Shown one piece after another: positions 1 through 45,453 of a stretch of 45,453 bases of DNA. A program made the position numbers and the translations under genes. Under the pieces are notes generated by a model. The model saw nothing but the letters and a program-made list of their open reading frames with translations. It searched no databases and had not been told where the DNA came from. Source of the stretch: Bacillota bacterium (lineage in GTDB: Bacteria; Bacillota; Clostridia; Peptostreptococcales; Anaerovoracaceae); the NCBI GenBank assembly GCA_022767945.1, contig JALENF010000066.1:1-45453 (forward strand), given 5' to 3'. Numbering within the stretch: position 1 is the first letter of the stretch; each line of letters starts with the position of its first letter.

Positions 1-1824
1 AGTTTTGTCTGAAACATCTACGCTGGTAGACGCGTCAGCGCCGCTTCCTGAGTTGGTGATATCGTTGTCTGAAGGCAGTGATGGAATTACTGTGATTCCT
101 CCGCTACTGTTTGAGGAATTCTCCTTATATACAATCGTGAATTTTGAGAACTTGCTTGTGCTGAATGTAAGAATATCATTATCCTCGCCCTTCTCAACAT
201 GACATTCAAGAACCTGAGGTGTCTCGCCTTCGTGTTCACGAATTACACTATAATTATTCTCATCACCCGAGAAGTTTCCGTCAATAGAAATGTCGATAGG
301 TACAATGAACTCTGTCTCTGGCTTGCTTTCTACACTCATCGTAATATCAAATGCACGAGCTGCACCTTCAGCAATTTCATCTTCTGTCAGTGTTGAATCT
401 GTTGCGGACAGAACCACATTAGCATCTAAGTTTTCCATGCTAACACCATCAGGTATAGTTCCATTACTAATCATATTGAACGATGCCTGAACATCTTGGT
501 TTTCTACTGATACATTCTTATCTACTGTGAGATGAATGACTATACTTCCTTTACTTTCAGCTACAATACTTTTGAATTCTTTAGCAGGAACTGCAACTGC
601 AATGTTTGTGTAGCCATCGCCTCCACCGCCAGTGTCAAAAGTTTGATATACATTACCATTAATGGATAACTCAGGAATGAAATAGTTGCGATTGACCTTC
701 AGATCAATCAGGTATCTTTCTTCTTTGCCTTCAAGGTCTGTGTCCTCAAGCAAAGGGATAGATACATTGCTTCCGTTCTGAACACTTATTCCAAATCCTT
801 TTCCTGATGCAATTCCGATTTCGGTCTTTCCGTTCGCTATCATATACTGGCTGGCCTCGTCAATTTCAACTGATATTGGCATTACATCAATCCAGCGGAA
901 CTCAACAAATCTTATATTATTATCAATAAGCCAGCTTCTATCAACAGGAATGATATAGTAGTCATTAGTATTGTCATACATGTCCTTAAGACCTATTCTT
1001 TCAGATGGCTGAGTTCCATTATTATTGGAATCATATTCGGGGTCGTCATTATATGTTCCTAAAACAGTATATTTACATTGATGGTTTTCATCAAGTATCC
1101 TGAAGGCTCCGTCTACATCTAGGTGCTTTGAATTGTCTCCCTTAATACGGAAGAATACTTTATATGTACTCCCAAATAAGCCTTTAGCTATTGGAACATA
1201 CCAGTCATTTTCAGTTGAAACTGACTGCCATCCCTCCTCAGATAGATTTTCTTTGCTATCTGCGCACTGATAGGAAATGCTTCCGTCAGTGCCACGAACA
1301 TCAAATGAGATATAACCGGCATCACCGTGGTGTACAGGTGGTTGGTTTCCCCCTTCGGGATTGTTTCCGGATTCACCGCCACCTGGGTTGTCTCCGCTAG
1401 ATTCATCAACCTTGCTAATGCCGATTTCTACTGGATATATCACGCTATCTAACACGAAGGAATATACACCTGTTTCTTTATCGAAATTTCCACCATATGC
1501 AGGATTCGCACTATCAGCGTCCCCTTCTTTGGCCACTATGTTGTTAACAGCAAAACTGTCTTCAGGTGTCACCTTTATATAAATCATTTTGCCTTTAGAA
1601 TCGCTGGAGAGATCAATCCAGATGGCCCCACTGGCATCCTTCGTAGCCTCATCAACGTCTACATAATCTGCGTCTCCAATCTTGTAGGAAACGCTTCCAT
1701 GCGCAAGTTCAGTAGCAGAGAATTTAAGTTTCATTCCCTCTACCCCAAACGCACTCGCGGGCATGTACGCGCACACCAGGCAGACTGCCATGAGTATGGC
1801 GAGAAGTCTTCTTCCTTTCTTCAT
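1..1824 (-). CDS. Large secreted surface protein, 5' part (runs off the left edge)
   Basis: An open frame runs without a stop from an ATG at 1824 to the window edge (608 codons), so the C-terminus is missing. Residues 1-25 form a signal peptide: basic MKKGRR, a hydrophobic core, then PASA followed by FG, a plausible signal peptidase I site. No lipobox is seen. The body is acidic and rich in Asn, Ser and Gly. It has Gly/Asn-rich linkers near residues 136-153 and near 585-600. The stretch TFSTSKFSKFTIVY at about 552-565 resembles the 'TF.TDHFS.Y.IVY' strand that closes repeat modules in many Firmicutes surface proteins. The RBS is GGAAGG about 9 bases upstream. The function is unknown; an extracellular surface or adhesin-like role is inferred from the signal peptide and composition. 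The missing C-terminus would show whether it has a cell-wall or SLH anchor. Confidence 0.8.
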   Translation of the reverse strand, partial: MKKGRRLLAILMAVCLVCAYMPASAFGVEGMKLKFSATELAHGSVSYKIGDADYVDVDEATKDASGAIWIDLSSDSKGKMIYIKVTPEDSFAVNNIVAKEGDADSANPAYGGNFDKETGVYSFVLDSVIYPVEIGISKVDESSGDNPGGGESGNNPEGGNQPPVHHGDAGYISFDVRGTDGSISYQCADSKENLSEEGWQSVSTENDWYVPIAKGLFGSTYKVFFRIKGDNSKHLDVDGAFRILDENHQCKYTVLGTYNDDPEYDSNNNGTQPSERIGLKDMYDNTNDYYIIPVDRSWLIDNNIRFVEFRWIDVMPISVEIDEASQYMIANGKTEIGIASGKGFGISVQNGSNVSIPLLEDTDLEGKEERYLIDLKVNRNYFIPELSINGNVYQTFDTGGGGDGYTNIAVAVPAKEFKSIVAESKGSIVIHLTVDKNVSVENQDVQASFNMISNGTIPDGVSMENLDANVVLSATDSTLTEDEIAEGAARAFDITMSVESKPETEFIVPIDISIDGNFSGDENNYSVIREHEGETPQVLECHVEKGEDNDILTFSTSKFSKFTIVYKENSSNSSGGITVIPSLPSDNDITNSGSGADASTSVDVSDKT

Positions 1825-1967
1825 AGTTTTTTCCTTCCTTTCCCTATAATTTCTCTGAATAGTATGATGATAAGTCCAAATTCTACTTTCCTGCATTTTA
1901 CCATCCAATTAGTGAGTCGGGTATAGAGTTTCCGACACAGGCAAATTGCTTATTATGGAAATAAATG

Positions 1968-1995
1968 TCGACTGCCGGCGGATTACTGCTATAAT
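1968..1995 (+). promoter_or_regulatory. Extended -10 promoter of the double-HTH gene
   Basis: TGCTATAAT at 1987-1995 is an extended -10 (TG, one base, perfect TATAAT). A weak -35, TCGACT, lies 16 bp upstream at 1968-1973. The start codon at 2025 follows with RBS GGGAGG. The rest of the 1825-2024 intergenic region holds the 5' region of the divergent secreted-protein gene. Confidence 0.65.
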
Positions 1996-2024
1996 GTACT
2001 CAGAAAAACTCTTGGGAGGATGTT

Positions 2025-3752
2025 ATGAATTTCAGAGATACACTTAACTATTACATTGAAACAGTGGGTACGTCGGGCAAGGAGCTGTCGGAGCACTCCG
2101 GGCTTACACCCTCTGTAATTTCAAGGTATAGGAGCGGTAACAGAGAGCCATCCATCGGCAGCAGCCAGTTTGCACAGCTCATAAAAGGACTGGCAGAAAT
2201 TGCTGAGGAAAAAGGGAAAACACATATCACAGTAGAAATTCTTACGGACACTTTTGCCGGAGCACTGAATTCAAAAGAAGAGGAATTCGAGATATTCCAC
2301 AGACATTTCATCACTCTTTTGACAGGACTGGAAATCAGCATGAAGAATCTGGCTGACGGAATCAACTATGACATGTCCTTCCTTTACAGAATACGTTCAG
2401 GTGAAAGAAGACCGCAAAATATTCATGAAATGGCCGAGCTCATTGCAGGATACGTTGCAGGCAGTTTCAGCAGCCCGGATGAGCTGCTTAAAATACAAAA
2501 AGTTACAGGTGCTTCCGATGATGACCTTAAGGATGCGGATTCATTAAAAAAACATATCTCAGAATGGCTGGTTTCCGAGGAGGTCGACTATTCCGAATCG
2601 GTTGACAGCTTTCTTCACAAGATGAACGACTTCAACCTGGACGAATTTATTGAGGCCATTCATTTCAATGACATTAAAATACCTACGGTTCCCTTCCATC
2701 TTCCTGTATCAAGGAGCTACTACGGAATTCATGATATGCGAATCGGTGAACTGGACTTTTTCAAGGCGACAGCACTGTCGAAATCAGATGCACCTGTTTT
2801 TATGTGTGCTGATATGCCTATGAATGATATGGCCGAAGATATGGACTTCAATAAGAAGTGGATGATGGGAATTGCAGCCGCACTGAGAAAGGGTCTTCGT
2901 CTGAATATGATTCACAACATTGACAGACCTTTCAGTGAACTCATGCTCGGCTTCGAGGCATGGATTCCTATGTACATGACCGGACAGATCTCCCCGTATT
3001 ATCTCCCAGATATTAACACAGACATCTATCATCATCTTCTCTATGTTTCCGGAGCCTGTGCTCTTTCCGGCGAATGCATAAACGGATATCATGATCATGG
3101 GAAGTACTACCTCACCAACAACAAAACTGAACTGGACTATTATAATAAACGTTCCAGAGACCTGCTGAAAAAAGCAAAGCCTCTGATGAAAATCTACAGA
3201 AAAGACGACATCAAAGCTTTCTCAGGTTTTCTTGCCGGGATTTCATCCGTGAAATGTGACCATCACCACATTCTTTCGCAGCCTCCTCTTTATACAATGT
3301 CTGAGGAGCTTCTGAAAGATATTCTGGACAGCAACAGCATTTCAAAAGAAACCGGGGATGCAGTCATGGAATTTTTCAGATTGCAGCAAGAAGGTTTTGA
3401 TAGCATGGGAGAAGTGGCAGAGATAACAGATGACCTACACGTCTTCGACGAGAAAACCTTCAAAGAAAGACCGGTCAGACTTAACGCTGACGGCATCTTT
3501 CCATCGGAGGACATCGTCTATACCTACGAGCAGTACACGGAACATGTTCGCCTGACAGAGAGGGCTGCAGAAAGCCACGCAGGCTACACCTTGAACATTG
3601 TAGAGCCTGCCTTCAGAAACATCAGCATATACATATTCCGTGATAACTTTGTCGTTATTTCCAAAAGCAAGACTCCTGCCATACAGTTTGTCATCTATCA
3701 TCCAACGATGGTTAATGCATTAGACAATCTTGTGCTTATCACAGACAGGTAA
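2025..3752 (+). CDS. Cytoplasmic protein with two Xre-like helix-turn-helix segments
   Basis: A 575-residue protein. Residues 1-60 form a Xre/lambda-repressor-like HTH (core SGKELSEHSGLTPSVISRYR, with SGNREPS following). A second, diverged copy sits near residues 90-145 (MKNLADGINYDMSFLYRIRSG). The remaining 420 residues are a mixed alpha/beta region I do not recognise. It contains His/Asp/Cys-containing stretches around 330-350 and no signal peptide or membrane segment. The start is set by RBS GGGAGG seven bases before the ATG and by an extended -10 promoter. It is divergent from the secreted-protein gene, so it might regulate that gene, but this is inference. It could be a DNA-binding regulator with a large effector domain. 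No catalytic motif was identified. Confidence 0.75.
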   Translation: MNFRDTLNYYIETVGTSGKELSEHSGLTPSVISRYRSGNREPSIGSSQFAQLIKGLAEIAEEKGKTHITVEILTDTFAGALNSKEEEFEIFHRHFITLLTGLEISMKNLADGINYDMSFLYRIRSGERRPQNIHEMAELIAGYVAGSFSSPDELLKIQKVTGASDDDLKDADSLKKHISEWLVSEEVDYSESVDSFLHKMNDFNLDEFIEAIHFNDIKIPTVPFHLPVSRSYYGIHDMRIGELDFFKATALSKSDAPVFMCADMPMNDMAEDMDFNKKWMMGIAAALRKGLRLNMIHNIDRPFSELMLGFEAWIPMYMTGQISPYYLPDINTDIYHHLLYVSGACALSGECINGYHDHGKYYLTNNKTELDYYNKRSRDLLKKAKPLMKIYRKDDIKAFSGFLAGISSVKCDHHHILSQPPLYTMSEELLKDILDSNSISKETGDAVMEFFRLQQEGFDSMGEVAEITDDLHVFDEKTFKERPVRLNADGIFPSEDIVYTYEQYTEHVRLTERAAESHAGYTLNIVEPAFRNISIYIFRDNFVVISKSKTPAIQFVIYHPTMVNALDNLVLITDR

Positions 3753-3768
3753 ATTAGGTGAAAAAACT

Positions 3769-3796
3769 GGGGCGAACTATTAATATAGTTCGCCCC
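3769..3796. terminator. Bidirectional intrinsic terminator between convergent genes
   Basis: A perfect 12-bp stem (GGGGCGAACTAT / ATAGTTCGCCCC) with a TAAT loop lies between the plus-strand HTH gene and the minus-strand permease. The minus strand has a good U-tract (plus-strand A run 3761-3766). The plus strand has a weaker one (TTTT at about 3801). Confidence 0.9.
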
Positions 3797-3824
3797 GCGC
3801 TTTTCAATTAAGTACGGTATTCAG

Positions 3825-5420
3825 TTACAGTTCCTCAAACAGCCTGGTTCCTCTCTTTTTCAGCCAGAAATACAGTGCTGCATCCAACGCAAGTATAATC
3901 ACTCCGCAGATTCCCAGAAAGGCTTCAGCGGAAACCAGATTGCGAAGCAGATAGTACAGTCCGCCCAGGGCAATTACAAATACCCATCCGCCCATCAGGC
4001 TTACGAACACACCCATGCTCTGCTTTACAGGCACTGTCTCGTTGGTCCACTTCAGGTTAGGTGTCTTCAGGTTTACCGCCAGACCAAACAGTGCAACCAG
4101 CAGCATGAACAGAAGCGGCAGCACAATAACGTAAGCGGTAACTGCCGCAGTCGGGTGCATAGCTATAATGACGCACACCGAGCAGAATACTACAGGCAGA
4201 GTTGTAACAGCTATATGCAGATTCAGCTTCGCCTTAAGCACATCCCAGGCCGAAACAGGCAGAGACTGTATCAGCCACAGGCTCTTGCCCTCCAGAGAGA
4301 CGGACGGAGCCGTTATGTCGTTCATGGATGCCATCATGCAGATTCCGGCACACATGATCAGTGACAGCAGAGGTGAATCCTGAGGAAAGATTCCTAGGAG
4401 TGAGTCGGCTTTGATAATCAGGAACACTCCTCCGGCAGGCAGCAGCAGGGTTCCCAGTCCGCAGTTGAGCATGTAGGTCGAGCTTGATGTAAATCTTGAC
4501 CTTTCTTTAAATAGCAGTGCTGACCCGATGTTTCTCTTCTTTGACGCGCCATGTCTGTAGGCTTTCTTTCCGGAAGTGCCCTTTGCCGTCGCAATGGAGA
4601 TGAAGCTCCTGCTCATAACATAGCAACACAGTGCAAACAGCAGAATAACTGCGACAGTTACTGCGACAGTTCCAGTCAGACTGCCTTCGCCCATTCGTCC
4701 CAGAAGGTACAGCGGATATGCCGCGCCCTTTATCTTCACGCCTATGGTCACTGCATTCTCCAGAACCTTCTGCAGCAATACGTTTGCCTTGAAATATACC
4801 CAGTAATACAGCGCGATAAACACTATGGTGAGCAGAACCGAAACATAGCTTTTTCCCTTTAACCTGGTGCTTATCTTTGCCACACCCCATCCGAGAACGC
4901 AGGACAGGGTAAGTATAAATACAGATATCACAAGCATCAGAAATATGTCGTCTATGACTATCCACGCCGAAAGCTTTCCGATTCCGGACATGTTCATCCA
5001 GTATACGATGAGCGCAGGTATGAACACTATAGCCTCGTAAATCAGGCTCCACAGCCATACACCGGCAAGACGTGCAGCCAGAATTGCAGACGGCTTCACC
5101 GGCAGAGACAGCAGCATTTCGTTGTCGCGTGCCTGATACATGGTTGCGTTCACATTGAAAACACTGCCGAAAACGCCCAGCATTATTGCCATAAATGCCA
5201 TCATCACAATGTACATCCAGCCCAGATCAAGCATTACAAAGGTCTCGCACATCATGGTTCCAACACCGAAGAAAACAGAGCCCAGTGACGCAAAGATAAC
5301 AAGCCACATGATTACCATGGCAGCCATCTTTCCGGCGGAACGACGTTTTCCGCTTTTCTTGTTTAATATAAGCCAGCTGTTAATCTCCAGCATCTGCTTT
5401 TTTAATAATACCTTATACAT
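3825..5420 (-). CDS. ABC exporter permease (membrane subunit)
   Basis: A 531-residue integral membrane protein with about 12 hydrophobic segments in two halves separated by a basic cytosolic loop near residues 280-310. It begins with a basic N-terminus (LLKKQMLEINSW) typical of Firmicutes ABC-2-like exporter permeases with a dedicated ATPase. Its partner ATPase is the gene at 6963-7694; a 1565-bp IS110 element now separates them. The ATG at 5420 has no convincing RBS in the inserted sequence. Before insertion, GGAGGAG inside the ATPase reading frame lay seven bases upstream of this ATG and the two genes overlapped by 8 bp. Expression is therefore probably much reduced unless a promoter in the element reads out: a TATAAT on the minus strand at 5438-5443 lacks a good -35. 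The substrate is unknown. Confidence 0.8.
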   Translation of the reverse strand: MYKVLLKKQMLEINSWLILNKKSGKRRSAGKMAAMVIMWLVIFASLGSVFFGVGTMMCETFVMLDLGWMYIVMMAFMAIMLGVFGSVFNVNATMYQARDNEMLLSLPVKPSAILAARLAGVWLWSLIYEAIVFIPALIVYWMNMSGIGKLSAWIVIDDIFLMLVISVFILTLSCVLGWGVAKISTRLKGKSYVSVLLTIVFIALYYWVYFKANVLLQKVLENAVTIGVKIKGAAYPLYLLGRMGEGSLTGTVAVTVAVILLFALCCYVMSRSFISIATAKGTSGKKAYRHGASKKRNIGSALLFKERSRFTSSSTYMLNCGLGTLLLPAGGVFLIIKADSLLGIFPQDSPLLSLIMCAGICMMASMNDITAPSVSLEGKSLWLIQSLPVSAWDVLKAKLNLHIAVTTLPVVFCSVCVIIAMHPTAAVTAYVIVLPLLFMLLVALFGLAVNLKTPNLKWTNETVPVKQSMGVFVSLMGGWVFVIALGGLYYLLRNLVSAEAFLGICGVIILALDAALYFWLKKRGTRLFEEL

Positions 5421-5430
5421 GACTTACTTG

Positions 5431-5460
5431 TATGATGATTATAGAAGCAAAATCATCATA
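5431..5460. repeat. Perfect inverted repeat at the IS110 left end
   Basis: TATGATGATT (5431-5440) and AATCATCATA (5451-5460) are perfect 10-bp arms around a 10-base loop, starting 10 bases inside the left edge. The left arm contains the predicted -10 of the circle-junction promoter. The role is unknown: it could be a transposase or RNA recognition element, or an element damping read-through from outside. Confidence 0.7.
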
Positions 5461-5690
5461 TTTCCTTTCTTTTTATATCGTGGTTTAATACAACTCAGAT
5501 ACTGTGGACTTTTAATGACTTTTTGTAGCTTTGACTACTCGACAGGAGTGTATTGCCGCTACCTTTATCTGAATTGTTTATTAGCTGGATGTTTCCGTAA
5601 GCTTTTGCTTATGAGTACTTATTTCAATCAAGTCTACGATGATAATCGCTGGTGGATATCACGGTATCAGACTTTAGAAAGGGAGGTATA
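5461..5690 (+). ncRNA. Candidate IS110 bridge RNA region (left-end non-coding)
   Basis: IS110-group elements encode a structured bridge RNA in the long non-coding end upstream of the transposase; IS1111-group elements carry theirs downstream. Here the upstream end is long (275 bp) and the downstream end short (123 bp), which fits the IS110 group. Small hairpins are visible, for example TAAGC-TTTT-GCTTA around 5597-5610. I could not assign the target-binding and donor-binding loops by eye, so the RNA's ends are not defined and the call rests on position and family knowledge. The segment 5507-5521 closely matches the predicted circle junction. Confidence 0.5.
5507..5521 (+). repeat. Near-copy of the IS110 circle junction inside the left end
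   Basis: The 15 bases here match the predicted right-end/left-end junction (6976-6985 joined to 5421-5425) at 14 positions. The one difference is A in place of C in the CAT core. It may be part of a donor-recognition segment of the bridge RNA or a relic of an earlier event. Confidence 0.5.
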
Positions 5691-5695
5691 ACCTC

Positions 5696-6862
5696 ATGAT
5701 TTATGTCGGCATTGATATTGCCAAACTTAACCATTTTGCCTCAGCTGTTTCTTCTGATGGCGAAATACTCATTGAGCCGTTTAAGTTCTCTAACGACAGT
5801 GATGGCTTCCATTTGCTGCTCTCTAAACTCGAGTCTTTCGATAAGAGCAGCCTCATCATTGGTCTTGAATCCACGGCACACTACGGTGACAACCTTGTGC
5901 GATACCTTGTTGCTGAGAATTACAAAGTGTGTGTTCTTAATCCCATCAAGACTTCTGTTATGCGTAAAAACAATGTTCGCAAGACGAAGACTGATAAAGT
6001 CGACACTTACATAATTTGCAAAACTCTTATGTTGCAGGATTCCCTTAGATTCGTATCATACTATGATTTGGATCTCATGGACCTTAAATCACTCGGACGC
6101 TTTCGTCAAAAGACCATTAAGCAACGCACTCGCTTGAAAATTCAGCTGACTGCTTATGTTGATGAGGTCTTCCCTGAACTGCAGTATTTCTTCAAATCAG
6201 GCCTGCATCAGAAATCTGTCTATGCGCTTCTCAAAGAAGCTCCAACACCGGAAGCAGTTGCTTCTATGCATATGACTCATCTGGCTCATCTACTCAAGGT
6301 CACTTCCCACGGTCACTTTGATAAAGAGACAGCTCAGCAGTTAAGAGTTCTGGCACAGAAGTCTGTCGGTGCTTGCGACAGTGCTTTATCTATTCAGATA
6401 ACTCATACAATTGCTCAGATTGAGTTATTGAATAATCAGTTAGAGAAAGTTGAAACTGAGATGACTGAAATCATGAAATTCAATGATTCTGTCATCATGA
6501 CTATTCCGGGTATCGGTTACATCAACGGCGGAATAATCCTTGGTGAAATCGGTGATATTCACCGTTTTTCCAGTCCCAACAAGCTGCTTGCATATGCCGG
6601 CTTAGACCCTTCAGTTTATCAGTCCGGAAACTTCCAGGCTAAGAAAACCAGAATGTCCAAGCGTGGATCCAGAGTCCTGAGATATGCACTTGTAAATGCA
6701 GCACACAATGTTGTGAAGAACAATGCTACCTTCAAGGCATACTATGATGCCAAGATGGCAGAAGGCCGAACACATTACAACGCCCTTGGGCATTGTGCCG
6801 GCAAACTCGTCAGAGTCATCTGGAAAATGCTTACTGACGAAGTAGAATTTAACCTCGACTAG
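5696..6862 (+). CDS. IS110-family transposase (DEDD recombinase)
   Basis: A 388-residue protein. The N-terminal RuvC-like DEDD domain begins [16 protein letters not shown] with the first catalytic Asp at residue 6; the motif GLESTAHYG (about 56-64) supplies the acidic Glu. The C-terminal Transposase_20 domain contains [18 protein letters not shown] and [21 protein letters not shown], followed by the conserved [14 protein letters not shown] stretch with the Ser expected to act as nucleophile. Length and domain order match intact family members, and no frameshift or internal stop is present. The start ATG follows RBS GGGAGGT by about 9 bases. It lies antisense to the ABC genes it separates. It is probably functional, with expression expected mainly from the circle-junction promoter. 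Confidence 0.95.
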
Positions 6863-6962
6863 AGGTCTGGATATTACTAGATAGCCCTACTTGAAAGCGC
6901 CTGTAAGGGAGCTTTGTTAAAGTTACCCTTTTTTACCATGAAAAGATTTTTTAAATTTCCAG

Positions 6963-7694
6963 CTACTTTAGGCTTGACTTTTCATAGCTGGTCTCCTCCA
7001 GTTCCAGGAATACGTCCTCAAGTGATGTATCTCCCTTGACATCTTCCATTGTACCGGATTTAATCAGACGGCCCTGCTTGATTATCGCCACCTTGTCGCA
7101 CAGCTTCTCGGCAACCTCCAGAACGTGAGTCGAGAAGAAGATGGCACTTCCGCTGTCGCAGAGTTCACGCATCATGCCCTTCAGCAGGTGTGATGCCTTA
7201 GGGTCAAGTCCAACGAAAGGCTCATCCATCAAAACCAGCTTAGGCTGGTGTATCAAAGCTGATATAATGGCAAGCTTCTGCTTCATACCATGTGAATACT
7301 CTGAAACGGACTGACCCAGAGAATCTGTCAGTTCGAAAGCATCCGCATATTTTTTTATTCTCTCATTCCTGTCCTTTTCACTGATTTCGAAAATGTCAGC
7401 GATAAAATTAAGGAACTGGATTCCTGTCATGAATTCGTACAGATCCGGATTGTCCGGAATGTAGGCTATATCCCGTTTGCATGCAATCGGGTCGTCTTTG
7501 ATCGAGCGGCCGTTAATAAGAATATCGCCCTGGTCAAAATCCATAATGCCTGTGCACGCCTTCAGTGTCGTTGTTTTGCCTGCCCCATTATGGCCTATGA
7601 ATCCATAGATTTCACCTGCCTCAATATGCAGCGACAGATCATCAACTGCCTTCTTTTCACCATACTGCTTGGTTAAATGTTCGATTTTCAGCAT
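6963..7694 (-). CDS. ABC exporter ATP-binding protein
   Basis: A 243-residue ATPase with Walker A GHNGAGKT (about 34-41), a degenerate signature SEYSHGMKQK, Walker B LVLMDEP and H-loop STHVLEV, typical of the ABC-2 exporter ATPases (CcmA/EcsA-like). It is the partner of the permease at 3825-5420. Its last codons come from the inserted IS110 element: after LEETSY the current protein ends EKSSLK, whereas the reconstructed ancestral end is a single Val and stop (TAT GTA TAA). The change is confined to the extreme C-terminus, so ATPase activity is probably intact. RBS GGGGG lies 8-9 bases upstream of the ATG. The upstream region carries two promoter candidates and two palindromic operators, so the unit appears tightly regulated. 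Confidence 0.92.
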   Translation of the reverse strand: MLKIEHLTKQYGEKKAVDDLSLHIEAGEIYGFIGHNGAGKTTTLKACTGIMDFDQGDILINGRSIKDDPIACKRDIAYIPDNPDLYEFMTGIQFLNFIADIFEISEKDRNERIKKYADAFELTDSLGQSVSEYSHGMKQKLAIISALIHQPKLVLMDEPFVGLDPKASHLLKGMMRELCDSGSAIFFSTHVLEVAEKLCDKVAIIKQGRLIKSGTMEDVKGDTSLEDVFLELEETSYEKSSLK

Positions 7695-7731
7695 TTTTCT
7701 ACCCCCTATGTTTATTATAACAATTATGCAA

Positions 7732-7751
7732 GTGTCAAGTGTGCTTTACAT
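7732..7751 (-). promoter_or_regulatory. Palindromic operator, copy proximal to the ABC ATPase
   Basis: On the minus strand this reads ATGTAAAG-CACA-CTTGACAC, an imperfect palindrome of 8-base half-sites around four bases. It is almost identical to the copy at 7778-7797, and the two centres are 46 bp apart. It lies just upstream of a TATAAT (minus strand, 7714-7719). The binding protein is not encoded next to it. Confidence 0.65.
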
Positions 7752-7777
7752 TTATTATATTATCATATTTTCTTTTT

Positions 7778-7797
7778 ATGTCAAGTACGCTTTACAT
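7778..7797 (-). promoter_or_regulatory. Palindromic operator, distal copy, containing a TTGACA -35
   Basis: On the minus strand this reads ATGTAAAG-CGTA-CTTGACAT; the half-sites are inverted repeats with one mismatch. The right half contains a perfect TTGACA (plus 7779-7784). TAATAT follows 16 bp later (plus 7757-7762), so a repressor bound here would cover the -35 of that promoter. With the copy at 7732-7751 it flanks the promoter. Confidence 0.65.
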
Positions 7798-7838
7798 TTT
7801 TCTCTCCCAAGAAATCATACAGTCTACCATTCTTCTAC

Positions 7839-7868
7839 ATTATAGCTAACGTTCGTTCACATTGTCAA
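7839..7868 (-). promoter_or_regulatory. Distal consensus promoter of the ABC exporter unit
   Basis: On the minus strand TTGACA (plus 7863-7868) and TATAAT (plus 7839-7844) are both perfect and 18 bp apart. Within the spacer, AACG-AA-CGTT is an inverted repeat of the kind bound by TetR/QacR-type regulators. Transcription would start about 135 bases upstream of the ATPase start and cross both palindromic operators. Confidence 0.7.
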
Positions 7869-7884
7869 TATGTACTTTTCATGT

Positions 7885-7915
7885 AAAAAAAAAACTGCCT
7901 CTGAATAAGAAGCAG
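7885..7915 (-). terminator. Intrinsic terminator of the Lrp/AsnC gene
   Basis: On the minus strand a CTGC-TTCT... / ...AGAGGCAG hairpin (plus 7895-7915, one mismatch in the stem) is followed by ten U (plus 7885-7894). It lies about 20 bases beyond the stop codon at 7936. Confidence 0.88.
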
Positions 7916-7935
7916 GCTTATATTCTGTATTCTCT

Positions 7936-8364
7936 TTAATAACGTTCAATTACTGTCTCGAACACGACCTGGGTCTGAGTCTTCCCGTATTTCTGAAGCT
8001 CGCCGACGAAGGTGTTCATAGGAGTGGTTGACGGAAACATTGCCTTGACTATCATGGAATAGTTGCCGGTAATGTGATTGCATTCGATGACGCATTCTTT
8101 ATTTCGGATAAAATCGATAAATTCCGGTTTATCCTCAGGTCGTACTGTTATCATGATGAATGCCTTGATACCGTTGCCCAGCTTTTCGTAATCGGTTGCG
8201 GCATGGTATCCCTTGATAAAGCCGTCATTTTCCAGCTTTTCAATTCGAGCTGAGACCGCCGGGGTCGACAGAAAAACCTCCGCGGACAAGTCCTTCAGCG
8301 GCATTCTTGCGTTCGTTCTGAGCAGTTCCAGCAGTTTGTAATCTATTTCATCTAAGGATCTCAT
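7936..8364 (-). CDS. Lrp/AsnC-family transcriptional regulator
   Basis: A 142-residue protein in the usual Lrp/AsnC size range. The N-terminal winged HTH (LDEIDYKLLELLRTNARMPL, LSTPAVSARIEKLENDGFIKGY) is followed by a RAM-type effector-binding domain with the ITGNYSMIVKA core. I set the start at 8364 because GGAGGAAAGAG lies immediately upstream. A longer frame opening at 8487 would run through the promoter and has no RBS. The family binds amino acids as octamers or dimers and controls amino-acid or pyruvate metabolism. It is transcribed in the same direction as, and just downstream of, the decarboxylase cluster but separated from it by a strong hairpin and its own promoter. Control of that cluster is possible, not shown. 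Confidence 0.92.
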   Translation of the reverse strand: MRSLDEIDYKLLELLRTNARMPLKDLSAEVFLSTPAVSARIEKLENDGFIKGYHAATDYEKLGNGIKAFIMITVRPEDKPEFIDFIRNKECVIECNHITGNYSMIVKAMFPSTTPMNTFVGELQKYGKTQTQVVFETVIERY

Positions 8365-8390
8365 AACTCTTTCCTCCATAACAGATATCA

Positions 8391-8419
8391 AGTATACCAT
8401 ATTTCGTGAATATTCGCAA
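8391..8419 (-). promoter_or_regulatory. Promoter of the Lrp/AsnC gene
   Basis: On the minus strand TGGTATACT is an extended -10 (hexamer at plus 8391-8396). TTGCGA (plus 8414-8419) lies 17 bp upstream. The palindrome GAATATTC sits between the two boxes and could be an autoregulatory site. Confidence 0.65.
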
Positions 8420-8466
8420 GCATTCATCAGAAACAACTTCTTTTCAGCATGCATGACACATACAGC

Positions 8467-8505
8467 GAGACCCCACAGGGAAGTCATCCTTCCCTGCGGG
8501 GTCTC
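8467..8505 (-). terminator. Very strong hairpin after the decarboxylase cluster
   Basis: GAGACCCC-A-CAGGGAAG and CTTCCCTG-C-GGGGTCTC form a 17-bp stem with one A/C mismatch and a 5-base loop. There is no U-tract on either strand, so it may act as a pause site, an mRNA 3'-end protector or a processed terminator rather than a classical intrinsic terminator. It separates oadA (stop at 8573) from the Lrp promoter. Confidence 0.65.
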
Positions 8506-8572
8506 CGCCTGTTACATACATGCACAATCATTTATTATTTAATTCAATTCAGCATTACCTTTTTCCAGTCGG

Positions 8573-9976
8573 TTAAACCGGATAAGCCTTGTTCTTTGAG
8601 TCCATAAGCTCCGGATCAACCAGATGTTCCTTTGCAGCTCTCTTCTTGAAGAAGTCTACTGCAGGTCCGGGCAGAAGCGCATAGGAAAGAACATCCTCAT
8701 CCTGCTCCTTGTATATCTTCATCTCCTCTTCAAGCTTATCAAGCTCATTAGTCAGAAGGTCAGCAGGTCTGCAGGTTATAGGTTCTTCATCTCCGATAGC
8801 CAGCTTCTGTACCTCAGGATTGAAAGGCTTGATAGTTCTGCCGTATTCTCCGCGAAGAATAGCCTTTGTCTCCTTGGACATTACCTTATATCTTTCTCCG
8901 TACAGAACGTTCAGAACAGCCTGTGTTCCTACAATCTGCGAGGAAGGAGTTACAAGAGGCGGTTCTCCCAGATCCTTTCTTACTCTTGGAACCTCAGCCA
9001 GCACCTCATCGTACTTGTCCATTGCATTCTGTTCCTTCAGCTGAGACATAAGGTTGGAAAGCATTCCACCGGGTACCTGGTATAGAAGAGTTTTGATATC
9101 TACGTCTAAGGCCTTAGGGTTTAGAATGCCCTCAGCCATGTATTTTTCCCTGATCGGACGGAAGTGGTTTGCAATCTCTGCAAGCAGATTGATATCAAGA
9201 CCTGTGTCAAACTCAGTGCCCTTGAAGGTCTCAACCATAACTTCAGTTGCCGGCTGGCTCGTACCCATTGAGAACGGGGACAGAGCTGTGTCAATTATGC
9301 TGCATCCCGCTTCGACACCTCTCACGTATGTGATTGGCGCAACACCGCTGGTGCAGTGGCTGTGCAAATCAATCGGAACGTCTACAGTCTTTGTCAGCTC
9401 ACTTACCAGCTCAGTTGCAAAGTTTGGTGTAAGGATACCGGCCATATCCTTAATGCATATAGAATCAGCACCCATGCTCTCCATATCCCTGGCAAGCTTC
9501 TTCCAGTAATCCAGAGTATAAGCTTCGCCTGTTGTGTATGACATGGCAAGCTGAACGTGCGCGCCTTCTTTCTTCGCCGCATTTACTGCCGCCTCAACAT
9601 TTCTCAGGTCGTTAAGTGCGTCGAAGATTCTAAGAATGTCGATACCGTTTGCTACTGACTTCTGAACGAAGTATTCTACAACGTCATCAGCGTAGTGACG
9701 GTATCCCAGCAGATTCTGTCCGCGAAGCAGCATCTGTGTTTTTGTATTCTTAAGATGTTTTCTTATTGTCCTCAGTCTCTGCCATGGATCCTCATCCAGG
9801 AATCTCATGCAGGCGTCGAAGGTCGCTCCGCCCCAGCATTCAATTGAATGATATCCAACTGCGTCCATCTTTTCAAGAATGGGAACCATTTCGTCTGTTC
9901 TCATTCTCGTTGCCATAAGTGACTGATGGCCGTCTCTAAGGACTGTCTCTGTTATCTTTAATTTTTTATCACCCAT
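8573..9976 (-). CDS. oadA: Oxaloacetate decarboxylase alpha / 5S-type carboxyltransferase subunit
   Basis: A 467-residue protein of the OadA / pyruvate carboxylase-B / transcarboxylase 5S family. It moves a carboxyl group between oxaloacetate (or pyruvate) and carrier-bound biotin. Visible motifs are LRDGHQS (14-20) at the barrel entrance, the Lys of CIKDMAG (about 176), which is carbamylated in the family, and the metal-binding DLHSH (203-207). The biotinyl domain fused to many OadA proteins is absent; biotin is on the separate carrier at 11142-11498. It is the last gene of the five-gene cluster and lies 13 bases after oadB. The RBS is GGAG just upstream of the ATG. Substrate specificity (oxaloacetate versus pyruvate acceptor) cannot be fixed from sequence. 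Confidence 0.93.
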   Translation of the reverse strand: MGDKKLKITETVLRDGHQSLMATRMRTDEMVPILEKMDAVGYHSIECWGGATFDACMRFLDEDPWQRLRTIRKHLKNTKTQMLLRGQNLLGYRHYADDVVEYFVQKSVANGIDILRIFDALNDLRNVEAAVNAAKKEGAHVQLAMSYTTGEAYTLDYWKKLARDMESMGADSICIKDMAGILTPNFATELVSELTKTVDVPIDLHSHCTSGVAPITYVRGVEAGCSIIDTALSPFSMGTSQPATEVMVETFKGTEFDTGLDINLLAEIANHFRPIREKYMAEGILNPKALDVDIKTLLYQVPGGMLSNLMSQLKEQNAMDKYDEVLAEVPRVRKDLGEPPLVTPSSQIVGTQAVLNVLYGERYKVMSKETKAILRGEYGRTIKPFNPEVQKLAIGDEEPITCRPADLLTNELDKLEEEMKIYKEQDEDVLSYALLPGPAVDFFKKRAAKEHLVDPELMDSKNKAYPV

Positions 9977-9989
9977 TAGTTATCTCCTC

Positions 9990-11114
9990 TTATACTCCAA
10001 ATATTGCCATGAAAGTTCCGGCTGCTACAGCAGTTCCGATTACTCCTGCAACGTTAGGTCCCATAGCATGCATCAGCAGGAAGTTTGTTGGATCCTCCTC
10101 TGCACCTACCTTCTGAGCTACTCTTGCAGCCATAGGTACTGCAGATACGCCTGCTGCTCCGATTAACGGATTTATCTTTCCGCCTGTTACCTTGCTCATA
10201 ATCTTTCCGAATACTACTCCGGATGCTGTGCCGAATGCAAAGGCAAGCAGACCGAGTGCTACGATTTTAATTGTATTCCAGTTCAGGAAGGCTTCAGCAC
10301 TTGTTGTTGCACCGACTGATGTTCCAAGAAGGATTACAACGATGTACATAAGCGCATTTGAGGCTGTTTCCTGAAGCTGACGAACCACACCGCTTTCACG
10401 GAACAGATTTCCCAGCATCAGCATACCTACAAGAGGTGTTGTCGTTGGAAGAAGTCCGCATACAACTATTGTAACGATAATCGGGAACAGGATTCTCTCC
10501 ATTTTGGAAACCTCTCTCAGCTGTTCCATCTTTATCTGTCTTTCTTTTTTAGTAGTAAGAGCCTTCATGATAGGCGGCTGGATAATAGGTACCAGCGCCA
10601 TATATGAATATGCCGCAACCGCAATCGGTCCCATCAGATCGTTCTGATGAAGCTTCATTGCCAGGAATATTGACGTTGGGCCGTCAGCACCGCCGATAAT
10701 GGATACTGCCGCTGCCCCTGCATCACTGAATCCCAGCAGCATTGCACCGATATACGCTGCAAAAATACCGAACTGAGCCGCTGCTCCAAGTAAAAAGCTC
10801 TTCGGATTTGCGATAAGTGGACCGAAGTCGGTCAAAGCTCCCACGCCCAGGAAAATCAGGGACGGGAGGATTGTCCATTCATCCAGCATGAAGAAGTAGT
10901 GGAGCAGTCCACCCTCCTCCATAATAGGAGGATAAATGTTTACAAGAAGCATACCGAAGGAAATAGGAAGCAATAGAAGCGGTTCATACTGTCTTCCTAT
11001 AGCAAGATACATGAAAAAGCAGGCAACTCCAATCATTACTAAATTGCCGAGAGTCAGATTGGCTAATGCAGTCTGACCCAGCAGATTACTTAGAGTCTCT
11101 GTAATATATTCCAT
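9990..11114 (-). CDS. oadB: Na+-pumping decarboxylase beta subunit
   Basis: A 374-residue polytopic membrane protein of the OadB/MmdB/GcdB family. It decarboxylates carboxybiotin and couples this to Na+ export. Characteristic segments include FLGVGALTDFGPLIANP, SIIGGADGPTSIFLA (with the family's GGADGPT motif and conserved Asp) and GAAGVSAVPMAARV near the C-terminus. The length matches the family. It lies between the biotin carrier gene and oadA, which fits a membrane pump that receives carboxybiotin from one or both carboxyltransferases of the cluster. Confidence 0.93.
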   Translation of the reverse strand: MEYITETLSNLLGQTALANLTLGNLVMIGVACFFMYLAIGRQYEPLLLLPISFGMLLVNIYPPIMEEGGLLHYFFMLDEWTILPSLIFLGVGALTDFGPLIANPKSFLLGAAAQFGIFAAYIGAMLLGFSDAGAAAVSIIGGADGPTSIFLAMKLHQNDLMGPIAVAAYSYMALVPIIQPPIMKALTTKKERQIKMEQLREVSKMERILFPIIVTIVVCGLLPTTTPLVGMLMLGNLFRESGVVRQLQETASNALMYIVVILLGTSVGATTSAEAFLNWNTIKIVALGLLAFAFGTASGVVFGKIMSKVTGGKINPLIGAAGVSAVPMAARVAQKVGAEEDPTNFLLMHAMGPNVAGVIGTAVAAGTFMAIFGV

Positions 11115-11141
11115 CTTTTTCTCCTATGTTCTTTGCTTATT

Positions 11142-11498
11142 TTATGCTAAAACTGCCACAACCTGTCCGGCTTCCACAGGGTCTCCTTCGTTTACGCAGA
11201 TTTCAGCGATTTTTCCGTCCTCAGCCGCAACTACAGGGATTTCCATCTTCATTGCCTCAAGAATAAGGATGCTGTCACCCTTCTTTACCTCGTCCCCTGC
11301 TTTTGTAACGATTTTCCATACCTTGCCTGCTGTACCACTGGTAACTTCAGTTCCTTCAGCCTTTGCAGCCTTTGGTGCCGCCGGTGCTGCAGGAGCTGCT
11401 GCCGCAGTCTGAGCAGGAGCCGCTGACATTTCTCCGTCAACGCGTTCAACTTCTACTTCGTATTCTTTTCCGTTTACTCTAACAATATATTTTTCCAT
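11142..11498 (-). CDS. Biotin carboxyl carrier protein (gamma/1.3S subunit)
   Basis: A 118-residue protein with a short N-terminal assembly segment (1-22), an Ala/Pro-rich flexible linker (about 24-48) and a C-terminal biotinyl domain. The biotinylation motif is EAMKM (81-85), with Lys84 as the attachment site. This arrangement matches MmdC, GcdC and the 1.3S subunit of transcarboxylase. It shuttles the carboxyl group between the two carboxyltransferases and the OadB pump. RBS GGAGGT precedes the ATG. Confidence 0.93.
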   Translation of the reverse strand: MEKYIVRVNGKEYEVEVERVDGEMSAAPAQTAAAAPAAPAAPKAAKAEGTEVTSGTAGKVWKIVTKAGDEVKKGDSILILEAMKMEIPVVAAEDGKIAEICVNEGDPVEAGQVVAVLA

Positions 11499-11511
11499 GT
11501 TTACCTCCGGA

Positions 11512-11817
11512 TTATCCGATTCTTCTGATTGATCTTACTATATACGGGGCAGGTCCGTCGCCGACCGAGTCGGGACTGATGCCCTTGGAAGCGAGTATCG
11601 CCGCAATGATTGCGGGAACGATGTCCTCGTCTTCATCTGATTCTGCGGGCTTTGATACCGCCGCAGCTGCAGGCTTTGATGCCTCCGGCTTCTTACCCTT
11701 AGGAATAAATCTGAAGCATGAAATCACCAGACTGATGAAAATCAGCATGCAGAAAACAGTTCCCATACCAAGTGCTGTATTTAACAAAGCCTTCTGAAAT
11801 ATTTCACCTAATGTCAT
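11512..11817 (-). CDS. OadG/MmdD-family small membrane subunit
   Basis: A 101-residue protein with one N-terminal membrane span (about 12-35), a Lys/Ala/Pro/Glu linker and a short C-terminal segment ending YIVRSIRRIG. This is the layout of the gamma (OadG) or delta (MmdD) subunit that holds the decarboxylase complex together at the membrane. The segment DIVPAIIAAILASKG resembles the C-terminal helix of MmdD-type proteins. It lies 18 bases after the 12S-type carboxyltransferase gene and 13 bases before the biotin carrier. Confidence 0.85.
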   Translation of the reverse strand: MTLGEIFQKALLNTALGMGTVFCMLIFISLVISCFRFIPKGKKPEASKPAAAAVSKPAESDEDEDIVPAIIAAILASKGISPDSVGDGPAPYIVRSIRRIG

Positions 11818-11835
11818 CTGCTTTCCTCCCGCTCT

Positions 11836-13149
11836 TTAGAATACGTTTGAAAATGCCTCAAAAGCACCTATGATGTACTTGCGTGTATCCTTAGGGCTGA
11901 TTACCTTATCAACATATCCATGCTTTGCAAGGGCTGCAGGGCTGCAGTGTATGCGGCTGTATTCTTCAGCCTTCTTCTCTGCCTCTGCAGGTGATATTCC
12001 GGGATACATTATAGTCACCGCATCCATCGGGTCGATAATATTTACTGTCGCCGTATCCCACATGAACGCCAGATCGCATGACAGTCCCTTGCTGTTCATC
12101 AGGCTGTACGCGCTTCCGTAGATATCTCCTGTGATAAGATTAACCTTTGGAACATCAGCCTGTGCCAGTGCCATAATCAGGCCGGACGCGGATTTTGAGA
12201 AGTTCTTTTCTGTTTCGATAGTTACATCGTATCCCTTGGTATCCGTAATTGTAAGAACCGGGATATTGAATCTGTCACAGAGTGTTACCAGTCTCAGTGC
12301 TTTTTCTATGCCCTCGGCTGTCATTCTCTCTGACTTTCCGTCGTTTCCGTATACACCGACAACGGCGCCGTTCAGTCTCATCAGACCTGCAACCATATCA
12401 TCTCCCCACTGAGCTTTGATCTCCAGGAATCTGTGATTGTCCGCCATTTCGGTAAGCAGCGTCCTTGTATCATTAGTGCAGTTGTCCGAAAGCTCTCTGT
12501 TAAGGTCGTCCTTGCATTCTTTTACCATAGGAAGCTCCTCCGCACTTGACGGAAGTATTTCAACCAGCTTCTTCACGTAAGCTGTAAGCTCTTCCGATTT
12601 CAGAATCGCGTCTGTATAGGTCTTCTGTGTGAACAGCTCCTCTCCGTTTAAGAAGTTCTGGGAGTTCACGAACAGCTTTCCGCTTTCCTCGTCAACGAAG
12701 ATGAAGTCTGCCATGTTTGCCAGAATAGAAACTCCGCCTCCGCAGGTTCCGGCAACAATTACAATCTGAGGAATTACTCCTACCGCCTTTGCCTGTGCCT
12801 TATACACCTTGGAGAGAGCGTTCAGTCCGTCCAGACCTTCCTCCACTCTGATTCCGCTGCAGTCAAGGATTCCGATGATCGGAGCCTTTGACTTCATGGC
12901 CAGATTATACAGATTTACAATTTTTCTTCCGTGCATTTCACCTAGTGAACCGCCCATGGAAGTGTTCTTCTGGCTGTAGATGTACACCAGCTTACCACCC
13001 ATAGTACCATAACCCGTTATGATTCCATCGCCGTCTTTTGCGTCGCTTGGGCTGCAGAAATCCGTGAATCTTGCTGTAATGCTTTCACCTATTTCCACAA
13101 AGCTGCCGTAATCAACAAGCTCTTCAATTCTTTTTCTTGCAATTTCCAT
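11836..13149 (-). CDS. Acyl-CoA carboxyltransferase (MmdA/12S-like) subunit
   Basis: A 437-residue crotonase-fold carboxyltransferase of the MmdA / transcarboxylase 12S / PccB family. Glycine-rich oxyanion loops are visible at SGIRVEEGLDGL and GTCGGGVSILANMADF, followed by a second domain with ITDTKGYD and GSAYSLMNSK. It is shorter than typical MmdA (about 510). I set the start at 13149, the ATG with GGAGGATAGTA just upstream; a further in-frame ATG ten codons earlier lacks an RBS. The expected reaction is transfer of carboxyl from a dicarboxylic acyl-CoA such as methylmalonyl-CoA to biotin. It is the first gene of the cluster. The divergence from canonical MmdA leaves the acyl-CoA substrate open. 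Confidence 0.85.
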   Translation of the reverse strand: MEIARKRIEELVDYGSFVEIGESITARFTDFCSPSDAKDGDGIITGYGTMGGKLVYIYSQKNTSMGGSLGEMHGRKIVNLYNLAMKSKAPIIGILDCSGIRVEEGLDGLNALSKVYKAQAKAVGVIPQIVIVAGTCGGGVSILANMADFIFVDEESGKLFVNSQNFLNGEELFTQKTYTDAILKSEELTAYVKKLVEILPSSAEELPMVKECKDDLNRELSDNCTNDTRTLLTEMADNHRFLEIKAQWGDDMVAGLMRLNGAVVGVYGNDGKSERMTAEGIEKALRLVTLCDRFNIPVLTITDTKGYDVTIETEKNFSKSASGLIMALAQADVPKVNLITGDIYGSAYSLMNSKGLSCDLAFMWDTATVNIIDPMDAVTIMYPGISPAEAEKKAEEYSRIHCSPAALAKHGYVDKVISPKDTRKYIIGAFEAFSNVF

Positions 13150-13186
13150 TACTATCCTCCATATCCGGATTTTTTTCATCGTTATA

Positions 13187-13214
13187 ATTATACTAACCTG
13201 AAATCATATTTCAA
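13187..13214 (-). promoter_or_regulatory. Promoter of the decarboxylase cluster with an embedded palindrome
   Basis: On the minus strand TTGAAA (plus 13209-13214) and TATAAT (plus 13187-13192) are 16 bp apart. The palindrome TGAAAT-CAT-ATTTCA (13199-13213) overlaps the -35 and spacer and is a candidate operator. A second pair of short arms, TTCAC and GTGAA, lies upstream around 13267-13289. Confidence 0.6.
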
Positions 13215-13295
13215 TCACATATTTTGTGTTATCTGTTTAACTTTGTTTCTTAACTTTGGCACAAGCTTCACCTAATTATTTTAAGTGAAACCTAC

Positions 13296-13328
13296 AAAAA
13301 AAAGAGCTGTTTTCAACAAAAACAGCTC
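13296..13328 (-). terminator. Intrinsic terminator after the Nudix gene
   Basis: On the minus strand GAGCTGTTTT / AAAACAGCTC is a perfect 10-bp stem (plus 13304-13328) followed by eight U (plus 13296-13303). It closes the long housekeeping run just upstream of the decarboxylase promoter. Confidence 0.92.
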
Positions 13329-13345
13329 AGTGTCATTGACATTTT

Positions 13346-13858
13346 TCACTTTTTCATTTGTCGCACTTCACGGCTGTCCTTTTCACGGATAACCTCCACA
13401 AGCTTATCGCTTCTGTCATAGTGCAGTGTCAGATCTATGGTCTCCCCCTCTATCAAAGCCTCCAGAAACTGTCTGTCCCCTTCCCACAGGTTGAGATCCA
13501 TGATTCTGTCTTTCTCAATCCAGGCAAGCTCACCTTCAGGGCACAGAAAGCGATCCGTCCGGCCATCGGCTACTGTCAGCCGTCCCTCGTAGCCGTCGGC
13601 CAGATAGAGATAGGTAATCTCATCCTCCCATGCATCCAGAATGAAATTCACCCGTCCGCAGAACTTATATGAGGTCAGCCTGAGTCCCGTTTCCTCATAC
13701 ACTTCACGAATAAGGCACTCCTCAGGGCTTTCTCCCGGCTCCAGCTTTCCGCCTACGCCTATCCACTTTCCCTGATTCATATCCTGTTCCTTCCTGTTGC
13801 GGTAAAGCATGAGGACTTTATCGTTTTCCTTTATATAGCAAAGTGTGGTCTCCTTCAC
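13346..13858 (-). CDS. Nudix hydrolase (MutT-like)
   Basis: A 170-residue Nudix hydrolase. The box GGKLEPGESPEECLIREVYEETGL (about 36-59) fits G-x5-E-x7-REVxEExGL with all acidic metal ligands present. The family cleaves nucleoside diphosphates linked to another moiety. The N-terminal TTLCYIKENDKVLML strand and overall size are like 8-oxo-dGTP diphosphatases, but substrate cannot be assigned. It is the last gene of the run before a strong terminator and starts 10 bases after hom. Confidence 0.88.
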   Translation of the reverse strand: MKETTLCYIKENDKVLMLYRNRKEQDMNQGKWIGVGGKLEPGESPEECLIREVYEETGLRLTSYKFCGRVNFILDAWEDEITYLYLADGYEGRLTVADGRTDRFLCPEGELAWIEKDRIMDLNLWEGDRQFLEALIEGETIDLTLHYDRSDKLVEVIREKDSREVRQMKK

Positions 13859-13868
13859 AATAATACCT

Positions 13869-14906
13869 CTACTGCTGCAGGCCTTCTATTACTCTCAGAA
13901 GATCCCCGAATACGCCGTATGCAGTCTGCTCAATCTCCGGCGCGTGCTCTATAACTGAAATCTTTCCCATCAGGTCAGTAGTGATGGATACAACGGATGT
14001 CGTGCTGTCAATGGATGCCAGCATGTCGTTCATCTCCACCTCAACCGGCTTGACAAAGGCAGTTACCTTTCCGTCTTCATCCAGCTTTCCGCAGCACAGC
14101 AGCTTGATGACCTTTCCTCTGGAAGCTGCATCCTTAATGTCTTCCGCAGTAATGTTTTCAATGCCGGTACGGTCAACCATGTCCGGGGTGATGCCCGCCT
14201 TCATAAGAACGTTAAGAAGAGCAGTCACCTTAGCCGCCGCATCGTAGCCTTCAATGTCCATTGCCGGATCCGCCTCGACAAAGCCCAGCTGGCGCCCGCT
14301 TTCCATGATGCTGTCGTAATCCCTGCCCTTTGCCATCTCCTCAAGAATATAGTTGGTGGTGCTGTTAAGGATTCCGGAAACCTCAGTCACCCTGCACATC
14401 TTCAGCGTGTGCTCTGTAAGGTTGAATACAGGTGTTCCGTCCATTACCACTGTCTCATAGAAAAACATGCAGCCGTTATCTTTTGCCATCTGCTCCAGCT
14501 CGTCGAATGCCCATGCTATAGGCCCCTTATTTGCTGTTATTACGTGTTTTCCGCGGGCAAAGGCGGCTTTGATATGGTCTATTGCCGGCTGACCTGTAAA
14601 TATATTCAGCGGCGTCATTTCGCATACAACGTCATAGTCTGCAGTCTCTACAACCTCCATGGCGGTCAAAGCTCCCAGACCCTCAGTATCCTCAGGGAAC
14701 GCACCGGATGCCCCTGCAGTGCATACCTTCTCCAGGTCAATTCCTCCGGGGTTGACAATTGAACCCCTTCTTCCTGTAACGATTGCCGTCACTATGACGT
14801 CGCAATCGTATCTTTCCTTTATTTCTTCATGTTTATCTGCAAGCATTCTTCCGAAAGCACTGCCTGCATTTCCAAAGCCAAGCATGGCAACCTTCAGTTT
14901 TCTCAT
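13869..14906 (-). CDS. hom: Homoserine dehydrogenase
   Basis: A 345-residue protein with an N-terminal Rossmann motif GFGNAG (10-15) and the catalytic domain containing GILNSTTNYIL and LGFVEADPAMDIEGYDAAAK, the signature region of homoserine dehydrogenases that carries the catalytic Lys/Asp. It reduces aspartate semialdehyde to homoserine in the threonine and methionine branch. The C-terminal ACT regulatory domain of the longer (about 430-residue) bacterial enzymes is missing, so feedback control by threonine through ACT is not expected. Its start overlaps the udk stop by 4 bp (ATGA), indicating translational coupling. Confidence 0.9.
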   Translation of the reverse strand: MRKLKVAMLGFGNAGSAFGRMLADKHEEIKERYDCDVIVTAIVTGRRGSIVNPGGIDLEKVCTAGASGAFPEDTEGLGALTAMEVVETADYDVVCEMTPLNIFTGQPAIDHIKAAFARGKHVITANKGPIAWAFDELEQMAKDNGCMFFYETVVMDGTPVFNLTEHTLKMCRVTEVSGILNSTTNYILEEMAKGRDYDSIMESGRQLGFVEADPAMDIEGYDAAAKVTALLNVLMKAGITPDMVDRTGIENITAEDIKDAASRGKVIKLLCCGKLDEDGKVTAFVKPVEVEMNDMLASIDSTTSVVSITTDLMGKISVIEHAPEIEQTAYGVFGDLLRVIEGLQQ

Positions 14907-15520
14907 CTCAGTAAAGCCTCAATTCTCTGATTCAGCATCTCAAGTGCAACAACGTTAAATCCGCCCTCCGGAATAATAATATCCGCTTTTTTCTTGCTCG
15001 GTTCCACAAACTGCTCGTGCATCAGCTTGACGGTGGTCAGATACTGGGTCACAACGGAGTCCAGGGTTCTAGCTCTTTCCTGAACGTCACGAAGAATTCT
15101 TCTGATAATTCTCACATCTGCGTCCGTATCCACGAACACCTTGATGTCAAAGCAGTCCAGCAGATCCTTGTTTTCAAATATCAGTATTCCCTCCACGATT
15201 ACAACCTTGGAAGGCTTCTTAACCTCTGTCTGGCCTACAGCTCTGTTGTGAATGGTAAAGTCGTACACCGGAATCTCCACAGTCTCCCAGTTTTTCAGTC
15301 TCTTCACATGCTCTACAAGCAGATCCGTATCGAAAGCATCAGGGTGATCGTAGTTTGTCTCACATCTCTGCTCATAGGTCATCCCCTTCTGCTCTTTGTA
15401 GTAGGAATCATGGCTTATAACCGTAATGGCATCTCCAAAGTTTTCCTTTATCTTTCTTATCAGTGTGCTCTTGCCGGAGCCTGTTCCCCCGGCAATTCCA
15501 ATTACTATTACGTTATCCAT
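14903..15520 (-). CDS. udk: Uridine kinase
   Basis: A 205-residue P-loop kinase with GIAGGTGSGKST (8-19), SHDSYYKEQ and a NYDHPDAFD segment characteristic of uridine/cytidine kinases, followed by VIVEGILIFENKDLLD. It phosphorylates uridine and cytidine for pyrimidine salvage. The length is standard. It lies 4 bases downstream of the beta-CASP protein and overlaps hom by 4 bp, so the genes are co-transcribed. Confidence 0.93.
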   Translation of the reverse strand: MDNVIVIGIAGGTGSGKSTLIRKIKENFGDAITVISHDSYYKEQKGMTYEQRCETNYDHPDAFDTDLLVEHVKRLKNWETVEIPVYDFTIHNRAVGQTEVKKPSKVVIVEGILIFENKDLLDCFDIKVFVDTDADVRIIRRILRDVQERARTLDSVVTQYLTTVKLMHEQFVEPSKKKADIIIPEGGFNVVALEMLNQRIEALLR

Positions 15521-15524
15521 CAGT

Positions 15525-17225
15525 TTATCGTTTCTCCTGTGTCTGAACCTGCTCTGCCGCAGCTTCCCCGCTTCTGTCCTCTTCTGTTATGGCTGAGCCA
15601 AGAACCAGAGTCGTCTTATCCAGCTCCTGAACCAGATTGTTGATCTTGGCAAGCTTGTCTCCTGAAATATCCGGAGCAACAGCCAGGTCTGTAGTATATA
15701 GAATATTTTCCAGCTGATAATGAATCTTTGCCAGCTGAGTACGCAGTCTCTCGATTTCGTCGTCCTTGCGTCCTTCCTCTAGAAGCTTCTCAACGTGAGT
15801 GATTTCTGCAGTGTTCATATCCAGTTCATACTCTGAATTCTCCAGAACAACTACCGGGTCGTAGCCCAGCTTATCTGAAATAAGCTTTGCAAAATCCTTC
15901 TTGGAGTCCTCTTCACCGTGAACAAGGAATACCTGTCTAGGCTTCTTCCGGAAACCGGAAATCCACGCAAACAGACCGTTCTGGTCAGCATGTCCCGAGA
16001 AACCTTCCAGATTGTAGATTTCCGCATTTACATGAACAGCCTCGCCGAACAGAGTGATGTCCTTAGTGCCTTCAACCAGCAGCTTTCCCAGAGTACCTTC
16101 TGCCTGATATCCTACGAAAACAACGCTGGAACGCGCATCCCACAGGTTGTGCTTCAGATGGTGGCGTATACGTCCCGCTTCACACATGCCGCTTGCAGAA
16201 ATTATAATCTTAGGGCTTCTGTCCATGTTAAGTGCCTGAGATTCAGCAGTGGTTCTCGTAAACTTCAGGTTCTTGAAGTCAAGCGGATTATCGCCGCGCA
16301 TGATGTATGCCTTTGTTTCCTCATCAAACACCTGGGCATTCTTTCTGAACACCTCCGTTGCAGTGGTTGCCATAGGGCTGTCCACATATACCTTAACCTT
16401 ATCCAGCTGGTCTCTGTACTCAGGATGCTCCTCATAGAATCTGTTAAACTCGAAGATAATCTCCTGTGTTCTGCCGACTGCAAATGAAGGAATAACAACG
16501 TTGCCGCCCCTCTTTATTGTTTTCAGCACTATGTCCAGCAGCTGATTTATACTGGTTGAGTTCTCCGGATGATTTCTGTTACCATAGGTAGTTTCCATAA
16601 TAACATAATCAGCCTTCTTTATTATGGTAGGATCTCGCAGAATTGGTCTGTCAATCATTCCGAGGTCGCCGGAAAAGACGATTTTGGACTCCTTTCCGTC
16701 CTCTGTAATCCACAGCTCTGTAATAGCTGAACCGAGAATATGTCCCGCATCGTTAAATACAATCTTCATATTTTCGTTCAGCTCAATCAGCTGATTGTAA
16801 AGAACGGGTTCAACGTACTGCAGAGCCTCTACTGCATCGTTATATGTATACAGAGGTTCAACCGGCGGTTTTCCGGCACGTAAAGCCTTTCTGCTCTGTC
16901 TCTCTGCATCCTTTTCGTGAATGTATCCGCTGTCCTTCAGCATTACGTCAAGCAGGTCAGCTGTAGCATCTGTGCAGTAGATTTTTCCCCTGAAGCCGCG
17001 TTTGACAAGCAGCGGAATTCTTCCGCAGTGGTCGATATGAGCATGGCTCAGAATAACGCATTCGACCTCTGCCGGGTCAAACGGGAACGGTTCCGCGTTC
17101 AAAGCCTCCTGAGACTTTCCTCCCTGAAACTGACCGCAGTCCAGCAGAATTTTATGATTCTCCGTAGTCAGTAAATGACATGAACCTGTAACTCCTGATG
17201 ATGCTCCACAAAACTTGATTTTCAT
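15525..17225 (-). CDS. Beta-CASP metallo-beta-lactamase-fold RNA nuclease-like protein
   Basis: A 566-residue protein. The metallo-beta-lactamase metal motif SHAHIDHCGRIP has HxHxDH at residues 61-66; later ligands lie in AGHILGSA and SGDLG. The beta-CASP domain includes SGMCEAGRIRHHL and FSGHADQNGL, with a terminal His in LVHGEEDS. This is the CPSF73-like arrangement (family of archaeal/bacterial RNA-processing nucleases), distinct from RNase J. About 100 C-terminal residues form a coiled-coil-like, acidic extension. I set the start at 17225 (MKIKFCG), preceded by GGGGGAG; an upstream in-frame ATG would place that RBS inside the gene. The target RNA is unknown. Confidence 0.9.
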   Translation of the reverse strand: MKIKFCGASSGVTGSCHLLTTENHKILLDCGQFQGGKSQEALNAEPFPFDPAEVECVILSHAHIDHCGRIPLLVKRGFRGKIYCTDATADLLDVMLKDSGYIHEKDAERQSRKALRAGKPPVEPLYTYNDAVEALQYVEPVLYNQLIELNENMKIVFNDAGHILGSAITELWITEDGKESKIVFSGDLGMIDRPILRDPTIIKKADYVIMETTYGNRNHPENSTSINQLLDIVLKTIKRGGNVVIPSFAVGRTQEIIFEFNRFYEEHPEYRDQLDKVKVYVDSPMATTATEVFRKNAQVFDEETKAYIMRGDNPLDFKNLKFTRTTAESQALNMDRSPKIIISASGMCEAGRIRHHLKHNLWDARSSVVFVGYQAEGTLGKLLVEGTKDITLFGEAVHVNAEIYNLEGFSGHADQNGLFAWISGFRKKPRQVFLVHGEEDSKKDFAKLISDKLGYDPVVVLENSEYELDMNTAEITHVEKLLEEGRKDDEIERLRTQLAKIHYQLENILYTTDLAVAPDISGDKLAKINNLVQELDKTTLVLGSAITEEDRSGEAAAEQVQTQEKR

Positions 17226-17279
17226 TTTGTCTCCCCCTTGCATACTCTATTAACTTATCCAATACTGTATTGTTTCTGA

Positions 17280-18053
17280 CTATTCTTCAGAGTGAAAATC
17301 TGAACCTTCTGTAATGTGCAGATGATACTTTCCTGCTATTGTAACCAGCTTCAGCGAATCCTCCTCATCTGCTGAAGGATGATAGCACTCAATTCCCTTA
17401 AGGCCTTCCTTCTTCAGCATTCTGATCAGCTCATCCAGCTTATTCCAGAACTCGTCTGAGCTCTTCTCTCCCAGATTCTTAATCTGCATAGGATGAGCAA
17501 GCACCGCAATGCCTCCCGCCTTCTTAATCAGCTCAATTGCCTCCAGGGTGTCAATTTTCTCCTTCTCCACACTGTCAAAAAGCTCCCACATGTCGGGGAT
17601 TTCGTAACCCTTTGATTTCAGTGCTCTCGCAAAGTTCGGCTTGCCTACATAGTTCTGGTTCGGTCTGGTGATAAGATCGTCATAGGACAGCTCATATCCT
17701 CTCTCGTTTATCAAAGCCAGCAGCCTCTCATTTCTGTCTGCTCTCTTTGCTCTGATATCCTCAAGTCTTTCCAGCAGTTCCTTGTTATCCACGTCTATGT
17801 GGTATCCCAGAATATGCAGTTCAAGCTTCTTTTCTTCGAAGCTACAGTCCGTTCCGAACTCGATTCCCGGAATAACCTGGATTCTGAGTGCTTCTCCGGC
17901 AATTGACGCTTCCCTGACACCGTCCACTCCATCGTGATCAGTAATTGCAATCATATCATATTCCATGTCGCTGTATCGTCTTACAACATCTGTCGGCTTC
18001 ATGGTGCCGTCTGAATAATAAGTGTGAATGTGGTAATCAACCTTGTAACCCAT
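17280..18053 (-). CDS. PHP-domain phosphoesterase
   Basis: A 257-residue PHP protein. Metal ligands are visible in DYHIHTYYSDG (His8, His10, Asp15), ITDHDG, an H-containing strand LHILGYH, VLAHP and the C-terminal GSDFH. Layout and length match the YciV/TrpH-type phosphoesterases, some of which are nucleoside 3',5'-bisphosphate phosphatases or 5'-3' exonucleases acting on short RNA. Its neighbour encodes an RNA-nuclease-like protein. Its start overlaps the end of the DJ-1 gene by 17 bp. Confidence 0.88.
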   Translation of the reverse strand: MGYKVDYHIHTYYSDGTMKPTDVVRRYSDMEYDMIAITDHDGVDGVREASIAGEALRIQVIPGIEFGTDCSFEEKKLELHILGYHIDVDNKELLERLEDIRAKRADRNERLLALINERGYELSYDDLITRPNQNYVGKPNFARALKSKGYEIPDMWELFDSVEKEKIDTLEAIELIKKAGGIAVLAHPMQIKNLGEKSSDEFWNKLDELIRMLKKEGLKGIECYHPSADEEDSLKLVTIAGKYHLHITEGSDFHSEE

Positions 18054-18576
18054 CTCTAATTTCCTCAGCCTTTTCCTTTCCTGTTAAATATTCGATAATA
18101 GCTAGCGCAAAGTCAATTGCCGCTCCCGGACCTCTTCCTGTTATTATTTCCCTGTCAACAACAACCTTTTCTCCTGTGGATACTGCATTGACAAGCTCTT
18201 CCTCCATTCCCGGATAAATTGTCGCTCTGTGACCGTCAAACAGACCTGCTCTTCCAAATACCATAGGTGCAGCGCAGATAGCAGCAACAGGCTTTCCTGT
18301 TGCTGCAAAGTCCTTCAGAGCTTCATTGAACTCCTTATGGTGACACAGGTTCGTAGTTCCCGGCATTCCCCCTGGGAGAATAAGCATTCCGCAGCGCTCA
18401 GGCTCTGCGTCCCTGAACAGAATATCGCTTTCCACTCCTATTCCGTGAGCTCCGTAAACCAGTCTGTCCTCCATCAGCGAAACCGTCTTCACCTGAACAG
18501 ACGCTCTTCTCAGCAGATCAACCACTGTAAGTGCTTCAATTTCCTCAAATCCATGTGCTAAAAAAACGTATACCAT
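18037..18576 (-). CDS. DJ-1/PfpI family protein
   Basis: A 179-residue single-domain DJ-1/PfpI protein. The N-terminal strand VYVFLAHGFEEIEALTVVDLLRRA carries the conserved acidic residue. The nucleophile elbow AAICAAP places the reactive Cys at residue 101. The family covers protein deglycase, chaperone-like and redox-sensing roles; function here is not determined. A short GAAGGC-TTTC-GCCTTC hairpin (18588-18603) lies between it and the upstream membrane-protein gene. Confidence 0.88.
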   Translation of the reverse strand: MVYVFLAHGFEEIEALTVVDLLRRASVQVKTVSLMEDRLVYGAHGIGVESDILFRDAEPERCGMLILPGGMPGTTNLCHHKEFNEALKDFAATGKPVAAICAAPMVFGRAGLFDGHRATIYPGMEEELVNAVSTGEKVVVDREIITGRGPGAAIDFALAIIEYLTGKEKAEEIRDGLQG

Positions 18577-18625
18577 TCTTTTTACCTGAAGGCTTTCGCC
18601 TTCCTCTCCTTTTTCAAATTATCTA

Positions 18626-19288
18626 TCAGTAAAATATTCTTTCCTGCTTTGTCAGTGATGCGTTCACATAAGCAAATATGCCGGTCAGAACAACTGCCAC
18701 CACAGTAGCAAAGAGAGCATATGTCTTATACATAGGGTCTCCCAGAACCTGTATCATCAGCGAATCCTTTTCGAGTCCGATTCCGATCATACTGCTGTAC
18801 AGCCATGCTCTGAAAGCTTTGATAGTGACCAGAATCACCCTTGCAATGATGAAAACCGTCAGAATTCCAACAGAAAGCCGGCCGCGGTTTCTGAGTGCCA
18901 GAGTTGAACCTCTGTTAAGCAGGTGAACGTAGATGGCGATGAACAGACCCATCATGACCATTCCAAGTCCCAGCTCTATGTTAAGTATGTTCCGGTACTT
19001 TTTCATGACTGCCTGCTCTGTCTTGTTGAAAAGCGGATCCTGATATTTTCCGTTGTCCTCATAAACCTGAAAGCTCTCATCGCTGAAGGAAGTCAGGTAT
19101 TTGCTGATGCCGTCGGCCATCTCTGATCCTGTTACGCTGTATGGTATGTCCAGAACAGCCTGACTGTCATTGAAGTGATAGACATAAGTAGCTGAAAGTC
19201 TGAGCACCAGTGTAGATGACAGCATAAGTATGGAAGCGGAAATAAAAATCACCATCAGAAAGGACAATACATAATTCAACTGTTTCAT
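18626..19288 (-). CDS. Integral membrane protein, DUF1461/TIGR01906-like
   Basis: A 220-residue protein with four hydrophobic helices (about 8-30, 108-125, 140-160, 190-210) and an extracytoplasmic loop between the first two that contains YHFNDSQAVLDIPYS. This architecture and the first-helix/loop pattern resemble the DUF1461 (TIGR01906) family of Firmicutes membrane proteins of unknown function. GGAGATAG precedes the ATG. The 88-bp gap upstream holds only short inverted repeats (GGATAG/CTATCC at 19315-19336 and a CTGCAG pair beside the hpt stop). Confidence 0.7.
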   Translation of the reverse strand: MKQLNYVLSFLMVIFISASILMLSSTLVLRLSATYVYHFNDSQAVLDIPYSVTGSEMADGISKYLTSFSDESFQVYEDNGKYQDPLFNKTEQAVMKKYRNILNIELGLGMVMMGLFIAIYVHLLNRGSTLALRNRGRLSVGILTVFIIARVILVTIKAFRAWLYSSMIGIGLEKDSLMIQVLGDPMYKTYALFATVVAVVLTGIFAYVNASLTKQERIFY

Positions 19289-19376
19289 TAAACTATCTCC
19301 TCATATACGAAAGAGGATAGACGTACCAGCCTATCCCCCTTGATTATCTTATAAAATTTACTGCAGCTGCTGCAGC

Positions 19377-19904
19377 TTAGCCTTCCAGATATGTGATATA
19401 AGGAAGGTTTCTGTATTTCTGGTCGAAGTCCAGTCCATATCCGACTATAAAAAGATCATCAACGGTATATCCTATGTAATCCCCATATACATCTGCAGTT
19501 CTTCTCGAAGGCTTGTCCAGCATAGTGCAGATTTTCACACTTGCAGCCCCTCTGTGAGCAAAATGGTCTTTCAGAAATTTCAGGGTATTTCCCGAATCGA
19601 TGATATCCTCGATGATAAGAACATGCCTGCCAGTGACATCCAGCTCCACGTCATGCTTGATAACCACATTTCCTGAGCTGCACGTACCGGAACCATAGCT
19701 GCTTGCCGAAATAAAGTCGATGGTCATGTCCAGATTGATGTTTCTCATCATATCGGCCATCCACATTACCGCACCTCGCAAGGTTCCAACAAGAACCAGT
19801 TCCTTGTCTCTGTAGTCCTCTGTTATCTGTGCGCCCAGCTCCTTTGCTCTCTGCCAGATATCTTCCTGAGTGTATAATATTGTACCTATTGTATCAGTCG
19901 CCAT
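19377..19904 (-). CDS. hpt: Hypoxanthine phosphoribosyltransferase
   Basis: A 175-residue type I phosphoribosyltransferase. The PRPP motif VLIIEDIIDSGNTL spans about 95-108. LVGTLRGAVMWMADM carries the flexible-loop and PPi-binding region, and FIVGYGLDFDQKYRNLPYI is the C-terminal purine-binding segment typical of Hpt. It salvages hypoxanthine and guanine to IMP and GMP. It lies 3 bases after the YkvA-like gene. A guanine deaminase lies at the far right of the window but is not linked to it. Confidence 0.95.
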   Translation of the reverse strand: MATDTIGTILYTQEDIWQRAKELGAQITEDYRDKELVLVGTLRGAVMWMADMMRNINLDMTIDFISASSYGSGTCSSGNVVIKHDVELDVTGRHVLIIEDIIDSGNTLKFLKDHFAHRGAASVKICTMLDKPSRRTADVYGDYIGYTVDDLFIVGYGLDFDQKYRNLPYITYLEG

Positions 19905-19907
19905 GGT

Positions 19908-20237
19908 TTACTCCTTGTCATCTTCTTCTACATCATATTCTACACCCTCGACCATTGTTTTTCCACTAAATTTTCCGGATAAATCCTCACTTTTTTCACC
20001 CATCCAGTAGGAGTCAAGTTCGTCCTTCAAGGTCCACAGAATATAAATCCAGAGAACCAGATCATCAAGAAAACCGAAGGGGAAGATAATCGGCGGTATC
20101 AGATCCACCGGAAGAAAAAGATATACAATACCGAATATTACCAGAGCCTTTTTTCTCATCGGCACAGTCTTATCCTTCAGCAGATAGAAAACTGCCTTTA
20201 TTCTTTTTAAAATTACTCTAAGACTGATGAACTGCAT
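19908..20237 (-). CDS. YkvA-like DUF1232 small membrane protein
   Basis: A 109-residue protein with the DUF1232 core VYLFLPVDLIPPIIFPFGFLDD, in which 'PxDLIP...G..DD' is the family signature, followed by a second hydrophobic helix and an acidic tail. The function is unknown across the family. It overlaps the end of engB by one base. Confidence 0.82.
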   Translation of the reverse strand: MQFISLRVILKRIKAVFYLLKDKTVPMRKKALVIFGIVYLFLPVDLIPPIIFPFGFLDDLVLWIYILWTLKDELDSYWMGEKSEDLSGKFSGKTMVEGVEYDVEEDDKE

Positions 20238-20827
20238 TATTCTGCCTCCAGGATTCTTTCAATTTCCGCTAACAAATCTTCGCAGCCTGTCTTCTTCAGG
20301 GAAGAAACAGGAATAACCTTATCCTCTTTTGAAAGCTCAAGGGTTTTTCGTATCAGAGCGATATTCTTCTGCGCCTCGTTCCTTGAGACCTTGTCAGCCT
20401 TGGTGCATACAACGATGCCGTCGAGTCCGTAGTGCTTCAGATAGTTGTACATCTGAACGTCCTGTGCTGACGGCTTGTGCCTGATGTCAACCAGCTGAAC
20501 AACCTTTTTCAGGCCTTCTCTCTTCTGGAAATATGTCTCCATCATGTCTCCCCAGTTTTCGGACATGGACTTGGAAACCTTGGCATATCCGTAACCCGGC
20601 AGGTCGACAATTCTGAACTCGTCATTTATTATATAGAAATTTATCGTTCTTGTTTTTCCCGGACTTCCGCTCACACGAGCCAGCTTTTTTCTGCCTGTAA
20701 TAAGGTTCAGAAGGGATGACTTTCCCACGTTTGAGCGTCCGGCAAAAGCGATTTCCTTCATGTTGTCCGGCGGATACTGGCTCGGTTTTACCGCAACCGT
20801 ATCCAGATCTGATTTTACAATTTTCAT
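20237..20827 (-). CDS. engB: Ribosome-biogenesis GTPase EngB/YsxC
   Basis: A 196-residue TRAFAC GTPase. G1 is FAGRSNVGKSS (29-38), G3 is DLPGYGYAKVS and G4 is VCTKADK. The GSPGKTRTINFY switch I region is typical of YsxC/YihA proteins, which act in 50S subunit assembly. The position directly after lon matches the conserved Firmicutes order clpX-lon-engB. Confidence 0.95.
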   Translation of the reverse strand: MKIVKSDLDTVAVKPSQYPPDNMKEIAFAGRSNVGKSSLLNLITGRKKLARVSGSPGKTRTINFYIINDEFRIVDLPGYGYAKVSKSMSENWGDMMETYFQKREGLKKVVQLVDIRHKPSAQDVQMYNYLKHYGLDGIVVCTKADKVSRNEAQKNIALIRKTLELSKEDKVIPVSSLKKTGCEDLLAEIERILEAE

Positions 20828-20842
20828 GGTCTGATTCTTTCC

Positions 20843-23170
20843 TTATTTCACCAGTGCCTCTTCAAGAGCCTGGTCCACATGATCGATTAGCACGAATTCC
20901 AGCTGCTTTCTTACAGTCTGTGGAATATCATCAATATCTCTTTCATTCTCTCTCGGAAGCAGAATTTTCTTGATTCCGGCTCTGTGAGCTGCCAGAACCT
21001 TTTCTCTGATTCCGCCTACAGGCATTACCTTTCCTCTAAGGGAAATCTCTCCTGTCATAGCCACATCTCTCCTTACAGGAGTCTTTGTCAGTGTGGATAT
21101 AACAGCTGTACACATTGTCACGCCTGCTGAAGGTCCGTCCTTGGGAACCGCACCTTCCGGAACGTGAATGTGAATATCGTAGGTCTTGTAGAAATCCTTT
21201 TCAATTCCCAGCTTGTCGCTGACTGAACGTATATAGCTGATTCCAGCCTTTGCGGACTCCTGCATTACATCGCCCAGCTGACCGGTAAGCTCAAGCTTTC
21301 CTGAGCCGGGAACCGCTGTAGTTTCAATCTGCAGAGTGTCTCCTCCCACTGCAGTCCACGCCATTCCTGTAGTAACACCAATCTGATTCTCACCTTCAAC
21401 CATATCATAGTGATATCTGTGTTTTCCAAGATACTTTTCCAGATTGCTCTGTGTTATGGAGCATGTTTTCACACCGTCTGTTACAATTCTTCTTGCAGCT
21501 TTTCTGCAGAGGCTGCCGATTTCTCTTTCCAGATTTCTTACTCCGGATTCTCTTGTGTAATAGTTTATCACATCACGGAGTGCTTTTTCAGAAATTTTTA
21601 TATTTTCCGGCTCCATCGCATGTTCTCTGATCTGTTTAGGAATCAGATACTTCTGCGCAATATTCACCTTTTCCTCTTCAGTATATCCTGAAACCTCAAC
21701 CAGCTCCATTCTGTCAAGCAGCGGTCTCGGAATAGTATCAACCGAGTTTGCGGTTGTAATGAACATAACCTTTGACAGGTCAAAAGGAACCTCCAGGAAG
21801 TGATCGGTAAAGGTGCTGTTCTGTTCAGGATCCAGAACCTCCAGCAGTGCAGAGGCAGGATCCCCCTTGAAATCAGTTCCGATCTTATCAATTTCATCCA
21901 GCAGGAATACAGGATTGTTCTTTCCCGCATCCTTCAGACATGAAATAATTCTGCCCGGAATTGCTCCTATGTATGTTCTTCTGTGTCCTCTGATTTCGGC
22001 CTCATCTCTTACACCGCCCAGAGACATTCTTACAAATTCTCTTCCGGATGCCCTTGCAATTGATTTCGCAATGCTGGTCTTACCTACTCCGGGAGGACCT
22101 ACAAGACAGAGAATCGGGCCCCTGATTGCCTTGGACAGATGCACTACTGCAAGGTATTCAAGTACTCTTTCCTTTACCTTATCCATTCCGTAGTGATCCT
22201 CTTCAAGGATTTCTTCCGCACGTTTCAGGTCGACATTGACTTTGGAAGCTTTGTTCCACGGAAGGGCAAGAATGTTCTCCGCATAGTTACGAATAACCGT
22301 CGCCTCTGCCGATGACGGAGCCATCTTGGAGAACTTGCTGATTTCCTTCTTAACCTTTTCATAGGTCTTCTTTGGAAGCTTCAGCTTATCCAGAGCCTCA
22401 ATCCATTCAGCAGCCTCCACGCCGGCATCCTCTGCCACGCCAAGCTCCTCCTGAATGGCTTTTATCTTTTCACGAAGGAAATACTCCTTCTGATTGTTGT
22501 CTACATTTTCCTTAACCTTTTGGGCAATCTCACGCTCAACAGCGGCAATGCTGTTTTCCTCCGCAAGGATGGAAGTCATCTCTGCGATTCTCTGTGAGAA
22601 GCTCATAGTCTCCAGAACCTTCTGCTTCACACTTGTATGCACAAGCAGTTCGTTTGCCATCCTGTCAAGAACGGCTATAGGGCTGTCTGCGTTAAGAACC
22701 TTGTCAATAGTCTCATTGCTGATCTGATTTGCCTGTGCATATTCAAGGAACTGATCTATCATAACCCTCATGGCAGCCTTGTCTTCTATTGTCATATCCT
22801 CTTCATCAAGGTGTTCTTCAAGAACCGAGATATGACACGCAAGATAGCTTTCCTCGGAAATAGGCATGGTGATATAAGCTCTTGCAATACCTTCTACAAG
22901 AACTCTCACCGCATCTCCCTGTATCTTCAGCATCTGCTTCACCTTGACAAGTGTACCGAAGTTGTACACATCGTTAAAGGTCGGAATCAGAATATCCTCA
23001 TCCTCCTGTGTCGCCACGAAGAGAAGCTTATCGTCAGCCATCGCCTTTTCAAGGGCCTTGATTGACTTTTCTCGTCCTATGTCAAAATGAACAACTGTAT
23101 TTGGAAAAATGGACACTCCTCTAAGAGCGATGCACGGAAATACTCTTTCTTCGTATTTTTCTTCACACAT
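20843..23170 (-). CDS. lon: ATP-dependent protease La
   Basis: A 775-residue Lon protease. The N-terminal substrate-binding LON domain ([25 protein letters not shown]) leads into an AAA+ module with Walker [10 protein letters not shown] (about 356-364) and Walker [12 protein letters not shown], then the C-terminal protease domain. The catalytic dyad is Ser681 (KDGPSAG) and Lys724 (REKVLAAHR). The length is standard. RBS GGAGGG precedes the ATG. It follows clpX across a 65-bp gap containing a hairpin. No CtsR- or HrcA-type operator was recognised by eye. Confidence 0.97.
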
Positions 23171-23205
23171 TTTTCATCCCTCCATCTATCATCTATAAAA
23201 ATATG

Positions 23206-23229
23206 GTCGTGCCCCTTTCAGGACACGAC
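23206..23229 (-). terminator. Hairpin between clpX and lon
   Basis: On the minus strand GTCGTG-TCCTGAAAGGGG-CACGAC is followed by CATATTTTTATAG, a modest U-rich stretch. It lies just after the clpX stop and could be a weak or partial terminator that sets lon expression relative to clpX. Confidence 0.55.
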
Positions 23230-23235
23230 TTACAC

Positions 23236-24525
23236 TTATGAGGCATCCGCCTCTTCATCTTTCTTTTCCCTGTTGACAAGAACCAGTTCAGGTTCCCTGC
23301 TGTTCTCTATGGTTTCCTTTGTAATGATGCATTTTTCAACGTCATCACGTGAAGGAATCTCGAACATTATATCTGTCATTGCACCCTCGAAGATGCTCCT
23401 CAGACCCCTGGCTCCTGTCTTTCTTTCAATTGCCTTCTTTGCGATTGCCCTGATTGCGTCCTCTTCAACCTCAAGCTCAACATTGTCAAGCTCGAACAGC
23501 TTCTTATACTGCTTTACAAGGGCATTTTTCGGCTCCTTCATGATTGTCACCAGTGTATCCTCTGTAAGTTCCTCAAGAGTAACGATTACAGGAAGTCTGC
23601 CGATAAATTCCGGTATCAGACCGAATTTAAGCAGATCGCCCGGTTCAATCTTGGAAAGAAGGTTTTTCTCGTCTTCAACAGACTTCTTCTGAACATTGGA
23701 ATTGAAGCCGATAACCTTTTCTCCCATTCTTCTCTGGATAATCTTGTCCATTCCGTCGAAAGCTCCTCCGCAGATGAACAGCACGTTTGTGGTGTCAAAC
23801 TGTATGAACTCCTGGTGCGGGTGCTTTCTGCCTCCCTGCGGAGGCACGTTGGCAACTGTGCCTTCAATTATTTTCAGAAGAGCCTGTTGAACACCTTCGC
23901 CGCTTACATCTCTGGTGATGGAAGGATTCTCTGACTTTCTTGCAATCTTGTCGATCTCATCCACGTAGATGATGCCCTTCTGTGCTTTTTCTATATCGTA
24001 ATCCGCTGCCTGAAGCAGTCGCAGCAGAATATTTTCAACATCTTCACCAACATAGCCTGCCTCTGTAAGTGCTGTGGCATCTGCAATTGCAAAAGGCACA
24101 TTCAGCAGCTTGGCAAGAGTCTGGGCAAGAAGTGTCTTTCCTGAGCCGGTTGGTCCTATCATCACGATGTTGCTCTTCTGAAGCTCAACATCCCCCGCCT
24201 TGTCGGCCTTCTTCTTACCGCTTACGCTGTTGATTCTCTTATAGTGATTGTATACCGCAACAGCCAGGGCTTTCTTTGCCGAATCCTGACCGATTACGTA
24301 GTCTGATAATGTCTCGAAAATTTCTTTCGGTTTTGGAAGCTCAAACTTAACTTCTTCAGTAGTGTATTCGTTGTCTATGATTGCATCGGAAATAATGTCC
24401 ATGCACATTTCCACGCATTCGTCGCAGATGTACACCCCGGGCCCTGCCACCAGGCGCTGCACCTGATTCTGTGGCTTTCCGCAGAATGAACATCTCAGCT
24501 GATTGTTTTCATCATACTTGCTCAT
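23236..24525 (-). CDS. clpX: ATP-dependent Clp protease ATP-binding subunit ClpX
   Basis: A 429-residue ClpX. The N-terminal zinc-binding domain has Cys12, Cys15, Cys34 and Cys37. The AAA+ module has Walker A GPTGSGKT (124-131), Walker [11 protein letters not shown], the pore-loop GYVGEDV and the IGF loop region VIGFNSN for docking on ClpP. It recognises and unfolds substrates for the ClpP encoded next to it, 24 bases upstream. Confidence 0.97.
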
Positions 24526-24549
24526 ATAATTCCCCCTTAACGTAATGCC

Positions 24550-25131
24550 TTACTTGTGTGCAATTACCTTGTCGATCAGCCCATAGCCCTGAGCATCCTC
24601 AGCACTCATAAAGTTGTCACGGTCTGTATCCTTCTCGATAGTTGACAGCTCCTGTCCTGTGTTCTCACTCAGGATTCTGTTCAGCTTCTCTCTGGTTTTG
24701 ATAATCCATTCGGCGTGAATCATAATGTCAGAAGCCTGACCCTTTGCTCCGCCTAACGGCTGGTGAATCATAACCTCCGCGTTAGGTAATGCGTATCTCT
24801 TTCCTTTAGCTCCGGATGACAGAAGGAATGCACCCATGCTTGCTGCAAGTCCCACACAGATAGTGGACACGTCACATTTAATGTACTGCATGGTGTCATA
24901 AATAGCCATTCCGGCGGTCACTGAACCGCCGGGGCTATTGATGTAAATACAAATATCTTTCTCCGGATCCTCTGCTTCCAAGAACAGCAACTGAGCAACC
25001 ACCAGACTTGCAATATCATCATTGATTTCTCCGCTCAACATGATGATTCTGTCCTTCAACAATCTTGAGTAGATGTCGTAGGATCTCTCCCCTTTACCTG
25101 TCTGTTCAATTACGTATGGTACTAAAGCCAT
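24550..25131 (-). CDS. clpP: ATP-dependent Clp protease proteolytic subunit
   Basis: A 193-residue ClpP. The serine protease triad is Ser98 (GLAASMGAF), His123 (MIHQPLGG) and Asp172 (DTDRDNFM). The N-terminal [26 protein letters not shown] is the conserved axial and hydrophobic-pocket region. Its position between tig and clpX is the widespread bacterial order. Confidence 0.97.
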
Positions 25132-25171
25132 TCTTTCTCCCCCTTATTATTTCTGAAATAATTTTCTCTGA

Positions 25172-26515
25172 TTATTCAGCGTCTGCAGCCGGTTCCTCAG
25201 CAGGTTCTTCAGCTACAGTCTTTTCCTTAACCATTGTAACCTTGGCATTGTCGTAGATTAAGTCGATTGCTTTCTTAACCTTCATGTCCTTGGCGAAGTA
25301 TGACATGTTTGCCTCACCGATCATGTTTCTTACATGTTCTTCAGGAACATTGTACATCTTTGCCATTTCCTTCATTTCTTCGTCCATTTCCTCTGCGGAA
25401 ATTTCGATATTTTCTGCAGCTGCGATTGAAAGAAGGATAATTCTGATAGCAACTCTCTTAGTTGCATCCTCTCTGAATTCTTCTCTGAATTCAGCCATAT
25501 CCTTCTGAACATACTGCAGGTACTGGTCAATTCCCAGTCCCTGGTATCTTAAATTGCGGTCTAATTCCTGAACAATTGAATCCAGTTCATCCTCAACCAG
25601 GTTCTTAGGAGTCTCAACTGTGTTTGCAGCGTAAACCTTTTCGATGGCGTCGTTCTTTGCCTCGTTCAGGTTCTGCTCCTTCAGGTACTTTTCTAGTCTT
25701 TCCTCAATGGATTTCTTTAATTCATCAAGAGTGTCATATTCGCTGACATCTTTTGCGAATTCATCATCAAGCTCAGGAAGCTGTTCTTCTTTTACTTCAT
25801 GTACTGTGCAGTGGAATACTGCATCCTTGCCTGCAAGCTCTTCAGCATGGTATTCTTCAGGGAATGTAACCTTTACGTCTACATTGTCTCCTGCCTTAGC
25901 TCCAACAAGCTGCTCCTCGAATCCGGGGATGAACATTCCTGAACCGATTACAAGCTCCTGGTTCTCTGCTGTTCCGCCCTCGAACTGTTCCTCGCCGACA
26001 AAACCTGCATAGTCAAGAACCACTGTATCTCCTTCTTTTACTTCTCTTTCAGCTACAACGACTCTTGCGTTTCTCTTCTGCATAGATTTGATTTCATTTT
26101 CTACAGCTTCAGGCTTAACCTCAACTTCAAGCTGTTCTACTTCTACTCCCTTGTAGTCCTTGATTTCAACGATCGGGAATACTGCTACTGTAATAGTAAC
26201 AGTTAACGGCTTGCCGTGTCCGATTTCGCTGAAATCAGCCTTAGGGCTTTCAATTACGTCCAGGTCTAATTCTGTTATTGCTGCAGGATATGCTTCCTGG
26301 AACATGCTGTTGATTGCATCTTCAAAGAAAATTCCTTCGCCGTAGTGCTTTTCGATGATGCTTCTTGGAGCCTTGCCCTTTCTGAAACCATCGATTGTAA
26401 ACTGGTCCTTGCTTGCCTGATAAGCTTTAACCACTGCTGCATCAAATTCCTCTGCTGTGAAATCCATAGCAAACTTCACAACGTTGTTCTCATTTGAAAG
26501 AAGTGTTGTTTTCAT
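25172..26515 (-). CDS. tig: Trigger factor
   Basis: A 447-residue trigger factor. The N-terminal ribosome-binding domain contains FRKGKAPRSIIEKHYG, the loop that docks on protein L23. The central FKBP-type PPIase domain spans about 150-245 (VVLDYAGFVGEEQFEGGTAENQELVIGSGMFIPGFE). The rest is the helical C-terminal chaperone domain ending in an acidic Ala/Glu-rich tail. The RBS is AGGAGGA; its own promoter lies over the end of the upstream CYTH gene. Confidence 0.96.
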   Translation of the reverse strand: MKTTLLSNENNVVKFAMDFTAEEFDAAVVKAYQASKDQFTIDGFRKGKAPRSIIEKHYGEGIFFEDAINSMFQEAYPAAITELDLDVIESPKADFSEIGHGKPLTVTITVAVFPIVEIKDYKGVEVEQLEVEVKPEAVENEIKSMQKRNARVVVAEREVKEGDTVVLDYAGFVGEEQFEGGTAENQELVIGSGMFIPGFEEQLVGAKAGDNVDVKVTFPEEYHAEELAGKDAVFHCTVHEVKEEQLPELDDEFAKDVSEYDTLDELKKSIEERLEKYLKEQNLNEAKNDAIEKVYAANTVETPKNLVEDELDSIVQELDRNLRYQGLGIDQYLQYVQKDMAEFREEFREDATKRVAIRIILLSIAAAENIEISAEEMDEEMKEMAKMYNVPEEHVRNMIGEANMSYFAKDMKVKKAIDLIYDNAKVTMVKEKTVAEEPAEEPAADAE

Positions 26516-26566
26516 TAATATATGTCCTCCTAAAATTTTATCCTACGTTACGCATAAGCGTTATAT

Positions 26567-26595
26567 ATTATATACTTTTTTCGTTGAAAAGTAAA
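26567..26595 (-). promoter_or_regulatory. Promoter of the tig-clpPX-lon run
   Basis: On the minus strand TTTACT (plus 26590-26595) and TATAAT (plus 26567-26572) are 17 bp apart. The promoter overlaps the 3' end of the CYTH gene. A small ACGC-ATAA-GCGT hairpin lies in the leader. The housekeeping run probably starts here. Confidence 0.65.
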
Positions 26596-27200
26596 GACAA
26601 ACCTCGCTTGAATTTGCTGGTATTCTCGGGTTTCAGGTCATATTTTGACGCAATTTCGTCTCCAAGAGCCCTCATATCCTCCTCATCTCCTGAATAAAGC
26701 TCGATCTCCATCTCACATATAGGTGTCTCACCGCCGTTAGCGCGCACAAACCCCTCATCTGCCGACAGCTCGCTGATGGACTTTCCCGTATCCAGTCTCA
26801 CCTGCCTGCGCAGGTACTGAATCTCCATCAAAGCCTCCAGAGGTTCATCACCGATAAGCCTCTCCAGCTCACCGCCAACCTCATCCTGACCGAATATGCT
26901 TATTGCAGGATGCCGGGCCTCCTCATCATCTAATGTAATGTTAAGCTCCTGTCTCTTATGCATGCCCTCTGACGTGGTTCCGCCCCATTTAAGTGTGGCA
27001 ACGTTCTCATCGCCCTCTCTTCTTATTCTGAAAGCAAAACCCGCTCTCTGAAGCTTGTAATCAGGTGTATCATAAAAAACAGCATTCATCGGAATCAAAA
27101 CCTCTGTGTTCTCGTCCTTATAACGCCTCACCTGGTCATCATTAAAAATCTCTTCTATCAAAGCCCTGTCGGCTATGGTGTACTTAAGTTCAGTTTCCAT
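26568..27200 (-). CDS. CYTH-domain protein
   Basis: A 210-residue protein with the CYTH N-terminal ExExK signature (METELKY: Glu2, Glu4, Lys6). It also has the basic phosphate-binding strands FAFRIRREGD and LKWGG and the acidic strand EMEIELYSGD near residue 165. CYTH proteins act on triphosphorylated substrates (triphosphatases, class IV adenylate cyclases) and bind metal in a tunnel of acidic and basic residues. No CHAD domain is fused, and the exact substrate is unknown. RBS AAAGGAG overlaps a TTTGTGCT/AGCACAAA hairpin that includes the dapB stop codon. Confidence 0.88.
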   Translation of the reverse strand: METELKYTIADRALIEEIFNDDQVRRYKDENTEVLIPMNAVFYDTPDYKLQRAGFAFRIRREGDENVATLKWGGTTSEGMHKRQELNITLDDEEARHPAISIFGQDEVGGELERLIGDEPLEALMEIQYLRRQVRLDTGKSISELSADEGFVRANGGETPICEMEIELYSGDEEDMRALGDEIASKYDLKPENTSKFKRGLSLLFNEKSI

Positions 27201-27227
27201 ACGATTCTCCTTTGTGCTTTCGGTATT

Positions 27228-27977
27228 TTAGCACAAACCTGTCAGGCAATCAAGTACGTTATACATTCCGGCCGGTTTCCCCTCAAGCCAGTGAACTGCC
27301 TCGATTGCGCCCTTCGCGAAGATTCTTCTCGAATACGCAGTATGCTTTATCTCTATCACTTCGTCGTCCATGGCGAAAATAACGGTATGCTCTCCAAATA
27401 TGTTACCGCCTCTCACACTGTGTACACCGACCTCTCTCCCTCTTCTTCCGGGTGTGCTTCTTCCACACAGTATTGCTCTTCCCGTAAGCTTTGCCAGCAT
27501 CAAAGCAGTTCCGCTGGGAACATCCGTCTTTCTGTTATGGTGCTTCTCAATTATTTCCACATCCGTATCCTCTCCTGTCATTGCCATGGCATGCTCAACA
27601 AGCTCCGCCATGCAGTTTATCCCATAGGAAAAGTTTGAGCTCAGCATAACAGGTGAAAACTCTGCAATCTTCTCTATTATAGCCATCTGTTCATCATTAT
27701 AACCGGTGGTGGCAATTACCACAGGAACCGCTGTCCCCTCCTCATAAAGCTTTCGGGCACTTTCGTATATATTCTGTATATTCCCCGGATAGCTGAAATC
27801 AATCATACCTTCTGGTTTTGCAGCGGCCGGCTCCATCACCTTTCCTGCTGCTCCATCGTTTGCCGCTCCCTGTTCAGATGCTGCGGCAGCCGGCTCCACC
27901 ACGCAGTCCTCACCCTCCAGAAGCATCTGCCTTACAATATTGCCCATTATGCCGTCTCCGAAAACACATATATTCAT
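27228..27977 (-). CDS. dapB: 4-hydroxy-tetrahydrodipicolinate reductase with an unusual low-complexity insert
   Basis: A 249-residue DapB of the lysine/diaminopimelate pathway. It has an N-terminal nucleotide-binding GDGIMGNIV (7-15) and the active-site signature EKHHNRKTDVPSGTA with His146, His147 and Lys150. The segment 27-57, where the family has the strand and loop carrying the NAD(P)-specificity residue, is replaced by an Ala/Glu/Pro/Gly-rich stretch with two similar blocks (VVEPAAAASE and VMEPAAAKPE). Catalytic residues are intact, so function is likely retained, but cofactor preference cannot be read off. AGGAGGT lies 9 bases before the ATG. No other lysine-pathway gene is adjacent. 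Confidence 0.87.
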   Translation of the reverse strand: MNICVFGDGIMGNIVRQMLLEGEDCVVEPAAAASEQGAANDGAAGKVMEPAAAKPEGMIDFSYPGNIQNIYESARKLYEEGTAVPVVIATTGYNDEQMAIIEKIAEFSPVMLSSNFSYGINCMAELVEHAMAMTGEDTDVEIIEKHHNRKTDVPSGTALMLAKLTGRAILCGRSTPGRRGREVGVHSVRGGNIFGEHTVIFAMDDEVIEIKHTAYSRRIFAKGAIEAVHWLEGKPAGMYNVLDCLTGLC

Positions 27978-28044
27978 TTTGCATACCTCCTGTATATCGC
28001 TATATAGAAGTATATTTTCTGATTTGGCTTATATACTAAGAAAA

Positions 28045-28075
28045 CCGCGGCCGTTAATTTAATAACATGCCGCGG
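28045..28075 (-). terminator. Intrinsic terminator of the nuclease gene
   Basis: On the minus strand CCGCGGC / GCCGCGG arms enclose a 17-base AT-rich loop and are followed by UUUUC (plus 28040-28044). It lies within 10 bases of the stop at 28084. Confidence 0.78.
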
Positions 28076-28083
28076 CGTCAGTG

Positions 28084-28860
28084 TTACATAAGGTAGAGCT
28101 CTATCAGCCTGGATACAATACGTGAATCAAGATTCCCGTTTTCGTCGTCGAAAGTGATTATAAGATTGTCCCATAAACGGTATCCGTTCTCCATATAATG
28201 CCTTATCTTAAAAAAAGCCTGATCTCTGTACACCGGATCATTCATTTTTCCAAAGTGCTCCCATATTTTCTCTTTGCTGTAACTCAAAATCTCAAAATCA
28301 GGTTGAAACTCGATTCCTCCAATTATCTTCACCGGCTCGTAGCGATACTTAATGCCGTTGGCAAACAGTGCATTGGCAATCATCACCTCTGACTTGGATC
28401 TTACAAGTTCTCCTCTGTCTGTAGTCTTTGTCAGGTGTTCCGGATACTTTGTTCTTTTATGATAATTTCGCTCCCATATTTTAGGATCAATTAATCCAAT
28501 TATTTCATATACTTCATCGTCTGGTATTCTGTAGGCCTTTGCCATGTCCCCGGCAACAGCTGCCGGGTCGTATTCTTCATAGTTTTCAAGGAAAAAATAT
28601 ATTGCCTTAAGATTCTTATCAATTATCATCAGCATTTTCTGAAAAAGCTTTTTTCGTTTTAAATGCCTCACAATTGTCGTTTCTTCAGGTCCTATATACT
28701 TTTCGACCATGACTCCATCCTCTTTTTTTCGCCAATAGTAATACTTCCTTCTCATTACGAGATGCCCCGGCGTCGCATTCCTTAACGCATCAGTAATTCT
28801 ACGTTTCAGTTTCAATTGTAAGTTTTTTTCAAGTTCTACATCCTTTAACAGGCTAGGCAT
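28084..28860 (-). CDS. Putative PD-(D/E)XK-type nuclease
   Basis: A 258-residue protein. The N-terminal half is basic and helical with RRKYYYWRKKEDG and a coiled-coil-like region. Residues 150-215 look like a PD-(D/E)XK core: ELVRSKSEVMIANAL (Glu158), YRYEPVKIIGGIEFQPDFEI (Asp188) and IWEHFGKMNDP (Glu201), the order seen in a family of hypothetical Clostridia nucleases. I set the start at 28860, where AAAGGAGACAAC precedes the ATG. A longer frame opening at 28938 runs through one arm of an inverted repeat and lacks an RBS. It stands alone with its own terminator. A role in defence or mobile DNA is a guess. Catalytic competence is uncertain because the Lys of the motif is not clear. Confidence 0.72.
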   Translation of the reverse strand: MPSLLKDVELEKNLQLKLKRRITDALRNATPGHLVMRRKYYYWRKKEDGVMVEKYIGPEETTIVRHLKRKKLFQKMLMIIDKNLKAIYFFLENYEEYDPAAVAGDMAKAYRIPDDEVYEIIGLIDPKIWERNYHKRTKYPEHLTKTTDRGELVRSKSEVMIANALFANGIKYRYEPVKIIGGIEFQPDFEILSYSKEKIWEHFGKMNDPVYRDQAFFKIRHYMENGYRLWDNLIITFDDENGNLDSRIVSRLIELYLM

Positions 28861-28880
28861 TGTTGTCTCCTTTGGTTTCC

Positions 28881-29152
28881 ATTCTATCATTTGTGTCACA
28901 AATCTCAGTTTGCAATAGTCCGTAGGTCCACTCTGCAATAAAATGACTGGTGTTTGTCAGATTGGCGCACCTGATTTTACATATATTTACATTGTATATT
29001 TTACATTATATCCATTTTATGCCATTTTTCAAGCATAATTTGTAATTATTTTACAATTATAAGCAATGCCACTATATACATTCCTCGCTTAATTCTGCAA
29101 AATTGTTACTACAGGCTATCAAAACTCACAAAAGTGACACAAATGATAGAAT
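28881..29152. repeat. AT-rich region bounded by a perfect 19-bp inverted repeat
   Basis: ATTCTATCATTTGTGTCAC (28881-28899) is exactly complementary to 29134-29152. The left arm overlaps a 15-bp palindrome ATTTGTG-T-CACAAAT (28889-28903). Between the arms are three copies of TTTACAT (28976, 28986, 29000) and a TTGTAA/TTACAA palindrome (29040-29056); no gene is seen. It may be an operator region for the nuclease gene or a small MITE-like element. No convincing target duplication flanks it. Confidence 0.7.
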
Positions 29153-29168
29153 CGACCACGCGGCGCCA

Positions 29169-29196
29169 AGAAAAAAGAACCGCGTTCAGCGGTTCT
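29169..29196 (-). terminator. Terminator of the nickel gene cluster
   Basis: On the minus strand AGAACCGC-TGAAC-GCGGTTCT is a perfect 8-bp stem followed by a U-rich run. The DUF3842 stop codon lies in its loop. Confidence 0.93.
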
Positions 29197-29602
29197 GGCA
29201 AATTGTCTGAATCATCTTGGCTACCGCATCGTCGACAAGCTCGCCGATGCTCTGGGCATTTACACCCGCAACCAGATTGTCACATCTGTTCATTGGAATA
29301 AGAATGCGCTCCGCTTTGCTTCGCGCAACGGCGAGCGCCATCTTCTCGGTAACCTCGCCAAGAAGGGAATCAGCTATTACAATTCCAAGAGGTCCTATTA
29401 TGATATCAGCTCTGCGGCAGGCTACAACCACCGGGTTTTCACCGGTTGCACCGTCATCAGCTCCGGCTTTCAGCATAGTAGCCGTAGCAGTCGCATTAGT
29501 TCCTACAGCCAGGATCTCCGCATCCGGAAACTGGCTGCGGGCAGCCTCAACTATCTGCTTTCCAAGTCTTCCACCCTGTCCATCTATTACAAGTATCGTC
29601 AT
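29186..29602 (-). CDS. DUF3842 family protein
   Basis: A 138-residue protein, start to stop resembling DUF3842: ILVIDGQGGRLGKQIVE with a Gly-rich nucleotide-binding-like loop, then AVGTNATATATMLKAGAD, RADIIIGPLGIVIADSLLGE and ILIPMNRCDN. There is no membrane segment. It is the last gene of the lar/nik unit, so a role linked to nickel handling or cofactor work is inferred from position only. Its stop lies inside the terminator hairpin. Confidence 0.82.
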   Translation of the reverse strand: MTILVIDGQGGRLGKQIVEAARSQFPDAEILAVGTNATATATMLKAGADDGATGENPVVVACRRADIIIGPLGIVIADSLLGEVTEKMALAVARSKAERILIPMNRCDNLVAGVNAQSIGELVDDAVAKMIQTICQNR

Positions 29603-29617
29603 AAGCTATATTCTCTC

Positions 29618-30352
29618 CTATCTTCTCTGCATGCAAAGAGGCAGCTCCAGGCCGTTTGCCTCCATGAGTTCCTTATCGCTCAGAATTTCCTCAGTAGGGC
29701 CCATTGCGATAATTTGTCCACCCGATAATAACACCGTCGTCTCACAGGTGTCAAGTATCATATCCAGATCATGAGATGCAATAATTTTTAGATGATCAAA
29801 AGAATTCAGAATATTTATCAAAGCCCTCCTGTTTCTGGGATCAAGAGCATTCGAAGGTTCATCCATGAGAATGATGTCCGGCGTCATTGACAGAATTGTC
29901 GCGATAGAAACCAGCTTTTTCTCTCCCCCGGACATCTTATATATGTGCTTGTCTCTCAGATGCTCTATTCCGGTCAGCTTCATTGCATGCTCAACCCGCT
30001 CCTTGACATCAGCTTCGCTTAAGCCGTAGTTTCTCGGAGCAAATGCAATATCCTCATAAGCTGTGGACATGAACAGCTGGCTGTCAGAATCCTGAAAAAC
30101 ATACCCTATTTTTTCACGAATCCTAGCCAGGGTTCTCTTTTCCACGGGAATATCCATGACCTTTATAGAACCGGTGAAATCCAGATTCAGACCTACAAGC
30201 ATCTTCAGCAGGGTAGACTTTCCCACCCCGTTTTCACCTATAAGTCCGATTGAATCATGTTCCTTCAGATGGAGATTGATGTCCTTCAGGACGGTTTTTC
30301 CGCATTCGTAAGCAAAGCTTACATTTTCTATGTCAATATGTATATGACTCAT
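29618..30352 (-). CDS. nikO: ECF nickel/cobalt transporter ATPase
   Basis: A 244-residue ATPase of the CbiO/NikO family. Walker A is GENGVGKST (39-47), the Q-loop lies in YVFQDSDSQLF, the signature is KMSGGEKKLVSIA and Walker B is IILMDEPSNALD. I set the start at 30352, overlapping the NikQ stop by 4 bp (ATGA) with GGGAGGAT just upstream; an upstream ATG in the same frame lacks an RBS. Together with NikQ and NikMN it forms an energy-coupling-factor importer. Nickel is inferred from the lar neighbours and the NikMN type. Confidence 0.9.
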   Translation of the reverse strand: MSHIHIDIENVSFAYECGKTVLKDINLHLKEHDSIGLIGENGVGKSTLLKMLVGLNLDFTGSIKVMDIPVEKRTLARIREKIGYVFQDSDSQLFMSTAYEDIAFAPRNYGLSEADVKERVEHAMKLTGIEHLRDKHIYKMSGGEKKLVSIATILSMTPDIILMDEPSNALDPRNRRALINILNSFDHLKIIASHDLDMILDTCETTVLLSGGQIIAMGPTEEILSDKELMEANGLELPLCMQRR

Positions 30353-31149
30353 TGAAATAATCCTCCCACAACAACAATTACCGGACATACTCTAAGGAAA
30401 ACAAACAGACCTGCGAAAAAGACGAAATAAACAAGGTCGCTCCTCTTAAATCTGTCCTTTTCCCCTATATATGTAAAGTCACCGTTATAGCCGCGAAGTG
30501 TCATGCTCTCATAAACAACTGTTGCCCTGTCCATACTGCGAAGCAGCAGCTGACCCGTCAGAGAACCCCAGACCTTAAAGTGGATTCCCTTCTGTCCGGG
30601 TGCTCTCAGAGAATACGCCGCAGTCATTCGGCCCACCTCGTTCAGGAGAAGAACGATATAACGGTATGTAAGCATAATCTGCGTAACCATTATTTTCGGA
30701 ACGTGCAAAAGTCTCAGAGCGTAGCACAGCTTTTCAATCGACGTCGTTGCAATAAGAAAATACGACGCCAGCACGCTGAAAACACCCTTGAGCATAAGAG
30801 TCACCATGGAAATGACGCCTGCCCTTACCGTTATCCCGTAGAAGGTCACCAGAGTCTTGTCAAAGAAGGGATTAAACAGTCCGATAAAACAGACCAGCGG
30901 CAGCACCACCTTCAGTCTGGCAAAGGTAGACTTCACCGGGATATCCCCCAGAATAAACATGGCAATCGGATATACAGCCATGCCAAGCAGCCCCATGATG
31001 TCATACTTTCCAAAGGATACAACCAGGGCTATATATCCGATTGTCAATAACAGCTTAACCAGCGGATGAACATTGTTCATCCACTGGTCCTGATCTGACA
31101 TATTATCTAATTTATGAATCTCATGAATTGCGTTTTCAATCCTGCTCAT
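30349..31149 (-). CDS. nikQ: ECF transporter transmembrane component
   Basis: A 266-residue CbiQ/NikQ (EcfT) protein with five or six membrane helices and the cytoplasmic coupling motifs of the family: YSLRAPGQK-type Ala-Arg-Ala-Gly equivalent near residue 190 and ESMTLRGYNGDF near residue 220. It couples NikO ATP hydrolysis to the substrate-binding NikMN. It lies 12 bases after nikMN and overlaps nikO by 4 bp. Confidence 0.88.
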   Translation of the reverse strand: MSRIENAIHEIHKLDNMSDQDQWMNNVHPLVKLLLTIGYIALVVSFGKYDIMGLLGMAVYPIAMFILGDIPVKSTFARLKVVLPLVCFIGLFNPFFDKTLVTFYGITVRAGVISMVTLMLKGVFSVLASYFLIATTSIEKLCYALRLLHVPKIMVTQIMLTYRYIVLLLNEVGRMTAAYSLRAPGQKGIHFKVWGSLTGQLLLRSMDRATVVYESMTLRGYNGDFTYIGEKDRFKRSDLVYFVFFAGLFVFLRVCPVIVVVGGLFQ

Positions 31150-31161
31150 AGTCCGACCCGA

Positions 31162-32160
31162 TTACTGCCTTCTCTTTCTCTTGAAAAACTTAAACAGATA
31201 GCATGCTCCGATGCATACAATCACAACGACTCCTCCACCTAAAACCCCGGAGAATGAAGTTCCGGCTGCGGCATCAGACCCCTTGAACGCGTAGTCAGGA
31301 AGCAGGGCTGTCTTGTCCTGAATTCCTGCCGCAGCATCGTATGCACCGCCTTCCGCCTCAAGCTCAGCCGTTCCTGCAACCTTTTCCATGGACCATTCCA
31401 GTCCGTCAGGATTTGATGATGCGAACAGCGACAGACCTCCGCCTATCAAAACTGCCACAACTGCAAGTACAGCAACTGTCTTCTTGAAGGACATGCTGCC
31501 TTCCTTCTTTTCCGCGTCGCCTGAAGCGTACAGAAGCTCAGGTCTTGCCTGGTGAACGAAGCACAGCACCGCTGCTGTAATCATACCTTCAACAGCTCCG
31601 ATTGCCAGGTGAATCGGCTGCATGGTTCCGACGAACACCTTGAAAGGAAGCTCAGTAATACCTGAAGCGAGAGTCTCAACAGTCACGCTGAATGCTCCAA
31701 GCTGAAGTGTCAGCACACATCCCAGAATTGAAGCGAATATAATCTTTCCCTTAGTCATTCCGTTCTTCATAATCGGCTTCCAGATCAGAAGCGCCCCCAT
31801 AAAGCATCCATAAAACGCCATATTCCATATGTTCGCACCGAGAGCCAGCAGCCCACCGTCGGCGAAGAGCAGACATTGTATGAGGAGCACCCCTATCATG
31901 GTCAGGAATCCCGCATAAGGTCCCAGCAGAGCAGACAGCAGCATTCCTCCGCAAAGATGTCCGCTTGAACCAGTTCCCGGAATAGTAAAGTTGATCATCT
32001 GAGTGGCAAAAACAAATGCGCCCATTACTCCCATTACCGGAATCTTCTTAGGATCGTCCTCCTCCCTCACTTTTTTTATTGAATAAGCCGCAGCCGCGCC
32101 GGCCGCAACGTACATTGTACCCGCTACTGCAGGTGCCACTAAAGCATCTGCCATATGCAT
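31162..32160 (-). CDS. nikMN: Fused nickel-binding NikM-NikN component
   Basis: A 332-residue membrane protein. The N-terminus MHMADALVAP carries the invariant N-terminal His2 of CbiM/NikM, part of the metal site, and the first ~200 residues have the CbiM helices (with GTGSSGHLCGGMLL). A C-terminal extension with the motif NPDGLEW, a membrane helix and a basic tail corresponds to the NikN/CbiN-like PDGLE component, so M and N are fused. This architecture is typical of nickel rather than cobalt importers. It lies between larC and nikQ in one operon. Confidence 0.9.
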   Translation of the reverse strand: MHMADALVAPAVAGTMYVAAGAAAAYSIKKVREEDDPKKIPVMGVMGAFVFATQMINFTIPGTGSSGHLCGGMLLSALLGPYAGFLTMIGVLLIQCLLFADGGLLALGANIWNMAFYGCFMGALLIWKPIMKNGMTKGKIIFASILGCVLTLQLGAFSVTVETLASGITELPFKVFVGTMQPIHLAIGAVEGMITAAVLCFVHQARPELLYASGDAEKKEGSMSFKKTVAVLAVVAVLIGGGLSLFASSNPDGLEWSMEKVAGTAELEAEGGAYDAAAGIQDKTALLPDYAFKGSDAAAGTSFSGVLGGGVVVIVCIGACYLFKFFKRKRRQ

Positions 32161-32200
32161 ACCGCATACCTCCTTGTTATATTACCTATTTCTACATTTT

Positions 32201-33496
32201 CTATTTCTGAATTCTTTCTCTTACTTCCCTGAGTGACAGGCCCTTCTCCTTTGCTATTCTTGCAAGGTCGTCGAACTCTGCCTTTTTCCGGTTAACCCCC
32301 TGTCCGCTGCAGGTCTTCACGCTCACATCGCCCCAGGGTGTTTCCACTTTATCAAAACTTCTTTCCAGCACAATCCTTTCAAATTTATTTATTCTGACTC
32401 CGATAGCGGTGGTGTGCTTAAAGATGAGTTTTGATAGACGGTTTCTGTCGTCAGGTCTGCACATGCAGACAAGCTTTGTTGCCGGGCGGCTCTTCTTCAT
32501 GACGATGGGCTGGCAGTAGACGTCCAGCGCACCCTCTTCCATGAGAACCTCCATGGCAAAACCCATTTCTTCAGCAGTCATATCGTCCAGATTTGTGGAA
32601 ATCTCAATGACATCATCTGCCTTGTCTTCGGTCTCTCCAAGCATTACCCTTACACAGTTAGCGCGTGCAAACTCCTTTGTGCCCATGCCGTATCCGTCTT
32701 TCTCCACGATCATCGCCGGCATAGATCCGAACTCTGAAACGAAGTGCTTAAGCAGAGCCGCACCTGTCGGAGTGCAGAGCTCGCCTTTGATGTCTTCGCT
32801 GTAGATTGGAATTCCCTGCAGAATTCTTGCTGTTGCAGGTGCCGGAACCGGCAGCACTCCATGTGCGCATTTTACAGTTCCGCTTCCTACGTGAACCGGT
32901 GACGCATACACCTTTTCGATTCCGAGCATTTCCATTAGCAGGCAGTTGCCCACAACGTCTGCAACCGCATCCAGCGTTCCCACCTCGTGGAAATGGATGT
33001 GCTCCATGTCCCTGCCGTGAACCTGACATTCGGCCTCTGCAATCAGTCTGTAAACCGCCTTTGCGTTTTCCTTAACTCTGTCGCTTACGTTAAGGTGACT
33101 GATCATGTGCTCGATGTCAGCCATGCCGGAATGGTGGTGATGCTTGTCGCACCCCTCGTGGGTGTGGCCTTCATGGTCATGGCTGTGTGTATGGCCATCA
33201 TGAGAATGGCCGTGCCCGTGATGATGCTCATGGTCATGATTATGTCCATGGTCGTGCTCGTGGTGATGATGGTCGTGTAAGTGCTCATCCTCCTCAACCC
33301 CATGAACATGAACGTGCATATGAGTGCCCATTATCCCGCAGGTTTCCTTAGGCTCAGCGTGAACGTGAACCCCCGGGATTCCCATAGAATTCAGTTTTGA
33401 TACAAATTCCTCCTTATCCGGAAGCAGCTCACACAGTGCTCCCATCAGCATGTCTCCTGCTGCACCCATACTGCAGTCAATATACAAACTTCTCAT
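32201..33496 (-). CDS. larC: Nickel-pincer cofactor cyclometallase LarC
   Basis: A 431-residue LarC, which inserts nickel into the pincer cofactor precursor at the expense of CTP. Starts with MRSLYIDCSMGAAGDMLMGAL. Residues 59-122 are a His/Asp/Gly-rich run with dozens of His, probably nickel-binding or storage. Later family segments include HFHEVGTLDAVADVVGNC and TNLDDMTAEEMGFAMEVLMEEGALDVY. The reading frame is continuous. In Lactobacillus plantarum larC is split into two frames joined by ribosomal frameshifting; here no shift is needed. It lies two bases after larB. Confidence 0.94.
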   Translation of the reverse strand: MRSLYIDCSMGAAGDMLMGALCELLPDKEEFVSKLNSMGIPGVHVHAEPKETCGIMGTHMHVHVHGVEEDEHLHDHHHHEHDHGHNHDHEHHHGHGHSHDGHTHSHDHEGHTHEGCDKHHHHSGMADIEHMISHLNVSDRVKENAKAVYRLIAEAECQVHGRDMEHIHFHEVGTLDAVADVVGNCLLMEMLGIEKVYASPVHVGSGTVKCAHGVLPVPAPATARILQGIPIYSEDIKGELCTPTGAALLKHFVSEFGSMPAMIVEKDGYGMGTKEFARANCVRVMLGETEDKADDVIEISTNLDDMTAEEMGFAMEVLMEEGALDVYCQPIVMKKSRPATKLVCMCRPDDRNRLSKLIFKHTTAIGVRINKFERIVLERSFDKVETPWGDVSVKTCSGQGVNRKKAEFDDLARIAKEKGLSLREVRERIQK

Positions 33497-33498
33497 TC

Positions 33499-34251
33499 CT
33501 ACCCCTCCATATTGTTAATCAAGTGTGCCTGATATCCTGCGCCGAAGCCGTTGTCGATGTTTACTACGCTGACACCGCTTGCGCATGAGTTCAACATGGA
33601 AAGAAGTGCTGTAACGCCGCCGAGGGCTGTACCGTAGCCTACACTTGTTGGAACTGCAATCATGGGACAGTCTGCAAGTCCGCCCACAACAGATGCAAGG
33701 GCACCTTCCATTCCCGCAATGGTAATAATCACTCTTGCGTTCATGATGTCCTCTGTGTGAGCAAGGAGCCTGTGGATTCCGGCAACGCCGACATCGTAAA
33801 GCCTCTTCACGTTGTTTCCGAGAATTTCCGCTGTAAGAGCTGCCTCCTCGGCAACAGGTATGTCGCTGGTTCCTCCCGTGGCAACCAGTATGTATCCCTT
33901 CTGTCTCGGCTTGATCATATCTCCCACAAGTCCTATTCTTCCTTCCTTATAATAGGTAAATGGAACATCCTTGTTAAAATAATCTGCCGCTTCCTGACTC
34001 ATTCTCGTAATAAGAATGGTCTTCTGTCCGCTTTCGTACATCCTGTGAGCAATAATGTCGATCTGCTCAGGCGTCTTGGACGCACCGTATATGATTTCAG
34101 ACGCGCCCTGTCTGAGACCTCTGTGGTGGTCAATCTTGGCTATGTCGATATCCTCAAAAGGAGCAAGCTTCAGCTTCGTAAGAGCCTCGTCTGTACTAAC
34201 CGCTCCATCCTTAACCTGCTGCAGCAGGTCTCTGATATCCTGTTGTTCCAT
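33499..34251 (-). CDS. larB: Nickel-pincer cofactor synthase LarB
   Basis: A 250-residue LarB. The C-terminal two-thirds resemble PurE (AIR carboxylase): ILVATGGTSDIPVAEEAALTAEI, VAGIHRLLAHTEDI and IAGMEGALASVVGGLADCP. LarB carboxylates and hydrolyses nicotinic acid adenine dinucleotide to give pyridinium-3,5-dicarboxylate mononucleotide, the first step of pincer synthesis. The start abuts the larE stop and the stop lies two bases before larC. Confidence 0.93.
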   Translation of the reverse strand: MEQQDIRDLLQQVKDGAVSTDEALTKLKLAPFEDIDIAKIDHHRGLRQGASEIIYGASKTPEQIDIIAHRMYESGQKTILITRMSQEAADYFNKDVPFTYYKEGRIGLVGDMIKPRQKGYILVATGGTSDIPVAEEAALTAEILGNNVKRLYDVGVAGIHRLLAHTEDIMNARVIITIAGMEGALASVVGGLADCPMIAVPTSVGYGTALGGVTALLSMLNSCASGVSVVNIDNGFGAGYQAHLINNMEG

Positions 34252-34995
34252 CTATCTTTCCTCCATATCAAGCATGATAACTTCAAATAATGGCTTTAGT
34301 TTTTCTGTTATATCCTTTCGCATTTCAACGGCTCCGGCCATCTGAGAACCGGGAAGCTGGATTCTTGCCCCTCTGCCGTACAGCCTTACGCGAAAATCAC
34401 TGAAACCGAGAGATGCGAGTTCTGTCTCCGCCTTTTCCACTCTTGCGAGCTTTTCATCTGTAATTTCCTCGCCTGTGGGAACTCTCGTCGCAAGGCAGGC
34501 ATAGCTCGGCTTATCCCATGTGAACAGACCGGCTTCTCTGGAAAGCTCTCTTACGTCGGCCTTGGTCAGTCCGCACATACGAAGGGGCGAAAGAACCTTC
34601 ATTTCCTTAAGTGCTCTCATTCCCGGACGGTCACCTTCTTCGTCGCTGGCATTTGTTCCGTCCATTATGTACTCGTATCCGGCCTCCGCGGCTGTCTTTG
34701 CGATGAGCCCGAAGATATTGTTCTTGCAGTGATAGCATCTGTCGGCCGGGTTTTTTCTCACCTCTTCACTTGACAGTGCGTCACAGTGAAGCACATCAAA
34801 ACCCACTCCCACGTATTCAGCCAGTCGCTTTGCATCCTCCAGCTCAAACTCCGGCTGGAACTGGCTTTTTACGAAAATCGCCTTTACATCTGCCCCATAC
34901 CTGTGTGCAGCATACAGTAAAAACGATGAGTCCACGCCGCCCGAAAAACCAAGTGCAACCTTGGGATATTTCGTAAAGAATTCCTGCAGGTTCAT
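34252..34995 (-). CDS. larE: Pyridinium-3,5-biscarboxylate sulfurtransferase LarE
   Basis: A 247-residue PP-loop ATPase with SGGVDSS (18-24), which adenylates and thiolates the pincer precursor. Cysteines lie at 87 and 90 (DRCYHCKNN) and 167 (PSYACLATR). Some LarE proteins sacrifice a single Cys as sulfur donor, while others use three Cys to bind an iron-sulfur cluster for catalytic turnover; three suitable Cys here make the latter possible. I prefer the ATG at 34995: the one at 35001 is only two bases from GGGAGGT, whereas 34995 is well spaced. It is the first gene of the nickel operon and follows an attenuator-like leader. Confidence 0.92.
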   Translation of the reverse strand: MNLQEFFTKYPKVALGFSGGVDSSFLLYAAHRYGADVKAIFVKSQFQPEFELEDAKRLAEYVGVGFDVLHCDALSSEEVRKNPADRCYHCKNNIFGLIAKTAAEAGYEYIMDGTNASDEEGDRPGMRALKEMKVLSPLRMCGLTKADVRELSREAGLFTWDKPSYACLATRVPTGEEITDEKLARVEKAETELASLGFSDFRVRLYGRGARIQLPGSQMAGAVEMRKDITEKLKPLFEVIMLDMEER

Positions 34996-35028
34996 TTCCA
35001 TGTACCTCCCGTCTCTGGTCGTTTTGAT

Positions 35029-35137
35029 AAAACAAAAAACAAAAAACCATAGTCAGCCTCTCCTTCTGGAGTCTGCTGCCTGTGGTTTTCTTCTGAAAAC
35101 TTATGACTCTTCTTAAGTCATTTATGTTCATATTATA
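35029..35137 (-). promoter_or_regulatory. larE leader with promoter and attenuator-like structures
   Basis: On the minus strand a TATAAT lies at plus 35132-35137 (weak -35). The leader holds three stems: ATGACT/AGTCAT (35103-35121), GTTTTC-TTCT-GAAAAC (35085-35100) and a long imperfect hairpin from AAAACCA to TGGTTTT (35043-35089). The last is followed by a U-rich run (plus A run 35029-35046), i.e. an intrinsic terminator ahead of larE. The second and third stems share bases and cannot form together. A metal- or cofactor-responsive switch is possible, but I could not match it to a known riboswitch. Confidence 0.6.
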
Positions 35138-35173
35138 GACTATGTATTTTTGAGAAAAAAGAACAGATTTCCT

Positions 35174-35662
35174 CTACTTGTCCTTTTTTTCCTTCGCTAT
35201 TTTTCTCAGCTCTTCAAGAAGCTGTCTGTCCAGCACCTGGCGCGTCTCGTTGAGTTCTTCTCTCGAACCTATGTCGGTCATCTGAAGAATCCATATGCGA
35301 CCCTTGAATACAGATGATTCCAGCCTGTTCTTAACGGCCTGGTTTATTTCGCTTACCTTTGCTCCTGCATTAATCAGGTAAATTCTTGCAATTATGCCTG
35401 TTCTGTTAGCTTTTTTAATCTCTATGTAATTCTCTATCTGTCCAAACCTGTGAATAGCCTCTCTGATTTCCTTGGCTATCATCTCGCTGATAATCTGGTC
35501 GCTGCTTTTTCTTAAAATAAGGATGAAAGCAGTTGCTGCGATGATTCCGAGAGGAATAGCTATCTCGTCTCCGAATGCATCAGCTGTACCGAAGTACATG
35601 ATCAGACCGAGCGGCACACTCAGCCAGCTCGCCATGCTCAGCTTCATCAGTGTTTTCTCCAT
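35174..35662 (-). CDS. Small membrane protein of unknown function
   Basis: A 162-residue protein. Two N-terminal hydrophobic helices (about 8-27 and 34-51) are followed by a soluble, charged domain with alternating strands and helices: GIIARIYLINAGAKVSEINQAVKNRL, then RIWILQMTDIG and a Lys/Glu-rich C-terminal helix. I do not recognise a family. It has its own consensus promoter and lies between the larE leader and deoC. Confidence 0.7.
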   Translation of the reverse strand: MEKTLMKLSMASWLSVPLGLIMYFGTADAFGDEIAIPLGIIAATAFILILRKSSDQIISEMIAKEIREAIHRFGQIENYIEIKKANRTGIIARIYLINAGAKVSEINQAVKNRLESSVFKGRIWILQMTDIGSREELNETRQVLDRQLLEELRKIAKEKKDK

Positions 35663-35708
35663 ATTCCTTCTGCCCCCTCTCTGACTGCTGCCAGTCGATT
35701 GTTAGACT

Positions 35709-35737
35709 ATTATAATATCTGCAGGAGCTTATGTCAA
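35709..35737 (-). promoter_or_regulatory. Perfect consensus sigma-A promoter of the small membrane protein
   Basis: On the minus strand TTGACA (plus 35732-35737) and TATAAT (plus 35709-35714) are both perfect with a 17-bp spacer. It drives the 35174-35662 gene. It is divergent from deoC, whose own promoter is less clear (TTGACT at 35764-35769 without a good -10). Confidence 0.85.
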
Positions 35738-35847
35738 ATGACTTGCCCCTTGCGACGACACCCTTGACTTTTCCCCATATTCCTAGTACCTTGTAAAATA
35801 TACTTAATTATATGGCATCTGCCTGTAAAACAAGGAGGAATTCAATA

Positions 35848-36522
35848 ATGGAACTCAATAAATATTTTGATCATACACTGCTCAAACCGGAAGCGACTCG
35901 TGCTCAGATTCTGGCCATCTGCGATGAGGCGATTGAATACGGTTTTGCCTCGGTCTGTGTCAACTCCTGCAATGTGGGCATAGTGGCTGAACGTCTTTCA
36001 GGCTCTGTTGTAAAAACCTGCGCAGTTGTTGGCTTCCCTCTCGGTGCCTGCACCACAGCCACCAAGGTTTTCGAAGCTTCTGAGGCAATTAAGGCCGGCG
36101 CATCTGAAATAGACATGGTCATTAATGTTGGCCGTCTCAAGGAAGCTGACTACGACTACGTTTCCCATGACATCTCCGCCGTGGTTTCCCGATGCCATGC
36201 GGACGGCGCCATTGCCAAGGTAATCATCGAAACCTGCCTTCTCTCAGAGGCTGAAATCGTCAGGGTCTGCCGACTTGCCGCTGCCGCAGGAGCCGACTTT
36301 GTCAAAACCTCCACAGGCTTTTCCACCTCCGGTGCAAAAGCAGAAGATGTCGCTCTTATGAAAGAAACCGTAGGACCATCCGTCCTCGTCAAGGCCTCCG
36401 GCGGGATCCGCGACCTCGACGCGGCCCGCCGGATGATTGCCGCCGGCGCCGACCGCCTCGGCGCCAGCGCCAGCGTCGCAATAATGCAGGAAGCATCAGA
36501 GTCATCAGACGACTTAATCTGA
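35848..36522 (+). CDS. deoC: Deoxyribose-phosphate aldolase
   Basis: A 224-residue class I aldolase that cleaves 2-deoxyribose-5-phosphate to glyceraldehyde-3-phosphate and acetaldehyde. The Schiff-base Lys is Lys153 in FVKTSTGF. Other conserved elements are FDHTLLKP, Asp89 (EIDMVINVG) and Lys182 (VKASGGIRD). I set the start at 35848, preceded by AAGGAGGAATTCAATA; an in-frame ATG 12 codons upstream lacks an RBS. The last third (from about 36391) is strikingly GC-rich, with GCC, CTC, GAC and CGC codons unlike the rest. Its end overlaps the convergent gene by 9 bp and lies in a perfect inverted repeat. Confidence 0.95.
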
Positions 36523-36528
36523 TGACTC
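36499..36528. terminator. Perfect inverted repeat spanning two convergent gene ends
   Basis: GAGTCATCAGA (36499-36509) and TCTGATGACTC (36518-36528) are perfect 11-bp arms with an 8-base loop. The deoC stop lies in the hairpin and the minus-strand gene ends inside it. There is no U-tract, so it may pause or terminate transcription both ways less efficiently than a classical terminator. Confidence 0.55.
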
Positions 36529-37515
36529 CGAGATCTCACTGTCGCTTTTCCTCTTAATGAGTTTTGATGCTTTCGGTAGTGCTGTTGGAATAGGAACACT
36601 CAACCCCATTACTGCGTTCATAATCAGAATAAACGCAATCAGTACGGCAATGGGTATTACACAGGTAGTCACTATCATAACCGCTACGGCCTCAATCAGC
36701 TGGTTCAAAGCATTCTGGAACTGGTCAATTTTATCCGATGCGGCCTTGCCGACGCTCTTTGCCGTCCCGCCAATTTTATCTGCCAGGGAACCTAAGGCCT
36801 CTCCAACAGCGAAAATACTTTTTGATTCTCCATCCTCGCTGTCTGCTTCGGTCTCGCTCATCTCTTCCTCCAAAGCGGCAACATCGTCTTCATCAATTCC
36901 AGTGTCCTCAAGAATCTCATAACCCACAGCCTTCGACTCCTGATAGGTATCGTTTATCATGTTTGTCACTATCGCACTTGTGGGCACAAGAAGCCAGAAT
37001 AGAATACCAAGCAGCATCAGCCTCAGACTCAATTTATGCAATGCTGAATCTTTCTCTTTTCCAAGAATATTTCGCACGGCCTGCATTCCCATTCCAACAG
37101 GTATCAAAACCTTAAAGGCCAGAAATCCCATTATCGTCAGCAAATATTTCTCGAAGATAATAGCTACGTAGATGATCACCATATAGCCTGCCACATCTGC
37201 CAGCTTATTTGCAATAGGTGTTGTTGCGTCTCCCGGAATTGCCGCCGCACCGGTTGCAAGAGCCGTTGACGTTGCAGTAAGACCCAGCGCCTGCTTTTGC
37301 AGATGGTTAAGGGTCTGCAGTGTTCCATCATAGTTTTCAATAGAGGTTGCAAGTTCTCCCGCTACGAAAAATGAGATTGCCGCAATCAGGATACAGACAA
37401 TCAGGCATATCAGTTTCTGATTTTTGCTGCGATTTTCACTTTCTATTGTGATTATTTCTCCTTCTGCTGCTTCACTTGTTACGATTACGTTATTATCCCT
37501 CGTCTTTTTTCTCAT
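36514..37515 (-). CDS. Membrane protein of unknown function, partner of the J-like protein
   Basis: A 333-residue membrane protein. Hydrophobic helices lie near 34-52, 108-135, 165-185 and 280-305. The loop around 205-225 is highly acidic ([15 protein letters not shown]), and the segment between is amphipathic with [21 protein letters not shown]. No domain is recognised. It follows the J-like membrane protein by 29 bp on the same strand, so the two probably form a unit. Convergent overlap with deoC occurs at its end. Confidence 0.72.
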
Positions 37516-37544
37516 ATTCTGCGTCTCTTTCTCTGCCTCAGCTG

Positions 37545-38651
37545 CTACCCTTTGAAATCAATCAGGAACTGCACGTAATCTGCCATGGACTTTATTGGCT
37601 CTCCGTTGCCTGGGTTCTCCACACCCAGATAATTCTCATAATCCGGGAATTCAAACAGCAGCAGGACATCCCGGAAGGCATCTTCCTTCATCTCGTAGCT
37701 GTCTGCCAGCCAGCCCGGATAAGCAGCACGAAGCTGGTCGAGCCAATCGTCAAAGGAAATATACTCTCCATATGTATACACATTCGTAAACTGATCCAGT
37801 AGGTCGTCAAACCTTTCCTCGGTGTAAGACTCCTCACTCACAGAATCATACGGCATAACTCCGTCGTATACAACAGAAAGCTCCTCCGCAGTATCGTTGA
37901 TATCCTGATCCACCGAGGACACATACATGGATTCCTCACCTGTCTCGAAGGTTACACTGGAAGAATCAGAATTGTAGATGGTGGTGCCAATGGATACCAA
38001 AACCAGCACGATTGACAAAAAAGTCAGAATCTGATTAAGTACGTTTTTCTTCTCCCTGCCGTCTGCAGTGCCTCTGCCTGTGCCGGCTGCTTTACTTCCG
38101 CCTATAGGTTCCGCTATTTGCACGTACTCATCAAAGCCCCCGCCGCGTCTCTCGCGTCTTTCCTCATCAAAGCCCCCGCTGCGTTCCTCTCCATCGGTTA
38201 AGAACTCTTCAGCCTCCATGTCAGCATCTTCTGCCCTGTATTCTGCGACCTCTTTTTTGAATTCCTCAAACTTCTGTGAAAATGTTTTTCTCGTCGTTTC
38301 GTAGCCGGACTTAAGTGATTTCAGCTTGCCCAGGCCGCTGCCATGCTCGTCACAGTCCGAGGTTGTGTGTTTTGACAGGCGCTCCGGCCGTGACCTCTCG
38401 GCGCGTGTCTCCGAACGCCTTTCGGAGCGGTGTTCATCTCTGACAGAGCGACCTGAAGACGGAGCCACACTTCCCGTAGCAATTGAGTATGCCTCCTTCA
38501 GCAGCGCCAGCTTGCGTCTTGCGTATTCAGGCTCGTCGGCATAGTCTGCAGCCTTGTATTTCTTTGCCCAGGTTCTGTACGCCTCGTCGATCTGAGTGCG
38601 AGTCGCATCCTCATGCAGTCCAAGCAGTGCCAGTGCCTCTCTTCTATCCAT
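37545..38651 (-). CDS. Membrane-anchored J-like domain protein lacking HPD
   Basis: A 368-residue protein. Residues 1-60 have the helix pattern of a J domain (EALALLGLHEDATRTQIDEAY, then helix III ARRKLALLKEAYSIAT), but the HPD tripeptide between helices II and III is replaced by KAAD, so stimulation of a DnaK partner is unlikely. A long Arg/Glu/Ser-rich region (61-200) precedes one membrane helix (about 205-226) and an acidic extracytoplasmic domain of about 140 residues. It may use the J-like fold as a docking module. It is transcribed with the membrane gene downstream and diverges from hydE. Confidence 0.78.
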   Translation of the reverse strand: MDRREALALLGLHEDATRTQIDEAYRTWAKKYKAADYADEPEYARRKLALLKEAYSIATGSVAPSSGRSVRDEHRSERRSETRAERSRPERLSKHTTSDCDEHGSGLGKLKSLKSGYETTRKTFSQKFEEFKKEVAEYRAEDADMEAEEFLTDGEERSGGFDEERRERRGGGFDEYVQIAEPIGGSKAAGTGRGTADGREKKNVLNQILTFLSIVLVLVSIGTTIYNSDSSSVTFETGEESMYVSSVDQDINDTAEELSVVYDGVMPYDSVSEESYTEERFDDLLDQFTNVYTYGEYISFDDWLDQLRAAYPGWLADSYEMKEDAFRDVLLLFEFPDYENYLGVENPGNGEPIKSMADYVQFLIDFKG

Positions 38652-38779
38652 TTCTCAATCTCCCCCATATATGAATACCTGCGAATGCCAAGAGCGAAAA
38701 CACAAGAAAAGCTTCGCTCGTCTTATACTGAAATACTATCAAAACCGACAGACAAAGTCTATTATTTTTACAAAAAATA

Positions 38780-38788
38780 TGCTATTAT
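38780..38788 (+). promoter_or_regulatory. Extended -10 element of the hydEGF operon
   Basis: TGCTATTAT (38780-38788) is an extended -10 about 40 bases before hydE. The upstream AT-rich sequence shows no good -35. RBS GAGGT precedes the hydE ATG. The rest of the 38652-38827 gap contains the divergent 5' region of the J-like gene. Confidence 0.55.
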
Positions 38789-38827
38789 TATCCCTATGCC
38801 GGAAGAAGCAGATGTAACGAGGTAATT

Positions 38828-39895
38828 ATGAAAAAACTGATTGATAAACTGGAAAAGAACCGGAATTTAAGCAAAGAAGAACTGACGATGCTGGTCGCTG
38901 ACCAGAGTGCAGAAAACCTGCAGTATCTGAACGAAAGAGCTGTCGCTGTAAGACGTTCTGTCTTTGGTAACAGCGTATACATCAGAGGACTCATCGAGTT
39001 TACAAACTACTGCAAAAATGACTGCTATTACTGCGGCCTTCGCTGCAGCAACAGAAAGGCAGACAGATACAGACTCACACCTAAACAGATTCTGCAGTGC
39101 TGCCGCAAAGGACATGAACTGGGATTTCGAACCTTCGTGCTTCAGGGCGGAGAAGATCCCTACTGGAATGACGAGAGGCTGGAGGTTTTGATCGGGGAGA
39201 TAAAGAGAGAGCACCCGGACTGTGCACTCACCCTTTCTATTGGAGAGCGTGAGAGGAAGAGCTACCAGCGGCTTTACGACGCGGGAGCGGACAGATTTCT
39301 GCTAAGACATGAGACAGCAAATGCGGATCACTACGGTATGCTTCACCCGGCGGAAATGTCTCATGCAAACAGGTTGAGATGCCTGAAGGATCTGAAGGAA
39401 ATCGGTTTTCAGACGGGATGCGGTTTTATGGTGGGAAGCCCCGGGCAGACCACAGAGACACTGGTCGAGGATCTCATGTTCATCAGGGAGTTCGAACCTG
39501 CCATGGTGGGAATCGGACCTTTTATTCCGGCCGGCAACACACCTTTCAGCGGCGAGAAGACGGGATCCGTGGAGCTGACTCTGCGGCTGCTGTCCATCAT
39601 CCGCCTGATGAATCCCAAGGTTCTGCTGCCTGCAACCACAGCTCTGGGAACGGCGAAGGAGGATGGTCGCGCCATGGGCATCAAAGCCGGTGCAAATGTA
39701 ATAATGCCGAATCTTTCTCCGACAGACGTAAGGGAAAAGTACCGCATTTACGACAACAAGCTGGCGACAGGTGTCGAAGCAGCGGAGGGATTGAAAGAAT
39801 TAGAGTTAGAAATGGGAAAAATCGGGTATAAAATAGAGATAACCAGAGGGGATTCCCCCTTATGTATAAACACACACAAGAAACAAACAAACTAA
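38828..39895 (+). CDS. hydE: [FeFe]-hydrogenase maturase HydE (radical SAM)
   Basis: A 355-residue radical SAM protein. The SAM-cluster motif CKNDCYYC gives Cys62, Cys66 and Cys69 inside the HydE-like FTNYCKNDCYYCGLRC. The TIM-barrel continues with FVLQGGEDPYW and GFMVGSPGQTTE. HydE works on the precursor that yields the dithiomethylamine-bridged diiron centre of [FeFe] hydrogenase. It is the first gene of hydE-hydG-hydF. The hydrogenase itself is not in the window. Confidence 0.95.
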   Translation: MKKLIDKLEKNRNLSKEELTMLVADQSAENLQYLNERAVAVRRSVFGNSVYIRGLIEFTNYCKNDCYYCGLRCSNRKADRYRLTPKQILQCCRKGHELGFRTFVLQGGEDPYWNDERLEVLIGEIKREHPDCALTLSIGERERKSYQRLYDAGADRFLLRHETANADHYGMLHPAEMSHANRLRCLKDLKEIGFQTGCGFMVGSPGQTTETLVEDLMFIREFEPAMVGIGPFIPAGNTPFSGEKTGSVELTLRLLSIIRLMNPKVLLPATTALGTAKEDGRAMGIKAGANVIMPNLSPTDVREKYRIYDNKLATGVEAAEGLKELELEMGKIGYKIEITRGDSPLCINTHKKQTN

Positions 39896-39923
39896 CAGAT
39901 TTTTCAGATTGGAGATGGTAAAA

Positions 39924-41354
39924 ATGTATGATCCTAAATCACTTAAGGCGGAGGAGTTCATCTGTCACGAGGAGATACTGGATACACTGAAGTATGCAGA
40001 TGAAAACAAAGATAACAAGGAGCTGATACGTCAGATTCTGGACAAGGCGGCTTTGACGAAGGGCATCAGCCACAGAGAGGCGTCAGTGCTTCTGGCATGT
40101 GAGGACAAGAAGGTCGAGGAGGAAATCTTTGCTCTTGCCAAGAGAATTAAGGACGAGTTTTACGGGAACAGAATTGTTTTGTTCGCGCCTCTTTACCTTT
40201 CAAACTACTGTGTAAACGGCTGCGTTTACTGTCCTTATCACCACCAGAACAAGCACATCGCCCGTAAAAAGCTTTCTCAGGAGGATGTAAGGCGTGAGGT
40301 AATCGCGCTTCAGGACATGGGTCACAAGAGACTTGCTCTTGAGGCCGGCGAAGACCCTGTCAACAATCCGATTGAATATATTCTTGAATGCATTAAGACG
40401 GTTTACTCGATCAACCACAAAAACGGCGCAATCAGACGTGTAAACGTAAACATCGCCGCAACAACAGTTGAGGAGTACAAGATGCTTAAGGATGCGGGAA
40501 TCGGTACATATATTCATTTCCAGGAGACTTATCACAAGGAAGGCTACGAAAAGCTTCATCCTACAGGACCTAAGCACAACTACGCATGGCATACAGAGGC
40601 CATGGACAGAGCTATGGAAGCGGGAATCGACGATGTCGGTCTGGGAGTTTTGTTCGGTCTTGATATGTACAGATATGAGCTTGCAGGTCTGCTGATGCAC
40701 GCAGAACACCTGGAGGCGGCACACGGCGTCGGACCTCACACTATCAGCGTTCCTAGAGTACGTGCGGCTGAAGATATCAACCCTGATGAATTTGACGGCG
40801 GTGTTGACGGCGGAATTACTGACGACCTGTTCGCAAAGATTATCGCTATCATCAGAATTGCTGTTCCTTATACAGGAATGATCATGTCCACAAGAGAAAA
40901 CAAGCAGATGCGTGAACGCGCACTTCAACTTGGAATCTCCCAGGTGAGCGGTGCTTCCAGAACAAGTGTCGGCGGATACGACGAACCTGAACCTGAGGAG
41001 GATAACTCAGCTCAGTTCGAGGTTGAAGACAGAAGAACTCTTGACGAGGTTATCAGGTGGCTTATCGATATGGATTTCATTCCAAGCTTCTGTACAGCCT
41101 GCTACAGAGAAGGCCGTACGGGCGACAGATTCATGGATCTGTGCAAGCATAAGCAGATTCTGAACTGCTGCCATCCGAATGCTCTGATGACGCTGAAGGA
41201 ATATCTGGTTGACTACGCGAGCCCCCAGACGAGAGTGGCCGGGGAGGCTTTGATAGAGAGAGAGCTTGGCAACATTCCTAAGGAAAAAGTACGCAGGATT
41301 GCGGAAGAGTACATCAAGGAGATCGAACATGGCAAGAGAGATTTCAGATTCTAG
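39924..41354 (+). CDS. hydG: [FeFe]-hydrogenase maturase HydG (radical SAM tyrosine lyase)
   Basis: A 476-residue protein. The SAM cluster is bound by Cys96, Cys100 and Cys103 (NYCVNGCVYC). The C-terminal CTACYREGRTG starts the CX2CX22C motif with Cys390, Cys393 and Cys416 for the auxiliary cluster on which the Fe(CO)2(CN) synthon is built. HydG splits tyrosine to CO and cyanide. I chose the start at 39924, 9 bases after GGAG; the ATG at 39909 precedes that site. Its 3' end overlaps hydF by 26 bp. Confidence 0.96.
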   Translation: MYDPKSLKAEEFICHEEILDTLKYADENKDNKELIRQILDKAALTKGISHREASVLLACEDKKVEEEIFALAKRIKDEFYGNRIVLFAPLYLSNYCVNGCVYCPYHHQNKHIARKKLSQEDVRREVIALQDMGHKRLALEAGEDPVNNPIEYILECIKTVYSINHKNGAIRRVNVNIAATTVEEYKMLKDAGIGTYIHFQETYHKEGYEKLHPTGPKHNYAWHTEAMDRAMEAGIDDVGLGVLFGLDMYRYELAGLLMHAEHLEAAHGVGPHTISVPRVRAAEDINPDEFDGGVDGGITDDLFAKIIAIIRIAVPYTGMIMSTRENKQMRERALQLGISQVSGASRTSVGGYDEPEPEEDNSAQFEVEDRRTLDEVIRWLIDMDFIPSFCTACYREGRTGDRFMDLCKHKQILNCCHPNALMTLKEYLVDYASPQTRVAGEALIERELGNIPKEKVRRIAEEYIKEIEHGKRDFRF

Positions 41355-42681
41355 AAAGCCGGACGGCAGTCAGGCTCCGGGCGTTTCGCCAAACGGCGGT
41401 CAGGCTCCGGGCGGCAGCGACCTGAACAGCACTCCAAGCGGCGGACGCGTTCACGTGTCCTTCTTCGGCAGACGTAACGCCGGCAAGTCCAGCCTGGTCA
41501 ATGCGGTCACCGGTCAAAACCTGTCCATTGTCTCCGACACTCCGGGAACCACCACGGATCCTGTCTCCAAGGCCATGGAGCTGCTTCCTCTCGGACCCGT
41601 TGTAATTACAGATACGGCCGGTCTGGATGATGAAGGTCTGGTCGGAGAAATGCGCGTGCAGAAGGCTATGATCATTCTGCGAAAAACAGACATTGCCGTG
41701 CTGGTGGTTGACGGATCATCGGCGGACTTCGGCTCGTCTGATGCGACCGATGGATCCGGCGGAAAATCCTTCCACCTGGCTCCTGACGACGAGCAGCTGG
41801 TCGAGCTTTTCCGCTCAAGAAAGATGCCTTTCATTGTCGCCTTTAACAAAACCGACAAGCTGGCGGCTTCTGCGGCTCAGGCTCTGAACAAGGCCTTTGA
41901 AAACGCTGAATACCCAGTTATCCCTGTCAGCGCTGCTGACGGCCGAGGCATAACAGAACTTAAGGAAAAAATCGCGGCAATGGGAAAGGAAATCGCCGTA
42001 GATAAAAAGATAATCGCGGACAGACTGAATCCGCAGGATGTTGTAATCCTTGTGACGCCAATAGATTCATCTGCTCCTAAGGGCAGAATGATTCTGCCGC
42101 AGGTTCAGGCCATAAGAGACATTCTTGACGGTCATGCAGTATGTATGGTCACTCAGGTTGAGGAGCTTCAGATGTGCCTGGACGCTCTGCGAGAGCCCCC
42201 TGCCCTTGTGGTTACCGACAGCCAGGCGTTCTCTACAGTTAAGGAAATCGTTCCCGAATCAGTTAAGCTTACATCCTTCTCCATTCTGTTTGCTAGACTG
42301 AAGGGAATTCTGAATACAGCAGTTGAGGGTGCGGAGCATCTCAGCAGGCTGAACGACGGCGATAAGGTTTTGATATCTGAGGGCTGCACACACCACAGGC
42401 AGTGTGAAGACATCGGAACGGTGAAGCTGCCGAACTGGATTCAGAAGTACACGGGCAAAACTCTCAACTTCAGCTTTACCAGCGGCGGTCAGTTCCCTGA
42501 GGCCGAGGAGCTGAAGCAGTACGCACTTGTGGTCCACTGTGGAGGCTGTATGTTAAACGAAAGAGAAATGCTTTCCAGAATGCATGTTGCGGAGGAATCC
42601 GGTGTTGCATTCACCAACTACGGAACTCTCATCGCCCACATAAACGGAATTCTTGAGAGAAGTCTGGAGTTTCTGAAATAA
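41329..42681 (+). CDS. hydF: [FeFe]-hydrogenase maturase GTPase HydF, with low-complexity inserts
   Basis: A 450-residue protein. The P-loop FFGRRNAGKSS (about 45-55) and SDTPGTTTDP and TDTAGLDD (G2/G3) belong to the GTPase domain. The C-terminal iron-sulfur region has CTHHRQC and HCGGC, the ligands on which the [2Fe] precursor is assembled. Two features are unusual: an N-terminal Gly/Ser/Pro-rich extension with the repeated block GGQAPG or GSQAPG (residues 13-38), and a Gly/Ser/Asp-rich insert after the fourth strand (about residues 132-148). I set the start at 41329 because AAGGAG lies 8 bases upstream; a longer frame starts inside hydG. Translation is probably coupled to hydG. Confidence 0.94.
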   Translation: MAREISDSRKPDGSQAPGVSPNGGQAPGGSDLNSTPSGGRVHVSFFGRRNAGKSSLVNAVTGQNLSIVSDTPGTTTDPVSKAMELLPLGPVVITDTAGLDDEGLVGEMRVQKAMIILRKTDIAVLVVDGSSADFGSSDATDGSGGKSFHLAPDDEQLVELFRSRKMPFIVAFNKTDKLAASAAQALNKAFENAEYPVIPVSAADGRGITELKEKIAAMGKEIAVDKKIIADRLNPQDVVILVTPIDSSAPKGRMILPQVQAIRDILDGHAVCMVTQVEELQMCLDALREPPALVVTDSQAFSTVKEIVPESVKLTSFSILFARLKGILNTAVEGAEHLSRLNDGDKVLISEGCTHHRQCEDIGTVKLPNWIQKYTGKTLNFSFTSGGQFPEAEELKQYALVVHCGGCMLNEREMLSRMHVAEESGVAFTNYGTLIAHINGILERSLEFLK

Positions 42682-42692
42682 GGGGGACGACT

Positions 42693-43130
42693 ATGGAGCT
42701 GGTCATCAAGCATTTTACTGAGCTTACGGCAGATGAGCTGTTTGAAATCTACAAGCTGCGCTGCACAGTGTTCATTGTTGAACAGACATGCATCTATCAG
42801 GACGTTGACGATTTCGACCGGATTGCATATCACCTTTGGCTTCGCGACGAGGAAGGCATTCAGGCCTACGCCCGCGTTCTTCCCCAGGGTGCTACCTTTC
42901 CGGAGGCATCTCTTGGACGAGTTATCGCGGTCAAACGTCGCTGCGGTCTTGGAACTCGCATCGTTGATGCCGCTATCAAAACCGCCAGAGACATGTTCAA
43001 CGCTGATATTCTGACCATCGAGGCTCAGGTATATGCCCGCTCGCTGTATGAAAAGTTAGGATTTATCCAGTCTTCTGAAGAATTTGTGGAAGACGGAATT
43101 CCTCATATTCAGATGCAGCTTGAAATATGA
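42693..43130 (+). CDS. GNAT acetyltransferase, ElaA-like
   Basis: A 145-residue GNAT with the ElaA-type N-terminus (LYEIYKLRCTVFIVEQTC-like; here LFEIYKLRCTVFIVEQ), a YAR strand in the core and the acetyl-CoA loop RCGLGTRIV. The final strands carry YARSLYEKLGF. The substrate is unknown. It lies 11 bases after hydF and is the last gene before a strong terminator, so it is co-transcribed with the maturases without an obvious functional tie. Confidence 0.88.
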   Translation: MELVIKHFTELTADELFEIYKLRCTVFIVEQTCIYQDVDDFDRIAYHLWLRDEEGIQAYARVLPQGATFPEASLGRVIAVKRRCGLGTRIVDAAIKTARDMFNADILTIEAQVYARSLYEKLGFIQSSEEFVEDGIPHIQMQLEI

Positions 43131-43139
43131 TAATATAAT

Positions 43140-43205
43140 ATGCGATTTGTGTCACAGTCACAGCTAATAGGATTTCTATCACTTCTGGCACAAATCGCAT
43201 TTTTT
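43140..43205 (+). terminator. Terminator of the hydE-G-F-GNAT operon
   Basis: ATGCGATTTGTG (43140-43151) and CACAAATCGCAT (43189-43200) are perfect 12-bp arms around a 37-base loop, followed by five or six U. The loop includes GTGTCACAGTCACAGC. The long loop is unusual, and the left arm and adjacent bases share ATTTGTGTCAC with the 19-bp repeat at 28881-29152. Confidence 0.85.
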
Positions 43206-43266
43206 ATGCTAATTGGGATAAAGAGGACGTTGAACGCACCGTAAAATCTAAAGATTCACGGCGATA

Positions 43267-43389
43267 ATGGCATTCAGGAACGTTATCCTGAACGATGCAA
43301 ATTACAGGTTTACCCACACATTACTGTTTTATTATATCAATGTGACCAATTCCAAGACCATTGCCCAGCTGATTGCTGATAAAATTTGA
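43267..43389 (+). pseudogene. Small open frame, possible gene remnant
   Basis: A 40-codon frame with ATG at 43267 reads MAFRNVILNDANYRFTHTLL... and ends IAQLIADKI. The composition is protein-like but there is no RBS, and no family was recognised. It may be a relic of a degraded gene or chance. The rest of the 43206-43541 gap holds only the short hairpins and repeats listed. Confidence 0.3.
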
Positions 43390-43457
43390 TTAAGCAGGAT
43401 ATATTTTGGTACTGCAGGCAAAAAAAATGCAAAATGTACCGTCCGTGATAAAATTTC

Positions 43458-43476
43458 AAATGTCCGGGGGACATTT
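43458..43476 (-). terminator. Hairpin after the ZIP transporter gene
   Basis: AAATGTCC-GGG-GGACATTT is a perfect 8-bp stem. On the minus strand it follows the ZIP gene (stop at 43542) after about 65 bases and is succeeded by a U-rich GAAATTTTAT. A second small GCCC-TTTC-GGGC hairpin lies at 43489-43500. Confidence 0.6.
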
Positions 43477-43499
43477 TCCCGCCTAACGCCCTTTCGGGC

Positions 43500-43532
43500 A
43501 TTAGCCAAGGATTAGCCCAGGATTAGCCTGGG
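43500..43532. repeat. Three tandem 11-bp repeats
   Basis: ATTAGCCAAGG, ATTAGCCCAGG and ATTAGCCTGGG follow each other without a gap. A related GAGCCCCTAGCCCAAGG runs into the ZIP stop region. They are not CRISPR-like: the units abut and have no spacers. Confidence 0.75.
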
Positions 43533-43541
43533 ACTGAGCCC

Positions 43542-44333
43542 CTAGCCCAAGGAGACATCCAGGATCATCATGATCAGGAAGCCTGCGATGAAGCCCAGGG
43601 TTGTAATTTTGCCGTCGTCGTATTTCTGTGCTTCGGGGAGAAGTTCCTGAACGACAACGTAAATCATCGTGCCTGCAGCAAATGACAGCAGCAGCGGCAT
43701 GACCGGAGTAATAAATGTCGCAAGAACTGCCGCAGATACACCTGAAATAGGTTCAACGATTGCAGATGCGCTTCCTATGAGAAAAGCCTTTCTCTTTGCC
43801 ACTCCGTCTGTGAGAAGAGGCAGCGCAACAGCTGTGCCCTCAGGATAGTTTTGAATTCCGATTCCTACAGCCATTGCAACGGCTCCTGAGAACAGCGCAG
43901 GGTTATCCGGCTGCGAGAGAGCAAGAGCAAAACTCAGTCCCACCGCCATTCCCTCCGGAATGTTGTGTATGGTAATAGCGGCGATGAGCATCATGGTGCT
44001 CTCTTTTATATTTCTTATCTCACCCTTTCTCAGACGCTTTGTATAGTAAGCTTTGAACCTGCCGTCTGCAAAAAGCAGCAGCGAAACCCCCAGAATAAAT
44101 CCAACTGAAACTATAAGCGGTGCAATCTGGTTCAGGCTCTCAGCCCTTGTTATAGCAGGCAGAATCAGTGACCACACTGAAGCCGCAATCATAACCCCTC
44201 CGGCAAACCCCAGGAAGAGACATGATAACGTCCTGCTGATTTCTTTTTTTATCAAAAAAACATTCATGGCACCCAAGGTACTTACAGAAAAAGTAAACAG
44301 GGTGCCAAGCAGTGCCCATGTAATTCCATTCAT
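43542..44333 (-). CDS. ZIP-family metal transporter
   Basis: A 263-residue membrane protein with about eight helices. The metal-site helices carry HNIPEGMAVG (His123-Glu127) and QNYPEGTAVA (161-170), the paired motifs of ZIP (ZupT/GufA-like) transporters. They import zinc, iron or other divalent metals into the cytoplasm; specificity is not evident. AAAGGAG lies upstream of the ATG. The 88-bp gap between it and guaD has no other clear feature. Confidence 0.9.
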   Translation of the reverse strand: MNGITWALLGTLFTFSVSTLGAMNVFLIKKEISRTLSCLFLGFAGGVMIAASVWSLILPAITRAESLNQIAPLIVSVGFILGVSLLLFADGRFKAYYTKRLRKGEIRNIKESTMMLIAAITIHNIPEGMAVGLSFALALSQPDNPALFSGAVAMAVGIGIQNYPEGTAVALPLLTDGVAKRKAFLIGSASAIVEPISGVSAAVLATFITPVMPLLLSFAAGTMIYVVVQELLPEAQKYDDGKITTLGFIAGFLIMMILDVSLG

Positions 44334-44421
44334 TTTCTACTATCAGCTCCTTTTGTAATATCCTATGCAGCTGATACCGAAGTGGTTACACGCGTATTAT
44401 CAAGTTAGTCGGTCGCGGTCA

Positions 44422-45453
44422 TCATTTAGACGAAAGCACGATTTCGCGGCCGGCAGCAAACTTTTTAACCAGGCGTGATTTGCCGCTGTCGTAGCAGAGT
44501 CTTTCCAGTCTGTCGCGAACTGACAGGCCGGCCGGAGATTCTACACCGGAGTCGTCAAGAACAAGAGCATCAAATTCATATCCCGGCTTGAAGGTTCCCA
44601 CATCGCCGAAGTACTTTCCTCCACCTGCCGTTGCAAGCCAGAAAGCCTGCTCAAAGGTCAGTACAGGGCTGTCCTGATCCACAAGACGCCAGTACATTTT
44701 GGAAGCTTTGATAGATGAGACCATGGCAGCCATCATATCCAGAGAGGTGCCCCCGGCAATGTCGCTGCCCAGACCCATGTTTACCCCGGACTCGAGGAAC
44801 CTGGCTGCCGGCGCGATGCCGCTGGACAGGTTCATATTTGAGTCGGCGCAGTGTGCGATAAAAGCGCCGTGAGCCTTCATTATCTCAAGTTCCGTATCGT
44901 CGCTGTAAACGCAGTGAGCCATAATTGCAGGATTTTCGGGCGTTCCCATACAGCCGAAGATTTCATATGCGTTGGCGTAGCTTGTTGACGCGGGAACCAG
45001 TTCCTTAACCCACTGAATCTCCGACGGATTCTCTGAAAGGTGTGACTGGATTCTCAGACCTCGTTCCTCCGCAAGCCTGCCCAGTCCTCTCATCAGCTCG
45101 TCGCTGCACGACGGAATAAAGCGCGGAGTCAGAATAGGCTTGGTTCGCTCGTACCTTCCATCGATGGCATCCAGCCATTTTTCGGTGTCTTCAAGAGCAG
45201 CCTGAGGGCTCGGTTCCTGGAGGTTTTGACCGCCGTTTCTGTCCATGTTCACCCTGCCGGCAAATGTCACCAGGCCCGATGCCTCCAGCATGTCCATCAG
45301 CGCGATGGTACCCTCGGTGTGCAGCGTGCCGAAGAAAACAGCCCTAGTGGTAAACGATTTCCTCAAATCCTCGACCAGCTTCCCGTAGGCTCTCTTTGCG
45401 TACTCCACGTCGGCGTATCTGGCCTCCTGGGGGAAGGTGTAGGTGTTCAGCCA
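44422..45453 (-). CDS. guaD: Guanine deaminase, C-terminal part (runs off the right edge)
   Basis: The frame stays open to the last base of the window, beginning at Trp in WLNTYTFPQEARYAD, so the N-terminus with the HxH metal motif is missing. The visible 343 residues match guanine deaminase: TYTFPQEARY, the metal ligand His in SHLSENPSEI, AHCVYSDDTEL, CADSNMNLSSG and the metal-binding GLGSDIAGG. The enzyme converts guanine to xanthine. An in-frame ATG at 45408 is internal, not the start. Confidence 0.9.
   Translation of the reverse strand, partial: WLNTYTFPQEARYADVEYAKRAYGKLVEDLRKSFTTRAVFFGTLHTEGTIALMDMLEASGLVTFAGRVNMDRNGGQNLQEPSPQAALEDTEKWLDAIDGRYERTKPILTPRFIPSCSDELMRGLGRLAEERGLRIQSHLSENPSEIQWVKELVPASTSYANAYEIFGCMGTPENPAIMAHCVYSDDTELEIMKAHGAFIAHCADSNMNLSSGIAPAARFLESGVNMGLGSDIAGGTSLDMMAAMVSSIKASKMYWRLVDQDSPVLTFEQAFWLATAGGGKYFGDVGTFKPGYEFDALVLDDSGVESPAGLSVRDRLERLCYDSGKSRLVKKFAAGREIVLSSK

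Follow-up and report, generated by a model that had tools for sequence, protein, structure and literature searches.

A conserved tandem-hairpin leader, apparently an undescribed RNA switch, before nickel-uptake and nickel-cofactor genes of many Bacillota

The leader in front of the nickel operon in the window (the whole stretch of 45,453 nucleotides that was analysed) is one copy of a widespread element and, as judged from sequence, apparently represents a conserved and so far undescribed RNA switch before nickel-uptake and nickel-cofactor genes in many Bacillota. The element consists of tandem hairpins with the loops ANGAA and AGAA, each closed by a C-G pair, on covarying stems. We consider it the probable reading, held with some reserve, that a trans-acting factor binds these loops at nickel scarcity and prevents termination. 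The original prediction, which described an attenuator-like leader for this operon, was right in its observation but understated it, as it did not include that P1 belongs to the element, that the loops of P1 and P2 are alike and that this arrangement is conserved.

The leader in the window and the operon behind it

The leader lies on the minus strand from 35137 to 35035 and is followed by the start of larE at 35001 behind the sequence GGGAGG. It opens with the -10 promoter element TATAAT (35132..35137), recognized in the sequence and accompanied by a weak -35, and continues with two hairpins: P1 (35103..35121), a member of the conserved module with the stem AUGACUU/GAGUCAU and the pentaloop AAGAA, and P2 (35085..35100; GUUUUC-AGAA-GAAAAC), which is seen in the sequence as well as in the covariance-model match. 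The 3' arm of P2 doubles as the 5' foot of an intrinsic terminator (about 35041..35091) with a long imperfect stem that ends in UUUUUU, and the apical hairpin of this terminator (35060..35071; CUCC-AGAA-GGAG) holds a third copy of the loop; all of these parts are on the minus strand. The fold of the leader has an energy of -28.2 kcal/mol compared to a shuffled mean of -17.0 (z -4.1), the terminator by itself reaches -20.7 kcal/mol (z -5.3), and no shuffle of either the leader or the terminator alone attains the native folding energy. Sequence and folding thus bear out the terminator that had been proposed between the promoter and larE. Consensus scanners detected neither the promoter nor the terminator of the leader, owing to the weak -35 and the imperfections of the stem.

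P2 and the terminator are mutually exclusive because they have the sequence GAAAAC (35090-35085) in common. The minimum-energy fold of the full leader is the terminator, and according to the folding P2 is present in a shorter, incomplete transcript and becomes displaced once the 3' arm of the terminator has been made. The two folds therefore alternate with transcript length, in agreement with the exclusion between a GTTTTC/GAAAAC hairpin and the terminator put forward in the original prediction. Also its statement about the leader peptide holds: no peptide with a regulatory codon run is found in the leader sequence, the only start being an ATG within P1 that is directly followed by ACT TAA.

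The operon behind the leader, likewise on the minus strand, begins with larE (34252..35001; NCBIfam TIGR00268 above cut-off), larB (33499..34251; NF033503 above cut-off) and larC (32201..33496; TIGR00299 and NF052512 above cut-off). These are followed by the genes for a NikM/CbiM-type ECF S component with a fused PDGLE domain (31162..32160; Pfam PF01891 and PF13190), a NikQ/CbiQ-type ECF T component (30349..31149; PF02361 and TIGR02454) and a NikO/CbiO-type ECF ATPase (29618..30388; ECF ATPase models score best in NCBIfam, without reaching their cut-offs), and the final gene encodes a DUF3842 protein (29186..29602; PF12953, E 2e-52). The transporter that follows larC differs within the genus of the window, some species having NikMQO and others a NikABCDE-like ABC system, yet all the same the leader is kept. 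The genus possesses larB, larC and larE, and a match to PF09861 (LarA N-terminal) is present only in G011 among 13 genus genomes, several of which are >96% complete; the user of the nickel-pincer cofactor is therefore either not apparent or a LarA homologue that has diverged beyond reach of the profile.

Three further observations concern the surroundings of the operon. Directly upstream of the leader, a 162-aa protein with no Pfam match is encoded at 35174-35662 of the window (minus strand), and it takes this position in four species of the genus. HydE-, HydG- and HydF-like genes for [FeFe] hydrogenase maturation were recognized by eye near the nickel operon on the opposite strand (window 38828-42681, plus strand), as was an IS110-type transposase-like reading frame of 388 aa at window 5696-6862 (plus strand).

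Conservation of the element and the genes under it

To follow the leader through related bacteria, LarE relatives were taken from 99 related genomes and the region in front of each larE was read in coding orientation. All 11 genus members with a larE match (11/11) carry small hairpins at this place, which vary in their stems and mostly keep ANGAA/AGAA loops closed by C-G, and several members of other genera in the family likewise show such hairpins upstream of larE. Several leaders (e.g. L005, L006, L010) possess two hairpin pairs, the second of which overlaps the terminator. From a separate collection with named records, comprising 80 larE loci, the tandem pair upstream of larE or of its preceding small gene pair was found in Mediterraneibacter, Acidaminococcus, Lachnospiraceae, Oscillospiraceae and others, and many other larE loci among those 80 do not have it. 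The element was absent from the LarA-family loci that were examined.

An alignment of 17 pentaloop-tetraloop modules has 94.7% of its cells paired and a covariation score of 0.98 compared to a shuffled mean of 0.19, and for 55 modules the values are 94.9%, 1.00 and 0.22, with the paired-cell percentages being inflated because the modules were partly chosen for their ability to pair. The stems show 236 two-sided changes versus 70 in shuffles, two-sided changes occur in 8 of the 10 pairs of the module alignments, and slid registers are all far worse (best covariation score 0.26 versus 1.00). On these covarying stems the loop residues A, G, A and A and the closing pairs show no or almost no variation, and the distance between the loops is 13–18 nt (14–16 in 49/55 modules), independent of stem length. 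A search for tandem hairpins in 3.28 Mb of strand sequence from the fetched loci gave 89 matches, part of which are counted more than once as the loci overlap; the controls gave 0 matches both for reversed and for dinucleotide-permuted sequence. An earlier subset of 1.98 Mb had all of its matches (40/40) upstream of larE or its preceding gene pair. The match counts and their empty background do not hinge on the choice of modules able to pair, and the comparisons with slid registers and shuffles remain valid as well. A stem-free pattern of two CANGAAG loops was discarded as too loose, its controls being almost as frequent as its matches. Covariation upstream of larE homologues, named as a check when the leader was first described, thus turned out to be strong, and the stems are conserved.

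These data also bear on another explanation, namely a plain attenuator, or a terminator that works constitutively, whose upstream hairpins are due to chance and which needs no special factor. Many intrinsic terminators have A/U feet and the overlap with P2 in the window comprises merely about six A/U-rich base pairs, which would fit such a leader, but identical loops and covarying stems recur before nickel genes in many families and the controls have zero matches. The comparative data refute a chance feature, and we give this explanation hardly any credence.

We applied the covariance models R1 and R2 at three levels, to 391 genomes from the class, 399 from the phylum and 298 from the family, and the regulon in the window's own genome was searched by covariance model alone. 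The leader is matched at 35086-35119 with E values for the whole genome of 1.8e-7 (R1) and 1.2e-5 (R2), which are non-independent as the window sequence itself was among those used to build both models. A second match in this genome (G000:C40:12829) was taken as chance, as it sits within a coding gene for a helix-turn-helix, GntR/MocR-like protein (by eye). Matches within coding genes were also found in general, mostly with weaker scores, and give a gauge of the false-positive level.

Intergenic matches together with a terminator were found before NikM/CbiM genes (L246, L250, L253, L274), before NikB or NikA-like genes (L232, L263, L273, L277) and before an FmdE-like gene at the head of a nikBC operon (L239). 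The element also precedes ECF ATPases (L231, L233, L235, L236, L238, L240, L243), an ECF S component of unassigned substrate (L196, L197, L198, L200, L204), larC (L202), DUF3842 itself (L199, L244) and a pair of membrane genes found before larE as well (L119, L016, L161, L212, L268-L270), as well as TrmO-like, flavin-reductase-like and methyltransferase genes. As a counter-point, the TrmO-like, flavin reductase and ECF S targets are not obviously related to nickel; several of the TrmO-like, flavin-reductase-like and methyltransferase genes head operons with NikA-like proteins or the ECF S component. The permease of L281 is above the NCBIfam cut-off for the nickel ABC permease NF045470, and for the binding proteins and the permease of L296 nickel models are the best or near-best match, below cut-off. 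Before larE the element thus occurs in many Clostridia, and in other Bacillota families it stands in front of NikMNQO, NikABCDE-like, ECF-type and larC genes. From this distribution the element is the common, predicted switch of a regulon for nickel uptake and nickel cofactor in many Bacillota, joining nickel uptake and the synthesis of the nickel-pincer cofactor.

Two of the target families deserve mention in their own right. The ECF S component (PF12822) is a recurrent target, found in L271 and L309 in addition to the five loci above, and it may have a nickel complex or the precursor of a cofactor as its substrate. The proteins of the membrane pair (starting with MACFLVP... and MTLL...) are small and conserved, precede larE in several species and have no match in Pfam or NCBIfam; possibly they are a new component of nickel or cofactor transport.

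Proposed antitermination and candidate factors

A T-run is located just downstream of 43/44 terminator-proximal modules, and in at least 31 of the 44 the minimum fold joins bases of the module to the 3' arm of the terminator; for several leaders of which only a short fragment had been analysed a longer fold also pairs the module with this arm. The cleanest cases are L253, L281 and L299, where the 3' arm is complementary to the entire first hairpin including its loop and the second hairpin forms the terminator apex. As this complementarity to the first hairpin is found in most leaders, the tandem hairpins would be the antiterminator, and a binder of the loops would therefore switch the genes on. 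Since these are genes for nickel uptake and cofactor synthesis, the binder is expected to be active when nickel is low.

We propose that the nascent transcript forms two adjacent hairpins with the loops ANGAA and AGAA, and that a trans-acting factor would bind both loops and keep the second hairpin closed in the window, or the first hairpin in most other species. In the bound state the terminator would be blocked and larE-larB-larC-NikMQO-DUF3842 transcribed, and in the unbound state the terminator would prevail. The factor would most likely be active at low nickel or at low nickel-pincer cofactor, and the element probably tells these bacteria when to take up nickel.

The main alternative is that the two loops themselves bind a small ligand and so hold the antiterminator, as in a direct riboswitch of the guanidine-II kind. 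Minimal two-hairpin riboswitches do exist, guanidine-II binding its ligand via tandem hairpins, and the element is very compact, with conserved loops and no recognized RNA-binding partner; moreover DUF3842 resembles a nucleotide-binding enzyme fold and might produce a ligand or use it up. Against this, the ligand would switch the genes on, an effect of the wrong sign for uptake and synthesis genes if the ligand were nickel or the pincer cofactor. Loop 2 (AGAA) lacks a self-complementary dinucleotide that could serve loop-loop pairing, and the module alignments show no conserved junction or internal loop, only the loops and closing C-G pairs being conserved at a near-fixed loop spacing. Furthermore, Rfam gave no family at the gathering threshold in the window and no relevant one at E 5 in 13 related loci, hence no riboswitch match. 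We regard direct ligand binding as rather unlikely. Loop-only conservation, near-fixed spacing and the wrong sign fit better to a trans-acting factor active at low nickel, and that a binder would turn the genes on argues against an RNA directly sensing nickel or the pincer cofactor. Of the nickel-responsive RNA suggested in the original prediction the link to nickel is thus supported, whereas the direct nickel or pincer aptamer is not, and a riboswitch for another ligand is the less likely alternative.

For the trans-acting factor, DUF3842 is the best candidate as sensor or regulator, a choice made by gene linkage. It is present in 32/35 element-positive compared to 10/30 element-negative genomes (Fisher p 1e-6, kinship ignored), or 49/52 compared to 14/37 if the first genome set is included, and in at least one of the element-negative genomes, G764, a degenerate element separates DUF3842 from an ECF S component. 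Some genomes possess DUF3842 with no detected element, and it is missing from three element-positive assemblies. In about 20 loci with varied downstream genes the gene immediately precedes the element, mostly at <150 nt; in two loci it immediately follows the element, and in some members of the window's genus it belongs to the controlled operon. This linkage supports a role of DUF3842 in the same process and points to this family of unknown function as a nickel-homeostasis protein.

DUF3842 proteins are Rossmann-like and acidic (median pI 5.3) with one invariant cysteine. No RNA-binding signature was found in them, and a sequence search against solved structures gave no match. The predicted fold resembles generic Rossmann-like proteins (UbiX-type, TM about 0.5), which is uninformative on RNA binding. 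It is possible, and we suggest it only tentatively from the sequence data, that nickel-free DUF3842 binds the ANGAA/AGAA loops and antiterminates the nickel genes, sensing nickel or a nickel cofactor. If true, DUF3842 would represent a new protein family of RNA-binding regulators that respond to nickel, and would take the place of NikR in a large part of the Bacillota.

Independent of the RNA element, DUF3842 directly precedes a CooT-family gene in G831 (L306; PF10133 scan) and stands before a CooT-family-like gene in G933 (L305; by eye). The nickel enzyme CO dehydrogenase has CooT as an accessory protein.

Comparison with known systems

In the open-access literature no description matching a nickel-pincer riboswitch, DUF3842 or nickel antitermination was found, and an attenuator survey from 2010 includes ABC-transporter leaders but none for nickel in its main text. 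With a terminator and an antiterminator that exclude each other and are conserved by covariation, the element has what generally defines an attenuator. The NiCo (czcD) riboswitch is also an RNA leader tied to nickel genes, but it is a four-way-junction aptamer before metal export genes that is switched on by metal, whereas the element controls genes for uptake and cofactor synthesis and has no Rfam match, confirming that it is unlike the NiCo aptamer as stated before. Guanidine-II (mini-ykkC) shares the two tandem hairpins with short loops; the element differs in its loops, which are not a pair of ACGR tetraloops, in the genes under its control and in matching no Rfam family. The iron-responsive element and IRP1 are comparable by analogy alone, in that a metal-free factor binds a hairpin loop; this system is eukaryotic, its effects are on translation and mRNA stability, and we claim no homology.

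NikR is a DNA-binding repressor of nikABCDE and nikMNQO, and its regulation resembles that proposed here in the type of target genes and in the regulator gene often lying beside its target. In contrast, NikR is missing from 51/53 element-bearing genomes. A comparative study from 2009 found that less than half of the organisms possessing NikABCDE also have NikR, and inferred from this a NikR-independent regulation (PMC2667541), to which the element would be a concrete and testable answer in a large group of anaerobic, often gut-dwelling bacteria.

The closest likeness is to the ANTAR target RNAs, which are tandem hairpins with hexanucleotide loops carrying A1 and G4 (PMC3369931), and one could regard the element as a divergent target of this kind bound by an ANTAR-domain protein. 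The eut, nas and ami leaders, recognized by EutV, NasR and AmiR, share with it the architecture of two small hairpins, an A and a G conserved in the loops, a short linker and the overlap of antiterminator and terminator (PMC3369931, PMC8934654). However, among the 55 modules the loops are mostly ANGAA and AGAA, thus 5 and 4 nt instead of 6, do not follow the A1-G4 rule and belong to a nickel regulon. The window's own genome has one ANTAR gene, but ANTAR proteins are absent from 21/35 element-positive genomes and from seven near-complete element-carrying relatives, and are no commoner with the element (14/35) than in element-negative genomes (16/30). Because of this distribution we reject ANTAR proteins as the binding factor, and we consider a divergent ANTAR target very improbable. 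The element works like dual-hairpin antitermination while lacking two defining features of ANTAR targets, and it would be a second system of this type besides ANTAR, having its own loop code.
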